This document shows, piece by piece, positions 1-64,000 of a stretch of DNA of 64,000 nucleotides. The DNA is taken from the NCBI RefSeq assembly GCF_000210095.1, contig NC_021039.1, forward strand, positions 1,578,107 to 1,642,106, written 5' to 3'. Under the pieces are notes generated by a model that did no database searches, had not been told where the DNA came from, and saw only the letters and a list, made by a program, of their open reading frames with translations. The position numbers were made by a program, and so were the translations under genes. Numbering within the stretch: the first letter of the stretch is position 1; each line of letters starts with the position of its first letter. The DNA is from Ruminococcus champanellensis 18P13 = JCM 17042. GTDB taxonomy: Bacteria > Bacillota > Clostridia > Oscillospirales > Ruminococcaceae.

Positions 1-1
1 A

Positions 2-418
2 AAGCGGTTCAACTTCTTCCACTTTATGATCGACCTGGATCAGGGCCCCTGCGCCATCAAGCGGCTGCGGGGTTGCGGCTGCGGCAATGAGTATGTTGCC
101 ATCACGCCGGACGGAGATATTTACCCGTGTCATCAGTTTGTAGGCATGGAAGAATACAAGATGGGGAACCTGGATGAGGGAACCTTTAATCTGGATATCA
201 AGGCGGAGTTTGCTGCGGCGCATGTATACACCAAACCGGAATGTAAGCAGTGCTGGGCAAAATTTTATTGCAGCGGCGGATGTAACGCCAACAACTACCA
301 GTATGCGGGGGATATCCACAATGCCCACAAGTTCTCCTGTCAGCTTCAGAAAAAGCGGCTGGAGTGTGCCATTATGATCAAAGCGGCGCACCTTGCGGAG
401 GATCTTGCAGACAAATAA
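2..418 (+). CDS. scfB: SCIFF-peptide radical SAM maturase, C-terminal part (cut by window edge)
   Basis: This is the C-terminal 138 residues of a SPASM-type radical SAM enzyme that probably forms thioether cross-links in the clostridial SCIFF peptide. The frame is open to the left edge, so the start and the radical SAM CxxxCxxC core lie outside. Visible are the cysteine-rich SPASM features: a GCGCGNEY segment, then DGDIYPCHQF, then CKQCWAKFYCSGGC, then a final FSCQ cysteine. These bind auxiliary iron-sulfur clusters. The family assignment rests on the strong resemblance of this tail to SCIFF maturases; another SPASM peptide maturase is possible. A clear terminator follows 30 bases after the stop. 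The small scfA precursor gene would be expected upstream, outside the window. Confidence 0.8.
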   Translation, partial: KRFNFFHFMIDLDQGPCAIKRLRGCGCGNEYVAITPDGDIYPCHQFVGMEEYKMGNLDEGTFNLDIKAEFAAAHVYTKPECKQCWAKFYCSGGCNANNYQYAGDIHNAHKFSCQLQKKRLECAIMIKAAHLAEDLADK

Positions 419-446
419 AACGTGTCGGCGCAGATTAGAAGTATTT

Positions 447-487
447 AGCCCGGAAGTGGTTTGATTGAACTGCTTCCGGGCTTATTT
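447..487 (+). terminator. Rho-independent terminator after scfB
   Basis: A 15-base-pair stem (447-461 with 468-482, two G-U pairs) starts AGCCCGGAAG and is followed by TATTT. It sits just after the scfB stop and points with it. Confidence 0.75.
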
Positions 488-518
488 GCATATGACATTT
501 GGGCATAAATGGGATGCA

Positions 519-827
519 TCAACCTAAATCGTACGATGAATAGCCAAATTCGATTATCATCCTTTGCAGTTCTCGAAAATGCTTCCGGTTTTCAGATTTT
601 GAGAATATGCCTTTTTTGTTGAAAAGAATTTTGGTGGGTCTATCAGCAGTAAAAAACAGAAAATAAGGAGGTTGGGCAAATAGATCCCTTTCTGCGATAC
701 AAGTTTTACCGTTGCTGCCTTGTTTGATGCACGCCTGAAAAACGATTTTTTCGCCGTTTGTAAAAGTAATCCCATTCTGATTGATCTCTTTGATCTCATA
801 AAAACTCTTTTCAGATGCTGTATGCAT
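519..827 (-). CDS. Small hypothetical protein, 102 aa
   Basis: I do not recognise this protein. The start at 827 is chosen because AAGGAGGG lies six bases upstream; the open frame runs further up but through the gap terminator. The product is small, without signal peptide or membrane segment. It begins MHTASEKSFYEIKEIN, and its middle (NGEKIVFQACIKQ, then FFTADRPTKILFNKKG) alternates strand-like stretches, suggesting a small beta-rich fold. It contains two cysteines. It lies between the scfB terminator and the gap terminator on the strand of gap, so it may be expressed by read-through from gap or from a weak promoter inside the hairpin region. Function is unknown. Confidence 0.55.
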   Translation of the reverse strand: MHTASEKSFYEIKEINQNGITFTNGEKIVFQACIKQGSNGKTCIAERDLFAQPPYFLFFTADRPTKILFNKKGIFSKSENRKHFRELQRMIIEFGYSSYDLG

Positions 828-867
828 TTTTCCCTCCTTGTTGAGCGATGTATTATGTTTCATCCAT

Positions 868-907
868 ATAAAAAGAAAACGCCGTTTCCCGAAAGAAACG
901 GCGTTTT
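868..907 (-). terminator. Rho-independent terminator of gap
   Basis: A perfect 13-base-pair stem (876-888 with 895-907; loop CCGAAA) reads on the minus strand into CTTTTTAT. It lies 15 bases beyond the gap stop codon. Confidence 0.85.
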
Positions 908-922
908 GCAATCGTAAAACGA

Positions 923-1954
923 TTAGCCCAGCTCTGCGAAGTACTTGATCGTACGAACCATCTGGCTGGTGTAGGAGTTCTCGTTGTCATACCAGGAAAC
1001 AACCTGAACCTCGTACAGATCCTCAGCGATCTGTGCAACCATGGTCTGGGTAGCATCGAACAGAGAACCGTATCTCATGCCGATTACGTCGGAAGAAACG
1101 ATCTGATCCTCGTTGTAGCCGAAGGACTCAGAAGCAGCAGCCTTCATAGCAGCGTTGATTGCTTCCTTGGTTACGTCCTTGCCCTTAACAACTGCGGTCA
1201 GGATGGTGGTAGAACCAGTCGGAACCGGAACTCTCTGTGCGGAACCGATCAGCTTGCCGTTCAGCTCCGGAATTACCAGGCCGATTGCCTTAGCAGCACC
1301 GGTGGAGTTCGGAACGATGTTTGCAGCACCTGCTCTTGCTCTTCTCAGGTCGCCCTTTCTGTGCGGACCATCCAGGATCATCTGGTCGCCGGTGTAAGCG
1401 TGGATGGTGCTCATGATACCGCTCTGGATGGGAGCGTAGTCGTTCAGAGCCTTTGCCATGGGAGCCAGGCAGTTGGTGGTGCAGGATGCAGCGGAGATGA
1501 TGGTGTCATCCTTGGTCAGAGTGTTCTCGTTTACGGAGAATACGATGGTTTTCAGATCGTTGCCGGCGGGAGCGGAAATAACAACCTTCTTTGCGCCTGC
1601 ATCGATGTGAGCCTGGGACTTCTCCTTGGAGCAGTAGAAGCCGGTGCACTCGAGTACAACGTCAACACCGATCTTGCCCCAGGGCAGCTCAGCTGCCTTC
1701 GGCTCAGCGTAGATTGTGATCTTCTTGCCATCAACGATGATGCAGCCTTCGCCTGCCTCTACAGTGTGGAGACCCTGGCCGATTCTGCCGCAGTAACCGC
1801 CCTGAGCGGTGTCATACTTGAGAAGCTGTGCCAGCATCTTGGGGTCTGTCAGATCGTTGATTGCTACGATCTCATAGCCCTCAGCGCCGAACATCTGTCT
1901 GAAAGCCAGACGGCCGATACGGCCAAAACCATTGATTGCTACTTTAACTGCCAT
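923..1954 (-). CDS. gap: Glyceraldehyde-3-phosphate dehydrogenase, type I
   Basis: This enzyme oxidises glyceraldehyde 3-phosphate to 1,3-bisphosphoglycerate with NAD and phosphate in cytosolic glycolysis. The 343 residues are full length. The N-terminal Rossmann signature NGFGRIGR is present near residue 8, the catalytic cysteine lies in [12 protein letters not shown] near residue 155, and the substrate-loop motifs [10 protein letters not shown] and the terminal SWYDNENSY are intact. The start is supported by AGGAGG seven bases upstream. The gene has its own promoter with a 17-base spacer and its own terminator, so it is a single-gene unit. Single-gene organisation, rather than the gap-pgk-tpi order, is common in this group. 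Confidence 0.97.
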
Positions 1955-1985
1955 TGGAATGTACCTCCTAATATTTTATGGTTCT

Positions 1986-2014
1986 ATTATACACCATCCG
2001 GGCGCATTTTTCAA
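1986..2014 (-). promoter_or_regulatory. Vegetative promoter of gap
   Basis: On the minus strand TTGAAA (2009-2014) and a perfect TATAAT (1986-1991) are separated by 17 bases, and lie about 30 bases before the gap start codon. Confidence 0.8.
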
Positions 2015-2134
2015 GTGCTTTGTCAGGAAAATAACTATTATTTTTCGGTGCATTTGCATTCTGCAAGGAAATCCATTGTTTCAAGTGTGCTTTTTGTGCA
2101 AAAGCGACAATTGCGGAGAATCTGAAAAAAGTGG

Positions 2135-2163
2135 TGTACAAATGGGAGAAAATATTGTATAAT
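2135..2163 (+). promoter_or_regulatory. Probable promoter of the kinase-like gene
   Basis: A perfect TATAAT at 2158-2163 stands 29 bases before the start at 2193. The -35 at 2135-2140 (TGTACA) matches only four of six bases, with 17-base spacing. This promoter diverges from that of gap. Confidence 0.6.
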
Positions 2164-2192
2164 ACATACATGTACAATAACATGGAGGGGTC

Positions 2193-3281
2193 ATGATGCA
2201 GACAGAACAACAAAGGACGCAGCTGGCTGTGCTGCAGGATATTTTCAAACACTCCCATCAATATGTGTGGATCGCAGACCTGTCCTGCCAGGTGCTGTGG
2301 TGCAGCCATGACAGTCTGCCGGGGGCGTTCCGGGATCTGGACATTGGAAAGCTGCTCCGATCTCATCGGGGCATGCGGCTGTGCAGCGGCAGATATACCT
2401 GTACCCTGGATGGACTGACGTATTCCTACAGCCTGCTGCGGTATCCGGATCCGGAGGATCAGGCAAAGGATCTGCTGGTGATCCAGATGGCAGGAGAGGA
2501 TGTATTTGCGGCATTCCTCCATGACAGCATGATCCGGGAATTTTTAGAAAATCAGTCCGGCACCATTCGCCAGGCGGTATCCGGGATTACCGCAGTCAGC
2601 GGACAGCTTGCCCAGCGGCTCCGCATCAATCAGGATGAACCGGCTCGGGAGTTGTTGAATGTGGGCATCAGCAACTGCTTCCGCCTGCTGCGGAGTACGG
2701 CGCATACCACGGAGCTGCTCCGGTATGCGGAAGCGCCTGTGCAGCGTGTCCGCATTGACGTGTGCGCTTTTTTGCAGGAATTTGCCCAGGCATGTACGGA
2801 GCTGCTACAGGGACATATGCAGGTGACTCTGGAGGACACAGAGCCGGTATACATTGTATCGGATCCGGAGCGTTTTTCTGCCTGCATCCAGTCCATGCTG
2901 CTGCTGAGCTGTGGCTCGGGTCCATGTGCCTCCCTGCGCATCCGTGCAGTGTGTCAGCGGGAGCAGCTTTGTATTTCCATGCTGCCGGCAGAAGCGGATG
3001 CACCGGAAAAGCCGGCACACCGGGTGCGGCATGACAAGCTGGAACCGCTGCATCCGGGAAATCCCCTGGATTCAGAGGCGTATCTGATCCGTCGGTATTG
3101 CAGCGTGTTCGGTGGCACACTGGAGCAAGGGGAGGCGGGCTGGCAGCTACGGCTGCCCCTGGCAAGCTCGGAGGATGCGGAACTGCTGGCTTGCTGCTCT
3201 CCCAAGCTGGATTATGCAGGAAACCGGTTCTCCCGGCTTCAGATCAATCTGTCCCAGATTGCAGAATTTGATTTTTATTAA
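2193..3281 (+). CDS. Degenerate sensor-histidine-kinase-like protein
   Basis: This 362-residue soluble protein has the layout of a sensor kinase with the catalytic motifs worn away. Residues about 10-105 look like a PAS-type sensor (YVWIADLSCQVLW). Two long helices at about 113-143 and 151-181 look like a DHp dimerisation hairpin, but no histidine sits in an HExRxP-like motif. The stretch SDPERFSACIQSMLLLSC at about 223-240 resembles an ATPase N-box without its asparagine, and FGGTLEQGEAGWQLRLPL at about 307-323 resembles the end of an HATPase domain. It has its own promoter and terminator and no adjacent response regulator. It may be an adaptor or ligand-sensing pseudokinase; the family call is inference from pattern only. 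Confidence 0.6.
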   Translation: MMQTEQQRTQLAVLQDIFKHSHQYVWIADLSCQVLWCSHDSLPGAFRDLDIGKLLRSHRGMRLCSGRYTCTLDGLTYSYSLLRYPDPEDQAKDLLVIQMAGEDVFAAFLHDSMIREFLENQSGTIRQAVSGITAVSGQLAQRLRINQDEPARELLNVGISNCFRLLRSTAHTTELLRYAEAPVQRVRIDVCAFLQEFAQACTELLQGHMQVTLEDTEPVYIVSDPERFSACIQSMLLLSCGSGPCASLRIRAVCQREQLCISMLPAEADAPEKPAHRVRHDKLEPLHPGNPLDSEAYLIRRYCSVFGGTLEQGEAGWQLRLPLASSEDAELLACCSPKLDYAGNRFSRLQINLSQIAEFDFY

Positions 3282-3290
3282 GCAACGAAA

Positions 3291-4968
<1,678 letters not shown>

Positions 4969-4981
4969 TCATATCATTTCT

Positions 4982-5010
4982 ATTTTACCCTGTTTGCGTA
5001 TAAAAAGCAA
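4982..5010 (-). promoter_or_regulatory. Probable promoter of pyrG
   Basis: On the minus strand TTGCTT (5005-5010) and TAAAAT (4982-4987) are separated by 17 bases, about 50 bases before the pyrG start. Confidence 0.6.
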
Positions 5011-5051
5011 GAGGAAAAAAGAATTTTGTCACTTTATTTTGGCGGATGCAG

Positions 5052-5079
5052 AAAAAACGCCGTCCCATGGGGGACGGCG
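5052..5079 (-). terminator. Terminator of the two-component operon
   Basis: A 9-base-pair GC stem (5058-5066 with 5071-5079, loop ATGG) reads on the minus strand into TTTTTT, directly after the small third gene of the operon. Confidence 0.85.
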
Positions 5080-5084
5080 CTGTC

Positions 5085-5465
5085 TTACGAAAGGAGTTCT
5101 GCCCGGATCCGGGCACAGTAGATTGTAAAGGCAAGATTCTGTTCCAGGGAGGATACCCGAAACCGGCTGTCTGCTTCATAGCCGCAATTGGCAAAATCGT
5201 CAATGGTGAGTCCGCTGAAGAAGCCGTTTGCGACATCAAAGCTGACGGTACCGGAAATGTTGTACAAGGTCAGCCGGATCCGGTATTTTCCCTGTTGATG
5301 GGTCAGAAGCATGGAAAGCACCGGAATTTCCTCCAGTCGGCTCTCGTCAAAGCGGGTACCGTATGTGAGAGAAAGGATTTTGCCAAAGCAGTGCCAGTGT
5401 TGTAAGTCCGGGGGCAGCGTCCGGTACAGAAGCTCCATGCCCTCAATGGCTTCCAGTCCCTGCAT
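5085..5465 (-). CDS. Hypothetical protein, third gene of a two-component operon
   Basis: I do not recognise this 126-residue protein. It has no signal peptide or membrane segment. The central part (YRIRLTLYNISGTVSFDVANGFFSGLTIDDF) is strand-rich, and the whole looks like a small soluble alpha/beta protein. Its start overlaps the kinase gene end by 23 bases and has an AAGGAGG site at good distance, so it is translated from the same message as the kinase and regulator. A terminator follows within six bases of its stop. The tight coupling suggests a job tied to the kinase, such as an output or accessory protein, but nothing in the sequence names it. Confidence 0.65.
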   Translation of the reverse strand: MQGLEAIEGMELLYRTLPPDLQHWHCFGKILSLTYGTRFDESRLEEIPVLSMLLTHQQGKYRIRLTLYNISGTVSFDVANGFFSGLTIDDFANCGYEADSRFRVSSLEQNLAFTIYCARIRAELLS

Positions 5466-6864
5466 GATGCGTTTCCTCCTTTTTATCCTGGTGGATCACA
5501 AACCAGAAGGTGGAGCCCTTCCCAAGGGTGCTGTCCACGCCGTAGGAGTAATTGTGCAGCTTCATAATGGCTTTCACGATGGACAGTCCCAAGCCGGTAC
5601 CCACAACCTCCCGCTTGTGGTTTTCGCTGCGGTAGTACTTGTCAAAGATCATTCGCAGATTCTCCTTGTCAATGCCTGCACCGGTGTCCTGCACCTCGAT
5701 GCGGACGCCGTTGGGAGTGTTGATCTGCCGGACAAAGATCTGCTTGTTCGGGCCTGTGTAATTGACGGCGTTGTTGATCAGGTTGCAGATCACCTGCTCG
5801 ATTTTTCCTGCATCGCAGGTGACCATGGTTTCTTCGTCCGGCGTAAAGTGGATGTGGTAGCCGGTTTTGGCGGACAGCCCCCGATACCGGTCGATGATTT
5901 CCGACAGCTTTGCCCGGATGCCGAAGGTGGAGGGGGTCAGCGCCAGTCCGCCGCTTTCCAGCTTGGACAGATCCAGAATGTCATTGACCATCAGTGCCAG
6001 CCGATCGGTTTCTTCAATGATGATATTCAGATGCTCCGCACGCTTTACCGGATTGTCTCCGCTCAGATCCCGGATCATTTCCGCATATGCCTTCATCATG
6101 GTCAGCGGCGTGCGCAGATCGTGGGACACGTTGGCGATCAGATCCCGCTGGAGGGTATCCACTCTGGAGATTTCCTGTGCCGCATAGGTCAGCGCCCCTG
6201 CCAGCTGCTGCAGCTCCAGGTAGCTGCCCCCGTCAAATTGCACGTTGTAGTTGCCCTTTGCCATTTGCTTGGCGGATTTGGTCAGGCTTGCAATGGGTCG
6301 TGCCAGCCGGCGGGACAGATAAATGGACAGCAGCAGACCCAGCATCAGCAGAATGGCAGAGATGATCAGCAGCTGCCGCTTGATGATGGCTTCCGTGGAG
6401 CCTACCGGCACCAGTGGCGTATTCAGCAGCAGATAGCCCTTGGGATTGTCCATGGTGCCGATCACCGTACCGTACACCAGAGTATTGGTGCGGATGTGTT
6501 CGTTCATGATATCTCCGCAGATGGTGCCGGTCTTGCTGGAGCGGATCTGTGAGATAAAGGCACTGGTGTAGTTGGCAAAGCCGTGCACCAGGCAGGCGTT
6601 GCCCATCAGATCCTTGGAATATACCGTCCGGTAGTACTTGTCCACCACCACGATGCACAGATCGTTGTCATAGGCAAGTTCATCGTAGGTTTCTTCGTAG
6701 TTCTCCGTGCCGTAAATGTTCAACATATGGGCGGCAACCTTCTGGATGTCCGATGTCTTCATCCGGTCATAGAACTTTTCCAGAAAGATGATCTGGAATC
6801 CCCACAGCAGGAGAAATACCACCAGGATGAAGAACATAAAATAACACCAGAAGTGCAGTGCCAT
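5443..6864 (-). CDS. Membrane sensor histidine kinase
   Basis: This is a classical transmembrane kinase of about 473 residues. From the start at 6864 there is a membrane segment at residues about 3-27, an extracellular sensor of about 140 residues, a second membrane segment (LLIISAILLMLGLLLSIYL), a HAMP linker, a HisKA domain with the phosphoacceptor in ANVSHDLRTPLTMM, and an HATPase domain with N-box (VICNLINNAVNY), G1 (DTGAGID), F (IFDKYYR) and G2 (GTGLGLSIVK) motifs. A TTG start at 6906 would overlap the regulator gene, but lacks a ribosome site; ATG 6864 is preferred. It is paired with the regulator just upstream. The stimulus cannot be told from the sequence. Confidence 0.92.
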   Translation of the reverse strand: MALHFWCYFMFFILVVFLLLWGFQIIFLEKFYDRMKTSDIQKVAAHMLNIYGTENYEETYDELAYDNDLCIVVVDKYYRTVYSKDLMGNACLVHGFANYTSAFISQIRSSKTGTICGDIMNEHIRTNTLVYGTVIGTMDNPKGYLLLNTPLVPVGSTEAIIKRQLLIISAILLMLGLLLSIYLSRRLARPIASLTKSAKQMAKGNYNVQFDGGSYLELQQLAGALTYAAQEISRVDTLQRDLIANVSHDLRTPLTMMKAYAEMIRDLSGDNPVKRAEHLNIIIEETDRLALMVNDILDLSKLESGGLALTPSTFGIRAKLSEIIDRYRGLSAKTGYHIHFTPDEETMVTCDAGKIEQVICNLINNAVNYTGPNKQIFVRQINTPNGVRIEVQDTGAGIDKENLRMIFDKYYRSENHKREVVGTGLGLSIVKAIMKLHNYSYGVDSTLGKGSTFWFVIHQDKKEETHHAGTGSH

Positions 6865-6892
6865 GCTTTCGCCGCCTGTCCGGCGGTGCCGT

Positions 6893-7567
6893 TCAGCGAA
6901 CTTCAAACTTATACCCCATTCCCCGGAGGGTTACAATGAATTTCCGGTATTCTCCCAGGCTGTTCCGGAGCATTTTGATGTGGGTATCCACCGTCCGGTC
7001 GTCTCCGAAAAAGTCATAGCCCCAGACCTCCTCCAGCAGCTTGTCCCGGGTCAGGGCAATGTTGCTGTTTTTTACCAGGTAGAACAGCAGGTCGTACTCC
7101 TTGGGGGTCATGGATACCCGCTTGCCGTTTACATAGACCTCTCTGCCAGCCATGTCGATTTCCAGTCCCTCGAATTTCAGCCGGTCCGGGTTGGCGGGTG
7201 CCGCATGCTCGCTGCGCTTGATGACTGCCTTGACCCGTGCCATCAGCTCCTTGGGGGAGAAGGGCTTGACCACATAGTCATCAATGCCCAGCTCAAAGCC
7301 GAACAGCTTGTCGTATTCCTCACCCCGGGCAGAAAGCATGATGACCGGAATGTTTTTATACTTTTTGATCTCCTTGCATGCGGAAAAACCGTCCAGACGG
7401 GGCATCATAATATCCATGATGATTACATCAAAGTCCTGGCTCTTGACCAATTCCACTGCCTGCATACCGTCCTCTGCCTCTGCAACCTCATAGCCTTCAA
7501 ATTCTGCGTATTCCTTGACGACCAGCCGGATGTTGGCCTCGTCGTCCACGATCAGTAACCGTTTCAT
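6893..7567 (-). CDS. OmpR/PhoB family response regulator
   Basis: The 224-residue product has a receiver domain (RLLIVDDEANIR, phosphoacceptor in DVIIMDIMMPRLDG near residue 52, MLSARGEEYDK, and the lysine in DDYVVKPFSP) and a winged-helix DNA-binding domain (VSMTPKEYDLLFYLVKNSN, then VDTHIKMLRNSLG, ending GMGYKFE). It should be phosphorylated by the kinase encoded 29 bases downstream. The start at 7567 is set by homology: the ribosome site nearest to it is poor, and the good AAAGGAG lies about 30 bases further up, so translation may be weak or the leader may fold. A promoter with 17-base spacing lies upstream. Confidence 0.93.
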   Translation of the reverse strand: MKRLLIVDDEANIRLVVKEYAEFEGYEVAEAEDGMQAVELVKSQDFDVIIMDIMMPRLDGFSACKEIKKYKNIPVIMLSARGEEYDKLFGFELGIDDYVVKPFSPKELMARVKAVIKRSEHAAPANPDRLKFEGLEIDMAGREVYVNGKRVSMTPKEYDLLFYLVKNSNIALTRDKLLEEVWGYDFFGDDRTVDTHIKMLRNSLGEYRKFIVTLRGMGYKFEVR

Positions 7568-7621
7568 AAGCTTGTCTGCGTGCCCTGTTGAGCCGCACTC
7601 CTTTCTTGGTTTGCTGCTTGT

Positions 7622-7650
7622 ATCATACCATACTGATGCCAGTATATCAA
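7622..7650 (-). promoter_or_regulatory. Promoter of the two-component operon
   Basis: On the minus strand TTGATA (7645-7650) and TATGAT (7622-7627) are spaced by 17 bases, 55 bases before the regulator start. Confidence 0.65.
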
Positions 7651-7741
7651 GCCCTTGTGAAAAAACTGTGACGGGCAAAAAAAGATTCCGGGAGAATTCT
7701 TGAGCAGTTTGCACAAACAGCCAGGATTTGAAGCGGAATCA

Positions 7742-7770
7742 TTGACATTTGCGTGCATTTTTGGTATAAT
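7742..7770 (+). promoter_or_regulatory. Perfect consensus vegetative promoter of the GGDEF-EAL gene
   Basis: TTGACA (7742-7747), exactly 17 bases, then TATAAT (7765-7770). Both hexamers are perfect. The leader to the TTG start is about 85 bases and holds a short hairpin (CTCCGC with GCGGAG, about 7793-7813). Confidence 0.85.
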
Positions 7771-7860
7771 CAATGTATATATAAATGGGGCGTCCTCCGC
7801 ATCGGAAGCGGAGAGTCAGGGGAATGCGCACAGCGCAGATCCGGTTAGGACAGGATAGCA

Positions 7861-10131
7861 TTGAAAAGAAAAAGATGGTTGATCTGTGAGGGGGTTTTTA
7901 CCCTTGCCACCGGTATCGTCATTGCCTATGCGGCTATGAACCGGCAGGATGCATTTTTAATTTTTACTTCATATGTACTGGTGGTGGCAGTGCTCAGCGT
8001 GGCGCTGACCGTGTACTGGCAGAGCAGCTCTGCCCGGGCGATGGAAGCCAACCGCCGCCGCATTGCCTATTTTATTGACAATATCAACACGCCGGCATTG
8101 CTGTGGGACAATGCCCTGGAGCATATCCGGATCAATGACAGCCTGCGACAGGTGCTGGGCTTTGCAGAGGGGGAGACCCTTACAAAAGAGCAGTTCCCGG
8201 CACTGTTTGAGCGGCAGGACTGGAAGGAGCAGGACATTCAGGATATTCTCCGGAGCCGGAATGCAGAGTTTGTGATCCATACCCGCAGCGGTCAGGCGGT
8301 CACCATGGTCTGGAGCACCTCCGGCATGCAGCAGACGGAAAACACCTGCCTGTTCATGACCATCGGGGTGAACGTGACGGAGACCCGGCAGATGCAGTCG
8401 GAGATCGAGATGTTCTCCAATCAGCTGGCAGCCTCTGAATGGCGGTATTCCCTGTCCATGGAGCTGTCAGAGATCGGCATTCTGCTGACCCAGGGGGACA
8501 AGTATTTCATTTCTCCGGAGCTGCAGCGCATGCTTGGGCTGGATGAAGCCTCTGTATCCTTCGCTGCCTTCCGGCGGATGGTGCATCCCAATGACACGGT
8601 GATCTACGACACCTTTATGCGCAGTGTGGAGCGGCTACCCCAGATGCAGGAGGATCCGGAGGATCAGATCCACTCCATGGAGCTGCGGCTTCGTTCGGCG
8701 GACGGGGAATATCACTGGTACAACTATCGCTACAAGGCGGCAAAGCTGGTTGGGGCGGATACCCCCATCATCGGCGGCTCCTTCATCAACATGGACACGG
8801 AAAAGGAAAAGGACGCTTTGATCGAGCGGCTGGCTTATGTGGACGAGGTCACGGGCATTTCCAACCGGAACAAGCTGATGCTTATGGGACAGGAGACCTA
8901 TGTATGTTCCCTGGAGCTGGGGATTACCTACTTTGTCATGGTGCTGGACATTGACCGGTTCCACCTGGTGAATGATGCCTACGGCTACGAATGCGGCAAC
9001 AAGACCTTACAGGATTTTGCCCACATTATGTATAAGTATCTGTCCTTCGGGGGCTTTGGTGCCCGGATCTCTGCGGACAACTTTGCGCTGATCCTCCGGG
9101 ATTACGGGGATGAGGAGCTGCCGGTCAAGACCATGGAACGGATCCAGGCGGATCTTGCCCAGTTGGGTATGACGGAGCTTTCCGCCAAGGCGCTGACCTG
9201 CTCCGCCGGCTATTCCCGGATGCCCCAGGACGGTGAATCCTTTGCGGAGGTACTGGAGCATGCGGAATTTGCCCTGTCCTCTGCGGAGCACCGGAAGGGC
9301 ACGGTGGTAGGCTACAACAGTAGTATGCATGATACCATTGTAGGGGAGAGCGAGCTGGAAAAGCAGTTGTCCGATGCCATTGACAATGGGGAACTGCGGC
9401 TGTACTATCAGCCCAAGATCGCATTGACCAACGGCAGGATTATCGGTGTGGAGGCATTGATCCGCTGGATCCGGCCGGACGGCACGGTGGTGCAGCCAGG
9501 CAGCTTTGTGCCCATTGCGGAAACCTCCCAGCTGATCCGGAAAATCAGCGATTATGTTCTGTCCGAGGCATGTGAGCAGAACCGGATCTGGCAGCGGATG
9601 GGACTGCCCAATATCATCATGTCCATCAACCTGACTTCGGCGGATTTCTATCAAACCAACGTGTGCGAGGCAGTGTATGAAGCTCTGGCACGGACTGGTC
9701 TGGAGGCACAGTGGCTGGAGATCGAGCTGACGGAATCCCTGGCTCTGAAGGATCTGGATATGGCACTGGAGCAGATGCACCAGCTGCGTGCCATGGGCGT
9801 GCGTCTGGCGATGGACGATTTCGGTACCGGGTACTCCTCACTGAGCTATTTGCAGGTATTGCCCATTACCCTGTTGAAGCTGGATCGCAGCTTTGTGGTG
9901 AATCTGGAGCAGGATGAGATTGCAAGAGAGATTGTGGCAGCGGTGATCCGCATTGCCAAGTCCAAGCATATTGAAACCATTGCGGAGGGCATCGAGCACC
10001 CGGAGCAGGCAAGGCTGCTGCGGATCGCCGGCTGTGACAATGCCCAGGGCTATCTGTATGGCAAGCCCATGCCCCCCAAGGAGATTGAGGAATTTATGCG
10101 GCGTAATGTGACAGAGCGCCAGGTTTACTGA
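7861..10131 (+). CDS. Membrane PAS-GGDEF-EAL protein, probable c-di-GMP phosphodiesterase
   Basis: This 756-residue protein has two N-terminal membrane helices (about residues 5-28 and 36-55), two PAS-like sensor regions (about 65-180 and 190-310), a GGDEF domain (about 320-480) and a C-terminal EAL domain (about 495-745). The cyclase signature is lost: the RxGGDEF position reads RISADNF. The EAL domain looks intact: VEALIRW, SINLT, ELTES, MDDFGTGYSS, LKLDRSF, ETIAEGIE and QGYLYGKP are present. It should therefore hydrolyse c-di-GMP, with the GGDEF part perhaps a GTP or c-di-GMP sensor. The start is TTG behind an AGGACAGGA site. It has a perfect promoter and is followed 18 bases later by a hemolysin III family gene. 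Confidence 0.9.
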   Translation: MKRKRWLICEGVFTLATGIVIAYAAMNRQDAFLIFTSYVLVVAVLSVALTVYWQSSSARAMEANRRRIAYFIDNINTPALLWDNALEHIRINDSLRQVLGFAEGETLTKEQFPALFERQDWKEQDIQDILRSRNAEFVIHTRSGQAVTMVWSTSGMQQTENTCLFMTIGVNVTETRQMQSEIEMFSNQLAASEWRYSLSMELSEIGILLTQGDKYFISPELQRMLGLDEASVSFAAFRRMVHPNDTVIYDTFMRSVERLPQMQEDPEDQIHSMELRLRSADGEYHWYNYRYKAAKLVGADTPIIGGSFINMDTEKEKDALIERLAYVDEVTGISNRNKLMLMGQETYVCSLELGITYFVMVLDIDRFHLVNDAYGYECGNKTLQDFAHIMYKYLSFGGFGARISADNFALILRDYGDEELPVKTMERIQADLAQLGMTELSAKALTCSAGYSRMPQDGESFAEVLEHAEFALSSAEHRKGTVVGYNSSMHDTIVGESELEKQLSDAIDNGELRLYYQPKIALTNGRIIGVEALIRWIRPDGTVVQPGSFVPIAETSQLIRKISDYVLSEACEQNRIWQRMGLPNIIMSINLTSADFYQTNVCEAVYEALARTGLEAQWLEIELTESLALKDLDMALEQMHQLRAMGVRLAMDDFGTGYSSLSYLQVLPITLLKLDRSFVVNLEQDEIAREIVAAVIRIAKSKHIETIAEGIEHPEQARLLRIAGCDNAQGYLYGKPMPPKEIEEFMRRNVTERQVY

Positions 10132-10149
10132 TTGCAAGGAGGAATCAAC

Positions 10150-10791
10150 ATGGACTTTCTCAGACGCAAATACACACTGGGTGAGGAATTGTTCAACGCC
10201 ATTACCCACGGCATCGGCGCCCTGCTTTCTGTGGCGGGCTGCGTGGTACTGCTGGTCAGATGTCATCAGCTGGGCGACAGCGTTGCAGCAGTCAGTTCCG
10301 CCATTTACGGCACCACTTTGATTATCCTGTACACCATGTCCACCCTGTATCACGCCCTTGCCAACGAAAAGGCAAAAGCCGTGTTCCGGGTGTTTGACCA
10401 TGTGACCATCTATCTGCTGATCGCCGGCACCTATACCCCATATACTTTGGCGTGTCTGGGCGGGGCGTTGGGCTGGACTTTGTTCGGCATCGTCTGGGCG
10501 GCGGCTATTGTGGGAATCGTTTTTTCCTCCATCAGTCTGCGCCGGTTCCAGAAGCTGTCCATGATCTGCTACATTGCCATGGGCTGGGTGATCCTCATTG
10601 CCATCAAGCCCCTGTGGCAGGTGATCGGTACGCTGCCCATGGTATTTCTGGTGATCGGCGGGGTACTCTACACGGGTGGTGTTTTGTTCTATCAGATGAA
10701 GGAATCCCGGTATATGCATTCTATCTGGCATTTGTTCGTCATTGCCGGCAGCATCTTTCAGTATTTCTCGATCCTGCTGGCATTGACTTGA
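10150..10791 (+). CDS. Hemolysin III / PAQR family membrane protein
   Basis: The 213-residue product has seven predicted membrane helices and the conserved polar motifs of the hemolysin III (YqfA) family: EELFNAITHGIGALLS near the start, STLYHALA in the first third, DHVTIYLLIAGTYTPYTL in the middle, and SIWHLFVIAGSIFQYFSI at the end. The scattered histidines are those that bind metal in PAQR proteins. Its exact biochemical role in bacteria is not settled; membrane-lipid homeostasis has been proposed. AAGGAGG precedes the ATG at 10150, which is preferred over the TTG at 10132 that would contain the ribosome site. It is probably co-transcribed with the EAL gene. Confidence 0.9.
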   Translation: MDFLRRKYTLGEELFNAITHGIGALLSVAGCVVLLVRCHQLGDSVAAVSSAIYGTTLIILYTMSTLYHALANEKAKAVFRVFDHVTIYLLIAGTYTPYTLACLGGALGWTLFGIVWAAAIVGIVFSSISLRRFQKLSMICYIAMGWVILIAIKPLWQVIGTLPMVFLVIGGVLYTGGVLFYQMKESRYMHSIWHLFVIAGSIFQYFSILLALT

Positions 10792-10867
10792 TCAGAATCC
10801 CATCTGCATGGGCAGAAAAAATACAGGAAGGGAGGATGGTTTGCTTTCCGGCAAACCGGAATCGATC

Positions 10868-11950
10868 ATGAAAAGAATTGGTATTTTAACAAGCGGCGGG
10901 GACTGCCCCGGACTGAACGCCACCATTCGGGGCGTTGCCAAGGCATGCTTCCAGCAGTTCGGTACGGACAAGGTAGAGATCGTGGGGATCTCCAACGGTT
11001 ACTATGGCTTGATCCACAACCTATGCCGGGATATGAATCCCTCGGATTTTTCCGGTATTCTGACCCAGGGGGGCACCATTCTGGGTACCAAGCGGCAGCC
11101 CTTCAAGATGATGACCGTCATCGGGGAGGACAACGTGGACAAGGTCAAGAATATGAAGGAAACCTACAAAAAGCAGAAGCTGGACTGCCTGCTGACCCTT
11201 GGGGGCAACGGCACCCACAAGACCTCCTACCTGCTGGCACAGGAGGGGCTGAACGTGATCGGTCTGCCCAAGACCATCGACAACGATATTTATGGCACGG
11301 ATGTGACCTTCGGCTATCAGACCGCAGTGGATATTGCCACGGATGCCATTGATCGGCTGCATACCACGGCAGCAAGCCATTCCCGGATCCTGGTGTGTGA
11401 GGTCATGGGGAACAAGGCTGGCTGGCTGACCCTGAGCGCAGGCATTGCCGGCGGTGCGGATATTATCCTGATTCCGGAGATCCCCTATGACATTGAAAAG
11501 GTCTGCGAGGCACTGCTGAAGCGTGCGGCAAACGGTAAGAGCTTTTCCATTATGGCAGTGGCTGAGGGCGCATTTGACGTGGAGGAAGCCAAGCTGAAGA
11601 AAAAGCAGCGTGCTCAGAAGCGTGCAGAAGCAGGGATTCTGACTGCCACCAGCCGGATTGCGGCACAGGTGCAGGCATCCACGGGCATTGACACCCGGGT
11701 ATGCGTACCGGGACATATGCTCCGGGGCGGCAGTCCCAATGCCTATGACCGTCTGCTTGCCACAAAGCTGGGTGTGCATGCGGCAAAGCTGATCGCACAG
11801 GAGCGTTATGGCCGTTCTGTTGCCATTGTTGGCGGCAAGGTGACCTCCAACAAGCTGGCGGATATCGCAGGACTGACCAAGTTTGTGGATCCCAAGGGGG
11901 AGCTGGTTATGACCGCAAAGCACATTGGCGTCTCCTTCGGGGATGAGTAA
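10868..11950 (+). CDS. pfkA: 6-phosphofructokinase
   Basis: This glycolytic kinase turns fructose 6-phosphate into fructose 1,6-bisphosphate. The 360 residues include ILTSGGDCPGLNA at the start, GGNGT near 112, the catalytic loop PKTIDND near 134, MGNKAGWLTL and the PGHMLRGG substrate loop. The Escherichia coli ATP enzyme has GGDG and PGTIDND; here Asn replaces the first Asp and Lys replaces Gly at the second site. Lysine there is often seen in pyrophosphate-using enzymes, while glycine in GGNG fits ATP, so the phosphate donor is not certain. ATG 10868 matches homologues, but a TTG at 10841 has the better ribosome site (GGGAGG, five bases) and would add nine residues. Confidence 0.92.
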   Translation: MKRIGILTSGGDCPGLNATIRGVAKACFQQFGTDKVEIVGISNGYYGLIHNLCRDMNPSDFSGILTQGGTILGTKRQPFKMMTVIGEDNVDKVKNMKETYKKQKLDCLLTLGGNGTHKTSYLLAQEGLNVIGLPKTIDNDIYGTDVTFGYQTAVDIATDAIDRLHTTAASHSRILVCEVMGNKAGWLTLSAGIAGGADIILIPEIPYDIEKVCEALLKRAANGKSFSIMAVAEGAFDVEEAKLKKKQRAQKRAEAGILTATSRIAAQVQASTGIDTRVCVPGHMLRGGSPNAYDRLLATKLGVHAAKLIAQERYGRSVAIVGGKVTSNKLADIAGLTKFVDPKGELVMTAKHIGVSFGDE

Positions 11951-11962
11951 TACAAAATCTGC

Positions 11963-11998
11963 AAAATCCGCAGGAGGCAGCTTCTGCGGATTTTCTAT
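11963..11998 (+). terminator. Terminator-like hairpin after pfkA
   Basis: An 11-base-pair stem AAAATCCGCAG (11963-11973) with its complement (11984-11994) ends in TTTT, 13 bases after the pfkA stop. Confidence 0.6.
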
Positions 11999-12053
11999 GG
12001 CAGCGCTGTATAAGAAATGTGCGGTGTTGCCCTGTGAAGGAAGGAGCATTGCA

Positions 12054-12743
12054 TTGGATACATCGGCAATTATCGTTTGCGCAGGGAATGCCACCCGGAT
12101 GCAGGGGGTTAACAAGATCCTGCTGCCTCTGGGGGATACCAACGTGATCGGCATGAGCATGCGTGCCTTTGAAGCATGCCCCAGTGTGGCGGAGATCATC
12201 CTGGTGTGCCGGGATTGTGACCGGCAGGAGATCGAACAGACCGCAGAACGGCTTGGCATTCAAAAACTGACCGCCATCACCATAGGGGGACATACCCGAC
12301 AGGAAAGCGTGCAGAACGGACTGCGAAAACTGTCCAGAAGCACAGAGTATGTTGCCATTCACGATGGGGCACGGCCTTTGGTGAAGCCGGAGCAGATCGA
12401 ACGAACCATTCATGATGCAAGGGTGTTCGGGGGTGCAACCCTTGGGGCACCGGTGAAGGATACTATTAAGGCAGTCAGCGATGGGCTGATTACGGATACG
12501 CCTCCCCGGCATACCCTGTATCTGACCCAGACTCCCCAGGTGTTCCGCCGCCGACTGTATTTTGAAGGGGTGGATTTCGCCCTGGAGCACGGGCTGGACT
12601 TTACGGATGACTGTCAGCTGGTGGAGGCCATCGGAGGCAAGGTATACATGACGGTGGGGGATTACACCAACATCAAGATCACCACACCGGAGGATGCGGC
12701 AATCGCACAGGCAATTTTGAAACAGCAGGAGGAACAGGCATGA
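12054..12743 (+). CDS. ispD: 2-C-methyl-D-erythritol 4-phosphate cytidylyltransferase
   Basis: IspD joins CTP and methylerythritol phosphate in the non-mevalonate isoprenoid pathway. The 229-residue product has the nucleotide-binding opening [16 protein letters not shown] (a slightly unusual form of the AAGxGxRM motif), the HDGARPLV loop near residue 103, and the family end [13 protein letters not shown]. The start is TTG 12054, seven bases after AAGGAAGGAG; an in-frame ATG further up lies within the pfkA end and has no ribosome site. Its stop overlaps the ispF start as ATGA, so the two are translationally coupled. Confidence 0.93.
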
Positions 12744-13219
12744 AACTGAGAATTGGACACGGATATGACGTACATCGGCTGACAGAGGGGCGCAAGCTGA
12801 TTCTGGGCGGCGTAGAGATCCCCCACGATAAGGGTCTGCTGGGACATTCGGACGCAGACGTACTGGTGCATGCCCTGATGGACGCCATGCTGGGTGCGCT
12901 GGCACTGGGAGATATCGGGCATCTGTTTCCGGACGATGATCCCACCTACAGCGGGGCAGACAGCATGAAGCTACTGGAATTTGTAAATGATCTGATCCGG
13001 GACAAGGGCTACCGGATCGGCAATCTGGATGCCACCATTCTGGCACAGGCACCCAAGCTGGCGCCCTTTATTCCTGCCATGCAGGAACGAATTGCAGATG
13101 TGTGCCGGATTGACCGGGAGGATGTGAGCGTGAAAGCCACCACAGAGGAAAAACTGGGCTTTACCGGCGAAAAGCTGGGGATTGCTGCCCACTGTGTGGT
13201 GCTGCTGACGGAGCTGTAA
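12740..13219 (+). CDS. ispF: 2-C-methyl-D-erythritol 2,4-cyclodiphosphate synthase
   Basis: IspF cyclises the CDP-methylerythritol phosphate product with release of CMP, two steps after IspD. At 159 residues it is full length. The metal-binding motif GHGYDVHRL opens the protein, [14 protein letters not shown] follows near residue 34, and the signature [12 protein letters not shown] lies near residue 132. It begins within the ispD stop (ATGA overlap). Only ispD and ispF of the pathway are here. Confidence 0.97.
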
Positions 13220-13257
13220 GGAGTGACGGGATCCCGGTAGCATTTTCTGTCGAAACG

Positions 13258-13306
13258 CATAGGATGAAGTAATGGCATTCCTGTATATGGGCATGTCAAT
13301 CCTATG
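13258..13306. repeat. Inverted repeat in the ispF-DUF3343 gap
   Basis: CATAGGAT (13258-13265) and its exact complement ATCCTATG (13299-13306) enclose 33 bases. A TGTCGAA heptamer, like a Spo0A box, sits at 13248-13254. Within the loop an 11-codon frame (13272-13307) begins ATGGCATTC. The role is unknown. Confidence 0.4.
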
Positions 13307-13321
13307 AGTGAGGTGATCCCT

Positions 13322-13534
13322 ATGACCACGACCATTGCGATGCCGTCTTTGACACATGCTATGAAGGGACAGAAGGTATTACAGGCGGCAGGCTATCATA
13401 CACAGGTACACAAGACCAAGCAGGGCAATGCCCAGGGCTGCGGCTATAGCTTGCAGGTGCAGGCTGGTGCGGCTTCTGTGCTGCGGCTGCTGGAGCAAAG
13501 CGCTGTGCCATTTCTCAGTTATACGGAGGAGTAG
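13322..13534 (+). CDS. DUF3343 family protein, putative Se/S carrier
   Basis: This 70-residue protein resembles the DUF3343 family, often annotated as a putative selenium or sulfur carrier and often found beside cysteine desulfurase-like genes, as it is here. It has the usual plan: a short N-terminal strand-helix (AMKGQKVLQAAGY), a basic turn (HTQVHKTKQGNAQGCGYSLQV) with a single Cys-Gly-Tyr, and a final helix. ATG 13322 is chosen because GAGGTG stands five bases upstream; an ATG at 13304 has no ribosome site. It is separated from the next gene by two bases. The function of the family is not established, and the Cys is the obvious candidate site. Confidence 0.75.
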   Translation: MTTTIAMPSLTHAMKGQKVLQAAGYHTQVHKTKQGNAQGCGYSLQVQAGAASVLRLLEQSAVPFLSYTEE

Positions 13535-13536
13535 GT

Positions 13537-14673
13537 ATGGCGCAGCCGGTCAATTTTGATAATGCGGCAACCACCTTTCCCAAGCCTCCGGAGGTGTATG
13601 CTGCGGTCAGCTATGCGCTGGAAAAGCAGGGAGGCAATCCGGGCAGGGGCGGTCATCCCTTGTCCATGGCGGCAGGAGAGGCGGTATATGCCGCCCGGGA
13701 AACAGTGGGAAATTTCTTCGGCGCTCAGCCGGAAAATGTGATCTTCACCAGCAACTGTACCCATGCGCTGAACCTTGCGATTCAGGGCGTTGCCCGGCGG
13801 GGCGGTCATTTTATCATCAGCGATCTGGAGCATAATTCTGTGGCAAGACCGGTGGAGGCGCTTGCCCGGGCAGGGAAGATCACCTACAGCGTTGCACATG
13901 TGTATCCGGAGGATGCCCGGACGGTGGAATCCTTCCGGAGCCTTATTACGTCACGCACCCAGGCTATGGTATTCACCCTTGCCAGCAACGTGACCGGACA
14001 GGTGCTGCCCTGGCGTGCCCTGGCAAAGCTGTGCCGGGAGCGGGGTATCTGCTGCATCGGAGACGGCGCCCAGGTCTGCGGCATTCTGCCGGTTGCGCTG
14101 GAGGATGGATTCCATATTCTCTGTACCGCCGGACATAAGGGCTTGTACGGAGCGCCTGGCACGGGGCTGCTGATGACCGACGGGAGTGTCAAGATCCGTC
14201 CTCTGATGCAGGGGGGCACCGGCAGCACCTCTCTGGATCTGTCCCAACCGGATTTTCTGCCGGATGCGTTGGAAAGCGGTACGGTCAATACCATTGGGGC
14301 AGCGTCCATGCGGGCAGGCATCCGCTTTTTGCAGCGGCTGGGTCTGGAACGGATTCATGCTTATGAAAGCGGACTGTGCCGACGGCTTCAGGCGGGACTT
14401 GAGAGGATTCCCGGTGCGGTGATCTATCGGGATCCGGCAGCATCCTATGTGCCTCTGCTGTCCTTCAATCTTGCACAGCGACAGCCGGAGCAGGTGGCAG
14501 AGTTGCTGAGCATGCAGGGCTATTGTCTTCGTGCCGGGTACCACTGTGCTGCCCTTGCCCATACCAGTCTGGGCACCCGGGATGGTACGGTGCGGTTTGC
14601 GCCCTCCGTGTTCAATCGGGAATCCGAAGTGGATGGATTGGTAGAACAACTGAAAAAAATCGCAGGAAACTGA
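13537..14673 (+). CDS. Cysteine desulfurase / selenocysteine lyase-like class V aminotransferase
   Basis: The 378-residue PLP enzyme has the class V fold markers: FDNAATTFPKP at the start, HNSVARP near residue 97 after SDLE, the PLP lysine in TAGHKGLYG near residue 205, and the C-terminal loop RAGYHCAALAHTSLG with the cysteine expected to take the sulfur or selenium. It should release S or Se from (seleno)cysteine. It is immediately downstream of the DUF3343 gene, a pairing that suggests the two work together in sulfur or selenium transfer. There is no iscU, sufU or selD nearby, so a role in cluster assembly is not indicated by the neighbours. Confidence 0.88.
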   Translation: MAQPVNFDNAATTFPKPPEVYAAVSYALEKQGGNPGRGGHPLSMAAGEAVYAARETVGNFFGAQPENVIFTSNCTHALNLAIQGVARRGGHFIISDLEHNSVARPVEALARAGKITYSVAHVYPEDARTVESFRSLITSRTQAMVFTLASNVTGQVLPWRALAKLCRERGICCIGDGAQVCGILPVALEDGFHILCTAGHKGLYGAPGTGLLMTDGSVKIRPLMQGGTGSTSLDLSQPDFLPDALESGTVNTIGAASMRAGIRFLQRLGLERIHAYESGLCRRLQAGLERIPGAVIYRDPAASYVPLLSFNLAQRQPEQVAELLSMQGYCLRAGYHCAALAHTSLGTRDGTVRFAPSVFNRESEVDGLVEQLKKIAGN

Positions 14674-14683
14674 AATACAGTTC

Positions 14684-14712
14684 TTGAAATGCGAGGGCCG
14701 TTGTGCTATAAT
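14684..14712 (+). promoter_or_regulatory. Promoter of cdaA-cdaR
   Basis: TTGAAA (14684-14689), 17 bases, TATAAT (14707-14712). It begins 10 bases after the desulfurase stop and leaves a leader of about 90 bases before cdaA. Confidence 0.8.
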
Positions 14713-14810
14713 ATAAAATAGGTAATACCGTACAGATCTTGTGGGATATACGTGCATATGCGCACAAAGGAGGGGCGACCCTCCTACATAATCGAAGGGA
14801 GTGAGACTGG

Positions 14811-15719
14811 ATGTTTGCAAGCATGTACGATTCTATAAAGGATGCGCTGAATTCTGCATGGAACGTGCTTTTGTCCATCACTCCAATTGATATTGTGGAT
14901 ATGGTTCTACTGACCTATCTGGTTTATCTGTTTATCAAACTGATGCGGGAAACCAGAGCCGGTCAGCTGATCAAGGGGATTATCCTGTTTATCATTGCAT
15001 ACCTGATCAGCAAGAACATAGGGCTGAAGGCAATCACCTATATCATCGACAGGATGCTGGATATCGGCTTGGTGGCACTGATCGTCATGTTCCAGCCGGA
15101 GCTGCGGCGGGCACTGGAGAAGGTGGGCAGAACCCAACTGGGTGTCCGGTTGTTCGGTCTGGGTGAAACCGTGGATGAGGTAACTTCCAAATGGAGCCAC
15201 GCCATCAACGCCATTTGTGACTCCTGTGCGGAGCTTTCCTCCACCTGCACCGGTGCCTTGATCGTCATCGAGCGCCAGACCAAGCTGGGTGAGCAGATTG
15301 ATACGGGTACCGTTATGCATGCGGCTCCCAGCAAGGAGTTGTTCGGAAACATCTTCTACCCAAAGACCCCCCTGCACGATGGCGCAGTTATTATGCGGGA
15401 CGGAGAGATCCTGGCGGCGGCATGCTTCCTGCCCAAGCCCTCCAAGGAGGAGCTGATCAACAAAAAGCTCGGCTCCCGGCACCGGGCTGCCATTGGTATG
15501 AGCGAGGTCTCCGATGCCATCGTCGTGGTGGTTTCCGAGGAAACCGGTCAGATCTCCGTTGCGGAGAATGGTGTGCTGGTGCGGGATTATACCAAGGACA
15601 AGCTGAAGCAGCATTTGATGGAGCAGATTTTGCCCAATCCCTCTGATAGCTGGAGCCGCAAGCCCCGGAAGAATCCCTTCCGCAGGGAGAAGCTCGCAAA
15701 AGGAGGCGATGGGAAATGA
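14811..15719 (+). CDS. cdaA: Diadenylate cyclase CdaA
   Basis: CdaA makes cyclic di-AMP from two ATP at the membrane. The 302-residue protein has three N-terminal membrane helices within residues about 25-95, a short coiled linker, and a DAC domain with both catalytic motifs, DGA at 190-192 and RHR at 223-225. The C-terminal tail is basic. The ribosome site GAAGGGAG is nine bases from ATG 14811; a second ATG at 14823 is possible. Its stop overlaps the cdaR start, so the two are coupled. The c-di-AMP made here usually controls potassium and osmolyte balance and is tied to cell-wall synthesis. Confidence 0.96.
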   Translation: MFASMYDSIKDALNSAWNVLLSITPIDIVDMVLLTYLVYLFIKLMRETRAGQLIKGIILFIIAYLISKNIGLKAITYIIDRMLDIGLVALIVMFQPELRRALEKVGRTQLGVRLFGLGETVDEVTSKWSHAINAICDSCAELSSTCTGALIVIERQTKLGEQIDTGTVMHAAPSKELFGNIFYPKTPLHDGAVIMRDGEILAAACFLPKPSKEELINKKLGSRHRAAIGMSEVSDAIVVVVSEETGQISVAENGVLVRDYTKDKLKQHLMEQILPNPSDSWSRKPRKNPFRREKLAKGGDGK

Positions 15720-17023
15720 ATGTATTTCGTTCTCTGAAAAGGAAGATCAGCTGGCTGATCCGGAATGAATTCCGGTCATTGGTGTACTCAGCGGTCATTG
15801 CGATTTTCGCCTGGTTTCTGATTTCTGTGACCATTTATCCCACCACCCCCAAGACTATCCGGGACATTCCCTTGACCATTTCTCTGGCAGATACGGCGGC
15901 GGAGGAAAATGGACTGAGCATCATTACCGAGGATCTGGATCAGGTGAAGGTGGATGTGACCATTACCGGGAGCCGATCCCAGATCGGCAGCTTTACGGCG
16001 GAAAACCTGGTGGCTGAGGCGGTGATTCCGCAGAGCATCACGGAGGCCGGAGAGTACACCTTGTCCATTCTGGTGACCAATCCGGAAGGTGTGGCGTTTA
16101 CGGTGGATTCCCAGAGTCCCAAAACCATTGACGTAACCTTTGACCGGATCCAGACCGTGCACGATATCCCAGTGCAGGCGAGTCTGCCAAATGTGACGGC
16201 GGCGGAAAATCTGACGCTGGATACCCAGGGAATAGAGTGCACACCGGAAAAGCTGAGCATTACCGGGCCGGCAACCACGCTGGAATTGATTGACCATGCG
16301 GTGGTCAATGTGCCGGATACCATGGAACTGAGCAGTACCTACACCTTTACCAACTGTACAAATGTGATGCTTTACGACAAAGACGGTGCGGAGATCGACC
16401 AGAGCGCATTGCAGCTTGCCATTGGCAACGGTTTTAATGTAAAGGTGCCGGTGTTCACCAAGGTGACGCTGCCCTTGGATGTGAGTCTGACCTATGTGCC
16501 TACCGGTTTTGATACGGAGTTCCTGCGGAATCGGCTGAAATTCAGTATGGATGAGATCACATTGGCTGCGCAGAACAGCAACATTAAGGATCTGACCAGC
16601 TGGAACCTGGGTTCCATTGTTTTAAGCACCGTTGATCTCCATTATCAGAAAACCTTTGAAATTGATACCCGCGGACAGTTCAACAACCTGTCCGGCATCA
16701 CCACAGTGCAGGTTGCGCTGGATACAGAAGGGCTTGCAAGTAAGACCATCCGGGTAACAGATATTCCGGTGGTGAATGCGCCCTCCTCCTACAAGTACAG
16801 CGTAGTGACCAGGAGCTTGAGTATCACAGTGATCGGTCCTGAGGAGGATATCAAGGATCTGACCGAAAAGGATCTGCTGGTGACGGCGGATCTGACCGGC
16901 TATTCCGTGAAGGATGCGTCCTTTGAGCATGAAGTAACGGTGACTGCGCCGGATTACAGCAAGGTTTGGGCATCCGGATCCTACACAGTCTGGATCGATG
17001 CAGAACGCAATAATGAAGAATAA
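15716..17023 (+). CDS. cdaR: YbbR-domain protein, CdaA regulator
   Basis: The 435-residue protein has one N-terminal membrane helix (about residues 22-42, VYSAVIAIFAWFLISVTIYP) and an outside part of about four YbbR-type beta repeats, each about 80-90 residues and visible as recurring 'IPV.A.LP' and 'VTITG' strands. Such proteins bind CdaA and tune c-di-AMP synthesis. It overlaps cdaA by four bases. In many Firmicutes glmM follows as the third gene; here a terminator follows instead. Confidence 0.92.
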   Translation: MNVFRSLKRKISWLIRNEFRSLVYSAVIAIFAWFLISVTIYPTTPKTIRDIPLTISLADTAAEENGLSIITEDLDQVKVDVTITGSRSQIGSFTAENLVAEAVIPQSITEAGEYTLSILVTNPEGVAFTVDSQSPKTIDVTFDRIQTVHDIPVQASLPNVTAAENLTLDTQGIECTPEKLSITGPATTLELIDHAVVNVPDTMELSSTYTFTNCTNVMLYDKDGAEIDQSALQLAIGNGFNVKVPVFTKVTLPLDVSLTYVPTGFDTEFLRNRLKFSMDEITLAAQNSNIKDLTSWNLGSIVLSTVDLHYQKTFEIDTRGQFNNLSGITTVQVALDTEGLASKTIRVTDIPVVNAPSSYKYSVVTRSLSITVIGPEEDIKDLTEKDLLVTADLTGYSVKDASFEHEVTVTAPDYSKVWASGSYTVWIDAERNNEE

Positions 17024-17038
17024 GCATAGTGAAGCAAA

Positions 17039-17068
17039 AGAGGATACCAAAGGGTATCCTCTTTTTTT
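17039..17068 (+). terminator. Terminator of cdaA-cdaR
   Basis: The stem AGAGGATACC (17039-17048) pairs with 17053-17062 and runs into a seven-T tract. Confidence 0.9.
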
Positions 17069-17098
17069 GTATCCCATCGTATCCCATCGTATCCCATC
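17069..17098. repeat. Three tandem copies of a 10-base unit
   Basis: GTATCCCATC occurs three times head to tail without change, between the cdaR terminator and the GH9 terminator. The unit shares GTATCC with the right arm of the preceding terminator. Confidence 0.85.
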
Positions 17099-17106
17099 GC
17101 TGCATG

Positions 17107-17139
17107 AAAAAAGAAGGGCATCACCAAAGTGATGCCCTT
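17107..17139 (-). terminator. Terminator of the GH9 gene
   Basis: The 11-base-pair stem (17114-17124 with 17129-17139, loop CAAA) reads on the minus strand into CTTTTTT. Confidence 0.85.
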
Positions 17140-17143
17140 GCTG

Positions 17144-18937
17144 TTATGGGGTTTGTCCCAGATCGGATTCTTCAATCAGATGCGCCAGGTAACGGGAAAT
17201 TGCGGTGATATCACCGGAGTCAATGCTGTTGTCCCGAACGCAGTCTGCATTGGCAAGTCCATATTCTGTGGGCGGGTTCGGAAGGGTGCTGTCCTGCGCC
17301 ACATACCGGCACAGAAGTACAATATCGTTGATCTCGATGACACCGTTGCAGTCCACATCCCCATACTTGCTAGCCGGGATGGGCTGGGGCACTATAGTGG
17401 TTGTAGTGGTTGCGGATGTGGTAGCCTCCGGAGCAGTTGTTGTAGTGGTAGTAGTGGTAGTAGTTGTTGTCGTTGTAGTGGTCGTTGTGGTAGTTGTTGT
17501 TGTGGTGGTAGTGGTCTCGCCGCCGGGAGTCAAAGTGAAGGGCTTTACGCCTTCGATGGAAGTAACGGTGGAACCGGTCTTGTAAATAGAATACAGACCT
17601 GCTGCTGCGCCGCTGAGTGCTGCATTGTAGTCGCAGGCAACCTCATTTGCCTGATAATCCTTGACGGAGTCCACATAAGAACCGCCTTGATCCGTGGGAC
17701 CGCCTACAAGAGCGCCTATCAGCACATGACCGTTGGGGCACACACCGCCGCTGTTGTTGAACTCATCCCAGTTGGTAAGTCCGGAAGCGGCTCTATGGTG
17801 AGGATACTTGGCGGAATTGTCCGCAAAGCCAACCACAAAGCACTTGTTTGCCGGATTCTGCCCCAGAATATAGGTCATCTGATACTTGCACCATGCAGAG
17901 TAGTCTGCACTGGAGTTTTTGGTTGCAGCCAGTGCACACTGCTGCAGTGCGGTATTGTAGCGGCAGGATCCCCAGGCGTTCTGGAAGTAGTAGGAGTTGG
18001 AGGTGGAATTCACCTTGCCGTCGATGTAGGAGTTTACCATAGACCAGTCGCCGGTAATGTGAGCCTTGACAATGTGTGCGCCCAGGGAAACGTTGTTCCA
18101 GCAGTGTACCCAGCCAATATACTGGGGAATATTCTGGTTCATGATGTTCTGATAGGTGGTGTCCTTGGTAGCCAGGTACAGCCAGCCTGCCGCCCATGCT
18201 ACATCATCCTTATAGTCGTCAGAGCCATAGAAGCCGTTGGGGCCGTCCGTTGCAACGGAGTTTACCCGGGTTGCATAGTTCAGCAGAGCCTTTGCGTACT
18301 TCAGATCTTCCTCATTGCCAAAGTTGATGTAGTTGATTGCCAATGCCGCAGCATATTCCGCCGCAATGTCACTTGCGGTCGAACTGGTCCAGTATTCCTT
18401 CTGAACGCCCTGCTGCTGTTCCTGTGCCTCCGGTGTGTTCCAGTAGCTGTGATCCACATTGCCGTCTCCCAGCTGATAGCAGAAGCTGGACACGGAATCA
18501 CCGCTGAGCTTTGTGCTGTTCTTGAAGAAGGCTGCAAAGTAATCTGCGATGGTTCTGTAGTGCTCCGTCAGTCCCAGACTGTCATAGGAGTCCTTGAACT
18601 CGTAGTACCCCCAGCCAAGGGTGGAAGCGGTGTAGCCCTGGGGCAATCCGAAGATGGCGTGGTCACCTGCGTCGTGAAAACCACAGTCTACGCTGTCGCT
18701 GGTATGGCAGTTGCCACGCCAGGTCATACCGGATTTCTCGGCTACCTGGGAACCGCACATATTGGCGTCATAGAAATACATGGAGTATTGCAGGAGCTTT
18801 GCGTAGTTGTCGGTATCACCGGCGGATGCGGTCATAGCGGGCATTGAGGCGAGAGGAGCGGCAATGGCGGATACGGCCATGGCTGCACTCAATGCAGTTG
18901 TTTTTAATTTACGCTGCAGCTTGGATTTTGCGTGCAT
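17144..18937 (-). CDS. Cellulosomal GH9 endoglucanase with dockerin
   Basis: This secreted enzyme of about 597 residues should cleave beta-1,4-glucan (cellulose). A signal peptide covers about residues 1-40. The GH9 catalytic domain spans about 45-455, with the DAGD motif holding catalytic aspartates at about 91-94, PHHRAASG near 381 and the catalytic Glu in NEVACDYNA near 434. A linker of about 28 threonines in a row and a second Thr stretch lead to a C-terminal dockerin (about 527-597) with two calcium-loop repeats (YGDVDCNGVIEINDI and NADCVRDNSIDSGDI). The dockerin should dock it on a cohesin of a scaffoldin. No CBM3c or Ig-like module is present. ATG 18937 is used; a TTG at 18943 is closer to the GAAGGG site. 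Confidence 0.95.
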   Translation of the reverse strand: MHAKSKLQRKLKTTALSAAMAVSAIAAPLASMPAMTASAGDTDNYAKLLQYSMYFYDANMCGSQVAEKSGMTWRGNCHTSDSVDCGFHDAGDHAIFGLPQGYTASTLGWGYYEFKDSYDSLGLTEHYRTIADYFAAFFKNSTKLSGDSVSSFCYQLGDGNVDHSYWNTPEAQEQQQGVQKEYWTSSTASDIAAEYAAALAINYINFGNEEDLKYAKALLNYATRVNSVATDGPNGFYGSDDYKDDVAWAAGWLYLATKDTTYQNIMNQNIPQYIGWVHCWNNVSLGAHIVKAHITGDWSMVNSYIDGKVNSTSNSYYFQNAWGSCRYNTALQQCALAATKNSSADYSAWCKYQMTYILGQNPANKCFVVGFADNSAKYPHHRAASGLTNWDEFNNSGGVCPNGHVLIGALVGGPTDQGGSYVDSVKDYQANEVACDYNAALSGAAAGLYSIYKTGSTVTSIEGVKPFTLTPGGETTTTTTTTTTTTTTTTTTTTTTTTTTTAPEATTSATTTTTIVPQPIPASKYGDVDCNGVIEINDIVLLCRYVAQDSTLPNPPTEYGLANADCVRDNSIDSGDITAISRYLAHLIEESDLGQTP

Positions 18938-18991
18938 ATTCAATCATTCCCTTCTGATTATACAACATGAAAAGCTGTAATATACAAATCT

Positions 18992-18997
18992 ATTATA
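18992..18997 (-). promoter_or_regulatory. Candidate -10 of the GH9 gene
   Basis: A perfect TATAAT on the minus strand about 55 bases before the start. The -35 region is poor (TTTATG with 16 bases), so an activator or alternative factor may be needed. The rest of 18944-19117 is AT-rich without further clear signal. Confidence 0.35.
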
Positions 18998-19117
18998 CAT
19001 GATGCCATTCGTTCATAAATGAATAAACAGCATATATAATTTGAACTTTCCATGAATTATACGTTGAATATAGATAGAATGTACAATTGAACCAAAAATA
19101 ATTTGTTCAAAACAAAC

Positions 19118-19145
19118 AAAGAGCGATGCAGAAGCATCGCTCTTT
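19118..19145 (-). terminator. Terminator of the three-module dockerin gene
   Basis: A 12-base-pair stem (19118-19129 with 19134-19145) reads on the minus strand into TTTGTTTGTTTTG. Confidence 0.8.
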
Positions 19146-19168
19146 CAACAGTGATTCGTGAACTGATG

Positions 19169-21016
19169 TTATGCCTGCGGACCAAGCTCGGAAGCATCGA
19201 TCAGATGAGCCAGGTAACGTGCGATGGCGGTGATGTCACCGGAATCGATGGTGCCGTCATAGTAACAGTCTGCATTCAGCAAGCCCTCAGCGGAAAGAGC
19301 CTTTGCGGTAGCATCCTGTGCAACATAACGGGACAGAAGAACCACATCGTTGATCTCAACCTTGCCGTTGCAGTCCACATCGCCGTACAAGGAGGCAATC
19401 GGTGCCGGTTCGGTGGTGGTTGTGGTGGTCGTGGTAGTCGTCGTGGTTGCAGTTGTTGTGGTAGTAGTGGTAGTTGTAGTCACTTCCGGCTCACTGTAGT
19501 AGTAAACATCCACAGAATCCAGAGTAATGGTGTCCACATCGTTTCCATACCAGAAGCCCAGCATGGTATTGCCGTACTCTACGTTTACATTGTTCTTGAC
19601 GGTAGGCGTGAGGATCCACATGATCTCGATGTTCTTGCCTGCATCCGAAATGACGAAGTTGTTGCCCTGGTACCACATGGTTTCGTCCAGCGTTTCATCT
19701 ACGGAAATGCCGAAAGCGCCTACAAATTTGCCGATATCCGTGCCTGCGGAAACGGTGAACTTGATTGCCTGGATGGTATCATTGTTGGTCAGATCCAGAT
19801 CTGCCAGGTCAATATGTGCTGCATTGGTGGTATCGTCCCCGGCGGTCAACTTGACATTCGGCTTTGCGGTTGCAGTGCCGGTATAGGGAACGGTTACAGT
19901 CTGGGTGTAGGTGCAGGTGGCGCCGGTCAGCTTGATGCTTTCGTTGTCGCCATGCCAGTACTGGATGGAAACGGCATCATTTCCGGCTGTGGTAGCATTT
20001 TCCCGGACGGTTTCGGGCATCTCCCAGGTTACTTCCTGGTACTTTCCAACACTGTCCAGGGTAGTGCCTCTGCCAATTTCAAAGCCATAGTCGGTTTCAT
20101 CCTCCGGGCCGTGGTCGTTGTACCAGAAGCCTTCCTTGCCATTGATGTACTCTGTATCTGCCGGAGACTGGGCTGCTACATTCATGCCGCCGCCGTACAT
20201 AACAGTACCCATATCTGAATCAGACTCCAGAATAAAGGTGAAGGATTCCAGGGTCAGATCGGAAAGGTCACTGATGCCAAAGTCTTTGTATGTGATTTTA
20301 TGGCTGTTGAGGGGGTCGCCTTCCTTATATGTAGATTCACCGGTTTCAGCATCCAGATAGTAGTCTTCATCATAGCCCTGGGTCAGGGTGATATCCAGAT
20401 CTTCCACAGAAGCGGTCAGCGTGGATGAGATGGTAGCCGTGCCGTCCTTGTTGTCCACAAAGGAACAGGTACCGCTTTTTCTTGCGGTGGATTCCGGCTT
20501 GGTAGGATCCGTTGTAGAACTGCCGCTGGTGTTGCCGGTTACGGAGATCAGCTTTACGGAACCGGTGGTGGCGGAATTACCGCAGTAGTACATGCCGATA
20601 TTGGTGGTTGCAGTGGTATTGACGTAGGGCTGAACCTCCTTCGGGATCTCATACACTACGGTAAAGGTGGAGGAGGTGAAGGATTGCTTGAAGGATTCGC
20701 CTTGGTACCAGTACTCCGGAGAATAATCCTTGGTAACGCCGATGCCCAGACCGCCGGAGAAGGAACCGGAAGAAATCGGCGCTTCAAACACGCAGGTAAT
20801 GGAGGTCAGTGTTTCACCGGAGCCGCACAGAGAGGCTGTGTTTACGGTGTAGGTGTTGTCACCCTCCTTACAGGCGTAGCTTTTGTTGACGGAGATGGTT
20901 TTGTCAGCGGCATATACATTGCTGAATGCCAGCATGGTGGGGGTTGCTAATGTGCCGGTCAGCATGGCTGCACTGATGGCAACTGCCCGGATTTTGTTGT
21001 GTAGACTGTGGTTCAT
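19169..21016 (-). CDS. Secreted dockerin protein with three related non-catalytic modules
   Basis: I see no known enzyme in this 615-residue protein. A signal peptide covers about residues 1-37. Three beta-rich modules follow, at about 40-172, 190-372 and 378-495. Each closes with a similar pattern: a WYQG- or FWYN-like aromatic stretch, an I-W/Y-x-x-P-x-V-x-x-N segment, then an aromatic-Tyr/His-Gly-Asn and an 'I-x-L' strand (GMYYCGN, QYWHGDN, GFWYGND). This suggests one module type, repeated and diverged, probably carbohydrate-binding like the Ruminococcus-specific CBM families. A Thr-rich linker and a dockerin (about 530-615, DVDCNGKVEINDV and DCYYDGTIDSGDI) end the protein. It may be a substrate-targeting cellulosome subunit. 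Its neighbour is the GH9 cellulase. Confidence 0.8.
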   Translation of the reverse strand: MNHSLHNKIRAVAISAAMLTGTLATPTMLAFSNVYAADKTISVNKSYACKEGDNTYTVNTASLCGSGETLTSITCVFEAPISSGSFSGGLGIGVTKDYSPEYWYQGESFKQSFTSSTFTVVYEIPKEVQPYVNTTATTNIGMYYCGNSATTGSVKLISVTGNTSGSSTTDPTKPESTARKSGTCSFVDNKDGTATISSTLTASVEDLDITLTQGYDEDYYLDAETGESTYKEGDPLNSHKITYKDFGISDLSDLTLESFTFILESDSDMGTVMYGGGMNVAAQSPADTEYINGKEGFWYNDHGPEDETDYGFEIGRGTTLDSVGKYQEVTWEMPETVRENATTAGNDAVSIQYWHGDNESIKLTGATCTYTQTVTVPYTGTATAKPNVKLTAGDDTTNAAHIDLADLDLTNNDTIQAIKFTVSAGTDIGKFVGAFGISVDETLDETMWYQGNNFVISDAGKNIEIMWILTPTVKNNVNVEYGNTMLGFWYGNDVDTITLDSVDVYYYSEPEVTTTTTTTTTTATTTTTTTTTTTTEPAPIASLYGDVDCNGKVEINDVVLLSRYVAQDATAKALSAEGLLNADCYYDGTIDSGDITAIARYLAHLIDASELGPQA

Positions 21017-21095
21017 GATAAACGCTCCCTTTCATTTATCTGGATTCCCTGTGGATCCATATATTGCAGAGCTCATCAGAGCTTCAGGCATTATT

Positions 21096-21104
21096 ATTAT
21101 AGCA
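21096..21104 (-). promoter_or_regulatory. Candidate extended -10 of the three-module dockerin gene
   Basis: TGCTATAAT on the minus strand, about 75 bases before the start codon, fits an extended -10; there is no good -35. The remainder of 21017-21210 is AT-rich with nothing else clear. Confidence 0.4.
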
Positions 21105-21210
21105 CACAAATATGAATAAATTATGAAAATCTGTGATAATATCAAGAATAATTTAAAAAAGCGATTTAAAAATATACAACATGTACAATGCAACTGGAAA
21201 TCAACAACGC

Positions 21211-21247
21211 ATAAAATAAAAACAGCCGGATCCGAAGATCCGGCTGT
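21211..21247 (-). terminator. Terminator of the Rnf operon
   Basis: The 11-base-pair stem (21222-21232 with 21237-21247) has a TTCG tetraloop on the minus strand and runs into TTTTTATTTTA, directly after rnfB. Confidence 0.92.
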
Positions 21248-21257
21248 AAGGAGACTT

Positions 21258-22058
21258 TTATTTTTCGCAGTTGGTGATAGCACCCACCGGGCATGCTTCA
21301 TAGCAGACGCCGCAGCCGGTGCATTTTGCATAGTCAATGCTGGCGTGAAAGTCTGTGACGGTGATGGCACCGCTGATGCATTTCTTCTCACAGATCTTGC
21401 AGCCGATGCAGCCGTTCTTGCAGTGCAGCTTGGTGAGCTTTCCGTTTTCGCCGGAGGAGCAGCGCACATCGATGTGTTTGGTTACTGGTCGTATGGAGAT
21501 CAGGTGCTGGGGACAGACCTTGACGCACTTGCCGCAGGCACCGCACCGGGCAGCTTCAATATGGGCGATGCCTTCTTTGATGGAGATGGCGTCGTTGTCG
21601 CATACATGCACGCAGTCCCCATAGCCCAGACAGCCAAAGCTGCATGCGCCGGTTCCGCCGTAGAACCGCTTGGCAGCCTGGCAACTGGGGATGCCGTTGA
21701 AGTCAAACTTTTTCTGGGTGGCATTGCAATCGCCGTTACAGTGGAGCACTGCCACCTCCGGCACCATTTCCTCTGCCTCGGTGCCCATGATGCCGCTGAC
21801 CTGTGCGGCGGTTGCCATGCCTCCGGGTTTGCACAGGTTGGTGGCAGCACCCTGTTCCACGATGGCGGTGGCATAATCCCCACAGCCCGCAAAGCCGCAT
21901 GCACCACAGTTTGCCTGGGGCAGAACCTCTGAGATCTTTTCGATCCGTTCGTCCACCTTGACCTCGAACACCTTGCTTGCAACCGTAAGCAGCACCCCTG
22001 CCAGCAGCCCAAGCACCGCAAAGATCAGGATGGGAAGGACATATGTTTCAAAAGACAT
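21258..22058 (-). CDS. rnfB: Rnf complex iron-sulfur subunit RnfB
   Basis: RnfB is the multi-cluster subunit of the Rnf complex, which moves electrons from reduced ferredoxin to NAD and pumps Na or H. The 266-residue protein has one N-terminal membrane helix (about 5-28), a four-Cys cluster domain (NCGACGFAGCGDYA near 50), then several ferredoxin-type motifs (CVHVC, CGACGKCVKVCP, CIGCKICEKKC, CTGCGVCYEACP) reaching the C terminus. It is the last gene of rnfCDGEAB and is followed by a strong terminator. In clostridia RnfB is a likely entry point for ferredoxin electrons. Confidence 0.96.
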   Translation of the reverse strand: MSFETYVLPILIFAVLGLLAGVLLTVASKVFEVKVDERIEKISEVLPQANCGACGFAGCGDYATAIVEQGAATNLCKPGGMATAAQVSGIMGTEAEEMVPEVAVLHCNGDCNATQKKFDFNGIPSCQAAKRFYGGTGACSFGCLGYGDCVHVCDNDAISIKEGIAHIEAARCGACGKCVKVCPQHLISIRPVTKHIDVRCSSGENGKLTKLHCKNGCIGCKICEKKCISGAITVTDFHASIDYAKCTGCGVCYEACPVGAITNCEK

Positions 22059-22096
22059 AATGACTCACATGACCTGTCGGTCATTCTCCTTTCTGA

Positions 22097-22672
22097 TTAT
22101 TTGAGCATGCCGGAAAACGCCATGAAGCTGAGGGATACGATGGACGCAGCGATCAGCGTGCTGGGGATGCCCTTGAAGGTTTTCGGAATATCCGCATGCT
22201 CCAGCTTGCTGCGGACGCCGGAAAACAGGATCAGCGCCAGGGTAAAGCCTACGCCTACAAATACGGCGTTGACGGTGGATTCCAGGAAGCTGTACCCGTT
22301 GTCAATGTTCAGCAGGGTGACGCCCAGCACGGCGCAGTTGGTGGTGATCAGAGGCAGGTATACGCCCAGCGCCCGGTACAGCGGGGGCATCAGTTTTTTC
22401 AGCACGATCTCTACCAGCTGTACAAACAGGGCGATGATAAGAATAAATGCAATGGTTTTCAGATAGGTCAGATTGAATGGCTCCAGCAGCAGGTGATATA
22501 CTGCAAAGGTGCAGGCGTTGGCACATGCCATAACGAAGATGACCGCTGCTCCCATGCCAAGACTGGAGGAGAGCTTTTTGGAAACCCCCAGGAAGGGACA
22601 GATGCCCATGAATTTGGAAAGCACGAAGTTGTCGGTGAATACCGCAGCGAACATAATGGAAAGCAGACTCAT
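22097..22672 (-). CDS. rnfA: Rnf complex membrane subunit RnfA
   Basis: RnfA is an integral membrane subunit that, with its paralogue RnfE, forms the membrane core holding an iron-sulfur cluster. The 191 residues carry six predicted membrane helices. Family motifs visible are FTDNFVLSKFMGICPFLG near residue 12 and TTNCAVLG near residue 107; the cysteines in these bind the cluster shared with RnfE. Its start overlaps the rnfE stop (ATGA). Confidence 0.95.
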   Translation of the reverse strand: MSLLSIMFAAVFTDNFVLSKFMGICPFLGVSKKLSSSLGMGAAVIFVMACANACTFAVYHLLLEPFNLTYLKTIAFILIIALFVQLVEIVLKKLMPPLYRALGVYLPLITTNCAVLGVTLLNIDNGYSFLESTVNAVFVGVGFTLALILFSGVRSKLEHADIPKTFKGIPSTLIAASIVSLSFMAFSGMLK

Positions 22673-23328
22673 TCTTCACACCCTCCCTTCGCACCGCAGC
22701 TTGCCGCATTGGGGCAGCCGGCACAGCCGATCTTCTGCGGCGGCTTTTTCTTCGTGAGCTTGCTGACCACAGCGATCACACAGCCCAGTACAAAGAATCC
22801 GCCGGCAGGCATAATGAAAATGCTCATGGGCTGAACGTCCACGGGGATCTGGAACCCCAGCCAGGAGCCGGTGCCCAGGATCTCCCGGATGGAGCCCATG
22901 GTGAACAGGGAACAGGTGAAGCCCAGTCCCATACCCAGACCATCCAGAACGGAGGGCAGTACCTTGTTTTTGCAGGCGAACATTTCCGCTCTGCCCAGGA
23001 TGATGCAGTTGACGGTGATCAGGGACAGGAAGGTGCCCAGGGCGCTGTGAAGATCCGGCACGAAGCCGTGCATCAGAAAATCGATGAGGGTCACGAACCC
23101 GGCAATGATGACGATATAGCAGGGAAGCTTGACGGATTTGGGGATCACGTTCCGCAGCAGGGAGATCACCAGATTGGAGCCTACCAGTACAAAGGTGGTG
23201 GCAAGTCCCATGCCCAGACCGTTGACCGCCTGGGTGGTGACCGCTAGGGTGGGGCACATGCCCAGCAGTCCCACCAGGGTGGGGTTCTCCTTGAGCAGAC
23301 CCTTTGTAAATTCCTTCAGATTACCCAT
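22669..23328 (-). CDS. rnfE: Rnf complex membrane subunit RnfE
   Basis: RnfE is the inverted partner of RnfA in the membrane. The 219-residue product has six predicted helices, the motif NPTLVGLLGMCPTLAVTT near residue 15 and TVNCIILGR near residue 105, mirroring the RnfA cysteine sites. The C-terminal tail is unusual: a cluster of cysteines (GCAGCPNAASCGAKGGCEE) follows the last helix, which could bind metal. The start at 23328 is chosen because the frame upstream lies within rnfG. It overlaps rnfG by eight bases. Confidence 0.94.
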   Translation of the reverse strand: MGNLKEFTKGLLKENPTLVGLLGMCPTLAVTTQAVNGLGMGLATTFVLVGSNLVISLLRNVIPKSVKLPCYIVIIAGFVTLIDFLMHGFVPDLHSALGTFLSLITVNCIILGRAEMFACKNKVLPSVLDGLGMGLGFTCSLFTMGSIREILGTGSWLGFQIPVDVQPMSIFIMPAGGFFVLGCVIAVVSKLTKKKPPQKIGCAGCPNAASCGAKGGCEE

Positions 23329-23845
23329 GATTGAGGATCGCCTCCTTGTTTGCAGTATAGGTATCCATGGCAATGGTCACAGCGTGCTTCATACCATTGG
23401 AGGAGTAGGTGGCACCGGTGACAGGCGTCATGGTAAAGTCAGAGGAGCTGATGCCCATAAACTGACGCAGGAAGCTGTCGTCCTGCACCTTGGTGCCAAG
23501 ACCCGGGGTTTCCCCGATGCTGACAAAGCTGATGCCGGCCAGCTTGCCCTCCGGATCAATGCCGATGAGCAGCTGCAATCCGTCGGTGGAGTAGCCGTCC
23601 ACAGTAATCTCGAAAATGGCCTCGTTTTTTGCGCTGCGGATCACCTGGGTGACTCCATCGTAGTGCAGATCCTCCAGCGGGGTATACTCTCCCTCCCCGA
23701 ACAGGGCTTCCAGGCTGGTGTTCAGCTTGTCCTGCTGTGCCTGGGCGATCTTATCCTTGGTGGCAGCATTGGCAAGCACCAGCAGACCGCTGATGATGAC
23801 GCAGATCAGGGTCAGCACCAGAGGCGGCATGATTTTTTCACGCAT
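23321..23845 (-). CDS. rnfG: Rnf complex flavoprotein subunit RnfG
   Basis: RnfG is a membrane-anchored extracytoplasmic subunit that carries FMN bound to a threonine. The 174 residues begin with a single membrane helix (about 6-27). The flavinylation motif TGATYSS is at 143-149, so Thr146 is the expected attachment site. ApbE, encoded upstream in the same run, should attach the FMN. It overlaps rnfD by eight bases. Confidence 0.95.
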   Translation of the reverse strand: MREKIMPPLVLTLICVIISGLLVLANAATKDKIAQAQQDKLNTSLEALFGEGEYTPLEDLHYDGVTQVIRSAKNEAIFEITVDGYSTDGLQLLIGIDPEGKLAGISFVSIGETPGLGTKVQDDSFLRQFMGISSSDFTMTPVTGATYSSNGMKHAVTIAMDTYTANKEAILNHG

Positions 23846-24779
23846 GGCTCTTTCCCTCCTTTGCCGGCTTGACCGCACCCAAGGGATGGGTCATGGTGAA
23901 GCGGTCTATGTAAGGGGTCAGAATATTCATCAGCAGGATGGAGAAGGACACGCCCTCTGGATAGCCGCCGAACTGGCGGATCAGGAAGGCCATAACCCCG
24001 CAGCCGATGCCGAATACCAGCTTACCCTTCCAGGTGATGGGGGTGGTCACATAATCCGTTGCCATAAAGAAGGCACCCAGCAGCAGACCGCCGGAGAGAA
24101 GCTGGTATATCACGTCATTTCCGGCAATCAGATTCAGCAGGGCAACCGTACCGATGAAGGCAAGGGGCGTGGAGGGGGAGATGATCTGGCGGATCATCAG
24201 ATACACGCCGCCAATGATCAGCGCAATGGCACAGGTTTCCCCGATGCAGCCGCCGGTATTGCCCAGCAGCAGATCCCGGTAGGAGGCAGTGCCGGTCACC
24301 AAGGGTGTGGCACCGGTGATTACGTCAGAATCGGACTTCCAGTACCGGGGGATCACCCAGGTGGTCATATTGGAGGTGAAGGACAGCATCAGCACGATCC
24401 GTGCCACAATGGCGGGATTGGCAAAATTCTGTCCCAGACCGCCGAACAGCTGCTTGACGATGACGATGGCAACAAAGCAGCCGATGAGTGCCTGCCAGGC
24501 GGGAATGGTCACCGGCAGATTCAGCGCCAGCAGCATGCCGGTCACGGCTGCACTCAGGTCGGAGATGGTCTGACTGCGCTTCATGAGGATCCGGCACCAG
24601 CCTTCCATGGCAACGGAGCCGATGGTACAGAGCAGAACCAGGTAAATGGCACGCAGTCCGAAATAATAGCCTCCGGCGATGACGGCGGGCAGCAGGGACA
24701 CCAGTACGCAGAGCATGATGCGCTGTGTGGTGATGGGATGCTTCTGATGGGGCGAGGGAGCAACAAGCAGTGTATTCAC
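23838..24779 (-). CDS. rnfD: Rnf complex membrane flavoprotein subunit RnfD
   Basis: RnfD is an integral membrane subunit with covalent FMN. The 313-residue protein has about nine predicted helices. The motif ITGATPLVTG places the FMN threonine at residue 158, in an outside loop, where ApbE can reach it. Conserved stretches such as GLGQNFANPAIVAR and the C-terminal PEGVSFSILLMN and DRFTMTHPLG are intact. It sits 18 bases after rnfC. Confidence 0.95.
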   Translation of the reverse strand: MNTLLVAPSPHQKHPITTQRIMLCVLVSLLPAVIAGGYYFGLRAIYLVLLCTIGSVAMEGWCRILMKRSQTISDLSAAVTGMLLALNLPVTIPAWQALIGCFVAIVIVKQLFGGLGQNFANPAIVARIVLMLSFTSNMTTWVIPRYWKSDSDVITGATPLVTGTASYRDLLLGNTGGCIGETCAIALIIGGVYLMIRQIISPSTPLAFIGTVALLNLIAGNDVIYQLLSGGLLLGAFFMATDYVTTPITWKGKLVFGIGCGVMAFLIRQFGGYPEGVSFSILLMNILTPYIDRFTMTHPLGAVKPAKEGKSHA

Positions 24780-24797
24780 AGTATCAGTCCTTTCCTG

Positions 24798-26078
24798 TTA
24801 TTTTTTTCGGGGCAGCAGCGCCTTTGCCAGCTGGTTGGTTTCTGCAAGATGCCGACCGGCGGGACAGACGTAGGTGCAGCTGCCGCAGTTCATGCACAGG
24901 GACAGCTTCAGCTTTTGCAGGGCTGCCACGTCCCGGGTGCGGTATGCCTTTTCCAGCTCGGTAGGCATCAGCCGCATGGGACAGGCGTGCATGCATCTGC
25001 CGCAGCGGATACATGCGGTTTCCGGATTCTCCTGGTAATGCTCCAGTGCCAGAATGGCGTTGTTGGGCTTGCCGATGGGGGTATCCGCTGTATACAGGCA
25101 CATGCCCATCATGGGACCGCCGCCGATGAGCATCCGTACCTTGTCCATATCGCACTGGGCGTAGGCAAGCACGTCAGCAACCGATGTACCGATGGGCACG
25201 ATCAGATTGCAGGGCTTTTTCACTGTATCCCCGTCCACGGTAAGCCGCCGCTCCACTAAGGGCATACCAGTCTGGGCATACCGCCACAGGAAGGCAACGG
25301 TGGACACGTTCAGCACGATGACTCCTGTATCAGAGGGCAGCTGCCCCTCCTTGATGATCCTGCCGGTGGTGTTGTAGATCATGACCTTTTCTGCTCCCTG
25401 GGGATATGTGGTGGGCAGGGGGGCGATCTCGATCTCCGGATACTTGTCCGCAAGCTCCACCAGAACCTTCACTGCCTGGGGCTTGTTGTTTTCGATGCCG
25501 ATCTTGGCTCTGGGAATCTGCAGCTGCTCCATGATGAGCTTGATGCCGTTAATGATCTCCTCGGGTCCCTCCACCATCTGCCGGTAGTCAGAGGTGATGT
25601 AGGGTTCACATTCCGCTCCGTTGATGACCAGAGTGTCAATGGGTGTTTTCGGATTCAGCTTGATGTGAGTGGGGAAGCCAGCGCCGCCCAGCCCCACTGC
25701 ACCGCTTTCCCGGATTGCTTTCACAAAGCCGGCCCGGTCGGAGAATACAGGGGGCTTCACCTCCGGGGAAACGGTCTGCTTGCCGTCCGGTTCGATCTCC
25801 ACCGCCTTGCAGGTACTGCCGTTGGCGGACAGAATCTCTGTAATGGCTGTGACGGTGCCGGATACACTGGCATGCACCGGAACGGAGAAGGGAACCTCCG
25901 TATCCCCGATCTTTTGCCCCACCTGTACAAGATCCCCCACTTTGACGAGAGGCGTACAGGGGGCGCCCATGTTCATCAGCATGGGAATCCGCACCTTTGC
26001 CGGCAGCGGCAGCTGTACACAGGCAATGTGCTCGGTTCCCTTGTTATGCGCAAGATGAACGCCGTTGAGTCTTTTCAT
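24798..26078 (-). CDS. rnfC: Rnf complex NADH-binding subunit RnfC
   Basis: RnfC is the peripheral subunit that binds NAD(H) and FMN. The 426-residue product starts at 26078, just after TGGAGG, and the longer open frame upstream is not coding. It has an N-terminal barrel-sandwich region, a Rossmann-like nucleotide domain with GLGGAGFPTHIKL near 128, an SLBB-like region, and a C-terminal pair of four-Cys motifs (CIRCGRCMHACP and CMNCGSCTYVCPAGR). It opens the rnfCDGEAB set. This gene order is that of clostridial Rnf. Confidence 0.96.
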   Translation of the reverse strand: MKRLNGVHLAHNKGTEHIACVQLPLPAKVRIPMLMNMGAPCTPLVKVGDLVQVGQKIGDTEVPFSVPVHASVSGTVTAITEILSANGSTCKAVEIEPDGKQTVSPEVKPPVFSDRAGFVKAIRESGAVGLGGAGFPTHIKLNPKTPIDTLVINGAECEPYITSDYRQMVEGPEEIINGIKLIMEQLQIPRAKIGIENNKPQAVKVLVELADKYPEIEIAPLPTTYPQGAEKVMIYNTTGRIIKEGQLPSDTGVIVLNVSTVAFLWRYAQTGMPLVERRLTVDGDTVKKPCNLIVPIGTSVADVLAYAQCDMDKVRMLIGGGPMMGMCLYTADTPIGKPNNAILALEHYQENPETACIRCGRCMHACPMRLMPTELEKAYRTRDVAALQKLKLSLCMNCGSCTYVCPAGRHLAETNQLAKALLPRKK

Positions 26079-26113
26079 GGTAACCTCCAGTTCCGGGCAG
26101 CATGCCGCCCGTA

Positions 26114-26638
26114 TTATTTTCCGGAGGAGCCGAAGCCCTTCCGTTGAAGCCTTGCAATGCGCCGGAACGCCGGGAGCATTGCCTGAAAGCAAAGTCCCGT
26201 GCCGGTGCCGGCGATCCAGCCGGCAAGCAGCAGCACCGGCAGCTGAAACCCCAGCGCAGGGGTCTGCAGCAGTAGCATGGCTGCCAGCAACTGCCCCAGG
26301 TTGTGACTGATTGCGCCGGATATGCTCATCAGCAGGGTGGAGCAGTGCAGCAACCGCAGCAGCAGGAGCATAACGCAAAGGGACACGATGCCCCCGGACA
26401 GGGACATGATCCCGGCGGTCACGCCCCGGTTGAGAAAGACAAAACCGGATTTGAGTGCAGTCAGAAGCCATGCAGAGGGTGCATCCAGAAACAGGAGCAC
26501 ATACATTACAACGATGCTGGACAATCCGGGTTTTACCCCAAGGGGCAGGGGCAGAGGCAGCAGGGTCTCCAGAAAGGAAATGCCGCATGCCAGAGCCAGC
26601 AGCAGCCCCATGGTGGTCAGGTATCTTGTGTTTTTCAT
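26114..26638 (-). CDS. Gx transporter family membrane protein
   Basis: The 174-residue protein has about five membrane helices and resembles the Gx transporter family (once named heptaprenyl diphosphate synthase component I), related to ECF-type S components. The family opening LLLALACGISFLETLLPLPLP, conserved glycines and the KSGFVFLNRGVTAG and SHNLGQLLAA segments are seen. Members often sit between a NusG-domain-II gene and rnf or apbE genes, as here. A substrate linked to flavin supply or quinones has been guessed but is not known. ATG 26638, four bases after the preceding stop, is preferred to 26668. Confidence 0.82.
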   Translation of the reverse strand: MKNTRYLTTMGLLLALACGISFLETLLPLPLPLGVKPGLSSIVVMYVLLFLDAPSAWLLTALKSGFVFLNRGVTAGIMSLSGGIVSLCVMLLLLRLLHCSTLLMSISGAISHNLGQLLAAMLLLQTPALGFQLPVLLLAGWIAGTGTGLCFQAMLPAFRRIARLQRKGFGSSGK

Positions 26639-26642
26639 AGCG

Positions 26643-27023
26643 TTATATGACAACGTCCGGGGGAGCATCCTCCGAACTGGTCAACTGGATCATAAGTTTT
26701 TTTGGCAGGCACACAATGGTCTGGTTGGGACGGGAGATCCATCCGGTGTGGACGCATTGCCTGCCGGGACAGTCATTTTCTGTGATCCGGATGCCCTGGT
26801 CACTGATTTCAAAGACGACTCCTTCTGCCTGGGGCAGGGTAAAGGTACCCTTGGGGGCGGAGGATAGGTCATATTGGGCAATGCAGGTGCTGTCCACCGT
26901 GATCTCGGCAGTCACATGCTCCCTGCTGCCGATCTGGAACAGCAGCCACAGCAGGATGCCCACCGCCGCCAGGGATAAGAGAATGATGGCGTCCCGTCGG
27001 TTCAGCAGCTTTTGTTCCATCAT
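26643..27023 (-). CDS. NusG domain II-containing membrane-anchored protein
   Basis: The 126-residue product has an N-terminal membrane helix (about 11-31) and an outside beta-rich domain of the NusG domain II type, with the characteristic end ITENDCPGRQCVHTGWISRPNQTIVCLPKKL. The two cysteines in that motif are conserved in the family. These proteins are regular neighbours of apbE, Gx transporter and rnf genes and are thought to act in electron-transfer or flavoprotein maturation outside the membrane, though the function is unproven. It overlaps apbE by four bases. Confidence 0.88.
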   Translation of the reverse strand: MMEQKLLNRRDAIILLSLAAVGILLWLLFQIGSREHVTAEITVDSTCIAQYDLSSAPKGTFTLPQAEGVVFEISDQGIRITENDCPGRQCVHTGWISRPNQTIVCLPKKLMIQLTSSEDAPPDVVI

Positions 27024-28000
27024 GCACCTGCCTTTTGGAACTGTAATCCATCGCTGTAATAGATCTTCCCGGCAGCGTCCACTGCCAGCACCTGATAATC
27101 CGCTGCATGCAGATGGGGTTCCAGATGCTCACTGCCCTCCAGAAAGAGCAGCGTGGATAGAAAATCGGATTTCAGTCCGTTGTCGGTGAATACGGTCACG
27201 CTGGTCAGATCCGTTTCGGTGGGACGGCCGGTGGTCAGGTCAAGAATGTGGCAGTAGCGCACGCCATCCGCCTCAAAAAAGCGTTCGTATCCGCCGGAGG
27301 TGGACAGGAAGCATGCAGGGGTGGTGACTGTGCCAAGGATGCCTGTTCCGTTGGGATCCTGGATCTGTACGGTGAAATCTTCGCCTCCCGGCTTGCTGCC
27401 GTACAGCAGTACCGAGGAGCGCAGGGAAAGGATGCCCCAGGCGATCCCCGCATCCTGCCACTGTTGGGCGGTCTGATCCAGAGCATAGCCCTTGGCAACC
27501 GCACCCAGATCCAGCTGCATGTCCGCCGGCAGCGTGATGCCGCTGCGATCCAGCCGGATCCGGTCATCTCCCAGGGTTTCCAGGGCTGCAAGCCGGTCTG
27601 CATCCGTTGGTACCCGGGGATGCTCCGAGGTGATGCCCCACAGCCGGGACAGGGCGCCGCTGGACAACTGCACCCCGGTGCCGAATCGATCCTCCAGCAG
27701 GATGGTCTGGGAGATCACATCCCGGAGGTCTGCATCCTGGCTGGTGCCGGATGCATTGAGGGCAGCCAGTGCACCCTGGTCGGCGTAGCAGTTCAGCTGC
27801 TGACTCAGCGCCTCCAGGCTTTTGCGGGTAGCATTTGCATCCGACTCCGGCAGGGTGAGGGTCACTACAGTATCCATTGTGTAGAATGTGTCCTGCCACA
27901 TGGGCTGATTACCGCAGCCGGTGAGCCATACCCCGGCGGCACAAAGCCAGACTGCCGGAGCCTTTTTCAGAAAAAAGCGAAAATTCTCTTTTATTTTCAT
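27020..28000 (-). CDS. apbE: FAD:protein FMN transferase (lipoprotein)
   Basis: ApbE transfers FMN from FAD to threonine in target proteins outside the membrane; RnfG and RnfD in this operon are the evident targets. The 326-residue product has a lipoprotein signal with lipobox LTGC (Cys about 29), the motif DTFYTMDTVVTLTL, the FAD and metal site DLGAVAKGYALD near 165, LSTSGGYERFF near 235, the HILDLTTGRP loop and a conserved late Asp in KSDFLSTLLF. It is 15 bases downstream of the HTH gene, so both may share one message. Confidence 0.96.
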   Translation of the reverse strand: MKIKENFRFFLKKAPAVWLCAAGVWLTGCGNQPMWQDTFYTMDTVVTLTLPESDANATRKSLEALSQQLNCYADQGALAALNASGTSQDADLRDVISQTILLEDRFGTGVQLSSGALSRLWGITSEHPRVPTDADRLAALETLGDDRIRLDRSGITLPADMQLDLGAVAKGYALDQTAQQWQDAGIAWGILSLRSSVLLYGSKPGGEDFTVQIQDPNGTGILGTVTTPACFLSTSGGYERFFEADGVRYCHILDLTTGRPTETDLTSVTVFTDNGLKSDFLSTLLFLEGSEHLEPHLHAADYQVLAVDAAGKIYYSDGLQFQKAGA

Positions 28001-28015
28001 ACAAAACGTGGTATA

Positions 28016-28735
28016 CTATTTGGGTGCCGATGCATCCGGTTCCGGATCGTTCCGGGTTTTGCTGATGCTGTCCTCGCTGATCTTAATCAGGTTCAGCAGG
28101 GAGGCAGAGTATTCGGAATAATCCTGGGACAGGGTAGCGGTGGTCACATACAGAGTCTCCGTGTCAGTCACACAGTCGTGCTCCCCGATGGGGATGCCGG
28201 AGGAGGCTGCCTTGATGTCCGCCTCGTTCATGGAAATAATGGCGTTGGCGCTGTCATTGGCAATGACCTTGGGGATCTTGAACAGCTTCTGGTCGTTCTT
28301 GGGGTTTGCGTTGTACACGATCCGGAACAGCTTGTACACGGACAGCATCAGATAGGAGGATACCTCCTTGATGAGGGTAATGCTGTTTGCCTTCTGGGCA
28401 AGGGAGAACAGCAGACTGATGGAATTGTTGATGATGCGCCGGTTGAAGGTGATGACCTCCGGGCTGGGCATTACATTGTTTCCGTCATCGTCCGGAATGT
28501 CGTCAATGGTGATGATTTTGCCTTCTGGCTCCGGAGTGCGCCCCAGCAGGTAGTCGCAGGATACATTATAATAGTCAGCAATTTTCACCAGGAATCCAAG
28601 ACCGCATTCCCGGATTCCCTTTTCGTAATGGGACAGCAGAGCCTGGGAAATGCCCAGGTCAGAAGCCGCCTGTTTCTGACTGATCTTGCGTTCCTTTCGC
28701 TGGAGTGTGATAATGCGTGAGAAATCAGAGTTCAT
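28016..28735 (-). CDS. HTH (XRE family) transcriptional regulator
   Basis: The 239-residue protein has an N-terminal XRE helix-turn-helix (residues about 8-63, with QKQAASDLGISQALLSHYEKG) and a long, mainly helical C-terminal part of about 165 residues that I do not recognise and that may sense a ligand or oligomerise. It leads the run apbE-nusG2-Gx-rnfCDGEAB with only 15 bases before apbE, so it probably regulates the Rnf operon and itself. ATG 28735 is set by domain homology; the good AAAGGAG at 28778-28784 is too far upstream, so translation initiation here looks weak or structured. Confidence 0.85.
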   Translation of the reverse strand: MNSDFSRIITLQRKERKISQKQAASDLGISQALLSHYEKGIRECGLGFLVKIADYYNVSCDYLLGRTPEPEGKIITIDDIPDDDGNNVMPSPEVITFNRRIINNSISLLFSLAQKANSITLIKEVSSYLMLSVYKLFRIVYNANPKNDQKLFKIPKVIANDSANAIISMNEADIKAASSGIPIGEHDCVTDTETLYVTTATLSQDYSEYSASLLNLIKISEDSISKTRNDPEPDASAPK

Positions 28736-28797
28736 GTGTTCTTGACGGACAGATCCGCTTGAAAGATCCGCCGTCCGCTCCTTTCGCAATGGAATGG

Positions 28798-28841
28798 GGA
28801 GCGGCTCCGTGCTGGTTCATGACACGGCAGATCGCCGCTCC
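28798..28841 (-). promoter_or_regulatory. Leader hairpin before the HTH/Rnf run
   Basis: An 8-base-pair stem GGAGCGGC (28798-28805) with 28834-28841 encloses a second 5-base-pair stem (CCGTG 28807-28811 with 28823-28827). It lies in the leader between the promoter and the HTH start, and has no T tract. Confidence 0.5.
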
Positions 28842-28869
28842 GTTCTCAATATAAATGCAGTACTTTTTT

Positions 28870-28898
28870 ATTATATAACATCTAGTATAATTTGTAAA
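28870..28898 (-). promoter_or_regulatory. Promoter of the HTH/apbE/rnf run
   Basis: On the minus strand TTTACA (28893-28898), 17 bases, TATAAT (28870-28875). The predicted leader is about 128 bases. No other promoter is evident before rnfC. Confidence 0.7.
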
Positions 28899-29023
28899 TA
28901 CCGCAAGGAATAAAAAAATGCACCAAAGTTGCGGGCGTATTTTGTCGCTTTTTTGAGCATGCCGAAAAAACTTGCGATTTTTCGTGCAATAAGCACAATA
29001 AAGAGATCGAAAAAGGAAGGAAG

Positions 29024-29671
29024 ATGCAAATGAAAGGCTATCGGATCAGTCTGATCCGCCACGGACAGACCATTGCCAACGAAAGGGGCATTTACATTGG
29101 CAGAACGGATTACCCTCTGTCAGAAAAGGGACGCAGCGAACTTGCTGCCAAGCTGGATGAGTTTGAATATCCCAAGGTACAGAGAGTATATTCCAGTCCC
29201 CTGCGCCGATGTATGGAAACGGCGGAGATCCTGTTTCCATACCGGGAGCTGCTGACCGTGTCGGATCTGCAGGAAATGGATTTCGGCGACTTTGAGGGGA
29301 AGGATGTCTCCGCCCTGATCGACCGGGAGGACTATAAGCAGTGGCTCAAGGGCGGACTGAAGGCACGGCCTCCCAAGGGAGAAAGCATGGAGGAGCTGTG
29401 CGTGCGTACTTACAAGGCACTGCATGAGGTGATTATGGATATGATGAATGAGGGCATCACCCACAGTGCGGTGGTGACCCATGCGGGCATCATCACCAAC
29501 ATGCTTTCCTGCTTCGGGCTTCCCAAGATGGATCGCCGGGAGATCGTCTGTGCACCTGGCGAGGGCTTTGAGATCATGGCCACTGCTAAGATGTGGCAGC
29601 AGTCCCAGGCCTTTGAGATCCTTGGGCTGACTCCCTACACCAAGGACGAGGAGGATCCCTTTACCGAGTAG
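29024..29671 (+). CDS. Histidine phosphatase family protein
   Basis: The 215-residue cytosolic protein belongs to the phosphoglycerate mutase-like / CobC branch. The catalytic RHGQT is near residue 12, SSPLRRCMETAEIL with the second arginine is near 57, the acid EMDFGDFEG is near 85 and the second histidine lies in VVTHAGII near 152. It could act on a sugar phosphate, a nucleotide or a cobamide intermediate; the sequence does not decide, and there are no cobalamin genes nearby. ATG 29024 follows GGAAGGAAG; ATG 29030 is also possible. Confidence 0.88.
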   Translation: MQMKGYRISLIRHGQTIANERGIYIGRTDYPLSEKGRSELAAKLDEFEYPKVQRVYSSPLRRCMETAEILFPYRELLTVSDLQEMDFGDFEGKDVSALIDREDYKQWLKGGLKARPPKGESMEELCVRTYKALHEVIMDMMNEGITHSAVVTHAGIITNMLSCFGLPKMDRREIVCAPGEGFEIMATAKMWQQSQAFEILGLTPYTKDEEDPFTE

Positions 29672-29733
29672 GAATGCCGCCTTCGGATACATAGCTGCCG
29701 CCGCAAGGCAAATCCGGCAGCCGGGAGGGTCAC

Positions 29734-30501
29734 ATGAAGCTGAGGGAACTGGAGGCACGGACAGGACAGGCTCTGCATGGCTGCCGGGGAGAGAGTACGG
29801 TGGTGCTGATCCTACCCTTGCTGGGCTGGGGCATTCTGCTGCTGTTTGAGCTTCTGGGAAGGCATTTCTGCCTGATGCAGGGAATGCCGGGTCTTGTCCC
29901 CTGGATCACCGGACTGCGGTGTCTGGCGGGTGCACTGGGCTCTGTTCCGTTTTGCAGCGGAGCTGCCTGGTGGTTCATGCAGGCTGCCGCCGGGGAGGGG
30001 AACAGCCTTTCGGACTACTGCACACTGCTGCGCAGTCCGGCACTGCATATACGGGCAGCAAGATTGTATGGACTGCTGTGGCTGGCGGCTGGCGCCCTGC
30101 TGCTGCCTGCCGGGGTATGCGGCGCCGGGATCCGTCTGCTGCTGCATATGGCTTTGGAGCAGGCGGATTGCTTCTGGTATCTCTTTGGCAGCATCCAGCT
30201 GCTGGCACTGCTGGCACTGTGGCTGTGGTTGGTATGCTACCTGCTCAGCGGCATGATCCCGGCGGTGTTGCTGTTTGCTGTGTATCCCTTCCGAAGCCCC
30301 TTTGCCCTGTGCCGTCTGAGCTTTGTGCGCATGCAGGGGAAGCGGAGACTGCTGCTTTTGCACCTGCTCCGGTGGCTGCCGCTGCTGTTGATTCCCGGCG
30401 GAGCAGCAGCCATGTGTATGGGGCTGGCGGTATTATTGGAGGAGAAAGATGGAACAGCTGAAACTTGTGATACAGACCCCGGAACCCGTGCGGCTGTGTG
30501 A
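29734..30501 (+). CDS. Hypothetical multi-pass membrane protein
   Basis: I do not recognise this 255-residue protein. It has about five or six predicted membrane segments (for example VVLILPLLGWGILLLFELL, LYGLLWLAAGALLLPAGVC, LLALLALWLWLVCYLLSG and a last one near residue 225), rich in Leu, Trp and Cys. GGGAGGG lies before the ATG. Its last 53 bases overlap the pseudouridine synthase gene, so the two are probably translated from one message. The overall plan resembles uncharacterised membrane proteins of clostridia; no motif gives a function. Confidence 0.7.
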   Translation: MKLRELEARTGQALHGCRGESTVVLILPLLGWGILLLFELLGRHFCLMQGMPGLVPWITGLRCLAGALGSVPFCSGAAWWFMQAAAGEGNSLSDYCTLLRSPALHIRAARLYGLLWLAAGALLLPAGVCGAGIRLLLHMALEQADCFWYLFGSIQLLALLALWLWLVCYLLSGMIPAVLLFAVYPFRSPFALCRLSFVRMQGKRRLLLLHLLRWLPLLLIPGGAAAMCMGLAVLLEEKDGTAETCDTDPGTRAAV

Positions 30502-31342
30502 GTATCTGCGCCGCAGGATCGGGGTATCCGCCCGGCTGCTGGCACGGCTCAAGCGCACCCCGGCAGGCATTCTATGCAACGGGGTGCCGGTGCGGGCGGT
30601 GGATCCGGTGCGTGCCGGGGATGTGGTGGTGCTGACCATGCCGGAGCAGGAAGGTCTGGAGCCGAATCCGGCACTGTATGTGCCGTCAGTATTGGAAACG
30701 GCGTATTACATAGTATATGACAAGCCTACGGGCATGCCGGTGCATCCCTCTGCCAGGCATCGGAGGGATACGCTGGGCAATTACTTTGCCGCCAGTATGC
30801 CGGGGCATACTTTCCGGGCGGTGAACCGGCTGGATCGGGATACCTCCGGTCTGTGCATGATCGCAAAGGATGCTTACACCGCCAGTGCTTTGCAGGGAAA
30901 GCTGGAAAAGCGGTATTATGCCGTGCTGTGCGGTCATCTCACCGGAGACGGCACCATCTCTGCACCCATTGCCCGGACGGAGGCGTCCATCATTACCCGA
31001 TGCGTCCGGCAGGATGGGAAACCGGCGGTGACCCACTACCGGGTGCTGGGGCATTCGGCAGATTACACCGCAGTGGAGATCCGGCTGGAAACTGGCAGAA
31101 CCCATCAGATCCGGGTGCATTTTTCCCATCTGGGTTATCCCCTGGCAGGGGATGACCTGTATGGCGGCAGCCGTCGGCACATCGGACAGCAGGCGCTTCA
31201 CTGCGGCAGACTGTTCTGGAGGGATCCGGTCACGAAGCAGGCATGCAGTGCCGTTTCTCCCTGGCGCAGGGATATGCAGCAGTTGGTGCCGGCGGTACAA
31301 TTGGATTGGAGGAATCGAAATGAAGAAGATTGCAAGTTTTGA
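30449..31342 (+). CDS. RluA family pseudouridine synthase
   Basis: The 297-residue enzyme turns uridine into pseudouridine in rRNA or tRNA. It has an N-terminal S4-like region (residues about 14-60), the catalytic motif NRLDRDTSGL with its aspartate near 130, and the family tail GRTHQIRVHFSHLGYPLAGDDLYGG. Which RNA and position it modifies cannot be told. The start has GGAGGAG seven bases upstream. It overlaps luxS by 23 bases at its end. Confidence 0.93.
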   Translation: MEQLKLVIQTPEPVRLCEYLRRRIGVSARLLARLKRTPAGILCNGVPVRAVDPVRAGDVVVLTMPEQEGLEPNPALYVPSVLETAYYIVYDKPTGMPVHPSARHRRDTLGNYFAASMPGHTFRAVNRLDRDTSGLCMIAKDAYTASALQGKLEKRYYAVLCGHLTGDGTISAPIARTEASIITRCVRQDGKPAVTHYRVLGHSADYTAVEIRLETGRTHQIRVHFSHLGYPLAGDDLYGGSRRHIGQQALHCGRLFWRDPVTKQACSAVSPWRRDMQQLVPAVQLDWRNRNEEDCKF

Positions 31343-31793
31343 AGTGGATCACCGGAAAATTGATGTGGGCATGTACATATCCCGGGTGGACGGGGATATT
31401 GTAACCTATGATATCCGCATGTGCAAGCCCAACGGAGGCGTCTATCTGCCTACTCCGGCGATGCATACCATTGAGCATCTGTTTGCCACCTATGCTCGTA
31501 ATTCGGAATATGGTCAAGGCGTTGTCTACGTTGGTCCAATGGGCTGCCGTACCGGATTTTATCTGCTGACCCGTGGACTCAGCCACCAGGATGCCATCCG
31601 GCTGATGCAGGAGACCTATCAGTTCATTGCGGATTACGATGGGGAGATCCCCGGCTGCTCCGAGATCGAGTGCGGCAATTACCTGGAGCACGACTTGGCT
31701 GGAGCAAAGCGGGCAGTACTGCCGTTTTTATCCGCTATCCAGGGATATACCCCGGAAATGCTGGATTATACATGGCATTATAACCAAAAATAA
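31320..31793 (+). CDS. luxS: S-ribosylhomocysteine lyase
   Basis: LuxS splits S-ribosylhomocysteine to homocysteine and the autoinducer-2 precursor in the activated methyl cycle. The 157-residue product has the metal site His49-x-x-x-His53 with Glu52 (HTIEH), the catalytic Cys76 in GPMGCRTG and the third metal ligand Cys118 in IECGNYLEHDL. Start 31320 follows TTGGAGG, inside the end of the rluA-type gene. The nucleosidase gene (mtnN) that usually acts before it is not in the window. Confidence 0.97.
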   Translation: MKKIASFEVDHRKIDVGMYISRVDGDIVTYDIRMCKPNGGVYLPTPAMHTIEHLFATYARNSEYGQGVVYVGPMGCRTGFYLLTRGLSHQDAIRLMQETYQFIADYDGEIPGCSEIECGNYLEHDLAGAKRAVLPFLSAIQGYTPEMLDYTWHYNQK

Positions 31794-31856
31794 TTATTAC
31801 ATTTTGTATATTCAGACGAATTTTAATGCATTTTTTGGCGAACGGGCGAAAAGCCA

Positions 31857-31884
31857 TTGCAATTTCTGATCCGGTTGGTATAAT
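31857..31884 (+). promoter_or_regulatory. Promoter of the M23 peptidase gene
   Basis: TTGCAA (31857-31862), 16 bases, TATAAT (31879-31884), about 82 bases before the start codon. Confidence 0.7.
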
Positions 31885-31885
31885 G

Positions 31886-31909
31886 GTTACAGTGTAACTG
31901 ATTTGTAAC
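31886..31909 (+). promoter_or_regulatory. WalR/PhoP-like box
   Basis: TGTAAC (31893-31898) and TGTAAC (31904-31909) are direct repeats five bases apart, matching the WalR (YycF) consensus TGTWAH-N5-TGTWAH. An inverted copy, GTTACA, sits at 31886-31891. The site begins two bases after the -10, which would favour repression. Peptidase genes of this type are standard WalR targets in Firmicutes. Confidence 0.5.
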
Positions 31910-31965
31910 AATTACCGCTGACAAGATCCGGCACTCTACCGGATCAGAAGAAGGGAGCTGTTAGG

Positions 31966-33729
31966 ATGGATCAGGAACGTCTCAGCCATGCAAAGGACGT
32001 TTCCAACGGTGACACTGAGAATGGACAGAGCATGCATACAACCAAGCGGCGCAGAAAGCGGAACCCATTGGTCTGGCTGGCTTCCAGAGCAGCATTGTGC
32101 GGTGCCTGGATCGTCCGTGTGCTGCTGTACCTGTTGTACGGTATTTGCGGCTTGATCTTACTGCTGGGCAGAGGAATTCTGGACATGTGCAGAGGGCTGG
32201 TTGTTCCCTTGGGGAAGCTGAAGCATGCACTGATGCAGCCTGTGCGGATCCAGATGCGCAATGCAGACCGGGTACAGCAGAATATGCGGGCAGCCCGCCA
32301 CAAGGGGAAGAAGCATTTTGCGGCAGCCCTGCTCAAAAGCGCCCACACTTATTTGTGGGGCGAGAACGGGTTGATGATCACCATCTTTCACTATGTGGCG
32401 CCCGTTGCTTCTCTGGCGTTTCTGGTAGGGGTGGTACTCTACGGAGCCCATTTGCAGTATGGGTTGGTAGTGCAATATAATGGTGAGGAGATCGGCGTGA
32501 TCGCCTCTGAGGAGGAATTTGACGCAGCTGCCAGTGAGGTGCATAAGCGAATTGCCGATGTGGAGCTGGCGGAGCCGTTGATCTATACGCCGAAGTTTTC
32601 TCTGACCATCGTCAATGACACCAGTGATTATGTGCCTACCTCCGTGCTGGCGGACCGGATGCTTTCCAGTTCGGACGCAGTGCTGACCAAGGCGTGCGGT
32701 GTGTTTGTGGACGACGCATTCGTGGGGGCGGTTGCCTCCAACCAGGAGGTGGAGTTTGCCTTGTCGGAGCGGCTGGCAGATTTCAATGCGCCTGCCGGGG
32801 CAACGGATGTGCAGTATGAGAATGCGGTGACCTTCCGCAGCGGCATGTATCTGGAGGATAGCCTGCTGGACACGGAGGAGATGATCGAAAAGCTGACCGC
32901 CAGTGAGCGGTATCGCTCCCAGTATACCGTGCAGCAGGGGGAATCCGTGGTGCAGGTGGCAAAAAAGTTTTCCATGGCGGAGTCGGAGCTGCGGGAGCTG
33001 AATCCGGATCTGGAGGAGGGAGAGTGTCAGGCAGGAGACCGGCTGACAGTCATCAAGACAAACAGCTTTCTGCCCATTCAGTATACGGAGCGTATGACCC
33101 TGACCAGCTTCATTGATTTTGATTCCATTGAGGTGAACACCAGTTCGGTCAATAAGGGGGATACCCAGATTCTGGTGCCAGGTGTCAAGGGGGAGAAATC
33201 CAATGTTGTGGACATTGTGTATGTGGATGGGGCGGAAGCCAGCCGGAAGGTGATCCGGTCAGAGGTGCTGTCCGAACCGGTTACAGAGCAGGTGGGCATC
33301 GGCACTTACACGGCGCAGCCCATGTCCAAAAACACGGTGCTCCGGGGCAGCGGTCAGTTCAGTTGGCCGGTGGACGGGGGCTATATCAGCGACCCATTCA
33401 TCAGTGACCGGAACCATAAAGGTCTGGACATTGCAGCGCCGGCAGGCACGGAGATCTATGCGGCGGATGCAGGCACGGTGACCTATGCAGGCTGGAATGC
33501 AGGAGGCTATGGCTATCTGGTGATGGTGGATCATGGCAACGGCTATGTGACAGTATATGGACACTGCTCCATGATCTATGTTTCTGAGGGACAGGAGGTC
33601 TCCCGGGGACAGCGTATGGCAGCGGTGGGATCCACTGGCCGATCCACCGGCAACCATCTGCATTTCGAGGTGCGCTACAACGGCATGTATTGTGATCCCA
33701 CCGGATTCCTCCGGGTGAACGCAGATTGA
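31966..33729 (+). CDS. M23 peptidoglycan endopeptidase with LysM and G5 domains
   Basis: This 587-residue envelope protein should cut cross-links in peptidoglycan. A basic N-terminal region leads to two membrane-like segments (about 35-70 and 135-165). The outside part has a LysM module (about 320-370, YTVQQGESVVQVAKKFS), a G5 domain (about 375-450) and a C-terminal M23 peptidase with the zinc motifs HKGLDIAAPAG near 485 and HLHFEVRY near 566. The same LysM-G5-M23 order is common in clostridial wall hydrolases. A WalR-like box downstream of its promoter and a short hairpin in the leader (31925-31945) suggest tight control. Confidence 0.92.
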   Translation: MDQERLSHAKDVSNGDTENGQSMHTTKRRRKRNPLVWLASRAALCGAWIVRVLLYLLYGICGLILLLGRGILDMCRGLVVPLGKLKHALMQPVRIQMRNADRVQQNMRAARHKGKKHFAAALLKSAHTYLWGENGLMITIFHYVAPVASLAFLVGVVLYGAHLQYGLVVQYNGEEIGVIASEEEFDAAASEVHKRIADVELAEPLIYTPKFSLTIVNDTSDYVPTSVLADRMLSSSDAVLTKACGVFVDDAFVGAVASNQEVEFALSERLADFNAPAGATDVQYENAVTFRSGMYLEDSLLDTEEMIEKLTASERYRSQYTVQQGESVVQVAKKFSMAESELRELNPDLEEGECQAGDRLTVIKTNSFLPIQYTERMTLTSFIDFDSIEVNTSSVNKGDTQILVPGVKGEKSNVVDIVYVDGAEASRKVIRSEVLSEPVTEQVGIGTYTAQPMSKNTVLRGSGQFSWPVDGGYISDPFISDRNHKGLDIAAPAGTEIYAADAGTVTYAGWNAGGYGYLVMVDHGNGYVTVYGHCSMIYVSEGQEVSRGQRMAAVGSTGRSTGNHLHFEVRYNGMYCDPTGFLRVNAD

Positions 33730-33741
33730 TTCTTTTTAAAT

Positions 33742-33794
33742 AGTATAGGCAGCGCTTCGGAGGGCGTGCATGCCCTTCGGGATGCTGTACTTTT
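33742..33794 (+). terminator. Probable terminator of the M23 gene
   Basis: A long imperfect hairpin with loop GTGCAT and arms centred on GGAGGGC and GCCCTTC ends in a short TTTT. The rest of the gap to 33864 is AT-rich without clear features. Confidence 0.45.
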
Positions 33795-33864
33795 CAAAAA
33801 GCAATATCGGAATATGATATACTTTTGTTCATAAAAATTTTACAAGTCCGGTATGCGCAATTGC

Positions 33865-33893
33865 TTGCAATTTGGTGTAAGGCATGGTATAAT
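33865..33893 (+). promoter_or_regulatory. Promoter of the S10 ribosomal operon
   Basis: TTGCAA (33865-33870), 17 bases, TATAAT (33888-33893). Transcription would start near 33900, leaving a leader of about 309 bases before rpsJ. Confidence 0.75.
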
Positions 33894-34071
33894 GTACAGG
33901 TGATTGCGACAGATATGCGAGGAAGCGGAAGGTTGCTGGCGGTATGTCAGGGAATTTCCGTGGAGTATGTCCGATTTTAAACCGGGCGAAAAGAGATAAC
34001 GGACACAGTTTGTGCTTTGTGCTAGCTTGCGTATGCATGGAGTATGCCCGAATTGTGCCTATCTGAACTTC

Positions 34072-34104
34072 CTCGGAAAACAGTTGCGTTTTTCGAGTTT
34101 TTTT
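34072..34104 (+). promoter_or_regulatory. Terminator-like hairpin (attenuator) in the S10 leader
   Basis: A 10-base-pair stem (CTCGGAAAAC 34072-34081 with 34088-34097, one G-T pair) runs straight into seven T. It stands about 170 bases after the predicted start of transcription and 105 before rpsJ, so it could stop transcription early unless undone, as in ribosomal-protein leader attenuation. Confidence 0.65.
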
Positions 34105-34208
34105 ATGCGCAGATGAGGATACACACGGGAACGTGGACGATATCTCAGGGGAACTCTCAAAGAGAATCCCGCCCCCAATCATGAAATACTATAAGGAGGC
34201 GAAATCAC

Positions 34209-34523
34209 GTGGCAGTCAACGAGAAAATCAGAATCAAGATCAAGGGTTATGAGCACGCAACAGTGGACGCAGCAGCCGCAAAGATTGTGGAGGCAGCAAA
34301 GCGCAGCGGTGCTAGAGTTTCCGGTCCTATCCCGCTGCCTACCGACAAGGAGGTTGTTACAATTCTCCGTGCGGTACACAAGTACAAGGACAGCCGTGAG
34401 CAGTTTGAGATGAGAACACACAAGCGTCTGATCGACGTTATCAGACCCACTCAGAAGACAACTGACGCACTGCAGAAGCTCGAGATCCCCGCAGGTGTGG
34501 ACATCGTTATGGTGCTCAAGTAA
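34209..34523 (+). CDS. rpsJ: 30S ribosomal protein S10
   Basis: S10 is part of the 30S head and also binds NusB in antitermination. The 104-residue protein is full length, with [15 protein letters not shown] at the start and the family motif [16 protein letters not shown] near residue 70. It is the first gene of the superoperon. The start (GTG-GCA frame from 34209) follows AAGGAGG. A long leader with an attenuator-like hairpin precedes it. Confidence 0.98.
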
Positions 34524-34542
34524 GCACAGCGATAACCCCTGA

Positions 34543-34603
34543 CTCTGCATCAGGCATGCAGAGAGGATGGCAGGCGCCATCGGTCAAGTTGGCATACGCC
34601 AAC
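34543..34603 (+). promoter_or_regulatory. Three consecutive hairpins between rpsJ and rplC
   Basis: Perfect stems: CTCTGCAT (34543-34550) with 34556-34563; GATGGC (34566-34571) with 34576-34581; GTTGGC (34588-34593) with 34598-34603. The last two have four-base loops. They fill most of the 106-base gap before rplC, with no T tract. Confidence 0.55.
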
Positions 34604-34629
34604 CAATAACCTAACAGGAGGAAAATGGA

Positions 34630-35265
34630 ATGCAAAAAGGTATTATCGGCAAGAAAATCGGTATGACCCAGATTTTCGACCAGGAAGCAGGAAAAGTAAT
34701 TCCTGTAACTGTTGTAGAAGCTGGTCCTTGTGTTGTGGTACAGAAGAAGACCGTTGAGAATGACGGCTACGCTGCACTGCAGATCGGCTTTGACGACGTA
34801 AAGGCACAGCGCATCAACAAGCCTATGAAGGGACATTTTGACAAGTCCGAGGTTGGTTACAAGCGCGTCCTGAAGGAATTCAGACTGGACGACTGCGACG
34901 CTCTGAATGTGGGTGATCTGCTGAAGGCTGACACATTTGCTGTAGGCGACATCGTGGATGTCAGCGGCACCAGCAAGGGTAAGGGCTTCACCGGCGCCAT
35001 CAAGCGTCACAATCAGCACAGACTCAAGGAAACTCACGGTACCGGCCCTGTGCACAGACAGGCAGGTTCTATGGGTGCATGCTCCTCTCCGTCCCGTATT
35101 TACAAGGGCAAGGGCATGGCAGGTCACATGGGTGCTGAAAAGGTAACAGTTCAGAATCTCGAAGTTGTGAAAATTGACGTTGAGAACAATCTGATTGCAC
35201 TCAAGGGTGCGATTCCCGGTCCTAAGGGCGGCGTTGTATGCATCACAGACAGTGTAAAGGCTTAA
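34630..35265 (+). CDS. rplC: 50S ribosomal protein L3
   Basis: L3 is an early assembly protein near the peptidyl transferase centre. The 211 residues open with [15 protein letters not shown] and carry the extension [42 protein letters not shown] that reaches into 23S rRNA, with the usual [15 protein letters not shown] following. The ribosome site CAGGAGG lies before the ATG. It is separated from rpsJ by a structured 106-base gap. Confidence 0.98.
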
Positions 35266-35282
35266 GGAAGGAGGAAGCATAA

Positions 35283-35906
35283 ATGGCTAAGGTTTCAGTA
35301 TTTGATATGACAGGAAATCAGGTTTCGGAGACAGAGCTTTCCGATGCTGTATTTGGTATTACTCCGAACGAAGCAGTGATGCACGCAATGGTTGTAAACT
35401 ACCTGGCAAACCAGCGTCAGGGCACACAGTCCACTCTGACTCGGACAGAGGTCAGCGGCGGTGGCAGAAAGCCCTGGAGACAGAAGGGTACCGGTCATGC
35501 AAGACAGGGTTCTATCCGTGCTCCTCAGTGGTATCACGGCGGCGTGGCACTCGGTCCGAAGCCCAGAGATTACAGATACGCTCTGAACAAGAAGGTTCGC
35601 AGACTGGCTATGAAGTCCGCACTTTCTTCTAAGGTTCTGGAGAACAACATCATCGTGCTGGATGCACTGACTGTTGATTCCTACAAGACCAAGACTATCG
35701 TTGCAATGCTCAAGGCACTGAACGTAGAGGGCAAGGCTCTGATCGTAACTGCTGAGGCAGACAAGAAGGTCATCAAGAGCGCAGCAAACATCCCCGGCGT
35801 TAAGACAGCTGCTGTCAACACACTGAATGTTTACGATATTCTCAACTATGACAAGTTCATCGTTGTAAAGAATGCCGTTGGTCAGATCGAGGAGGTGTAC
35901 GCATAA
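35283..35906 (+). CDS. rplD: 50S ribosomal protein L4
   Basis: L4 lines the peptide exit tunnel and in several bacteria represses its own operon by binding the leader. The 207 residues include the internal loop [19 protein letters not shown] near residue 60 that enters the rRNA core. It starts 17 bases after rplC and overlaps the L23 gene by one base. Given the hairpins in the leader here, it is the prime candidate for autogenous control. Confidence 0.98.
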
Positions 35907-36229
35907 TGAAAGCTGCACAGGATATTATCTTGAAGCCGATCATCACGGAGAAGAGCATGGATTTCCTTCCCCTCGGCAAGTACACTTTCAAGGTTGCCAA
36001 GGACGCAAACAAGCTGGAGATTGCCAAGGCAGTGGAAGAGCTGTTTGATGTACAGGTTGAAAAGGTTCATACCATGAACTGCAGAGGCCGTGTAAAGCGT
36101 GTCGGCAGATATGTGGGCAAGACCGCTGACTGGAAGAAGGCGATCGTTACAGTAAGTAAGGATCCCAAGCCCGGTAAGGACGGCAAGAAGCGCAAGAGCA
36201 CCATCGAGTTCTTCGACGGCATGTATTAA
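35906..36229 (+). CDS. rplW: 50S ribosomal protein L23
   Basis: L23 sits at the tunnel exit and docks trigger factor and SRP. At 107 residues it is somewhat longer than the common 95-100. It has IILKPIITEKSMDF at the start and the AVEELFDVQVEKVHTMN segment, then a basic tail. It begins one base before the end of rplD. The following 63-base gap holds a short GGGAG/CTCCC hairpin. Confidence 0.97.
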   Translation: MKAAQDIILKPIITEKSMDFLPLGKYTFKVAKDANKLEIAKAVEELFDVQVEKVHTMNCRGRVKRVGRYVGKTADWKKAIVTVSKDPKPGKDGKKRKSTIEFFDGMY

Positions 36230-36292
36230 TTGCGCTTCAGGTATGGGAGAATGCTCCCGCAAAATGCATTATATAAGGAGTGAAACACGCAA

Positions 36293-37126
36293 ATGGCAAT
36301 TAAGACCTATAAACCGACAACTGCTTCCCGCCGTAACATGACTGTTACCAACTACACGCAGTTGTCCAAGGTTGATCCGGAAAAGAGCCTGCTTGAGCCC
36401 CTCAAGAAGAATTCCGGCAGAAACAGCTATGGCCGCATCACCGTTCGTCACAGAGGCGGCGGAAACAGAAGAAAGTACCGTGTAATTGATTTCAAGCGTG
36501 ACAAGGACGGTATCAATGCAAACGTTCTGACCATCGAGTACGATCCGAACCGCAGCGCTTTCATTGCTCTGGTTCAGTATGAGGACGGCGAGAAGAGATA
36601 CATTCTGGCTCCCCACGATCTGAAGGTTGGCGACGTTGTTCGTTCCGGTGCTGACGCTGATATCAAGCCGGGCAACGCACTGCCCCTGCTGAACATTCCG
36701 GTTGGTACCTTCATTCACAACATTGAACTTTATCCGGGCAGAGGTGCGCAGCTGGTTCGTTCCGCTGGCAACATGGCTCAGCTGATGGGCAAGGAAAATG
36801 ATTATGCGCTGATCCGTCTGCCTTCCGGCGAGATGAGAAAGGTTCCGATCGGTGCGAAGGCTTCCATCGGTCAGGTTTCCAACATCGACCACGAGAACGT
36901 ACACTACGGTAAGGCTGGTCGTGTTCGTCATATGGGTATCAGACCTACAGTCCGCGGTTCCGTTATGAACCCCTGCGATCACCCCCACGGCGGTGGTGAA
37001 GGTAAGTCGCCGGTTGGACGTCCGGGTCCTGTTACACCTTGGGGCAAGCCTGCTCTGGGTTATAAGACTCGTAAGACACACAACCGCACTGACAAGTATA
37101 TCGTAAAGAGAAGAAACGGGAAATAA
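36293..37126 (+). CDS. rplB: 50S ribosomal protein L2
   Basis: L2 is needed for peptidyl transfer and subunit joining. The 277-residue protein is full length with [21 protein letters not shown] near residue 45 and the C-terminal signature [19 protein letters not shown], whose histidine is the strongly conserved one. ATAAGGAGTG precedes the start. Confidence 0.98.
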
Positions 37127-37147
37127 GCGGAAAGGAGGAACTGATTC

Positions 37148-37432
37148 ATGAGCAGAAGTATTAAAAAGGGACCTTACGTGCAAGAGGTTCTGCTGAAGCG
37201 GATTATGGCTATGAATGAGGCCGGCGAAAAGAAGGTTCTCAAGACCTGGAGCCGTTCTTCCACGATTTTCCCTGATTTCGTAGGTCACACAATCGCAGTT
37301 CACGATGGCCGCAAGCATGTTCCGGTTTACGTTACAGAGGACATGGTTGGACACAAGCTCGGCGAGTTTGCACCCACCAGAACCTATAAGGGTCATGCAG
37401 GTTCCAAGACATCGAACAACGGCAAGAAGTAA
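37148..37432 (+). CDS. rpsS: 30S ribosomal protein S19
   Basis: S19 binds the 16S head with S13 near the A site. The 94 residues open with [12 protein letters not shown] and include [48 protein letters not shown]-type family sequence. AAAGGAGG precedes the start by ten bases. It is 21 bases after rplB. Confidence 0.98.
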
Positions 37433-37456
37433 TAAGTAGCGGAAGGAGGAGTTCAA

Positions 37457-37792
37457 ATGGAAGCTAGAGCGTATTTGAGAAATGCTCGCATCGCACCGAG
37501 AAAGGTGCAGATCGTTCTGGATCTGATCCGGAACAAGCCTGTTGACATTGCATTGGCTACACTTGAATTGACACCGAAGGCTGCAAGCCCGATGGTGGCA
37601 AAACTGTTGAAGTCCGCTATGGCAAACGCTGAGAACAATCACAACATGAACAAGGATGACCTGTATGTTTCCGAGTGCTTCGTGTGCCCCGGTCCGATCA
37701 TGAAGCGGGTTATGCCGAGAGCACAGGGCAGAGCCTTCAGAATCCTGAAGAGAACATCTCACATCACACTTGTTGTGAAAGAAAAAGAATAA
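37457..37792 (+). CDS. rplV: 50S ribosomal protein L22
   Basis: L22 lines the exit tunnel with L4 and forms the tunnel constriction and part of the macrolide pocket. The 111-residue product has [20 protein letters not shown] at the start and the beta-hairpin [21 protein letters not shown] near residue 82. AAGGAGG precedes the start. It lies 24 bases after rpsS. Confidence 0.98.
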
Positions 37793-37809
37793 TCCCAAGG
37801 AGGTTAACT

Positions 37810-38592
37810 ATGGGCCAGAAAGTAAATCCGCACGGTCTGCGTGTTGGCGTTATCAAGGATTGGGATTCTCGCTGGTTTGCGAACAAGGCAGATTTCGGCG
37901 ATACACTGGTGGAAGACTACAACGTACGTAACTTCATCAAGAAGAGCCTGTACGCTGCAGGTGTTCCGAAGATCGAAATTGAGCGATTCGCTGAAAAGGT
38001 TAGAATCAACATCCACTGCGCAAAGCCCGGCGTTGTAATCGGCAGAGGCGGCGCAGAAATCGAGAAGCTCCGCGCTCAGCTCGAGGCTATGATGAAGAAG
38101 CAGGTTGCTGTGAACATCATCGAGGTGAAGCAGCCTGATATGAATGCTCAGCTGGTTGCTGAGAAGATTGCGCTGGATCTGGAGAACCGTGTTTCTTTCA
38201 GACGTGCAATGAAGCAGTCCATCGGTCGTTCCATGCGTCTGGGCGCAAAGGGCATCAAGACCCGTGTTTCCGGTCGTCTGGGCGGTGCGGAAATCGCAAG
38301 AAGCGAGACCTATCACGAGGGTACCATCCCGTTGCAGACCATTCGTGCTGACATCGACTACGGCACCGCTGAGGCGCACACCACTTATGGTCGCCTGGGC
38401 GTAAAGGTTTGGATCTACAAGGGTGAGGTTCTCAAGGGCGATGCTGCAAAGGCTGCTGCTGAGAAGGCGAAGTACGAAAAGAAGCCGGAAGCAAGACCGG
38501 AAAGAAAGCGCCGGGATGACAGAAACGGCCGTGACAACAGAAACGGCGGCTTCAAGGCGCGTGATTCTAGAAGAGAAGGAGGTAACCGATAA
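37810..38592 (+). CDS. rpsC: 30S ribosomal protein S3
   Basis: S3 forms part of the mRNA entry and has helicase activity with S4. The 260-residue protein starts at 37810 ([13 protein letters not shown]) after AAGGAGG; the frame above it is inside rplV. It has a KH domain with [13 protein letters not shown] near residue 78 and [12 protein letters not shown] in the C-terminal domain. The tail after residue 215 is unusually long and rich in Arg, Lys and Asn. It overlaps rplP by one base. Confidence 0.98.
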
Positions 38593-39017
38593 TGCTGCTC
38601 CCGAAGAGAGTAAAATATCGTCGTGTGCACAGAGGTCGTATGACCGGTAAGGCACTCAGAGGCAATAAGGTTTCCTACGGTGATTACGGTCTCCAGTCTC
38701 TGGAGCCTGCATGGATCACCTCCAACCAGATCGAATCCGCCCGTATCGCAATGACACGTTACATCAAGCGTGGCGGTCAGGTATGGATCAAGATTTTCCC
38801 GGATAAGCCCGTAACTTCCAAGCCCCTCGGAACTCGAATGGGTAAAGGTAAGGGCGCACCTGAGTACTGGGTAGCTGTTGTAAAGCCGGGCAGAGTGATG
38901 TTCGAGATTGCTGGCGTTCCGGAAGAGACCGCAAGAGAAGCGCTGCGTCTTGCAATGCACAAGCTGCCGGTAAAATGCAAGTTTGTAAAGAAAGCTGAAC
39001 AAGGAGGGGAGCAGTAA
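38592..39017 (+). CDS. rplP: 50S ribosomal protein L16
   Basis: L16 helps place tRNA in the A site. The 141-residue product has [20 protein letters not shown] at the start and the signatures [24 protein letters not shown] and [16 protein letters not shown]. It overlaps rpsC and rpmC by one base at each end, so the three are coupled. Confidence 0.98.
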
Positions 39018-39211
39018 TGAAAGCGACTGAAATCAGAGATCTGTCCGTTGATGAGATGAACGAAAAGCTGGTCAGCCTGAAGGAAGAGCTCTTCTCTCTC
39101 CGTTTCCAGCATGCTGTCAATCAGCTGGATAACACAGCACGTCTGAAGGATGTAAAGAAGGATATCGCTCGCATCAAGACTGTTCTTCGTGCGGCAGACG
39201 CGAATCAGTAA
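39017..39211 (+). CDS. rpmC: 50S ribosomal protein L29
   Basis: This 64-residue two-helix protein sits near the tunnel exit next to L23. The family core [34 protein letters not shown]-type sequence is seen from residue 25. Its start overlaps the rplP stop by one base (TAATG), with GGAGGGG upstream. Confidence 0.96.
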
Positions 39212-39229
39212 GAGAAGGAGGAGTTTGCT

Positions 39230-39487
39230 GTGTCTGAAAGAAACCTGAGAAAGACCAGAGTTGGCAAGGTTGTAAGCGACAAGATGGACAAGACTGTTGT
39301 TGTTGCAATCGCAGATAACGTACAGCATCCGCTTTACAAGAAGATTATCAAGCGCACTGTAAAGCTGAAGGCTCACGATGAGCAGAACGCATGCCGCATT
39401 GGCGACCGCGTAGAAGTAATGGAAACCCGCCCCATGTCCAAGGACAAGAGATGGCGTGTGACTAACATCATTGAAAAGGCAAAGTAA
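39230..39487 (+). CDS. rpsQ: 30S ribosomal protein S17
   Basis: S17 is a primary 16S binder with an OB fold. The 85-residue product contains [21 protein letters not shown] near the start and the signature [20 protein letters not shown]. It uses a GTG start at 39230 after AAGGAGGAG. Confidence 0.97.
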
Positions 39488-39501
39488 TATAGTATTGAGT
39501 G

Positions 39502-39520
39502 GAAGTTCCGAGGGAACTTC
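39502..39520 (+). repeat. Small hairpin before rplN
   Basis: GAAGTTCC (39502-39509) pairs perfectly with GGAACTTC (39513-39520) over a three-base loop, directly before the AAAGGAGG of rplN. Confidence 0.5.
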
Positions 39521-39538
39521 TGAAAGGAGGAACTCGCT

Positions 39539-39907
39539 GTGATCCAGATGCAATCTTACTTGAAGGTCGCTGACAACACCGGTGCAAAGGAGCTGATGTG
39601 CATTCGTGTGCTGGGCGGTACCCGTAGAAGATATGCGAACATCGGCGATGTTGTTGTGGCTTCTGTTAAGAAAGCAACACCCGGCGGCGTTGTTAAGAAG
39701 GGCGACGTTGTAAAGGCTGTGATTGTTCGTTCCGCAAAGGGCCTGCGGAGAGAAGATGGTACCTACATCCGTTTTGACGAGAATGCAGCAGTTATCATCA
39801 AAGAGGATAAGAACCCGAAGGGGACTCGTATTTTCGGACCGGTCGCAAGAGAACTTCGTGAGAAGGATTACCTCAAGATCCTGAGCCTTGCGCCCGAAGT
39901 ATTGTAA
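39539..39907 (+). CDS. rplN: 50S ribosomal protein L14
   Basis: L14 is at the subunit interface and contacts 16S rRNA. The 122-residue product has [22 protein letters not shown] at the start and the [21 protein letters not shown] region. It starts with GTG at 39539, which fits the family length (MIQ- start) and the ribosome site AAAGGAGG, rather than the ATG three codons later. Confidence 0.97.
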
Positions 39908-39920
39908 TGGAGGTGTCATG

Positions 39921-40298
39921 ATGAATAAGTTACACGTTAAAAAAGGTGACACAGTCGTTCTCCTTACAGGTGGCAGAGAAGATAAGTACGTGGACAACGA
40001 GTCCAAGACCCGCAAGACCGGCAAGGTTCTTGAGGTCAGCCCGTCCGAGAATAAGGTGATCGTTGAAGGCATCAACATGATCACCAAGCATGTAAAGCCC
40101 ACCAGAATGGGTCAGCCGGGCAGCATCGTCAAGGCTGAGGCTCCGATTTACGCATGCAAGGTACAGGTCGTTTGCCCCAAGTGCGGCAAGCCCACCCGTG
40201 TTGGCCACGGTTTCGAGACCAAGACCAATGGCGCCGGCGTAGAGAAGAAGCTGCCGATCCGTATCTGCAAGAATAAAGACTGCGGCCACCATTTCTGA
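39921..40298 (+). CDS. rplX: 50S ribosomal protein L24
   Basis: L24 starts assembly of the 5' domain of 23S rRNA. The 125-residue product has the KOW core [16 protein letters not shown] and [29 protein letters not shown], and a C-terminal zinc ribbon (CPKCG and, near the end, CKNKDCG). Compared with the usual 'GKDKGKTGKV' it has an insertion of about 13 residues after VVLLTGG. ATG 39921 is seven bases from GGAGG; ATG 39918 is equally in frame. Confidence 0.96.
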
Positions 40299-40314
40299 TA
40301 GGAGGAGAACGAGA

Positions 40315-40854
40315 ATGGCAAGATTAAAAGAATATTATGTCAGCACTGTCGCTCCTGCAATGATGAAGAAGTTCGGCTACAAGAGTGTGATGCAGATCCC
40401 GAAGCTTGACAAGGTTGTCATCAACGTAGGTGCCGGTGAGGCAAAGGAAAACGCAAAGGTGATCGACGCAATTATGACTGACATCGCTGCAATCACTGGT
40501 CAGAAGCCGGTGATCTGCCGTGCAAAGAAGTCCGTTGCAAACTTCAAGCTCCGTGAGGGCATGCCGATCGGCGTAAAGGTAACGCTGCGCAGCGAAAAGA
40601 TGTACGAATTCGTAGACAAGCTGTTCAACGTTGCATTCCCCCGGGTTCGTGACTTCAGAGGCATCAACCCGAATTCTTTCGATGGCAGAGGCAATTACTC
40701 CACCGGTATTAAGGAACAGTTGATCTTCCCTGAGATTGAGTACGATAAGATCGACAAGGTACGGGGTATGGATATCAACTTCATTACAACCGCAAACACA
40801 GACGAAGAAGCGAAAGAGCTGCTGACACTGATGGGCGCTCCGTTTGTGAAGTGA
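40315..40854 (+). CDS. rplE: 50S ribosomal protein L5
   Basis: L5 binds 5S rRNA and contacts P-site tRNA. The 179 residues include [18 protein letters not shown] near 25, [23 protein letters not shown] near 60 and the signature [22 protein letters not shown] near 108. It starts 17 bases after rplX behind TAGGAGGAG. Confidence 0.98.
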
Positions 40855-40872
40855 TAGGGAGGATTCATCGAA

Positions 40873-41058
40873 ATGGCAAAAAAGGCAATGATTAACAAGC
40901 AGCAGAAAGCTCCCAAGTTCTCCACAAGAGCATACAACAGATGCAAGATTTGTGGCAGACCGCATGCTTATCTCAGAAAGTTCGGCATCTGCCGTATCTG
41001 CTTCAGAGAGCTTGCACATGACGGTCAGATTCCGGGTGTGAAGAAAGCAAGCTGGTAA
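40873..41058 (+). CDS. rpsZ: 30S ribosomal protein S14, zinc-binding type Z
   Basis: This 61-residue short S14 carries two CxxC pairs ([20 protein letters not shown]), the zinc-binding C-plus form usual in Gram-positive bacteria. It binds the 16S head with S3 and S10. It starts 19 bases after rplE. Confidence 0.97.
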
Positions 41059-41081
41059 ATTAACAAAGGAGGTCATTCGGC

Positions 41082-41480
41082 ATGCAAATTACTGATACAA
41101 TCGCAGATTTACTGACAAGAATCCGCAATGCGAATTCTGCAAAGCACGCCACGGTTGACGTTCCCGCCTCCAATGTCAAGAAGGCTATTACACAGATCCT
41201 CGTAGACGAGGGCTATGTAAAGGGCTTCCAGGTCATTGAGGACGGCAAGCAGGGAATCATCAGAATCACTCTGAAGTACGGCGACAACAAGTCACCCATC
41301 ATCACCGGCCTGCGTCGGGTCTCTAAACCGGGTTTGCGTATTTATTCTAGCTGTGAAGATATGCCCAAGGTTCGTAAGGGTCTAGGTATCGCCATCGTTT
41401 CCACTTCTAAGGGAATCGTGACTGACAAGAAGGCTCGTGAGCTGAACGTTGGCGGCGAAGTACTCGCATTTATTTGGTAA
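41082..41480 (+). CDS. rpsH: 30S ribosomal protein S8
   Basis: S8 is a primary 16S binder and, in Escherichia coli, represses the spc operon. The 132 residues begin [19 protein letters not shown] and include the signature [31 protein letters not shown] at the end. AAAGGAGGT precedes the start. Confidence 0.98.
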
Positions 41481-41493
41481 GGAGGACACGGTA

Positions 41494-42039
41494 ATGTCAA
41501 GAATAGGTAGAATGCCGATTAGTGTCCCTGCCGGTGTCGATGTGAAGTGCGCCGACAACTTTATGACGGTGAAGGGTCCTAAGGGCGAAATTTCCAAGCA
41601 GTTATCCACAGCAATGAACATTGAGATCGCTGACGGTGTGATCCACGTGACCCGTCCGGACGATACCAATGTAAACAGAAGCCTCCACGGCTTGACCAGA
41701 ACTCTGATCGCCAACATGATCGAGGGTGTAACCAATGGTTACAGCAAGACCCTGGAGATTGAGGGTGTTGGTTACCGTGCTGCAAAGCAGGGTCATGACC
41801 TGGTTATGAACCTGGGCTTCTCCCACCAGGTGATCGTTTCTGAAGGCAACGGCATTGCAATTGAAGTGCCCCAGCCCAACAAGATCGTCATCAGTGGTGT
41901 TGACAAGCAGGCTGTAGGTCAGTTCGCAGCTGAAGTACGCGAGAAGCGTCCGCCGGAGCCTTATAAGGGCAAGGGCATCAAGTACGCCGGTGAGCATATC
42001 GTCCGCAAGGAAGGTAAGGCCGGCAAGGGCAAAAAGTAA
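41494..42039 (+). CDS. rplF: 50S ribosomal protein L6
   Basis: L6 lies near the factor-binding site. The 181-residue product starts at 41494 (MSRIGRMPISVPAGV) after AAGGAGG; the longer frame lies in rpsH. It has two similar domains and the signature PEPYKGKGIKYAGEHIVRKEGK near its end. Confidence 0.98.
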   Translation: MSRIGRMPISVPAGVDVKCADNFMTVKGPKGEISKQLSTAMNIEIADGVIHVTRPDDTNVNRSLHGLTRTLIANMIEGVTNGYSKTLEIEGVGYRAAKQGHDLVMNLGFSHQVIVSEGNGIAIEVPQPNKIVISGVDKQAVGQFAAEVREKRPPEPYKGKGIKYAGEHIVRKEGKAGKGKK

Positions 42040-42056
42040 GTAAGGAGTGAATCGCT

Positions 42057-42437
42057 ATGGTAAAAAAGGTAGACAGCAACAAGGCCAGAGCTAAAAGACA
42101 CCGCAGAGTCCGCGCGAAGATTTCCGGTACTCCGGCTTATCCGCGTCTGAATGTCTTCCGCTCCTCCAAGCACATTTACGCGCAGATCATTGACGATGTA
42201 AATGGTGTGACACTTGCTTCTGCTTCCAGTCTTTCCAAGGATTTTGACGCAGATGGCGGCAATAAGGATGGCGCAAAGAAGGTTGGCGAGCAGATCGCAA
42301 AGAATGCGCTGGCAAAGGGTATCAAGAACGTGGTATTCGACAGAGGCGGTTACCTGTATCACGGACGTGTGAAGGAGCTTGCTGACGGCGCAAGAGAAGG
42401 CGGACTTTCCTTTGAGAATCCGTCCAATTCCAAGTAA
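42057..42437 (+). CDS. rplR: 50S ribosomal protein L18
   Basis: L18 binds 5S rRNA with L5. The 126-residue protein has a basic start ([38 protein letters not shown]) and the end [27 protein letters not shown]. It begins 17 bases after rplF with TAAGGAGTG upstream. Confidence 0.98.
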
Positions 42438-42451
42438 GGAGGGAAAACACG

Positions 42452-42952
42452 TTGGCTATGATTGACGCTTCCGCTATGGAGCTTACAGAAAAGGTCGTTG
42501 CAATCAACCGTGTATCCAAGACAGTCAAGGGCGGCCGTATCATGAAGTTCGCTGCACTGGTTGTAGTGGGTGACGGCAATGGCACCGTTGGATTCGGCAT
42601 CGGCAAGTCCGGTGAAGTTCCGGATGCAATCCGCAAGGGCATTGAGGACGCAAAGAAGAATCTGGTGAAGATCGCGCTGAAGGGTACTACCATTCCCCAC
42701 GAGATCATCGGTGCATTCGGCGCTGGCCGCGTACTGATGAAGCCCGCTGCTCCCGGTACCGGTGTGATCGCCGGCGGTCCGGTTCGTGCGGTCATTGAAG
42801 TTGCAGGCATCAAGGACATCCGTACAAAGTCCCTGCGCTCCAACAACCCCTGCAACGTGGTACGCGCAACCATCAACGGTCTCGCTTCCTGCACAACTGC
42901 AAAGGAAGTTGCAGAAAAGAGAGGCAAGTCCGTTAAGGAAATTTTAGGATAA
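42452..42952 (+). CDS. rpsE: 30S ribosomal protein S5
   Basis: S5 affects decoding accuracy with S4. The 166-residue product has the double-stranded RNA-binding-like start [36 protein letters not shown] and the signature [18 protein letters not shown]. Start TTG 42452 is preferred (AAGGAGGG eight bases upstream) over the ATG two codons later. Confidence 0.97.
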
Positions 42953-42964
42953 GGAGAGAGCGAC

Positions 42965-43141
42965 ATGGCTAAACAGATTACGCTTGTAAAGAGCCTGATT
43001 GGCAGAAAGCAGGACCAGATTGACACGGCGCATTCTCTTGGTCTTAAAAAGATCGGTGATTCCACCGTACAGCCTGACAATGTTCAGACAGAGGGAAAAA
43101 TCAATAAGATTTCCCACCTCATCGAAGTACAGGACGCTTAA
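42965..43141 (+). CDS. rpmD: 50S ribosomal protein L30
   Basis: This 58-residue protein matches L30: AKQITLVKSLIGRKQDQIDTAHSLGL followed by a KIGDSTVQPDN turn and a last strand ISHLIEVQDA. It starts 13 bases after rpsE behind AAGGAGAG and sits in the usual place between S5 and L15. Confidence 0.95.
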   Translation: MAKQITLVKSLIGRKQDQIDTAHSLGLKKIGDSTVQPDNVQTEGKINKISHLIEVQDA

Positions 43142-43159
43142 CGCAAGGAGGTGCGAACA

Positions 43160-43600
43160 ATGAAGTTACACGAATTATCCCCGGCAGAGGGTTCTACCAA
43201 GGCTACCAAGCGCATCGGCAGAGGTCACGGCTCCGGTCAGGGCAAGACTGCTGGTAAGGGCCACAAGGGACAGAATGCACGTTCCGGCGGCGGCGTAAGA
43301 ATCGGCTTCGAAGGCGGTCAGATGCCTCTGAGCAGACGTATCCCCAAGAGAGGCTTCAACAATATCTTTGCTACAAAGTTTGCAATCGTTAACGTTGCAG
43401 ATCTGAACAAGTTTGTTGACGGCACCGTTGTGGACGCTGAGCTGCTGAAGGCTTCTGGTCTGATCAAGAAGGAATACGACGGCGTAAAGGTCCTCGGCAA
43501 TGGCGAGCTGACCGCAAAGCTTACAGTAAAGGCTGCTAAATTCTCACAGAGCGCAATCGAGAAAATCGAGAAAGCTGGCGGGAAAGCAGAGGTGATGTAG
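43160..43600 (+). CDS. rplO: 50S ribosomal protein L15
   Basis: L15 is a late assembly protein. The 146 residues have the flexible glycine-rich start [28 protein letters not shown], the [13 protein letters not shown] segment and a C-terminal globular domain. ATG 43160 follows AAGGAGGT by eight bases. It ends one base before secY. Confidence 0.97.
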
Positions 43601-43601
43601 T

Positions 43602-44930
43602 GTGTTTCAGACCATAAGGAAGGCATGGGCTATTCCTGAGCTTCGTAAAAAGCTACTCTACACACTATTTATCATTATCATTTTCAGAGTGGGCAGTGCC
43701 ATCACTGTCCCGTTCCTGGATAACCAGCTCATCGCTTCTTGGATGAGCAGTGCGGCAACAGGCGGAAACTTCCTGGAATACCTGGACATCCTGACGGGCG
43801 GCGCCCTGTCCCAGGCAACAATTTTTTCCCTGTCTATTACGCCGTACATCAACGCCTCCATCATCGTCCAGCTTCTGACCTATGCGCTGCCTCCTTTGGA
43901 GCGGCTGCAGAGCGAGGGCGAAGAGGGCAGAAAAACCCTCAACAAGATCACGGCGATTGTTTCCTTTGGACTGTCCATCTTTATGTCCTTTGCTTATTAC
44001 CTGACACTGAAGAACAAGGTGTCGGCAATCAAGTATACAACCGGCGGTTACGGCATCTTTGCTGCGATCGTCATCATCGGCTGCTTCGTAGCCGGCTCCA
44101 TGCTGGTTATGTGGCTTGGCAACCGGATCAGTGAAAACGGTATCGGCAACGGTACTTCCATGATCCTGTTCGCCGGTATCGTTGCGAGAATGCCCAAGGA
44201 CGTAGGCACCGCAGTCGAGCTGATGTTTACAAACCCCCAGAAGTATGTGTTTGTTGTTCCGCTGGTAGGCATCCTGTTCATTGCGATGATTACTTTCATC
44301 GTTCTGATGAACGAGGCTGAACGCCGGATCCCCATCCAGTACGCAAAGCGTGTGGTTGGCAGAAAGCAGTACGGCGGCCAGAGCACACACATTCCGATCA
44401 AGGTTTGCATGAGCGGCGTTATGCCGATCATCTTTGCAATGGCGTTTATGTCCCTGCCGAATACCTTGAGCCTGTTCGTAGAACCGGTTGCAAATCCGGA
44501 GGGCGCATCTGTCGGTGCAAAGATTTATTACTACTTTATCGCATTCTTCAAGACACAGTCTTACGGCTATGCAGCTCTGTATTTCATCCTGATTGTTGCA
44601 TTCAACTACTTCTACGTTTCCATGCAGTACAATCCGGTTGAGATCGCAAACAACCTGCGTCAGTCCAACGGCGGTATCCCCGGCATCCGTCCCGGTAAGC
44701 CCACCTCTGATTACATTCAGAGAATCCTGTCAAAGATTACTCTGACAGGAGCGATCTTCCTGGGTCTGATTGCGATCTTCCCGATCTTCTTTGCACGGGC
44801 TCTGCCGGATATGAGTGGTCTGTCCATGGGCGGCACCTCTATCCTGATCGTAGTCAGCGTAGCACTTGAGACTGTCCGCACAATGGAATCCCAGATGATG
44901 ATGCGTCATCACAAGGGCTTCCTGGGTTAA
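43602..44930 (+). CDS. secY: Protein translocase subunit SecY
   Basis: SecY is the channel of the Sec translocon. The 442-residue protein has ten predicted membrane helices and family motifs including [14 protein letters not shown] near residue 83 (plug and TM2) and [18 protein letters not shown]. The start is GTG 43602, directly after rplO, whose end carries the ribosome site (GAGGTGATG). It is the usual spc-operon position. Confidence 0.98.
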
Positions 44931-44944
44931 GGAGGACATTGCAT

Positions 44945-45577
44945 ATGAATCTGATTCTTTTGGGCGCTCCGGGCGCCGGCAAGGGTACACAGGCAGAGGT
45001 CATTTCCGAGGCATTGTCCATTCCGCAGATTTCTACTGGCAACATTCTGCGTGAGGCTGTCAAGAACGGCACTGAGTTCGGTCTGAAGGCCAAGGCTGCA
45101 ATGGAAAGCGGCGCACTGGTCTCCGATGAGGTCGTAATCGGGATCCTGAAGGATCGCATCGCACAGGATGACTGCAAGAACGGTTTCATTCTTGATGGTT
45201 TCCCCAGAACAGTTCCCCAGGCAGAAGCTCTGGAGGCTATGGGTGTGAACATCGACAAGGTCGTTGAGATCTATGTTCCGGATGAGACCATTTCCAAGCG
45301 CCTGTCCGGCAGACGTGTCTGCGAGGGCTGCGGCGCATCCTATCACACAGATTTCAAGCCTTCCAGGGTGGCTGGCAAGTGCGACAAGTGCGGCGGCAAC
45401 ACCGTGATCCGCAAGGATGATGAGCCTGCAACCGTTCTGGAGCGCCTGAAGGTTTACCACGAGCAGACTGCTCCGCTGAAGGATTTCTACGCAAAGCGTG
45501 GCAAGCTTGAAACAGTAATCGGTCAGGAAGAGGTTTCCGAAACTTCTAAGCTGACGCTGAAGGCTGTGGGGGCGTAA
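44945..45577 (+). CDS. adk: Adenylate kinase
   Basis: Adk balances ATP, ADP and AMP. The 210-residue product has the P-loop [12 protein letters not shown] near residue 6, the FILDGFPRT motif near 80, and a zinc-type lid with four cysteines (CEGCGASYH and CDKCGG), the form usual in Gram-positives. ATG 44945 is used; AAGGAGG is upstream. Confidence 0.98.
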
Positions 45578-45581
45578 TCGC

Positions 45582-46331
45582 ATGATTAGCGTAAAATCCA
45601 ATACAGATCTGGAAAAGCTTCGTGCAGCCGGCAGAATTGCCGGTCGTGCCCTGAAGCTGGCTGGGGAATCCGTTCGGGCGGGCATGACCACCAAGGAACT
45701 GGACAAAATCGTGCATGACTACATTGTAAGCTGCGGCGCAACGCCGTCCTTCTTAGGATACGGCGGCTTTAAGGGCAGTGCCTGCATCTCTATCAACAAC
45801 GAGGTCATTCACGGTATCCCGTCCTCCAAGCGGAAAATTGCAGACGGAGATATTGTCAGTGTGGATGTGGGGGCTTGTTACAATGGCTTTCACGGCGACA
45901 CCTGTGCAACTTTTGCAGTGGGACATATTTCTGATGAGGCAAAAAAGCTTCTCGAAGTGACAGAAGCAAGCCTGTATGCCGGAATCGATGCGGCTGTTGT
46001 GGGCGCACGGATGGGAGACGTTTCCCATACGGTTGAAGAGTATTGCGTTTCGAGAGGATATGCTGTGGTGAAGCAGTATTGCGGACACGGCATCGGCAGG
46101 GAACTGCACGAATCACCTGAAGTACCGAATTACGGGAAGCCGGGACATGGGGTACGCCTGGTATCCGGCATGACCTTTTGTATTGAACCGATGATCAACG
46201 TCAAGGGTGAGGGTGTGAGAGTGCTGAAGGATGGCTGGACGGTTCTGACACAGAGCGGTTCGCTTTCCGCACACTTTGAGCACGCCATCGCCGTAACACC
46301 GAATGGACCTGTGATTCTGACACAGCCCTAA
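45582..46331 (+). CDS. map: Methionine aminopeptidase, type I
   Basis: Map removes the first methionine from new proteins. The 249-residue product has all five metal ligands in their motifs: DIVSVDVGACYNGFHGDTCATF near residue 88, GHGIGRELHESPEVPNYG near 168, FCIEPMIN near 200 and SAHFEHAIAV near 230. It begins four bases after adk. Confidence 0.98.
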   Translation: MISVKSNTDLEKLRAAGRIAGRALKLAGESVRAGMTTKELDKIVHDYIVSCGATPSFLGYGGFKGSACISINNEVIHGIPSSKRKIADGDIVSVDVGACYNGFHGDTCATFAVGHISDEAKKLLEVTEASLYAGIDAAVVGARMGDVSHTVEEYCVSRGYAVVKQYCGHGIGRELHESPEVPNYGKPGHGVRLVSGMTFCIEPMINVKGEGVRVLKDGWTVLTQSGSLSAHFEHAIAVTPNGPVILTQP

Positions 46332-46344
46332 ACGGAGGTGTACA

Positions 46345-46590
46345 GTGGAACTGGAGGTTGGCACGATCGTTCGGGCGATTGCCGGGCGGGATGCGGACGG
46401 ATATTTTGTTGTGACTGCATTGGACGGCGAGTTTGTATGGATCGCGGACGGCGACCGCAGAAAACTTGACAAGCCCAAGCACAAACGGCGGAAGCATCTG
46501 AGAAGGACCTGTACGGTCATGGATCTGAACGGGATCACCGATAAGAAGCTGAGAACCCTGTTGAGAAGTTACGGGGAACAGGCTGGCTGA
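46345..46590 (+). CDS. KOW-domain RNA-binding protein (L14e-like)
   Basis: The 81-residue basic protein has a KOW-like opening ([22 protein letters not shown]) and a lysine-arginine-rich middle. Such L14e/L6e-like KOW proteins stand between map and infA in many clostridia and probably bind the ribosome. GTG start at 46345 after CGGAGGTG. Confidence 0.88.
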
Positions 46591-46603
46591 TAGGAGGTTA
46601 TGT

Positions 46604-46822
46604 ATGTCGAAGGAAGACGCAATCGAGCTTGAGGGTGTTGTGCTGGAAGCATTGCCGAACGCAATGTTCCGTGTGGAGCTTCCCAACAAGCACATTATTC
46701 TGGCGCATGTGTCAGGAAAGCTGAGAATGAACTACATTCGTATCGTTCCCGGCGATAAGGTGACCATTGAAATGTCCCCTTATGATCTGACCAAGGGCCG
46801 AATCACATGGAGAGCGAAGTAA
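46604..46822 (+). CDS. infA: Translation initiation factor IF-1
   Basis: IF-1 blocks the A site during initiation. The 72-residue OB-fold protein is full length, with [20 protein letters not shown] near the start and [28 protein letters not shown] at the end. It is 13 bases after the KOW gene behind TAGGAGG. Confidence 0.98.
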
Positions 46823-46851
46823 TCGCTCCAACAAGGAACGTGAGATGCTGA

Positions 46852-46998
<147 letters not shown>

Positions 46999-47032
46999 TC
47001 CCTTGACAATATAATGGAGGTGTAAGAAACCA

Positions 47033-47401
47033 ATGGCAAGAATTGCTGGTGTGGATCTGCCGAAGAATAAGAGAGTCGAGATCGGCCTCACTTATATCTA
47101 TGGCATCGGTCGCAATACTGCGGCAACCATCCTCAAGGAGACCGGCGTAAACCCGGATACTCGTGTAAAGGATCTGACTGAATCCGATGTAGCACTGCTC
47201 CGTGATTACATCGACAAGCACTACACCGTAGAGGGTGACCTGCGTCGTGAGGTTGCGCTCAACATCAAGAGACTGGTTGAAATCGGCTGCTACCGTGGCG
47301 TTCGTCACCGTAAGGGTCTGCCGGTTCGCGGTCAGCGCACAAAGACCAACGCAAGAACCCGGAAGGGTCCGGTTAAGACCATCGCTAACAAGAAGAAGTA
47401 A
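47033..47401 (+). CDS. rpsM: 30S ribosomal protein S13
   Basis: S13 touches P-site tRNA and the 50S subunit through bridge B1. The 122 residues have [25 protein letters not shown] at the start and the basic tail [30 protein letters not shown] precedes the start. Confidence 0.98.
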
Positions 47402-47416
47402 AGGAGGGAATGAACT

Positions 47417-47821
47417 TTGGCACAGCAAAAGGGTAAGAAGATCACTACCGTGAGAAGACGCAGAGAGCGTAAGAACATTGAAAACGGCGCAGTTCATATC
47501 CAGTCTACATTCAACAACACCATCGTGACCATCAGCGACACCCAGGGCAATGTTATTTCTTGGGCAAGTGCAGGCGAGATGGGCTTCAGAGGTTCTAAGA
47601 AGTCCACACCGTTCGCAGCACAGACCGCAGCAGAGACTGCTGCAAAGGCTGCTATGGAGCATGGTCTGAAGTCTGTTGAAGTTTATGTAAAGGGACCGGG
47701 TTCCGGCCGTGAGGCTGCAATCAGAGCACTGCAGACTGTTGGTCTGGAGGTTAAGCTGATCAAGGATGTAACACCGATTCCCCACAACGGATGCCGTCCT
47801 CCCAAGAGACGCCGCGTCTAG
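47417..47821 (+). CDS. rpsK: 30S ribosomal protein S11
   Basis: S11 forms part of the mRNA exit channel. The 134-residue product has [27 protein letters not shown] near residue 25 and the signature [15 protein letters not shown] and the end [18 protein letters not shown] start at 47417 after AAGGAGGG. Confidence 0.98.
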
Positions 47822-47841
47822 TATTATAGGAGGTATATGAA

Positions 47842-48438
47842 ATGGCAGTAAGTAAAGAACCGATTCTGAAGAGATGCAGACATCTGGGAATCAGCCCGAT
47901 GGTTATGGGCATTTCCAAGAATTCTAACAGAAATCCCAACGCAAACAGCAGAAAAAAGGTTTCTGAGTACGGCATGCAGCTGAAGGAAAAGCAGAAGCTG
48001 AAGTTCATCTACGGCGTTCTGGAAAAGCCCTTCTACCACTACTTCGAGATCGCTGAGAAGATGGAAGGCAAGGCCGGCGATAACCTGATCACTCTGCTGG
48101 AATCCAGACTCGACAACGTTGCTTACAGAATGGGCATGGCTCTGACCAGAAGAGAAGCTCGTCAGCTGGTAACACACAGACACTTCACCGTAAATGGCCA
48201 GAGAGTCAACATTCCGTCCTACCGGGTAAAGGAAGGCGATGTGATCGCTCTGTACGAGGGCAGCAGATCCAGCCAGAAGTTCAAGGACGTTCTGGAGCAG
48301 ACTGCAAACCGTCCGGTTCCGCTGTGGCTGGAAGCAAACAAGGAAAACTTCTCTGTTAAGGTAACGCGTATGCCCAAGGTCGAGGATCTCGACTACGAGG
48401 TAGAAGCTCACCTGATCGTCGAGCTGTACTCCAAGTAA
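47842..48438 (+). CDS. rpsD: 30S ribosomal protein S4
   Basis: S4 is a primary 16S binder and an accuracy protein. The 198-residue product has an S4 RNA-binding domain (RLDNVAYRMGMALTRREARQLVTHRHFTVNG-type sequence from about residue 90). The N-terminal part is of the form without the four-Cys zinc cluster. TAGGAGGT precedes the start. Confidence 0.97.
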   Translation: MAVSKEPILKRCRHLGISPMVMGISKNSNRNPNANSRKKVSEYGMQLKEKQKLKFIYGVLEKPFYHYFEIAEKMEGKAGDNLITLLESRLDNVAYRMGMALTRREARQLVTHRHFTVNGQRVNIPSYRVKEGDVIALYEGSRSSQKFKDVLEQTANRPVPLWLEANKENFSVKVTRMPKVEDLDYEVEAHLIVELYSK

Positions 48439-48512
48439 TCATTTTCGTATTGTTGGCGTACATTGCAAAATCCCCACAAGAACAAAAGTGATTGCGAAAT
48501 AGGAGGGTTTAT

Positions 48513-49469
48513 ATGCTGGAAAAAATAGAGAAGCCGGAAATTGACACTGTCGAACTGAGAAGTGACGGGAAATACGGTAAATTCGTTTTGGCTCCGCTGG
48601 AGCGTGGCTACGGCATTACGCTCGGCAACAGCCTCAGACGAGTTCTGCTCTCCTCCCTGCCCGGTGTTGCAGTCAATTCTGTAAAGATTGACGGCGTACA
48701 CCACGAGCTGTCCACGATCCCGGGTGTAAAGGAGGATGTCACTGAGATCATCCTGAGCATCAAGGGTCTGACTGCAAAGCTGTATGGAGACGGCCCGAAG
48801 ACTGTTTACATTGAAGCGACCGGTGAATGTGAAGTCACTGCGGGCGATATCAAGACTGACTCCGAGGTAAACATCCTGGATCCCGGCATGCACATTGCAA
48901 CCCTGGGCAAGGACGCTTCCCTTTACATGGAGATCACCCTTGATAAGGGCAGAGGTTATGTATCTGCTGAACGCAACAAGCAGCTGATGCCGAACCTTCC
49001 GATTGATGTCATTGCGGTTGATAGTATTTATACTCCTGTTTTGAAGGTAAACTACACGGTTGAGGACACTCGGCTGGGTCAGGTTACCGACTATGACAAG
49101 CTGACGATGGAAGTGTGGACCGATGGTACCATTTCCGCAAAGGAAGCGCTGTCACAGGCAGCCAATCTCCTCAACGAGCATCTGAAACTTTTTGTGGATC
49201 TGTCTGAAGAGGCAAGCATTGCAGAAGTTTTGGTTGAAAAAGACGATAAGGGTAAGGAAAAAATCCTTGAGATGACCATTGAGGAACTTGACTTATCCGT
49301 GCGTTCCTTCAATTGCCTGAAGCGCGCCGGAATTAACACAGTGGACGACTTGATCAACAAGTCTGAAGAAGAAATGATGAAGGTTCGGAACCTCGGTAAG
49401 AAATCCTTCGATGAGGTTAAGGAAAAGCTCCAGTCCCTGGGCTTTGACTTGAGTTCCGAGGAAGAATAA
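48513..49469 (+). CDS. rpoA: RNA polymerase alpha subunit
   Basis: RpoA starts assembly of RNA polymerase and contacts activators. The 318-residue product has an N-terminal domain with [29 protein letters not shown] and a C-terminal alpha-CTD with [19 protein letters not shown] and [19 protein letters not shown] 48513 follows TAGGAGGG by six bases; a longer frame has no ribosome site. Confidence 0.98.
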
Positions 49470-49490
49470 CCAGAAAAGGAGTGATATACG

Positions 49491-49832
49491 ATGCCGGGTA
49501 CGAGAAAGTTAGGCAGAACAACAGATCATAGAAAGGCTATGCTCAGAGCTATGGTTACCTACCTGCTGGAGAACGGTCAGATTGAGACCACAGTAACACG
49601 GGCGAAGGAAGTCCGGGCAGTTGCTGAGAAGATGATCACCATCGGCAAGAACGATGACCTGCACTCTAAGCGCCAGGTATTTGCATATGTGACCAAGGAG
49701 AGCGTTGCAAAGAAGCTGTTCGATGAGATCGCACCGAAGTATGCGGACAAGAACGGCGGCTATACCAGAATCATTAAGACAGGTCCCCGTCGGGGCGATG
49801 CAGCAGAGATGGCAATCATCCAGCTGGTTTAA
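49491..49832 (+). CDS. rplQ: 50S ribosomal protein L17
   Basis: L17 is the last gene of the superoperon. The 113-residue product has [23 protein letters not shown] at the start, the [18 protein letters not shown] helix and the end [30 protein letters not shown] precedes the start. Two terminator hairpins follow. Confidence 0.98.
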
Positions 49833-49847
49833 TGAAATAGATCGGAG

Positions 49848-49877
49848 GCGCACAGAGCAATCTGTGCGCTTTCTTTT
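49848..49877 (+). terminator. First terminator of the ribosomal superoperon
   Basis: GCGCACAG (49848-49855) pairs with CTGTGCGC (49862-49869) over six bases and runs into TTTCTTTT. Confidence 0.88.
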
Positions 49878-49878
49878 A

Positions 49879-49912
49879 CCCGCATGTCCCACAAGGGCAT
49901 GCGGGATATTTT
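49879..49912 (+). terminator. Second terminator of the ribosomal superoperon
   Basis: CCCGCATG (49879-49886) pairs with CATGCGGG (49898-49905), followed by ATATTTTT. It backs up the first hairpin two bases upstream. Confidence 0.8.
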
Positions 49913-49980
49913 TATGGATGATTCACAAAAATTACAATAGAAATTTGGCGGATTTAGTGCGCCCTTTCTATGAAATCTTA

Positions 49981-50010
49981 TTGACTTTCTATGTGAAAAT
50001 ACTGTATAAT
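49981..50010 (+). promoter_or_regulatory. Promoter of the division and cell wall cluster
   Basis: TTGACT (49981-49986), 18 bases, TATAAT (50005-50010). It leaves a leader of about 87 bases before mraZ. Confidence 0.75.
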
Positions 50011-50103
50011 GATATTACACGGTGAAAAGTGGTGTTGTAACTCCATTCTGTGGTACGAAGTGGGGAAAAAGCCGGCGAAGAGTATGAAAGGGCGGTGTAG
50101 GAC

Positions 50104-50535
50104 TTGGCGAACGTTTTGATGGGTGAATACCTGCATAATATGGACGCCAAGGGCAGAGTCAGCTTTCCTACAAAGCTCCGTGAAATACTTGGCGAAACGT
50201 TTTATGTCACCAAAACCATTGACAAGCACTGTTTGACAGTGTATCCCCAGGAAGAGTGGGAGAAGCTTTCAAACAAGGTTGCGCAGTTGCCCCAGGCAAA
50301 AAGCGCCAATATCCGGCGTGTTTTGTTCTCGGGAGCCGGTGAACTGAACCCTGACAAACAGGGTCGGGTACTGATCCCACAGCACTTGCGGGAGTATGCG
50401 GGTCTGGATAAGGATGTGATGGTCATCGGTGCGTGCAATGTGGCTGAAATATGGGACAAGGCGGCATGGGACGATTTCAACGGCTCGTTCGATACAGCGG
50501 ATCTGATGGAGGTCATGGGTGAGTACAATGTCTAA
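50104..50535 (+). CDS. mraZ: Transcriptional regulator / division cluster protein MraZ
   Basis: MraZ binds DNA repeats before its own gene and opens division clusters in most bacteria. The 143-residue product has two SpoVT/AbrB-like halves, each with the DxxGR motif: HNMDAKGRVSFPTKLRE near residue 11 and NPDKQGRVLIPQHLREYA near 84. The start is uncertain: TTG 50104 is given, but ATG 50119 fits the family start (MGEY) and neither has an ideal ribosome site. I did not find clear GTG-type MraZ box repeats in the leader. Confidence 0.94.
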   Translation: MANVLMGEYLHNMDAKGRVSFPTKLREILGETFYVTKTIDKHCLTVYPQEEWEKLSNKVAQLPQAKSANIRRVLFSGAGELNPDKQGRVLIPQHLREYAGLDKDVMVIGACNVAEIWDKAAWDDFNGSFDTADLMEVMGEYNV

Positions 50536-50545
50536 TGGAGATGAA

Positions 50546-51469
50546 ATGAAATTTCATCATATTTCGGTTCTGCCGGAAGAAACAATAGAAGGACTCGGCG
50601 TGAAGCCCGACGGCATTTATGTAGACGGAACAGTCGGTGGTGCTGGACATGCACTGCGGATTGCGAAGCTGCTGACTGACGGCGGTAAGCTGATCGCACT
50701 CGACAGAGACCCTGATGCGGTAAAGACAGCGGACAAGCGTCTTGCTCAATACCCGGCAGTGGTGGTTCAAAGCAATTTCTCACAGATCAGACAGGTGCTG
50801 GACAGCCTGGGAATTTCCCTGGTGGACGGTGTTCTGCTGGATCTGGGCGTATCATCCCATCAGCTTGATACGGGTTCCCGGGGCTTTTCCTATCACGTGG
50901 ATGCGCCCTTGGACATGCGAATGAGCCAGACCGGTGTTTCGGCACGGGATCTGGTGAACACAGCCTCCCCGGAGGAGCTTGTGCGGATTCTCTTTGAATA
51001 CGGAGAGGAGAAGTTTGCACGGCGAATCGTGGCGGAGATCGTGGAAGCACGTCAGAAGGAACCGATTGAAACGACCTTGCAGCTTGCGGAGCTGATTAAA
51101 GCCGGTGTTCCGGCAAAGGCACGCCGTGAGAAAAATCCGTGTAAAAAAACATTCCAGGCAATCAGAATTGCAGTCAACGGCGAGCTGGATCATTTGACGT
51201 CCGGGCTTGACGCTGCTTTTGCATGTCTGAAGCCGGGAGGACGACTTGCAGTAATCACGTTCCACTCTCTGGAGGATCGACTGGTGAAGCAGAAATTTGC
51301 CGGATGGTGCAAGGGATGCATCTGTCCGCCGGATTTTCCTGTTTGTGTATGCGGACACACACCGCAGGGCAGACTGGTAAACCGGAAGCCCATTGAAGCA
51401 AAGCCGGAAGAACTGGAAGAGAACAACCGAAGCAGAAGTGCTAAACTCAGAATTATAGAAAGGAGTTAG
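50546..51469 (+). CDS. rsmH: 16S rRNA (cytosine-1402-N4) methyltransferase
   Basis: RsmH methylates C1402 of 16S rRNA. The 307-residue product has HHISVLPEETIEGL at the start, the SAM site DGTVGGAGHALRIAKLL near residue 30, LLDLGVSSHQLDTGSRGFSY near 105 and the end signature VITFHSLEDRLVK. ATG 50546 is five bases after GGAG. It follows mraZ as usual. Confidence 0.96.
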   Translation: MKFHHISVLPEETIEGLGVKPDGIYVDGTVGGAGHALRIAKLLTDGGKLIALDRDPDAVKTADKRLAQYPAVVVQSNFSQIRQVLDSLGISLVDGVLLDLGVSSHQLDTGSRGFSYHVDAPLDMRMSQTGVSARDLVNTASPEELVRILFEYGEEKFARRIVAEIVEARQKEPIETTLQLAELIKAGVPAKARREKNPCKKTFQAIRIAVNGELDHLTSGLDAAFACLKPGGRLAVITFHSLEDRLVKQKFAGWCKGCICPPDFPVCVCGHTPQGRLVNRKPIEAKPEELEENNRSRSAKLRIIERS

Positions 51470-51477
51470 GTGTTGTT

Positions 51478-52056
51478 GTGGCAAACGATGCAGCAATGTA
51501 TGAATTCCTGCAGCAGGATAACGTATTGTCAGCCGAAGAGCGTTACCGCTTATGTCAGCAGAGCTACATGCATGGCAATACTGCGCCAAAGCTGCAGCCG
51601 GAAGCTCAGCCGGAATTTACGCCGGAGATCCACCGTTCCAGACGAAGCGATATCAGCACGCCCGAAATAAGTATGAGAAGAAGCACGCACAAAAAAGGCT
51701 CTGCACCGAAAACATTTTTGGCGGCAGCCTTTGCAATGGGACTGCTTGGCGCCGTGATTTATGGCAGGGTACAGACAAACGAGATCTATGGCGAAATAGC
51801 AAGAGAAACCAAAGAGTACGAAATCGTACAAAGTGAGAATGTACGCATGCACTCCGATCTGGAGGCAAAGGTGGCGATCAAGAGCGTGGAGGAATACGCC
51901 GAGCAGGAGCTTGGTCTTCAGCAACTGGATCAGTCCCAGATTGAGTACATTCAGCTCCAGACCGATGATTCGGTGGAGATTCCCGATGAGGAAAAGAACC
52001 TGTTTGTCCGGATTAAGGACAAATTCGAGAGCTTTATGGAATATCTGAAAGGATAA
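51478..52056 (+). CDS. ftsL: Cell division protein FtsL (septum initiator)
   Basis: FtsL is a bitopic protein that helps recruit the FtsW-PBP pair at the septum. The 192-residue product has a cytosolic N-terminal part of about 75 residues that is longer than usual, one membrane helix (about 78-97, TFLAAAFAMGLLGAVIYG), then a coiled coil (EIARETKEYEIVQSENVRMHSDLEAKV) with a DivIC/FtsL-like end. Identity rests on position and architecture. GTG start at 51478 after AAAGGAG. Confidence 0.8.
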   Translation: MANDAAMYEFLQQDNVLSAEERYRLCQQSYMHGNTAPKLQPEAQPEFTPEIHRSRRSDISTPEISMRRSTHKKGSAPKTFLAAAFAMGLLGAVIYGRVQTNEIYGEIARETKEYEIVQSENVRMHSDLEAKVAIKSVEEYAEQELGLQQLDQSQIEYIQLQTDDSVEIPDEEKNLFVRIKDKFESFMEYLKG

Positions 52057-52496
52057 GACATATAGTGAAGAGAGCAAGAACCATTCGCAAATACCGGAAC
52101 AGAAGAAAATGAACGCCGCATCGGTGAAAGAGGGCAAAAGCCCCGCACGAAACGGCGAAGAATATGTACGGCGCAGCTGCAAAGTACGGAACAAAGAAAG
52201 CAAAGACAACAGGCGAGTGTAAACAGAATGCAGGCGGCACGCTGCGAGACCTGCACCGACGGGTGCGGGATGTGCTGCCAAAGCTTCGATTGAATATGGG
52301 GTACTGCATCAAGCCCCATGTTCCTTCGCCGATCAAATTGGATGTCGTGAGGCATCGGCAACAGGCGGGGAGATCGGAATATCCCTGCCTGTTTGCCTTT
52401 ATGTTTCAATAACCCTTATCTGAGTGCTTCCCGGTGGGCAGAAGCTTTGCCCGGATACCGGAGTATTCAGATAACGGCTATGGAAAGGAGCAGTAC
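52057..52496 (+). ncRNA. Hairpin-rich untranslated gap inside the division cluster
   Basis: This 440-base stretch has no convincing protein. It begins purine-rich (to about 52220) and then holds a chain of stems: CGCCG/CGGCG (52114-52118, 52153-52157) around GGGC/GCCC (52132-52143); GGCGGCAC/GTGCTGCC (52233-52240, 52272-52279) around an eight-pair stem (52250-52257, 52262-52269); ATGGGG/CCCCAT (52296-52301, 52314-52319); GCCGAT/ATCGGC (52328-52333, 52354-52359); and a continuous 12-pair stem (52360-52371 with 52382-52393) followed by a T-rich run (to about 52407). A smaller stem lies at 52436-52452. The 12-pair stem could be a terminator or attenuator ahead of the PBP gene. A structured RNA is inferred, not proven. 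Confidence 0.5.
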
Positions 52497-54872
52497 ATGT
52501 CAAACAGAGATGAAACCACGGCGCAGATGAAAACCCGTATGAACGTCTGGGTGCTGGGTGCCATGATGGTGCTGGCGCTGGCGGTTATTATCAACCTGTT
52601 CAAGGTGTCCATCATTCAAAATAAAGAATATCAGGAAATGGCAAACAACAACCACTTCGGCTCGATCACCATTCCGGCAAACCGGGGCTCGATCTACGAC
52701 GCAAACGGCAAGATCCTTGCCCAGAGTGCTACAGTTTACAAGATCTACATTGACCCGGTGCTGTTTCGCAAGGAGCTTTCTGGATACACCCAGAAGGAAA
52801 CTGACCGGATGGCGGATGCGGCAAAAAACGGTGAAAGCTACACGCCGGTGGATATGAACGCAAAGAAGGATGAGCTGGTGCAGTTTCTTGCCCGGACCCT
52901 GGACATCAAGGAAGAAACCGTCCGGGAGGCAATGGAGAAGAATACCCAGTATTATGTGCTCAAGACCCAGGTGGAAAAGCCCACGGCGGATCAGATCCTG
53001 GAGTATGTAAACAATATCGTAGTGGGGCAGGAGGTCAACAAAGCGGGGGAGATCAAGGATCGTACCATCAGCTTTGCTTCCATCACCACTGAAAGTGATA
53101 CAAAGCGGTACTATCCCCAGAATTCTATGGCGGCTTCCGTCATTGGCTTTACCAACAGCGACGGCGACGGTCTGTATGGTCTGGAGGCTTTGTATGATGA
53201 TTATCTGCATGGTACGGACGGCAAGACCATTTCCGCAAAGGACGTAAACGGCAACGAGATGCCCTACCGGTACTCCAAGACCTATGACGCCCAGGATGGC
53301 AACTCTCTGTACCTGACCATCGACACCACCTTGCAGACCTATCTGGAATCTAACCTGGCGGAGATGGTGACCAAGTGTCAGGTCAACAACCGTGCCTGCG
53401 GCATTATTATGAACGCCAAAACCGGTGCGGTACTGGCCATGGCCACTTATCCAGGGTTTGATCTGAATGAACCGTATGTGATTGCGGATCTTGCTGTGCA
53501 GGAATATCTGGATACCCTGTCCGAGGGGGAATACAAGACCGCTTATGTGGAAGCCCGGGAAAAGCAGTGGAAAAACAAAGCCATCACCGAGTTGTACCAG
53601 CCGGGTTCCGTATTCAAGGTCATAACCGCCTCTGCGGGCTTTGAGGAGTCGGTAATCAAGCTGACGGATACCTTTAACTGTACTGGCGGCGTAGTAGTGG
53701 TGGATGGCGTGCCCCCTATCCACTGCAGCAAGCGAACCGGTCATGGGGTACAGGATTTTACCACAGCGTTGACCAACTCCTGTAACCCGGCGTTTATGGA
53801 GATCGGCAAGCGGCTGGGTGCCACCAAATTCTTTCAGTACTTCTCCGCCTTCGGATTGACGGAAAAAACCGGCATCGATCTGCCAGGCGAGGTACCCAGC
53901 TATTATAAAGACCTGGAGGATATGGGCCCGGTGGATCTGGCGGTATGCTCCTTTGGTCAGACCAATATTGTAACCCCCATCGAAATGATCACTGCCTATG
54001 CGGCAGCCATCAACGGAGGCTACCTGATGAAGCCCTATGTGGTCAGCAAGATCGTGGACACGGACGGGAACGTCATCAAGACCACGGAGCCGGAGATCCG
54101 GCGCCAGGTGGTTTCGGAAGAAACCAGTGCGATTATGCGGAAGGCGCTGGAGGACGTGGTGAACAACAAGGGCGGCAGTAACGCATACATCAAGGGCTAC
54201 CGGATCGGCGGCAAGTCTGGTACCTCCCAGAAGATCGGCGGCAGCATTTCCTCCGGAGATGAAGATGATATGCAGTATGTGGCTTCTTATGCATGCTTTG
54301 CTCCGGCAGATGATCCGGAGATCATCATGCTGATTATGGCGGATGAGCCCAACAAGGCCATTACCTACTACGGCAGTACAGTTGTCGTACCCTATGCAAG
54401 AAAGGTTCTGGAAAAGGTTCTGCCGTATCTGGGATATTATCCTGAATATACCGAAGAGGAGCAGGCAAAGCTAGGTGTAAAGGTGCCCTTCCTGGAGGAT
54501 GAATCGGTGGAAACGGCAAAATCCAAGCTGGATAGCCTGGGGCTGAAATATGAGATCGTGGGAGAGGGCGAGAACGTATACTCCCAGACGCCCATTACAG
54601 GTATGCAGGTGCCCAAGGGCGGCACGGTGATCCTGTATTCCGAGCCAATCGAAACGGAAAACACGGTGGATGTTCCCAATGTGGTGGGCATGAAGCTGTC
54701 CCAGGCCAATGCGCTGCTGACCAGTCACGGTCTGAACTATGTCACAGCAGGCGCATCCGCTGACCGGAGCGACGTGACCATTGTGTCCCAGTCTCTGGAG
54801 TCGGGATCCACGGTTGCAAAGTGGAGTGTTATGGAAATCGAATTTGCGGTAAACGATCACCAGACCGGCTGA
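52497..54872 (+). CDS. spoVD: Penicillin-binding protein of the SpoVD/PBP2 class with PASTA domains
   Basis: This 791-residue class B PBP is the transpeptidase partner of FtsW/SpoVE. It has one membrane helix (about 17-38), a dimerisation domain (about 55-260), and a transpeptidase domain with the active Ser371 in SVFK, the second motif SCN in TNSCNPAF near 438 and the third motif KSG in GGKSGTSQ near 575. Two PASTA domains (about 655-720 and 722-790) end the protein. In sporulating clostridia this position holds SpoVD, but it may also be the only division PBP here. It is preceded by a 440-base structured gap, unusual in this cluster. ATG 52497 follows AAAGGAG. Confidence 0.92.
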   Translation: MSNRDETTAQMKTRMNVWVLGAMMVLALAVIINLFKVSIIQNKEYQEMANNNHFGSITIPANRGSIYDANGKILAQSATVYKIYIDPVLFRKELSGYTQKETDRMADAAKNGESYTPVDMNAKKDELVQFLARTLDIKEETVREAMEKNTQYYVLKTQVEKPTADQILEYVNNIVVGQEVNKAGEIKDRTISFASITTESDTKRYYPQNSMAASVIGFTNSDGDGLYGLEALYDDYLHGTDGKTISAKDVNGNEMPYRYSKTYDAQDGNSLYLTIDTTLQTYLESNLAEMVTKCQVNNRACGIIMNAKTGAVLAMATYPGFDLNEPYVIADLAVQEYLDTLSEGEYKTAYVEAREKQWKNKAITELYQPGSVFKVITASAGFEESVIKLTDTFNCTGGVVVVDGVPPIHCSKRTGHGVQDFTTALTNSCNPAFMEIGKRLGATKFFQYFSAFGLTEKTGIDLPGEVPSYYKDLEDMGPVDLAVCSFGQTNIVTPIEMITAYAAAINGGYLMKPYVVSKIVDTDGNVIKTTEPEIRRQVVSEETSAIMRKALEDVVNNKGGSNAYIKGYRIGGKSGTSQKIGGSISSGDEDDMQYVASYACFAPADDPEIIMLIMADEPNKAITYYGSTVVVPYARKVLEKVLPYLGYYPEYTEEEQAKLGVKVPFLEDESVETAKSKLDSLGLKYEIVGEGENVYSQTPITGMQVPKGGTVILYSEPIETENTVDVPNVVGMKLSQANALLTSHGLNYVTAGASADRSDVTIVSQSLESGSTVAKWSVMEIEFAVNDHQTG

Positions 54873-54900
54873 TCGTGAAGAAATCAGAAAGGAGATCGCA

Positions 54901-56388
54901 TTGCCAGGCAGTGCGGATGAAACGATGAAATTATATCAGGTATTGGAAGAAACAGCTACTGCTTTGCCGGATCAGGAAATCACCTGTCTTGCAGACGATA
55001 CCCGGAAGGTGCAGCCAGGCTGTCTGTTCTTCTGTATCCGGGGCAACCGGTTTGATGGCCACGATGCAGCAGCGGAGATGCTGGAACAGGGTGCAGCCGC
55101 AGTGGTTGCAGAGCGTGACCTGGGACTGGGCGATCGTCAGATCCTGGTGCCGGATACCCGGATCGCATACGGCAGAGCCTGTGCTGCCTGGTTTGACCAT
55201 CCGGAGCGGAAAATGAAGATGATTGGGGTCACGGGCACCAACGGCAAGACCACTATGACCAATGTGATCAAGTACATTCTCACGAACAATGGGCATAAGG
55301 TGGGGCTGGTGGGTACCATTCAGAATGAAATCGGGGACGAGATCGTCCACACGGACAATACCACCCCCATGGCGTTTGATCTGATGCAGCTGTTTGACCG
55401 GATGTACCGGGCTGGCTGCGATACGGTGGTCATGGAGGTTTCCTCCTTTGGTCTGGTGCAGCGTCGGATCGGCCCCACCCATTTCCAGACTGCTGTGTTT
55501 ACGAATCTGACCCAGGATCACCTGGATTACCACAAGAATATGGAAGATTATTACCAGGCAAAGCGCATGCTGTTTGAGGTATGCGATCTGGCGATCTGCA
55601 ACATTGACGATGCCTATGGACAGCGGCTATACAAGGAGATTACCTGTGAGAAGTGTTCCTATGGCTGCCATGAAAATGCGGATTTCTATGCGGACGTGAT
55701 CAAGATCCGCCCCACAGAGACCAGCTTCTGGTTTTGCAGCCAGGGGAAATCCCACCAGGTCACCATGAAGATGACCGGCATGTTCAACGTGTCCAATGTG
55801 ACCGCTGCCATGGGAGTATGTCTGAAATGCGGCGTGCCCATGGAGCGGATCATCGCTTCCGTGTCCCGGTATAACGGAGTGAAGGGACGGTGCGAGGTGA
55901 TCCCCACGGGGCGGGATTTCTCCGTGATCTGCGACTATGCCCACACGCCGGACGCCATTGAAAATATTCTTTCCAATGTACGGGGTTACACGGAGGGCAG
56001 ACTGATCTGCCTGTTCGGCTGCGGTGGCAACCGGGACAGTGCCAAGCGTCCCTTGATGGCAAAGGCGGCGGCAAAGTATGCGGATCATCTGGTCATCACT
56101 TCCGACAATCCCCGGGATGAAAAGCCGGAGGCAATCATTGCGGATATTCTGGCAGGACTCACAGACAGCAAGGTGTCCTACGATGTGGTGGTGGATCGGA
56201 TCGAGGCGATCTACCACGCATTGCGCATTGCCCGTGCCGGAGATGTGATTGTGCTGGCTGGCAAGGGGCATGAGGATTATCAGATCCTGGCCGGAAACAA
56301 GCACATCCATCTGGATGAGCGGGAAGTGGTGGCAAAGGGGCTGACCCTGCTGGATGCCGCACATGAAACTACAGAGAAAAGGGATTGA
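54901..56388 (+). CDS. murE: UDP-MurNAc-Ala-Glu: diaminopimelate ligase
   Basis: MurE adds the third residue to the wall peptide. The 495-residue product has the P-loop GVTGTNGKTT near residue 110, DNTTPMAFDLMQ, VMEVSSFGL, the carbamylated-lysine region (YHKNMEDYYQAKRMLF) and DYAHTPDAIE. The motif DNPRDEKP near residue 402 is the DNPR type that points to meso-diaminopimelate rather than lysine. The start is TTG 54901, six bases after AAAGGAG; ATG 54925 is possible. Confidence 0.96.
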   Translation: MPGSADETMKLYQVLEETATALPDQEITCLADDTRKVQPGCLFFCIRGNRFDGHDAAAEMLEQGAAAVVAERDLGLGDRQILVPDTRIAYGRACAAWFDHPERKMKMIGVTGTNGKTTMTNVIKYILTNNGHKVGLVGTIQNEIGDEIVHTDNTTPMAFDLMQLFDRMYRAGCDTVVMEVSSFGLVQRRIGPTHFQTAVFTNLTQDHLDYHKNMEDYYQAKRMLFEVCDLAICNIDDAYGQRLYKEITCEKCSYGCHENADFYADVIKIRPTETSFWFCSQGKSHQVTMKMTGMFNVSNVTAAMGVCLKCGVPMERIIASVSRYNGVKGRCEVIPTGRDFSVICDYAHTPDAIENILSNVRGYTEGRLICLFGCGGNRDSAKRPLMAKAAAKYADHLVITSDNPRDEKPEAIIADILAGLTDSKVSYDVVVDRIEAIYHALRIARAGDVIVLAGKGHEDYQILAGNKHIHLDEREVVAKGLTLLDAAHETTEKRD

Positions 56389-56391
56389 CAT

Positions 56392-57756
56392 ATGGAACGG
56401 GTTACATTAACAGAAATCGCACAGGCGGTGGGCGGCACGCTTTCCAACTGCCCGGACTGTGCTGTGACAGAGATCTCAACCGATACCCGGACGATCACAC
56501 CGGGTTGTGTATTTCTTGCACTGCGGGGTGCCCGGTTTGATGGGCATACCTTTGCCAGACAGGCATGCGAACAGGGGGCAGTGGCGGTAATCTCGGATCA
56601 TGTGATCCCGGATTGTCCCTGTATTGTGGTGGACAGTACGGGTAAGGCACTGCTCGCATTTGCCGCATACTATCGCCGGAAGTTTCAGCCCTTCTTTGTG
56701 GGGGTAACCGGAAGTGTGGGCAAGACCACCACAAAAAATATGATCGCACTGGTACTGAGCACCCATTGCAAGACCTTGAAAACTGCCGGTAATCTGAATA
56801 ATGAGATCGGATTGCCCAAAACTCTGATGGGTCTGGATTCTACTTATAAGGCAGCAGTGGTGGAGATGGGTATGTCAGATTTCGGAGAGATTTCCCGGTT
56901 GTCCAAGGCGGCTGCACCCAGCATCGGCGTGATTACCAACATTGGCTTTTCCCACATTGCCCAGCTGAAATCCCAGGAAGGAATTTGCAGGGCGAAGCTG
57001 GAGATCCTGGATGGCATGGCGGCGGATGCGCCCTTGGTGGTGAATGGGGATGATCCCTATCTGATCCCTCTGAAAACCACCCTGTCCCGTCCGGTGTATA
57101 CCTATGGAATCAAGAATGCAGGAGCGGATTGCCGGGCGGAGCGTATCGTGTCTGAAAACGGATGCACCAGCTTTGATCTGTGCTGGCAGGGTACCGTTAC
57201 CCCTGTGACCCTGCCCTGCATCGGGGAACATAATGTGATGAATGGGGCTGCTGCCTTCTGTATCGGTATGCTGGCAGGCATGGAGCCGGAGGAGATTGCC
57301 GGGGCTTTGCGTACTTACCAGCCGGACGGCATGCGGCAGAATATCCAGCAGATTGACGACAAAACTGTAATCCTGGATTGCTACAATGCAAGCCCGGATT
57401 CCATGCGGGCATCCCTGTCCGTGCTGGGGCAGCTTTCTGTGACCGGCAGGCGCATCGGGGTGCTGGGGGATATGCTGGAGCTTGGGGAGCAGTCCCGACA
57501 GCTGCACCGGATGGTGGGCGGTCTGGTTACACCGGCGCAGGTGGATCTGTTGTTCTGCTACGGACCGGAAAGCCGGTACATTGCGGAGGAGGCTGCCAAA
57601 CAGGGCGTGCCTGTGCAGCATTTTACGGAGAAAGAAGCCTTGACAGAGCAGCTGCGGCGCAGCTTGCAGCCAGGGGATGCGGTGCTGTTCAAGGCCAGCC
57701 GGGGCATGCAGCTGGAGTCCGTGGCAAAGGCACTTTTTCCGGCGCTTGCAGTATAA
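56392..57756 (+). CDS. murF: UDP-MurNAc-tripeptide: D-Ala-D-Ala ligase
   Basis: MurF adds D-Ala-D-Ala. The 454-residue product has an N-terminal domain (ISTDTRTITPGCVFLALRGARFDGH), the P-loop GVTGSVGKTTTKNMIAL near residue 104 and NLNNEIGLPKTL near 130. It begins four bases after murE, in the classical order. The C-terminal domain has the usual LDCYNASPDSM motif. Confidence 0.96.
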   Translation: MERVTLTEIAQAVGGTLSNCPDCAVTEISTDTRTITPGCVFLALRGARFDGHTFARQACEQGAVAVISDHVIPDCPCIVVDSTGKALLAFAAYYRRKFQPFFVGVTGSVGKTTTKNMIALVLSTHCKTLKTAGNLNNEIGLPKTLMGLDSTYKAAVVEMGMSDFGEISRLSKAAAPSIGVITNIGFSHIAQLKSQEGICRAKLEILDGMAADAPLVVNGDDPYLIPLKTTLSRPVYTYGIKNAGADCRAERIVSENGCTSFDLCWQGTVTPVTLPCIGEHNVMNGAAAFCIGMLAGMEPEEIAGALRTYQPDGMRQNIQQIDDKTVILDCYNASPDSMRASLSVLGQLSVTGRRIGVLGDMLELGEQSRQLHRMVGGLVTPAQVDLLFCYGPESRYIAEEAAKQGVPVQHFTEKEALTEQLRRSLQPGDAVLFKASRGMQLESVAKALFPALAV

Positions 57757-57784
57757 CAGAAAGGGGAATGCCTGGTAACGGGCT

Positions 57785-58831
57785 ATGCGTATTATGCCTA
57801 TCATTTGGATTCTATTAGCAACAGCGCTGCTGTCCGCAGTGTTCGCTGCTGCCATCGGCAGGGTTCTGATTCCGTATCTGAAGAAGATCCATTTCGGACA
57901 GACGATTCTGGAGATTGGCCCCCGTTGGCACAAGAACAAGCAGGGTACCCCCATTATGGGTGGTTTTATGTTTATCATCAGCTCCGTGGTCACGGTGATC
58001 GCCGGGTATGTGCTGTACCGCATCCAGTGTGTCCAGGACGGCACGGATCCGGAGATCCGGAACGGCATGCTACGGCTGATCGCATGCGTGGTGTTCTCTC
58101 TGCTGTTTTCCTGCATCGGCTTTGCGGATGACTACATCAAGGCAGTCAAAAAGCAGAACCTGGGACTTCGACCCAGGCAGAAGATGGCGGCGCAGTTTTT
58201 GCTGTGTGCCGGATTCCTGGCTGTGCTGTATGCACTGGGGGATCACTCCACAGAGCTGGATCTGATTTTCTGCAAGCTGGATCTGCATTTCTTCTACTAC
58301 CCGATCATGATTCTGTTCATGATCTACCTGTCCAATGCGGTGAATCTGACAGACGGGGTAGATGGCTTGTGCGGCACGGTGACAGCCGTTGCCATGCTGG
58401 CATTTACCATGATCTGCTCCAAGGAGATATCCTTGTATGCCATTGCCATTGCCGGAGGCTGCCTGGGCTTTCTGGTGTGGAACTTGCATCCCGCAAAGTG
58501 CTTTATGGGGGACACAGGCTCCATGTATCTGGGAGGCGCCTTTGTTGCCATTGGACTTACCACCCATCAGCATCTGGTGATGGTTCTGGTGGGACTGGTG
58601 TATGTGCTGGAGGCACTGAGCGTGGTGATCCAGGTATCCTACTTCAAATACACCGCAAAGCAGCATTTTAAGAAAACCGGTGAAAAGGGGAAGGGCAAGC
58701 GGATCTTTAAGATGACCCCCATTCACCACCATTTTGAGATGTCCGGCTTCAGTGAATACCGCATCGTGGCGACCTTTTCGCTGTTTGGTCTGATTGCCGG
58801 TACACTGGGGGTTCTGACGGTTCTGCTGTAA
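57785..58831 (+). CDS. mraY: Phospho-MurNAc-pentapeptide transferase
   Basis: MraY makes lipid I by moving phospho-MurNAc-pentapeptide to undecaprenyl phosphate. The 348-residue protein has about ten membrane helices, the polar active-site loops FADDYIKAVKKQNLGLRPRQK near 112, NLTDGVDGLCG near 187, FMGDTGSMYLGG near 240 and MTPIHHHFEMSG near 310. The start region lacks a strong ribosome site; AAAGGGG lies about 20 bases upstream. A second ATG is at 57794. Confidence 0.97.
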   Translation: MRIMPIIWILLATALLSAVFAAAIGRVLIPYLKKIHFGQTILEIGPRWHKNKQGTPIMGGFMFIISSVVTVIAGYVLYRIQCVQDGTDPEIRNGMLRLIACVVFSLLFSCIGFADDYIKAVKKQNLGLRPRQKMAAQFLLCAGFLAVLYALGDHSTELDLIFCKLDLHFFYYPIMILFMIYLSNAVNLTDGVDGLCGTVTAVAMLAFTMICSKEISLYAIAIAGGCLGFLVWNLHPAKCFMGDTGSMYLGGAFVAIGLTTHQHLVMVLVGLVYVLEALSVVIQVSYFKYTAKQHFKKTGEKGKGKRIFKMTPIHHHFEMSGFSEYRIVATFSLFGLIAGTLGVLTVLL

Positions 58832-58885
58832 GACAACAGCTTACAAAGCCCGAGCCCGGATCATAAAACTACAGGAGGCATTTAC

Positions 58886-60055
58886 ATGGCCCACGAAGCC
58901 AAACTTACGTCGGTACAAAGCAATACCCGCCGCAGATCCTTTGCCGGCTATGATTATTCGGATCTGCCCTTTCTGACCATTGTGTTGTTTCTGCTGGCTA
59001 CCGGCATTCTGATGATGTTTTCCGCCAGCTATGCCACAGCCATAGATGAGGGAGAGCCTGGCACATACTATGCGGTCAAGCAACTGGAAATGGCTGGGGT
59101 TGGTCTGGTGGTCATGTTCTTTGCCTCTCATTTCGATTATCACGCCTTCGGTCGGTTCTGGATCAGCTTTGGCATTTTCGCTGTTGCTCTGGTGATGTTG
59201 ATACTGGTGCTGTTTATGGGTACCTCTACGGACACCGGCGTTACCCGGTGGCTGCGTATCGGCCCCCTGACCTTCCAGCCCTCAGAGATTATGAAGTTTG
59301 CAGTTGTGGTGTTTTTCTCCATGCTGATTTCAAAAAACTACAATCATATGCAGGACTTCAAGCGGGGAGTTCTGCCCTATTTCCTCATGCTTGGAGTGAT
59401 CGCCGGCTTGATGATGATGCAGCCCCACCTGTCCGGTACCATTCTGATTCTGCTGATCGGGCTGACCCTGGTATTCGTGGGCGGCGCAAAGCTGACTCAC
59501 CTGGGGGGCGCCGGGCTGGCAGGCTGTGCATTGCTGATTGCAGCAATCCTTCTGAAAAAGAACTATTTTATGACCCGGATCACCACCTGGTTGGATCCCT
59601 TTAATGAAGCCACCTCCGCAGGGGATACTTGGCAGACCTGTCAGTCTCTGATTGCCATCGGCTCCGGGGGATTGTTTGGTTTGGGGTTCTGTGAATCCCG
59701 GCAGAAGTATCTGTATCTGCCGGAAACCAAGAACGACTTCGTGTTTGCCATCGTCTGCGAGGAGCTGGGCTATGTGGGGGCAGTGGTTGTGATTCTGCTG
59801 TTTGCACTGCTGGTGTTCCGGGGGCTGTATATTGCCTCCAAGGCACGGGATAAGCTGGGCACCCTGCTGGTGCTGGGACTGACCATGCACATTGGCTTGC
59901 AGGCATTTCTGAACATTGCCGTAGTCAGCAATCTGATCCCCAACACGGGCATCAGTCTGCCCTTCTTTAGCTACGGCGGTACCGCACTCATTATGCAGCT
60001 TGCGGAAATGGGGATCATACTGAATGTGTCCCGACAGGCGAATATCGAGAAGTAG
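58886..60055 (+). CDS. ftsW: FtsW/RodA/SpoVE glycosyltransferase
   Basis: This SEDS-family protein of 389 residues polymerises glycan at the septum together with the class B PBP. It has about ten membrane helices and family motifs: GPLTFQPSEIMKFAVVVFFS near 128, GLGFCESRQKYLYLPETKNDFVFAIVCEELGY near 270 with the key region, and NTGISLPFFSYGGTALI near the end. It follows mraY directly; murD, which often lies between them, is missing. AGGAGG precedes the start. Confidence 0.95.
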   Translation: MAHEAKLTSVQSNTRRRSFAGYDYSDLPFLTIVLFLLATGILMMFSASYATAIDEGEPGTYYAVKQLEMAGVGLVVMFFASHFDYHAFGRFWISFGIFAVALVMLILVLFMGTSTDTGVTRWLRIGPLTFQPSEIMKFAVVVFFSMLISKNYNHMQDFKRGVLPYFLMLGVIAGLMMMQPHLSGTILILLIGLTLVFVGGAKLTHLGGAGLAGCALLIAAILLKKNYFMTRITTWLDPFNEATSAGDTWQTCQSLIAIGSGGLFGLGFCESRQKYLYLPETKNDFVFAIVCEELGYVGAVVVILLFALLVFRGLYIASKARDKLGTLLVLGLTMHIGLQAFLNIAVVSNLIPNTGISLPFFSYGGTALIMQLAEMGIILNVSRQANIEK

Positions 60056-60066
60056 GAGGACATCTT

Positions 60067-61188
60067 ATGAAGGTTTTACTGGCCGGCGGCGGCACCGGAG
60101 GACACATCAACCCTGCGCTTGCCATTGCGTCCATCATCAAGCAGCACGATCCCGGGGCGGAATTTCTCTTTGCAGGGACACCCAACGGCATGGAGGCAAA
60201 GCTCATTCCCCAGGCAGGGTATCCCATTGAGTTTATCAACGTGGCAGGGTTTCAGCGGAAGCTGACCTTGAAAAACATCAAACGCAACGCCCAGGCGCTG
60301 CGGTATCTGGCAACCTCCGGCAAGCGTGCAAAGGAGATTGTCACCGGTTTCAGTCCGGACATTGCCATCGGCACCGGTGGATATGTGTCCGGCCCGGTGA
60401 TCCGTATGGCGGCAAAGCTGGGTGTGCCCTGCGCCATTCATGAGCAGAATGCCTATCCTGGTGTCACCAACAAGCTGCTGGCGAAGGAAGTGTCCCATGT
60501 CATGCTCACCTTCAAGGAGGCGCTGCAATACCTGGACAAAAATGTGAATTACACGGTGACGGGGCTGCCGGTTCGGGCGTCCATTCTCCAGGAAAGCCGG
60601 GCGGATGCCCGGAGAAAGCTGGGGTTTGACGACGGTATGTGTATCCTCTCCTTCGGCGGCAGTCTGGGTGCCGGATGCATCAATGAAACCATGGCGGAGG
60701 TCATTCAGTGGCATACCTCCAATCAGCTGAAGATCAACCACATTCACGGCTATGGCGGCATGGGCAGAGAGAGCTTCCCCAAAGCCATGCGGGACCGGGG
60801 CGTGGATCTGAACAATCCCCGGCTGCGGATCTCCGAGTACATCAACGATATGGACGTGTGCCTGGCAGCGGCGGATCTTGTGGTGTGCCGTGCAGGCGCT
60901 TCCACCCTGGCAGAGCTGGAGGCTGTGGGGCGTGCATCCCTGCTGATTCCGTCCCCCATCGTCACCGGCAACCACCAGTTCCACAATGCCAATGTGTTGG
61001 GCAAAGCGGGGGCAGCTATCGTCATTGAGCAGAAGGATGTGACGCCGGAGGGCATCGTAGAACAGGTGAAGAACCTGTACGAGCACCCGGAAAAGCTGCG
61101 CTCCATGGCACAGCATGCCGCCGATCTGGCGGTGCCGGATACGGATGAACGGATCTACAAGGTGATTTCTTCTCTGCAAAAGGCTTAA
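60067..61188 (+). CDS. murG: UDP-GlcNAc transferase making lipid II
   Basis: MurG adds GlcNAc to lipid I at the inner membrane face. The 373 residues begin VLLAGGGTGGHINPALAIA, with the first glycine loop, and include GTGGYVSGPVIRMA near 100, IHEQNAYPGVTNK, FGGSLGAGCINETM near 190 and the donor site VCRAGASTLAELEAVGRASLLIPSP near 275. AGGAGG precedes the ATG by six bases. Confidence 0.97.
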   Translation: MKVLLAGGGTGGHINPALAIASIIKQHDPGAEFLFAGTPNGMEAKLIPQAGYPIEFINVAGFQRKLTLKNIKRNAQALRYLATSGKRAKEIVTGFSPDIAIGTGGYVSGPVIRMAAKLGVPCAIHEQNAYPGVTNKLLAKEVSHVMLTFKEALQYLDKNVNYTVTGLPVRASILQESRADARRKLGFDDGMCILSFGGSLGAGCINETMAEVIQWHTSNQLKINHIHGYGGMGRESFPKAMRDRGVDLNNPRLRISEYINDMDVCLAAADLVVCRAGASTLAELEAVGRASLLIPSPIVTGNHQFHNANVLGKAGAAIVIEQKDVTPEGIVEQVKNLYEHPEKLRSMAQHAADLAVPDTDERIYKVISSLQKA

Positions 61189-61288
61189 GGCGACACTGTA
61201 CAGAGCATGCCTGGCGGCGCTGCCTTAACCGGAACCCATTTTCCCTCACAAGCATAGGATAAACAAATTGCTTTTGAGGTGATGGGCT

Positions 61289-62545
61289 ATGGCGGAATCA
61301 AAACTCGTAATTGAGGGCGGGCATCCTTTACAGGGAGAGATCCGGATACAGGGTGCGAAAAACAGTGTGCTGCCGCTGCTTTCGGCGGTGGTGCTGTGTG
61401 ATGAGGATGTGGTGCTGGAGCGGTGCCCTGCCCTGTCGGATGTGTATGCTGCAAGTCGGATCCTGACCCATCTGGGCTGTCGCTGCAGCTTCCGGGACGG
61501 GAAAATGGAGATCCGGAACGGCGGCATCAGTCGCAGTGAGATCCCGGAGGCCATGATGCACGAAATGCGTTCGTCCATCACCTTTCTGGGCCCGCTTCTG
61601 AGTCGAACCGGCAGCTGCACCCTGTACCTGCCCGGAGGCTGTGAGCTGGGGCCACGCCCCATTGATATGCATTTGCATGCTTTGCGGCAGATGGGGGCGG
61701 AGATCCATGAAACCCATGGCATGCTCCGGCTCCAGGGCAGACTCCGGGGCACCGATCTGTATCTGCCGTTTCCTTCGGTGGGTGCAACGGAGAATATTAT
61801 GCTGGCGGCAGTGCTTGCCCAGGGGCAGACCCGGATACATAATGCCGCCCGGGAGCCTGAGATCCGGGATCTTGCGGAATTTCTTGCGGCATGCGGTGCG
61901 AAGATTTCCGGCGCCGGCACGGACACGGTCATCATCGATGGGGTGGAGCGGCTCCACGGTTGTGTGTACCGGGTGATGCCGGATCGAATTGTAGCGGCTA
62001 CTTATCTGTCTGCAGCCGCCGCCGCCGGGGGTTCCGTCTGTATCCAGGACTGCTGTCCGGAGGATCTTACCGCTGTTACAGAGGTGCTCCGGCAGATGGG
62101 CTGTCGGGTATATTGTCACGAAAGCCGGATCTATCTGCAAAGCAGTCTGCCGTTGCATGCTGCACCCTATATCCGCACCATGCCCCATCCCGGATTTCCG
62201 ACGGATGCACAGGCGCTGCTGATGGCGGCGCATTGTAAGGCACGGGGCAGCTGCATGTTTGAGGAAACCATCTTTGACAGCCGGTACCGGCATGTGGACG
62301 ATCTGATCCGGATGGGTGCAGATATCCGTCTGTCCGGCAGGGCGGCAGTGGTGCATGGGGTGCAGAAGCTGTCCGGGACGACGGTGCATGCAACGGATCT
62401 GCGGGGGGGCGCAGCCATGCTCATTGCAGGGCTCACCGCAGATGGCATCACGGAGCTGACGGAGCTGTCCCACCTGGATCGGGGCTATGAGGATCCGGAA
62501 GGCGTGCTCCGGAGCCTGGGGGCAAAAATCGAACGGATCACATAA
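61289..62545 (+). CDS. murA: UDP-GlcNAc 1-carboxyvinyltransferase
   Basis: MurA takes the first committed step to peptidoglycan. The 418-residue product has the fold and active residues: Lys24 in QGAKNSVLPLLSA, the catalytic Cys118 in PGGCELGPRPIDMHLH, and the arginine motif GGAAMLIAGL near 370. The cysteine shows the usual fosfomycin-sensitive type. Two murA copies are normal in Firmicutes; which this one is cannot be told. The 100-base gap before it holds a second CATAGGAT-type motif (61252-61261). Confidence 0.95.
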   Translation: MAESKLVIEGGHPLQGEIRIQGAKNSVLPLLSAVVLCDEDVVLERCPALSDVYAASRILTHLGCRCSFRDGKMEIRNGGISRSEIPEAMMHEMRSSITFLGPLLSRTGSCTLYLPGGCELGPRPIDMHLHALRQMGAEIHETHGMLRLQGRLRGTDLYLPFPSVGATENIMLAAVLAQGQTRIHNAAREPEIRDLAEFLAACGAKISGAGTDTVIIDGVERLHGCVYRVMPDRIVAATYLSAAAAAGGSVCIQDCCPEDLTAVTEVLRQMGCRVYCHESRIYLQSSLPLHAAPYIRTMPHPGFPTDAQALLMAAHCKARGSCMFEETIFDSRYRHVDDLIRMGADIRLSGRAAVVHGVQKLSGTTVHATDLRGGAAMLIAGLTADGITELTELSHLDRGYEDPEGVLRSLGAKIERIT

Positions 62546-62573
62546 GGCGATACCGCCACAAACGGAGGAACGT

Positions 62574-63422
62574 ATGCAGGAAGTTGTAAAAACAAGCGTG
62601 AAACGCAAACAGAATTCCAAGCGGCAGAGGCGCAGGCGGCGCAATATGTCCATGTACATTCTACTGGTGCTGATCCTGGTGGTCGGCATTGGCTTTGCCC
62701 TGTCCATGACGATGTTTTTCAATATCAAGTCCATCCGGGTCACAGGTGATACGGCGTATACGGATCAGGAGGTCTATGCTGCATCCGGCATCCAGGAGGG
62801 TGACAATCTGATGCGGCTGGATACGGTTTCTGTCAGCAATTCTGTGCTTTCCAAGCTGCTTCTGGCAGAGGATGTGTATGTAAAAAAGCATTTTCCCAGC
62901 ACGGTAGAGATCATTGTAAAGCCCTGCGTGCCCACCGCCTGTGTGGCGTATGAGGGAGGGTATCTGATCGTCAGCGCCAAGGGCAAGATCCTGGAAAAGA
63001 CCAGCCAGCCCAAGGAGGGACTGCTGATTTTCAAGGGGTATAACCCGGAATTTCTTGAGCCGGGGCAGATGCTGACCTCTACGGAGGATCAGAAAAATGC
63101 TATCTATACCACCTTCCTCAGCAATGAGTATGCTGCGGATCTGACTGAGGTAGATATGACGGATCAGTATGATATCGTGGTGTATTACGGGGATCGGATC
63201 CGGTTTGATATCGGCAACTCCAACGAGATCAGCTATAAGCTGCGGCTGGCAGCTACGGCGATTCCCCGGCTGAACGATTCCAAAAAGTACAACCTGCGTA
63301 TGGTTGGGGATAACCAGATTTCCGCCACCCAGCAGGAGCCGGCGGTGACCACTGCTCCGGAGAATCCCACGGAGCCGGAGAGCACGGAAACCACCACCAC
63401 GACCGCTGCACCGGCTGCATGA
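62574..63422 (+). CDS. ftsQ: Cell division protein FtsQ/DivIB
   Basis: FtsQ/DivIB is a septum scaffold protein. The 282-residue product has a highly basic N-terminal part (KRKQNSKRQRRRRRN), one membrane helix (about 27-46), a POTRA domain (about 50-120, FNIKSIRVTGDTAYTDQEV) and a beta domain. The last 35 residues are rich in Thr, Pro and Glu, a likely disordered tail. ATG 62574 follows CGGAGG. Confidence 0.9.
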   Translation: MQEVVKTSVKRKQNSKRQRRRRRNMSMYILLVLILVVGIGFALSMTMFFNIKSIRVTGDTAYTDQEVYAASGIQEGDNLMRLDTVSVSNSVLSKLLLAEDVYVKKHFPSTVEIIVKPCVPTACVAYEGGYLIVSAKGKILEKTSQPKEGLLIFKGYNPEFLEPGQMLTSTEDQKNAIYTTFLSNEYAADLTEVDMTDQYDIVVYYGDRIRFDIGNSNEISYKLRLAATAIPRLNDSKKYNLRMVGDNQISATQQEPAVTTAPENPTEPESTETTTTTAAPAA

Positions 63423-63482
63423 TAATTGGTTCGGAAATCAGCGTGCTGCCTAAATTTTTTTCGAATATTTTTTCAAAATGGC

Positions 63483-63511
63483 TTGCAATCGGGAGATACA
63501 TGTGATAAAAT
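63483..63511 (+). promoter_or_regulatory. Promoter of ftsZ
   Basis: TTGCAA (63483-63488), 17 bases, TAAAAT (63506-63511). ftsZ can thus be transcribed apart from the upstream cluster. Confidence 0.65.
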
Positions 63512-63591
63512 ATAAAATGTGTTTAATATGATGTGCTAGCTACAGACTGCCAAATGGATGGTTATGTGAATAAACATAGGAGGACTTTCAA

Positions 63592-64000
63592 ATGACTGAC
63601 TTTATCTACGAGGAAGCATTCGACCCGCAGGTGAATATTAAGGTGATCGGCGTTGGCGGCGGCGGCGGCAATGCGCTGAACTGTATGGTCAATGCCGGCG
63701 TCAAGAACATTGAATATATTGCAGTGAATACGGACGCAAAGGCGCTGAACAATTCCAAGGCTACTTCCAAGATCCAGATCGGTGCAAAGCTGACCCGGGG
63801 CCGTGGTGCCGGCAACAAGCCGGATGTGGGACAGCGTTCCGCTGAGGAAAACAAGGACGAGATTGCAAATTCTCTGAAGGGTGCGGATATGGTATTCATC
63901 ACCGCAGGCATGGGCGGCGGTACCGGTACCGGTGCGGCTCCGGTGGTTGCACAGATCGCCCAGGAGATGAACATTCTGACCGTTGCGGTTGTTACCAAGC
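63592..64000 (+). CDS. ftsZ: Cell division protein FtsZ, N-terminal part (cut by window edge)
   Basis: FtsZ is the tubulin-like ring protein. The first 136 residues are visible: [27 protein letters not shown], the [11 protein letters not shown] loop and the tubulin signature [13 protein letters not shown] near 104. ATAGGAGG precedes the ATG. It directly follows ftsQ; ftsA is absent. Confidence 0.98.

Follow-up and report, generated by a model that had tools for sequence, protein, structure and literature searches.

Why should a cluster of closely packed division genes open up into a long stretch without a gene? This question is raised by the division (dcw) cluster of Ruminococcus champanellensis 18P13 = JCM 17042, in which the end of ftsL (52056) and the ATG of the following penicillin-binding protein (PBP) gene (52497) enclose a gap of exactly 440 nt (52057-52496), while the other dcw neighbours overlap or stand about 3-29 nt apart. 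Coordinates refer to the window, the whole stretch of 64,000 nucleotides that was analysed (contig NC_021039.1, positions 1,578,107 to 1,642,106 of the forward strand). The genes and signals that frame the gap are the following.

51478..52056, + strand: ftsL-like gene, closing the upstream mraZ-rsmH-ftsL unit; the predicted promoter sits in the gene's final codons
52482..52490, + strand: ribosome-binding site of the PBP gene, GGAAAGGAG
52497..54872, + strand: class B PBP of the SpoVD/FtsI type, carrying PASTA domains; the element lies in front of it

The initial annotation of this DNA had described a non-coding gap in an otherwise tight cluster, and this description holds. A coding frame was rejected, since the one 82-aa ORF that spans 52164-52412 shows neither coding constraint (set against the nearest relative compared, the MAG Ruminococcus sp. 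SUG102, 7 codons changed non-synonymously and 2 synonymously) nor conservation, being missing from a third congener. A mobile or repeated element is ruled out by the single copy in the genome (2,573,208 bp, one contig). The region folds strongly: 52040-52500 reaches a minimum free energy of -169.1 kcal/mol (z -5.67), which none of 100 shuffles equals. Most of this signal is supplied by the hairpin-rich second half (52225-52400, z -5.46); it is weaker in the first half (52073-52224, z -2.31), whose purine-rich, distinct character had been recognized from the start and which contains the conserved motif M described below.

It had further been supposed that division clusters rarely have such gaps, and this fails at the junction studied here. 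Direct DNA similarity reaches one congener only (90%) and gives short chance matches beyond the genus; relatives were therefore gathered via FtsL protein synteny, and the ftsL-PBP junction was read in 166 loci (165 for the promoter count, 161 for the terminator count). Most of these relatives have a junction gap of 40 to about 570 nt; lengths near 80-200 nt prevail, and it is mainly in Ruminococcus-like genera that long gaps occur. Since gaps of this range are the rule at the junction, the gap as such is not unusual in the group. One of them, the 369-nt gap of locus L035 (genome G120), holds short near-repeats (GATTAGCTATTAGC) as well as an inverted-repeat insertion that its relative L034 lacks.

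What the junctions have in common begins within ftsL, at the left edge of the gap as it had been delimited; the promoter straddles this edge and had not been mentioned before.

52039..52044, + strand: predicted -35 element GAATAT, within the last ftsL codons (E-Y); GHATAY is kept in 118/165 junctions
52059..52066, + strand: predicted -10 element CATATAGT, 14 nt past the -35 hexamer; the octamer is shared with a promoter-like site of spoIIIAA

GAATAT-N14-CATATAGT is the sole 12/12 match to the promoter pattern on both strands of the 64-kb window. Most junctions show GAATAT, with GCATAT or GAATAC as occasional variants, and (A/C)ATANNAT comes 14-15 nt further on. Matches of at least 11/12 occur in 118/165 junctions compared to 24/660 control windows, which were taken from the bodies of upstream genes, and perfect matches in 89/165 compared to 1/660. 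The overlapped Glu codon is GAA rather than GAG in a ratio of 124:3, compared to 909:781 elsewhere in ftsL, and the -10 block holds its spacing where the ftsL stop codon shifts, which argues that the constraint acts on the DNA. The C-terminus of FtsL itself (E-Y-[ILMF]-x-G, 52036-52056 and relatives) may be maintained by the overlapping promoter and not by protein function.

The pattern fits promoters of the mother-cell sigma-E type. The genome encodes sigma-E (TIGR02835, 358.5 bits, above the cut-off) as well as SpoIVA and SpoIIIAA, and the logo of the 118 loci has the -35 with an ATA core and the CATANNNT-type -10 at 14-15 nt that are expected of this sigma factor. An ATA-containing -35 has been described for C. 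difficile sigma-E promoters (PMC3789822), and B. subtilis spoVD is controlled by sigma-E (PMC517825). As a control we read the region upstream of spoIIIAA, which in R. champanellensis holds GCATAA-N15-CATATAGT, with a -10 identical to that of the gap promoter. spoIIIAA is a classical sigma-E gene, and among 30 family genomes its upstream regions show the same blocks and spacing, 13/30 at 11/12 compared to 9/90 control windows; the support that this control lends is modest. No promoter was readable for spoIVA, a gene closely behind another gene. Scanning the complete genome with GAATAY-N14,15-MATANNAT returned 6 matches, most within genes, and this pattern is too strict for listing a regulon, missing even the gap promoter, whose site ends in GT. 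One of these matches, at G000:C1:2091469-2091497 (L228) of this genome, is a sigma-E-like pattern separated by 20 nt from the D-Ala-D-Ala carboxypeptidase-like gene that follows it. Vegetative (sigma-70) promoter-like sites are absent from 51900-52600, and neither the gap nor the PBP gene shows anything convincing of this kind. By eye, loci L029 and L137 carry TTGACA..TATAAT-like vegetative sites between terminator and PBP start, which the window lacks.

The second common feature lies towards the other end of the gap.

52357..52406, + strand: predicted intrinsic terminator, a 15-pair stem (52357-52371/52382-52397) with T-rich tail TTTATGTTT (52398-52406)
52416..52474, + strand: post-terminator stem TTATCTGAGTGCT..AGTATTCAGATAA, just 5' of the ribosome-binding site; the outer arms are the same in genome G001, the loop has diverged

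A stem of 12 pairs (52360-52371/52382-52393) followed by a T-rich run had been recorded by the initial annotation; it is present and grows to 15 pairs, GGC at 52357-52359 pairing with GCC at 52395-52397 around one bulged T. With a loop of 10 nt it exceeds the limit of 8 set in a simple terminator scan, which therefore passed it over. Judged by its G+C-rich hairpin, its U-rich tract and its conserved position, 52357-52406 has the makings of an intrinsic terminator. The stem-loop shows 0/41 changes relative to G001, and the tail is not a pure U-run. A stable hairpin with a T-rich tract occurs in 130/161 junction gaps compared to 33/161 shuffled gaps, approximate counts in which the best-scoring hairpin was picked automatically (in a few long leaders, e.g. 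L011, L023 and L135, an upstream one) and many loci are related to each other. The letters of the stem vary by genus and the pairing stays: AGGCGGGG/CCCTGCCT in the relatives of the window and AAGGGTTGAGA/TCTTGACCCTT, GAAAGTTAAG/CTTAGCTTTC, AAGAGTTAAG/CTTAGCTCTT or GGGCTGCA/TGCAGCCC elsewhere, while G002 of the same genus has GCGG-A-GAACGT-AAAA-ACGTTC-CCGC followed by TTTTTT. In 42/99 loci the hairpin starts at most 8 nt from the start site predicted by the -10 element. Short-gap genera (e.g. L085, L105, L175) show a further peculiarity, as their terminator stem keeps GUUAAG..CUUAGC, with the U-G wobble in the same place in many genera, a sequence conservation that exceeds the need of an ordinary terminator. 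An order-level sample of 29 loci shows the promoter 19 times and the terminator 14 times; 24 of these loci come from outside the family, and among them the promoter occurs in 15 and the terminator in 11. Promoter and terminator appear to be common to the bacterial order.

Between these two elements the window holds a long predicted leader.

52073..52187, + strand: 5' half of the leader, from the inferred start site 52073 to motif M, weakly folded; 12/115 changes relative to G001
52188..52226, + strand: motif M, purine-rich GGAACAAAGAAAGCAAAGACAACAGG-CGAGTG-TAAACAG, with the core CGRGTG at 52214-52219; 0/39 changes relative to G001
52233..52279, + strand: hairpin H1, a 9-pair outer and an 8-pair inner stem
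52292..52323, + strand: hairpin H2, 11 pairs, loop of 10; 1/43 changes relative to G001, uninformative for covariation
52341..52356, + strand: hairpin H3, GATGTC-GTGA-GGCATC; one U-G to C-G change relative to G001, pair kept

The stretch from promoter to terminator measures about 100-350 nt in Ruminococcus-like genera, that is in the genus itself and four or five others. Its CGRGUG core is present in 26 of 35 leaders of this clade, compared to 13.7% of shuffles, and is preceded by a purine-rich 30-mer in 14 of the 35, compared to 0.26% of shuffles; motif M recurs in five genera. The compensatory changes that the initial annotation had suggested looking for among relatives were found in one stem, H1, within the genus. 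Across three congeners (all of the genus compared) 96% of its pairs are kept and 6 carry double compensatory changes, where shuffles give a mean of 2.0 and slid controls at most 2. Comparing the complete predicted fold between R. champanellensis (G000) and G001 gave 10 broken pairs compared to 14.0 expected (p ~0.07), a suggestive result at most, and the fold of the 5' half, which holds a stem CGCCG..CGGCG at 52114-52157, is consequently not to be trusted.

Between the two closest species the stretch from motif M to the terminator has changed at only 6/210 positions, compared to 31/99 past it. This contrast is possibly exaggerated by a recombination border, since the four-fold sites of ftsL are less diverged (9/66) than those of the PBP gene (66/134). 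Even against the four-fold sites of ftsL the leader is the most conserved stretch, and its conservation ends at the terminator. The long leader would be an addition in Ruminococcus-like genera that selection has kept as RNA. In the sister genus g20, long invariant stretches of the leader flank a rapidly covarying hairpin. Leaders of g6 (L128, L011, L132, L144) share a conserved hairpin loop, ACGUCUGCAAGU, and those of g28 (L012, L023, L135, L138, L141) a conserved loop, AUCGGACAGAU; the two may be the same hairpin with another loop. The arms of hairpin P1 differ across genera and gave no automatic alignment. No Rfam family matches the leader, whether the gathering threshold or a cut-off of E up to 5 is applied; Rfam recognises nothing in the window but an S10-Clostridia ribosomal protein leader at 33912-33992 (RF03136, 40.4 bits). 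Our literature search found no description of a spoVD leader or terminator.

The comparisons show a promoter motif, a terminator motif and an RNA structure under selection, and we think it probable that the gap separates two transcription units of the division cluster. Vegetative transcripts from mraZ-rsmH-ftsL would meet the hairpin at 52357-52406 and be largely terminated there, and the sigma-E-type promoter in the last ftsL codons would start a second transcript near 52073. This transcript would open with the structured leader, comprising motif M, H1, H2 and H3, would pass the same terminator by partial readthrough and would feed the PBP/SpoVD gene, whose product is one of only two PBP_dimer proteins encoded in the genome. 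Most likely, then, the element uncouples spoVD from the vegetative transcript and, by way of a structured leader, places it under a sporulation sigma factor. A conserved regulatory boundary with a new candidate for a structured leader RNA is, in our judgement, real. Pure insulation fails to explain why the promoter lies upstream of the terminator, because the sigma-E transcript must also cross it. Furthermore, murE and later genes downstream are needed in growth and have no clear vegetative promoter, so that either vegetative transcription must cross the terminator to some extent or a promoter has gone unseen. Regulated readthrough would resolve both the promoter placement and the supply of mur gene products. 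Tentatively, one may go further and envisage a new class of leader RNA in Ruminococcus-like genera, made of motif M and variable hairpins, that controls readthrough of the order-wide ftsL/PBP terminator and keeps the PBP gene low in vegetative division and open in sporulation, possibly with a dedicated CGRGUG-binding factor.

One alternative is a regulated attenuator: the leader, with motif M and H1-H3, would respond to a ligand, to a protein or to the state of the ribosome and so decide whether the terminator near 52400 forms, which would place the control of spoVD after initiation. The order of promoter, conserved structured RNA, terminator and gene speaks for it, as do the end of conservation at the terminator, the recurrence of motif M in five genera and the long invariant stretches of the g20 leader. 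However, across 34 leaders no common pairing that would sequester the 5' arm of the terminator emerged (mean z -0.57, an analysis blind to protein-driven antitermination), nor is there an Rfam match, and we regard this reading as rather doubtful. Since most of the order has the terminator without a leader before it, the ancestral device was not an aptamer-attenuator. The earlier idea of a cis-acting regulator or attenuator thus stands as regards a cis-acting, terminator-bearing element with a structured leader before the PBP gene, but the search for a conserved antiterminator came up empty.

The promoter might also belong to another sigma factor, sigma-H or sigma-K, in which case the gene would be activated earlier or later than the sigma-E stage. 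In C. difficile spoVD is listed with a SigH-dependent promoter and an expression of 0.15 in the mutant (PMC7438776), and SpoVD acts at asymmetric division, ahead of sigma-E activity (PMC10693644). At the junctions studied here, however, the -10 is (A/C)ATANNAT, with a sigma-H-like GAATA in just 22/118, and the GCATAY variants of the -35 fit sigma-E and break the AGGA of sigma-H. Sigma-K has AC and not ATA at its -35, its -10 elements being similar to those of sigma-E (PMC3789822). With spacing and -10 also agreeing with spoIIIAA, assignment to either of these factors seems unlikely.

Quite unlikely is a stand-alone small RNA of about 330 nt, made in sporulation between promoter and terminator, for which the PBP neighbourhood would be incidental. 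The initial annotation had considered a small RNA with its own terminator, and such an RNA is conceivable in that the conserved unit spans promoter to terminator and then gives way to high sequence turnover. Against it, the element is a single copy at the ftsL-PBP junction only, a sequence-only model of motif M (of low specificity) gave no convincing second site in 61 genomes, and the short distance from promoter to terminator in most genera leaves no room for a substantial RNA. Chance hairpins or a short coding frame, the latter suggested by the 82-aa ORF, are highly improbable in view of the folding z score, the covariation of H1 and an ORF that is neither constrained nor conserved.

An order-wide promoter and terminator that divide ftsL from its PBP partner would provide independent evidence, at the DNA level, of a cluster divided by transcription, and the leader joins the candidates for structured RNAs that are absent from Rfam. 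Among known systems, terminator-bearing 5' leaders such as riboswitches, T-boxes and ribosomal protein leaders (e.g. S10-Clostridia, RF03136) share the arrangement of promoter, structured RNA, terminator and gene. Unlike these, the spoVD leader has no Rfam match and no conserved antiterminator was found for it, the S10 leader lying elsewhere in the window. The 5'-terminal stem-loops of the aprE and ermC type are mRNA stabilisers and resemble the hairpin that many genera have at the predicted 5' end of the transcript; here, in contrast, a U-rich tail follows the hairpin, which in the window is reached only about 280 nt after the predicted start. In B. subtilis, pbpB sits between ftsL and spoVD. 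A spoVD gene of the dcw cluster under sigma-E control is a likeness to that species (PMC517825), in which pbpB-spoVD is listed as a non-operon pair (PMC1808063). The difference is that here the final part of ftsL contains the promoter, with a terminator behind it and, in the clade, a long leader as well.

The spoVD gene of C. difficile has a promoter directly upstream with TGAATATA and GAATAATTA blocks that resemble the motif described here (PMC7438776, Table 3). It differs in being assigned to SigH, and the available part of that report mentions neither a terminator nor a structured leader. SpoVD has sporulation-specific roles in this organism, where the cluster's FtsL/SpoVD/SpoVE machinery is a sporulation specialist that vegetative division can do without, and in many Clostridia no other FtsI exists (PMC10693644). 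The transcriptional split proposed here agrees with a sporulation-specialised SpoVD/SpoVE as in C. difficile and with the presence of only two PBP_dimer proteins, and it raises the testable question whether in gut Oscillospirales, too, the only division-type class B PBP is a sporulation protein.
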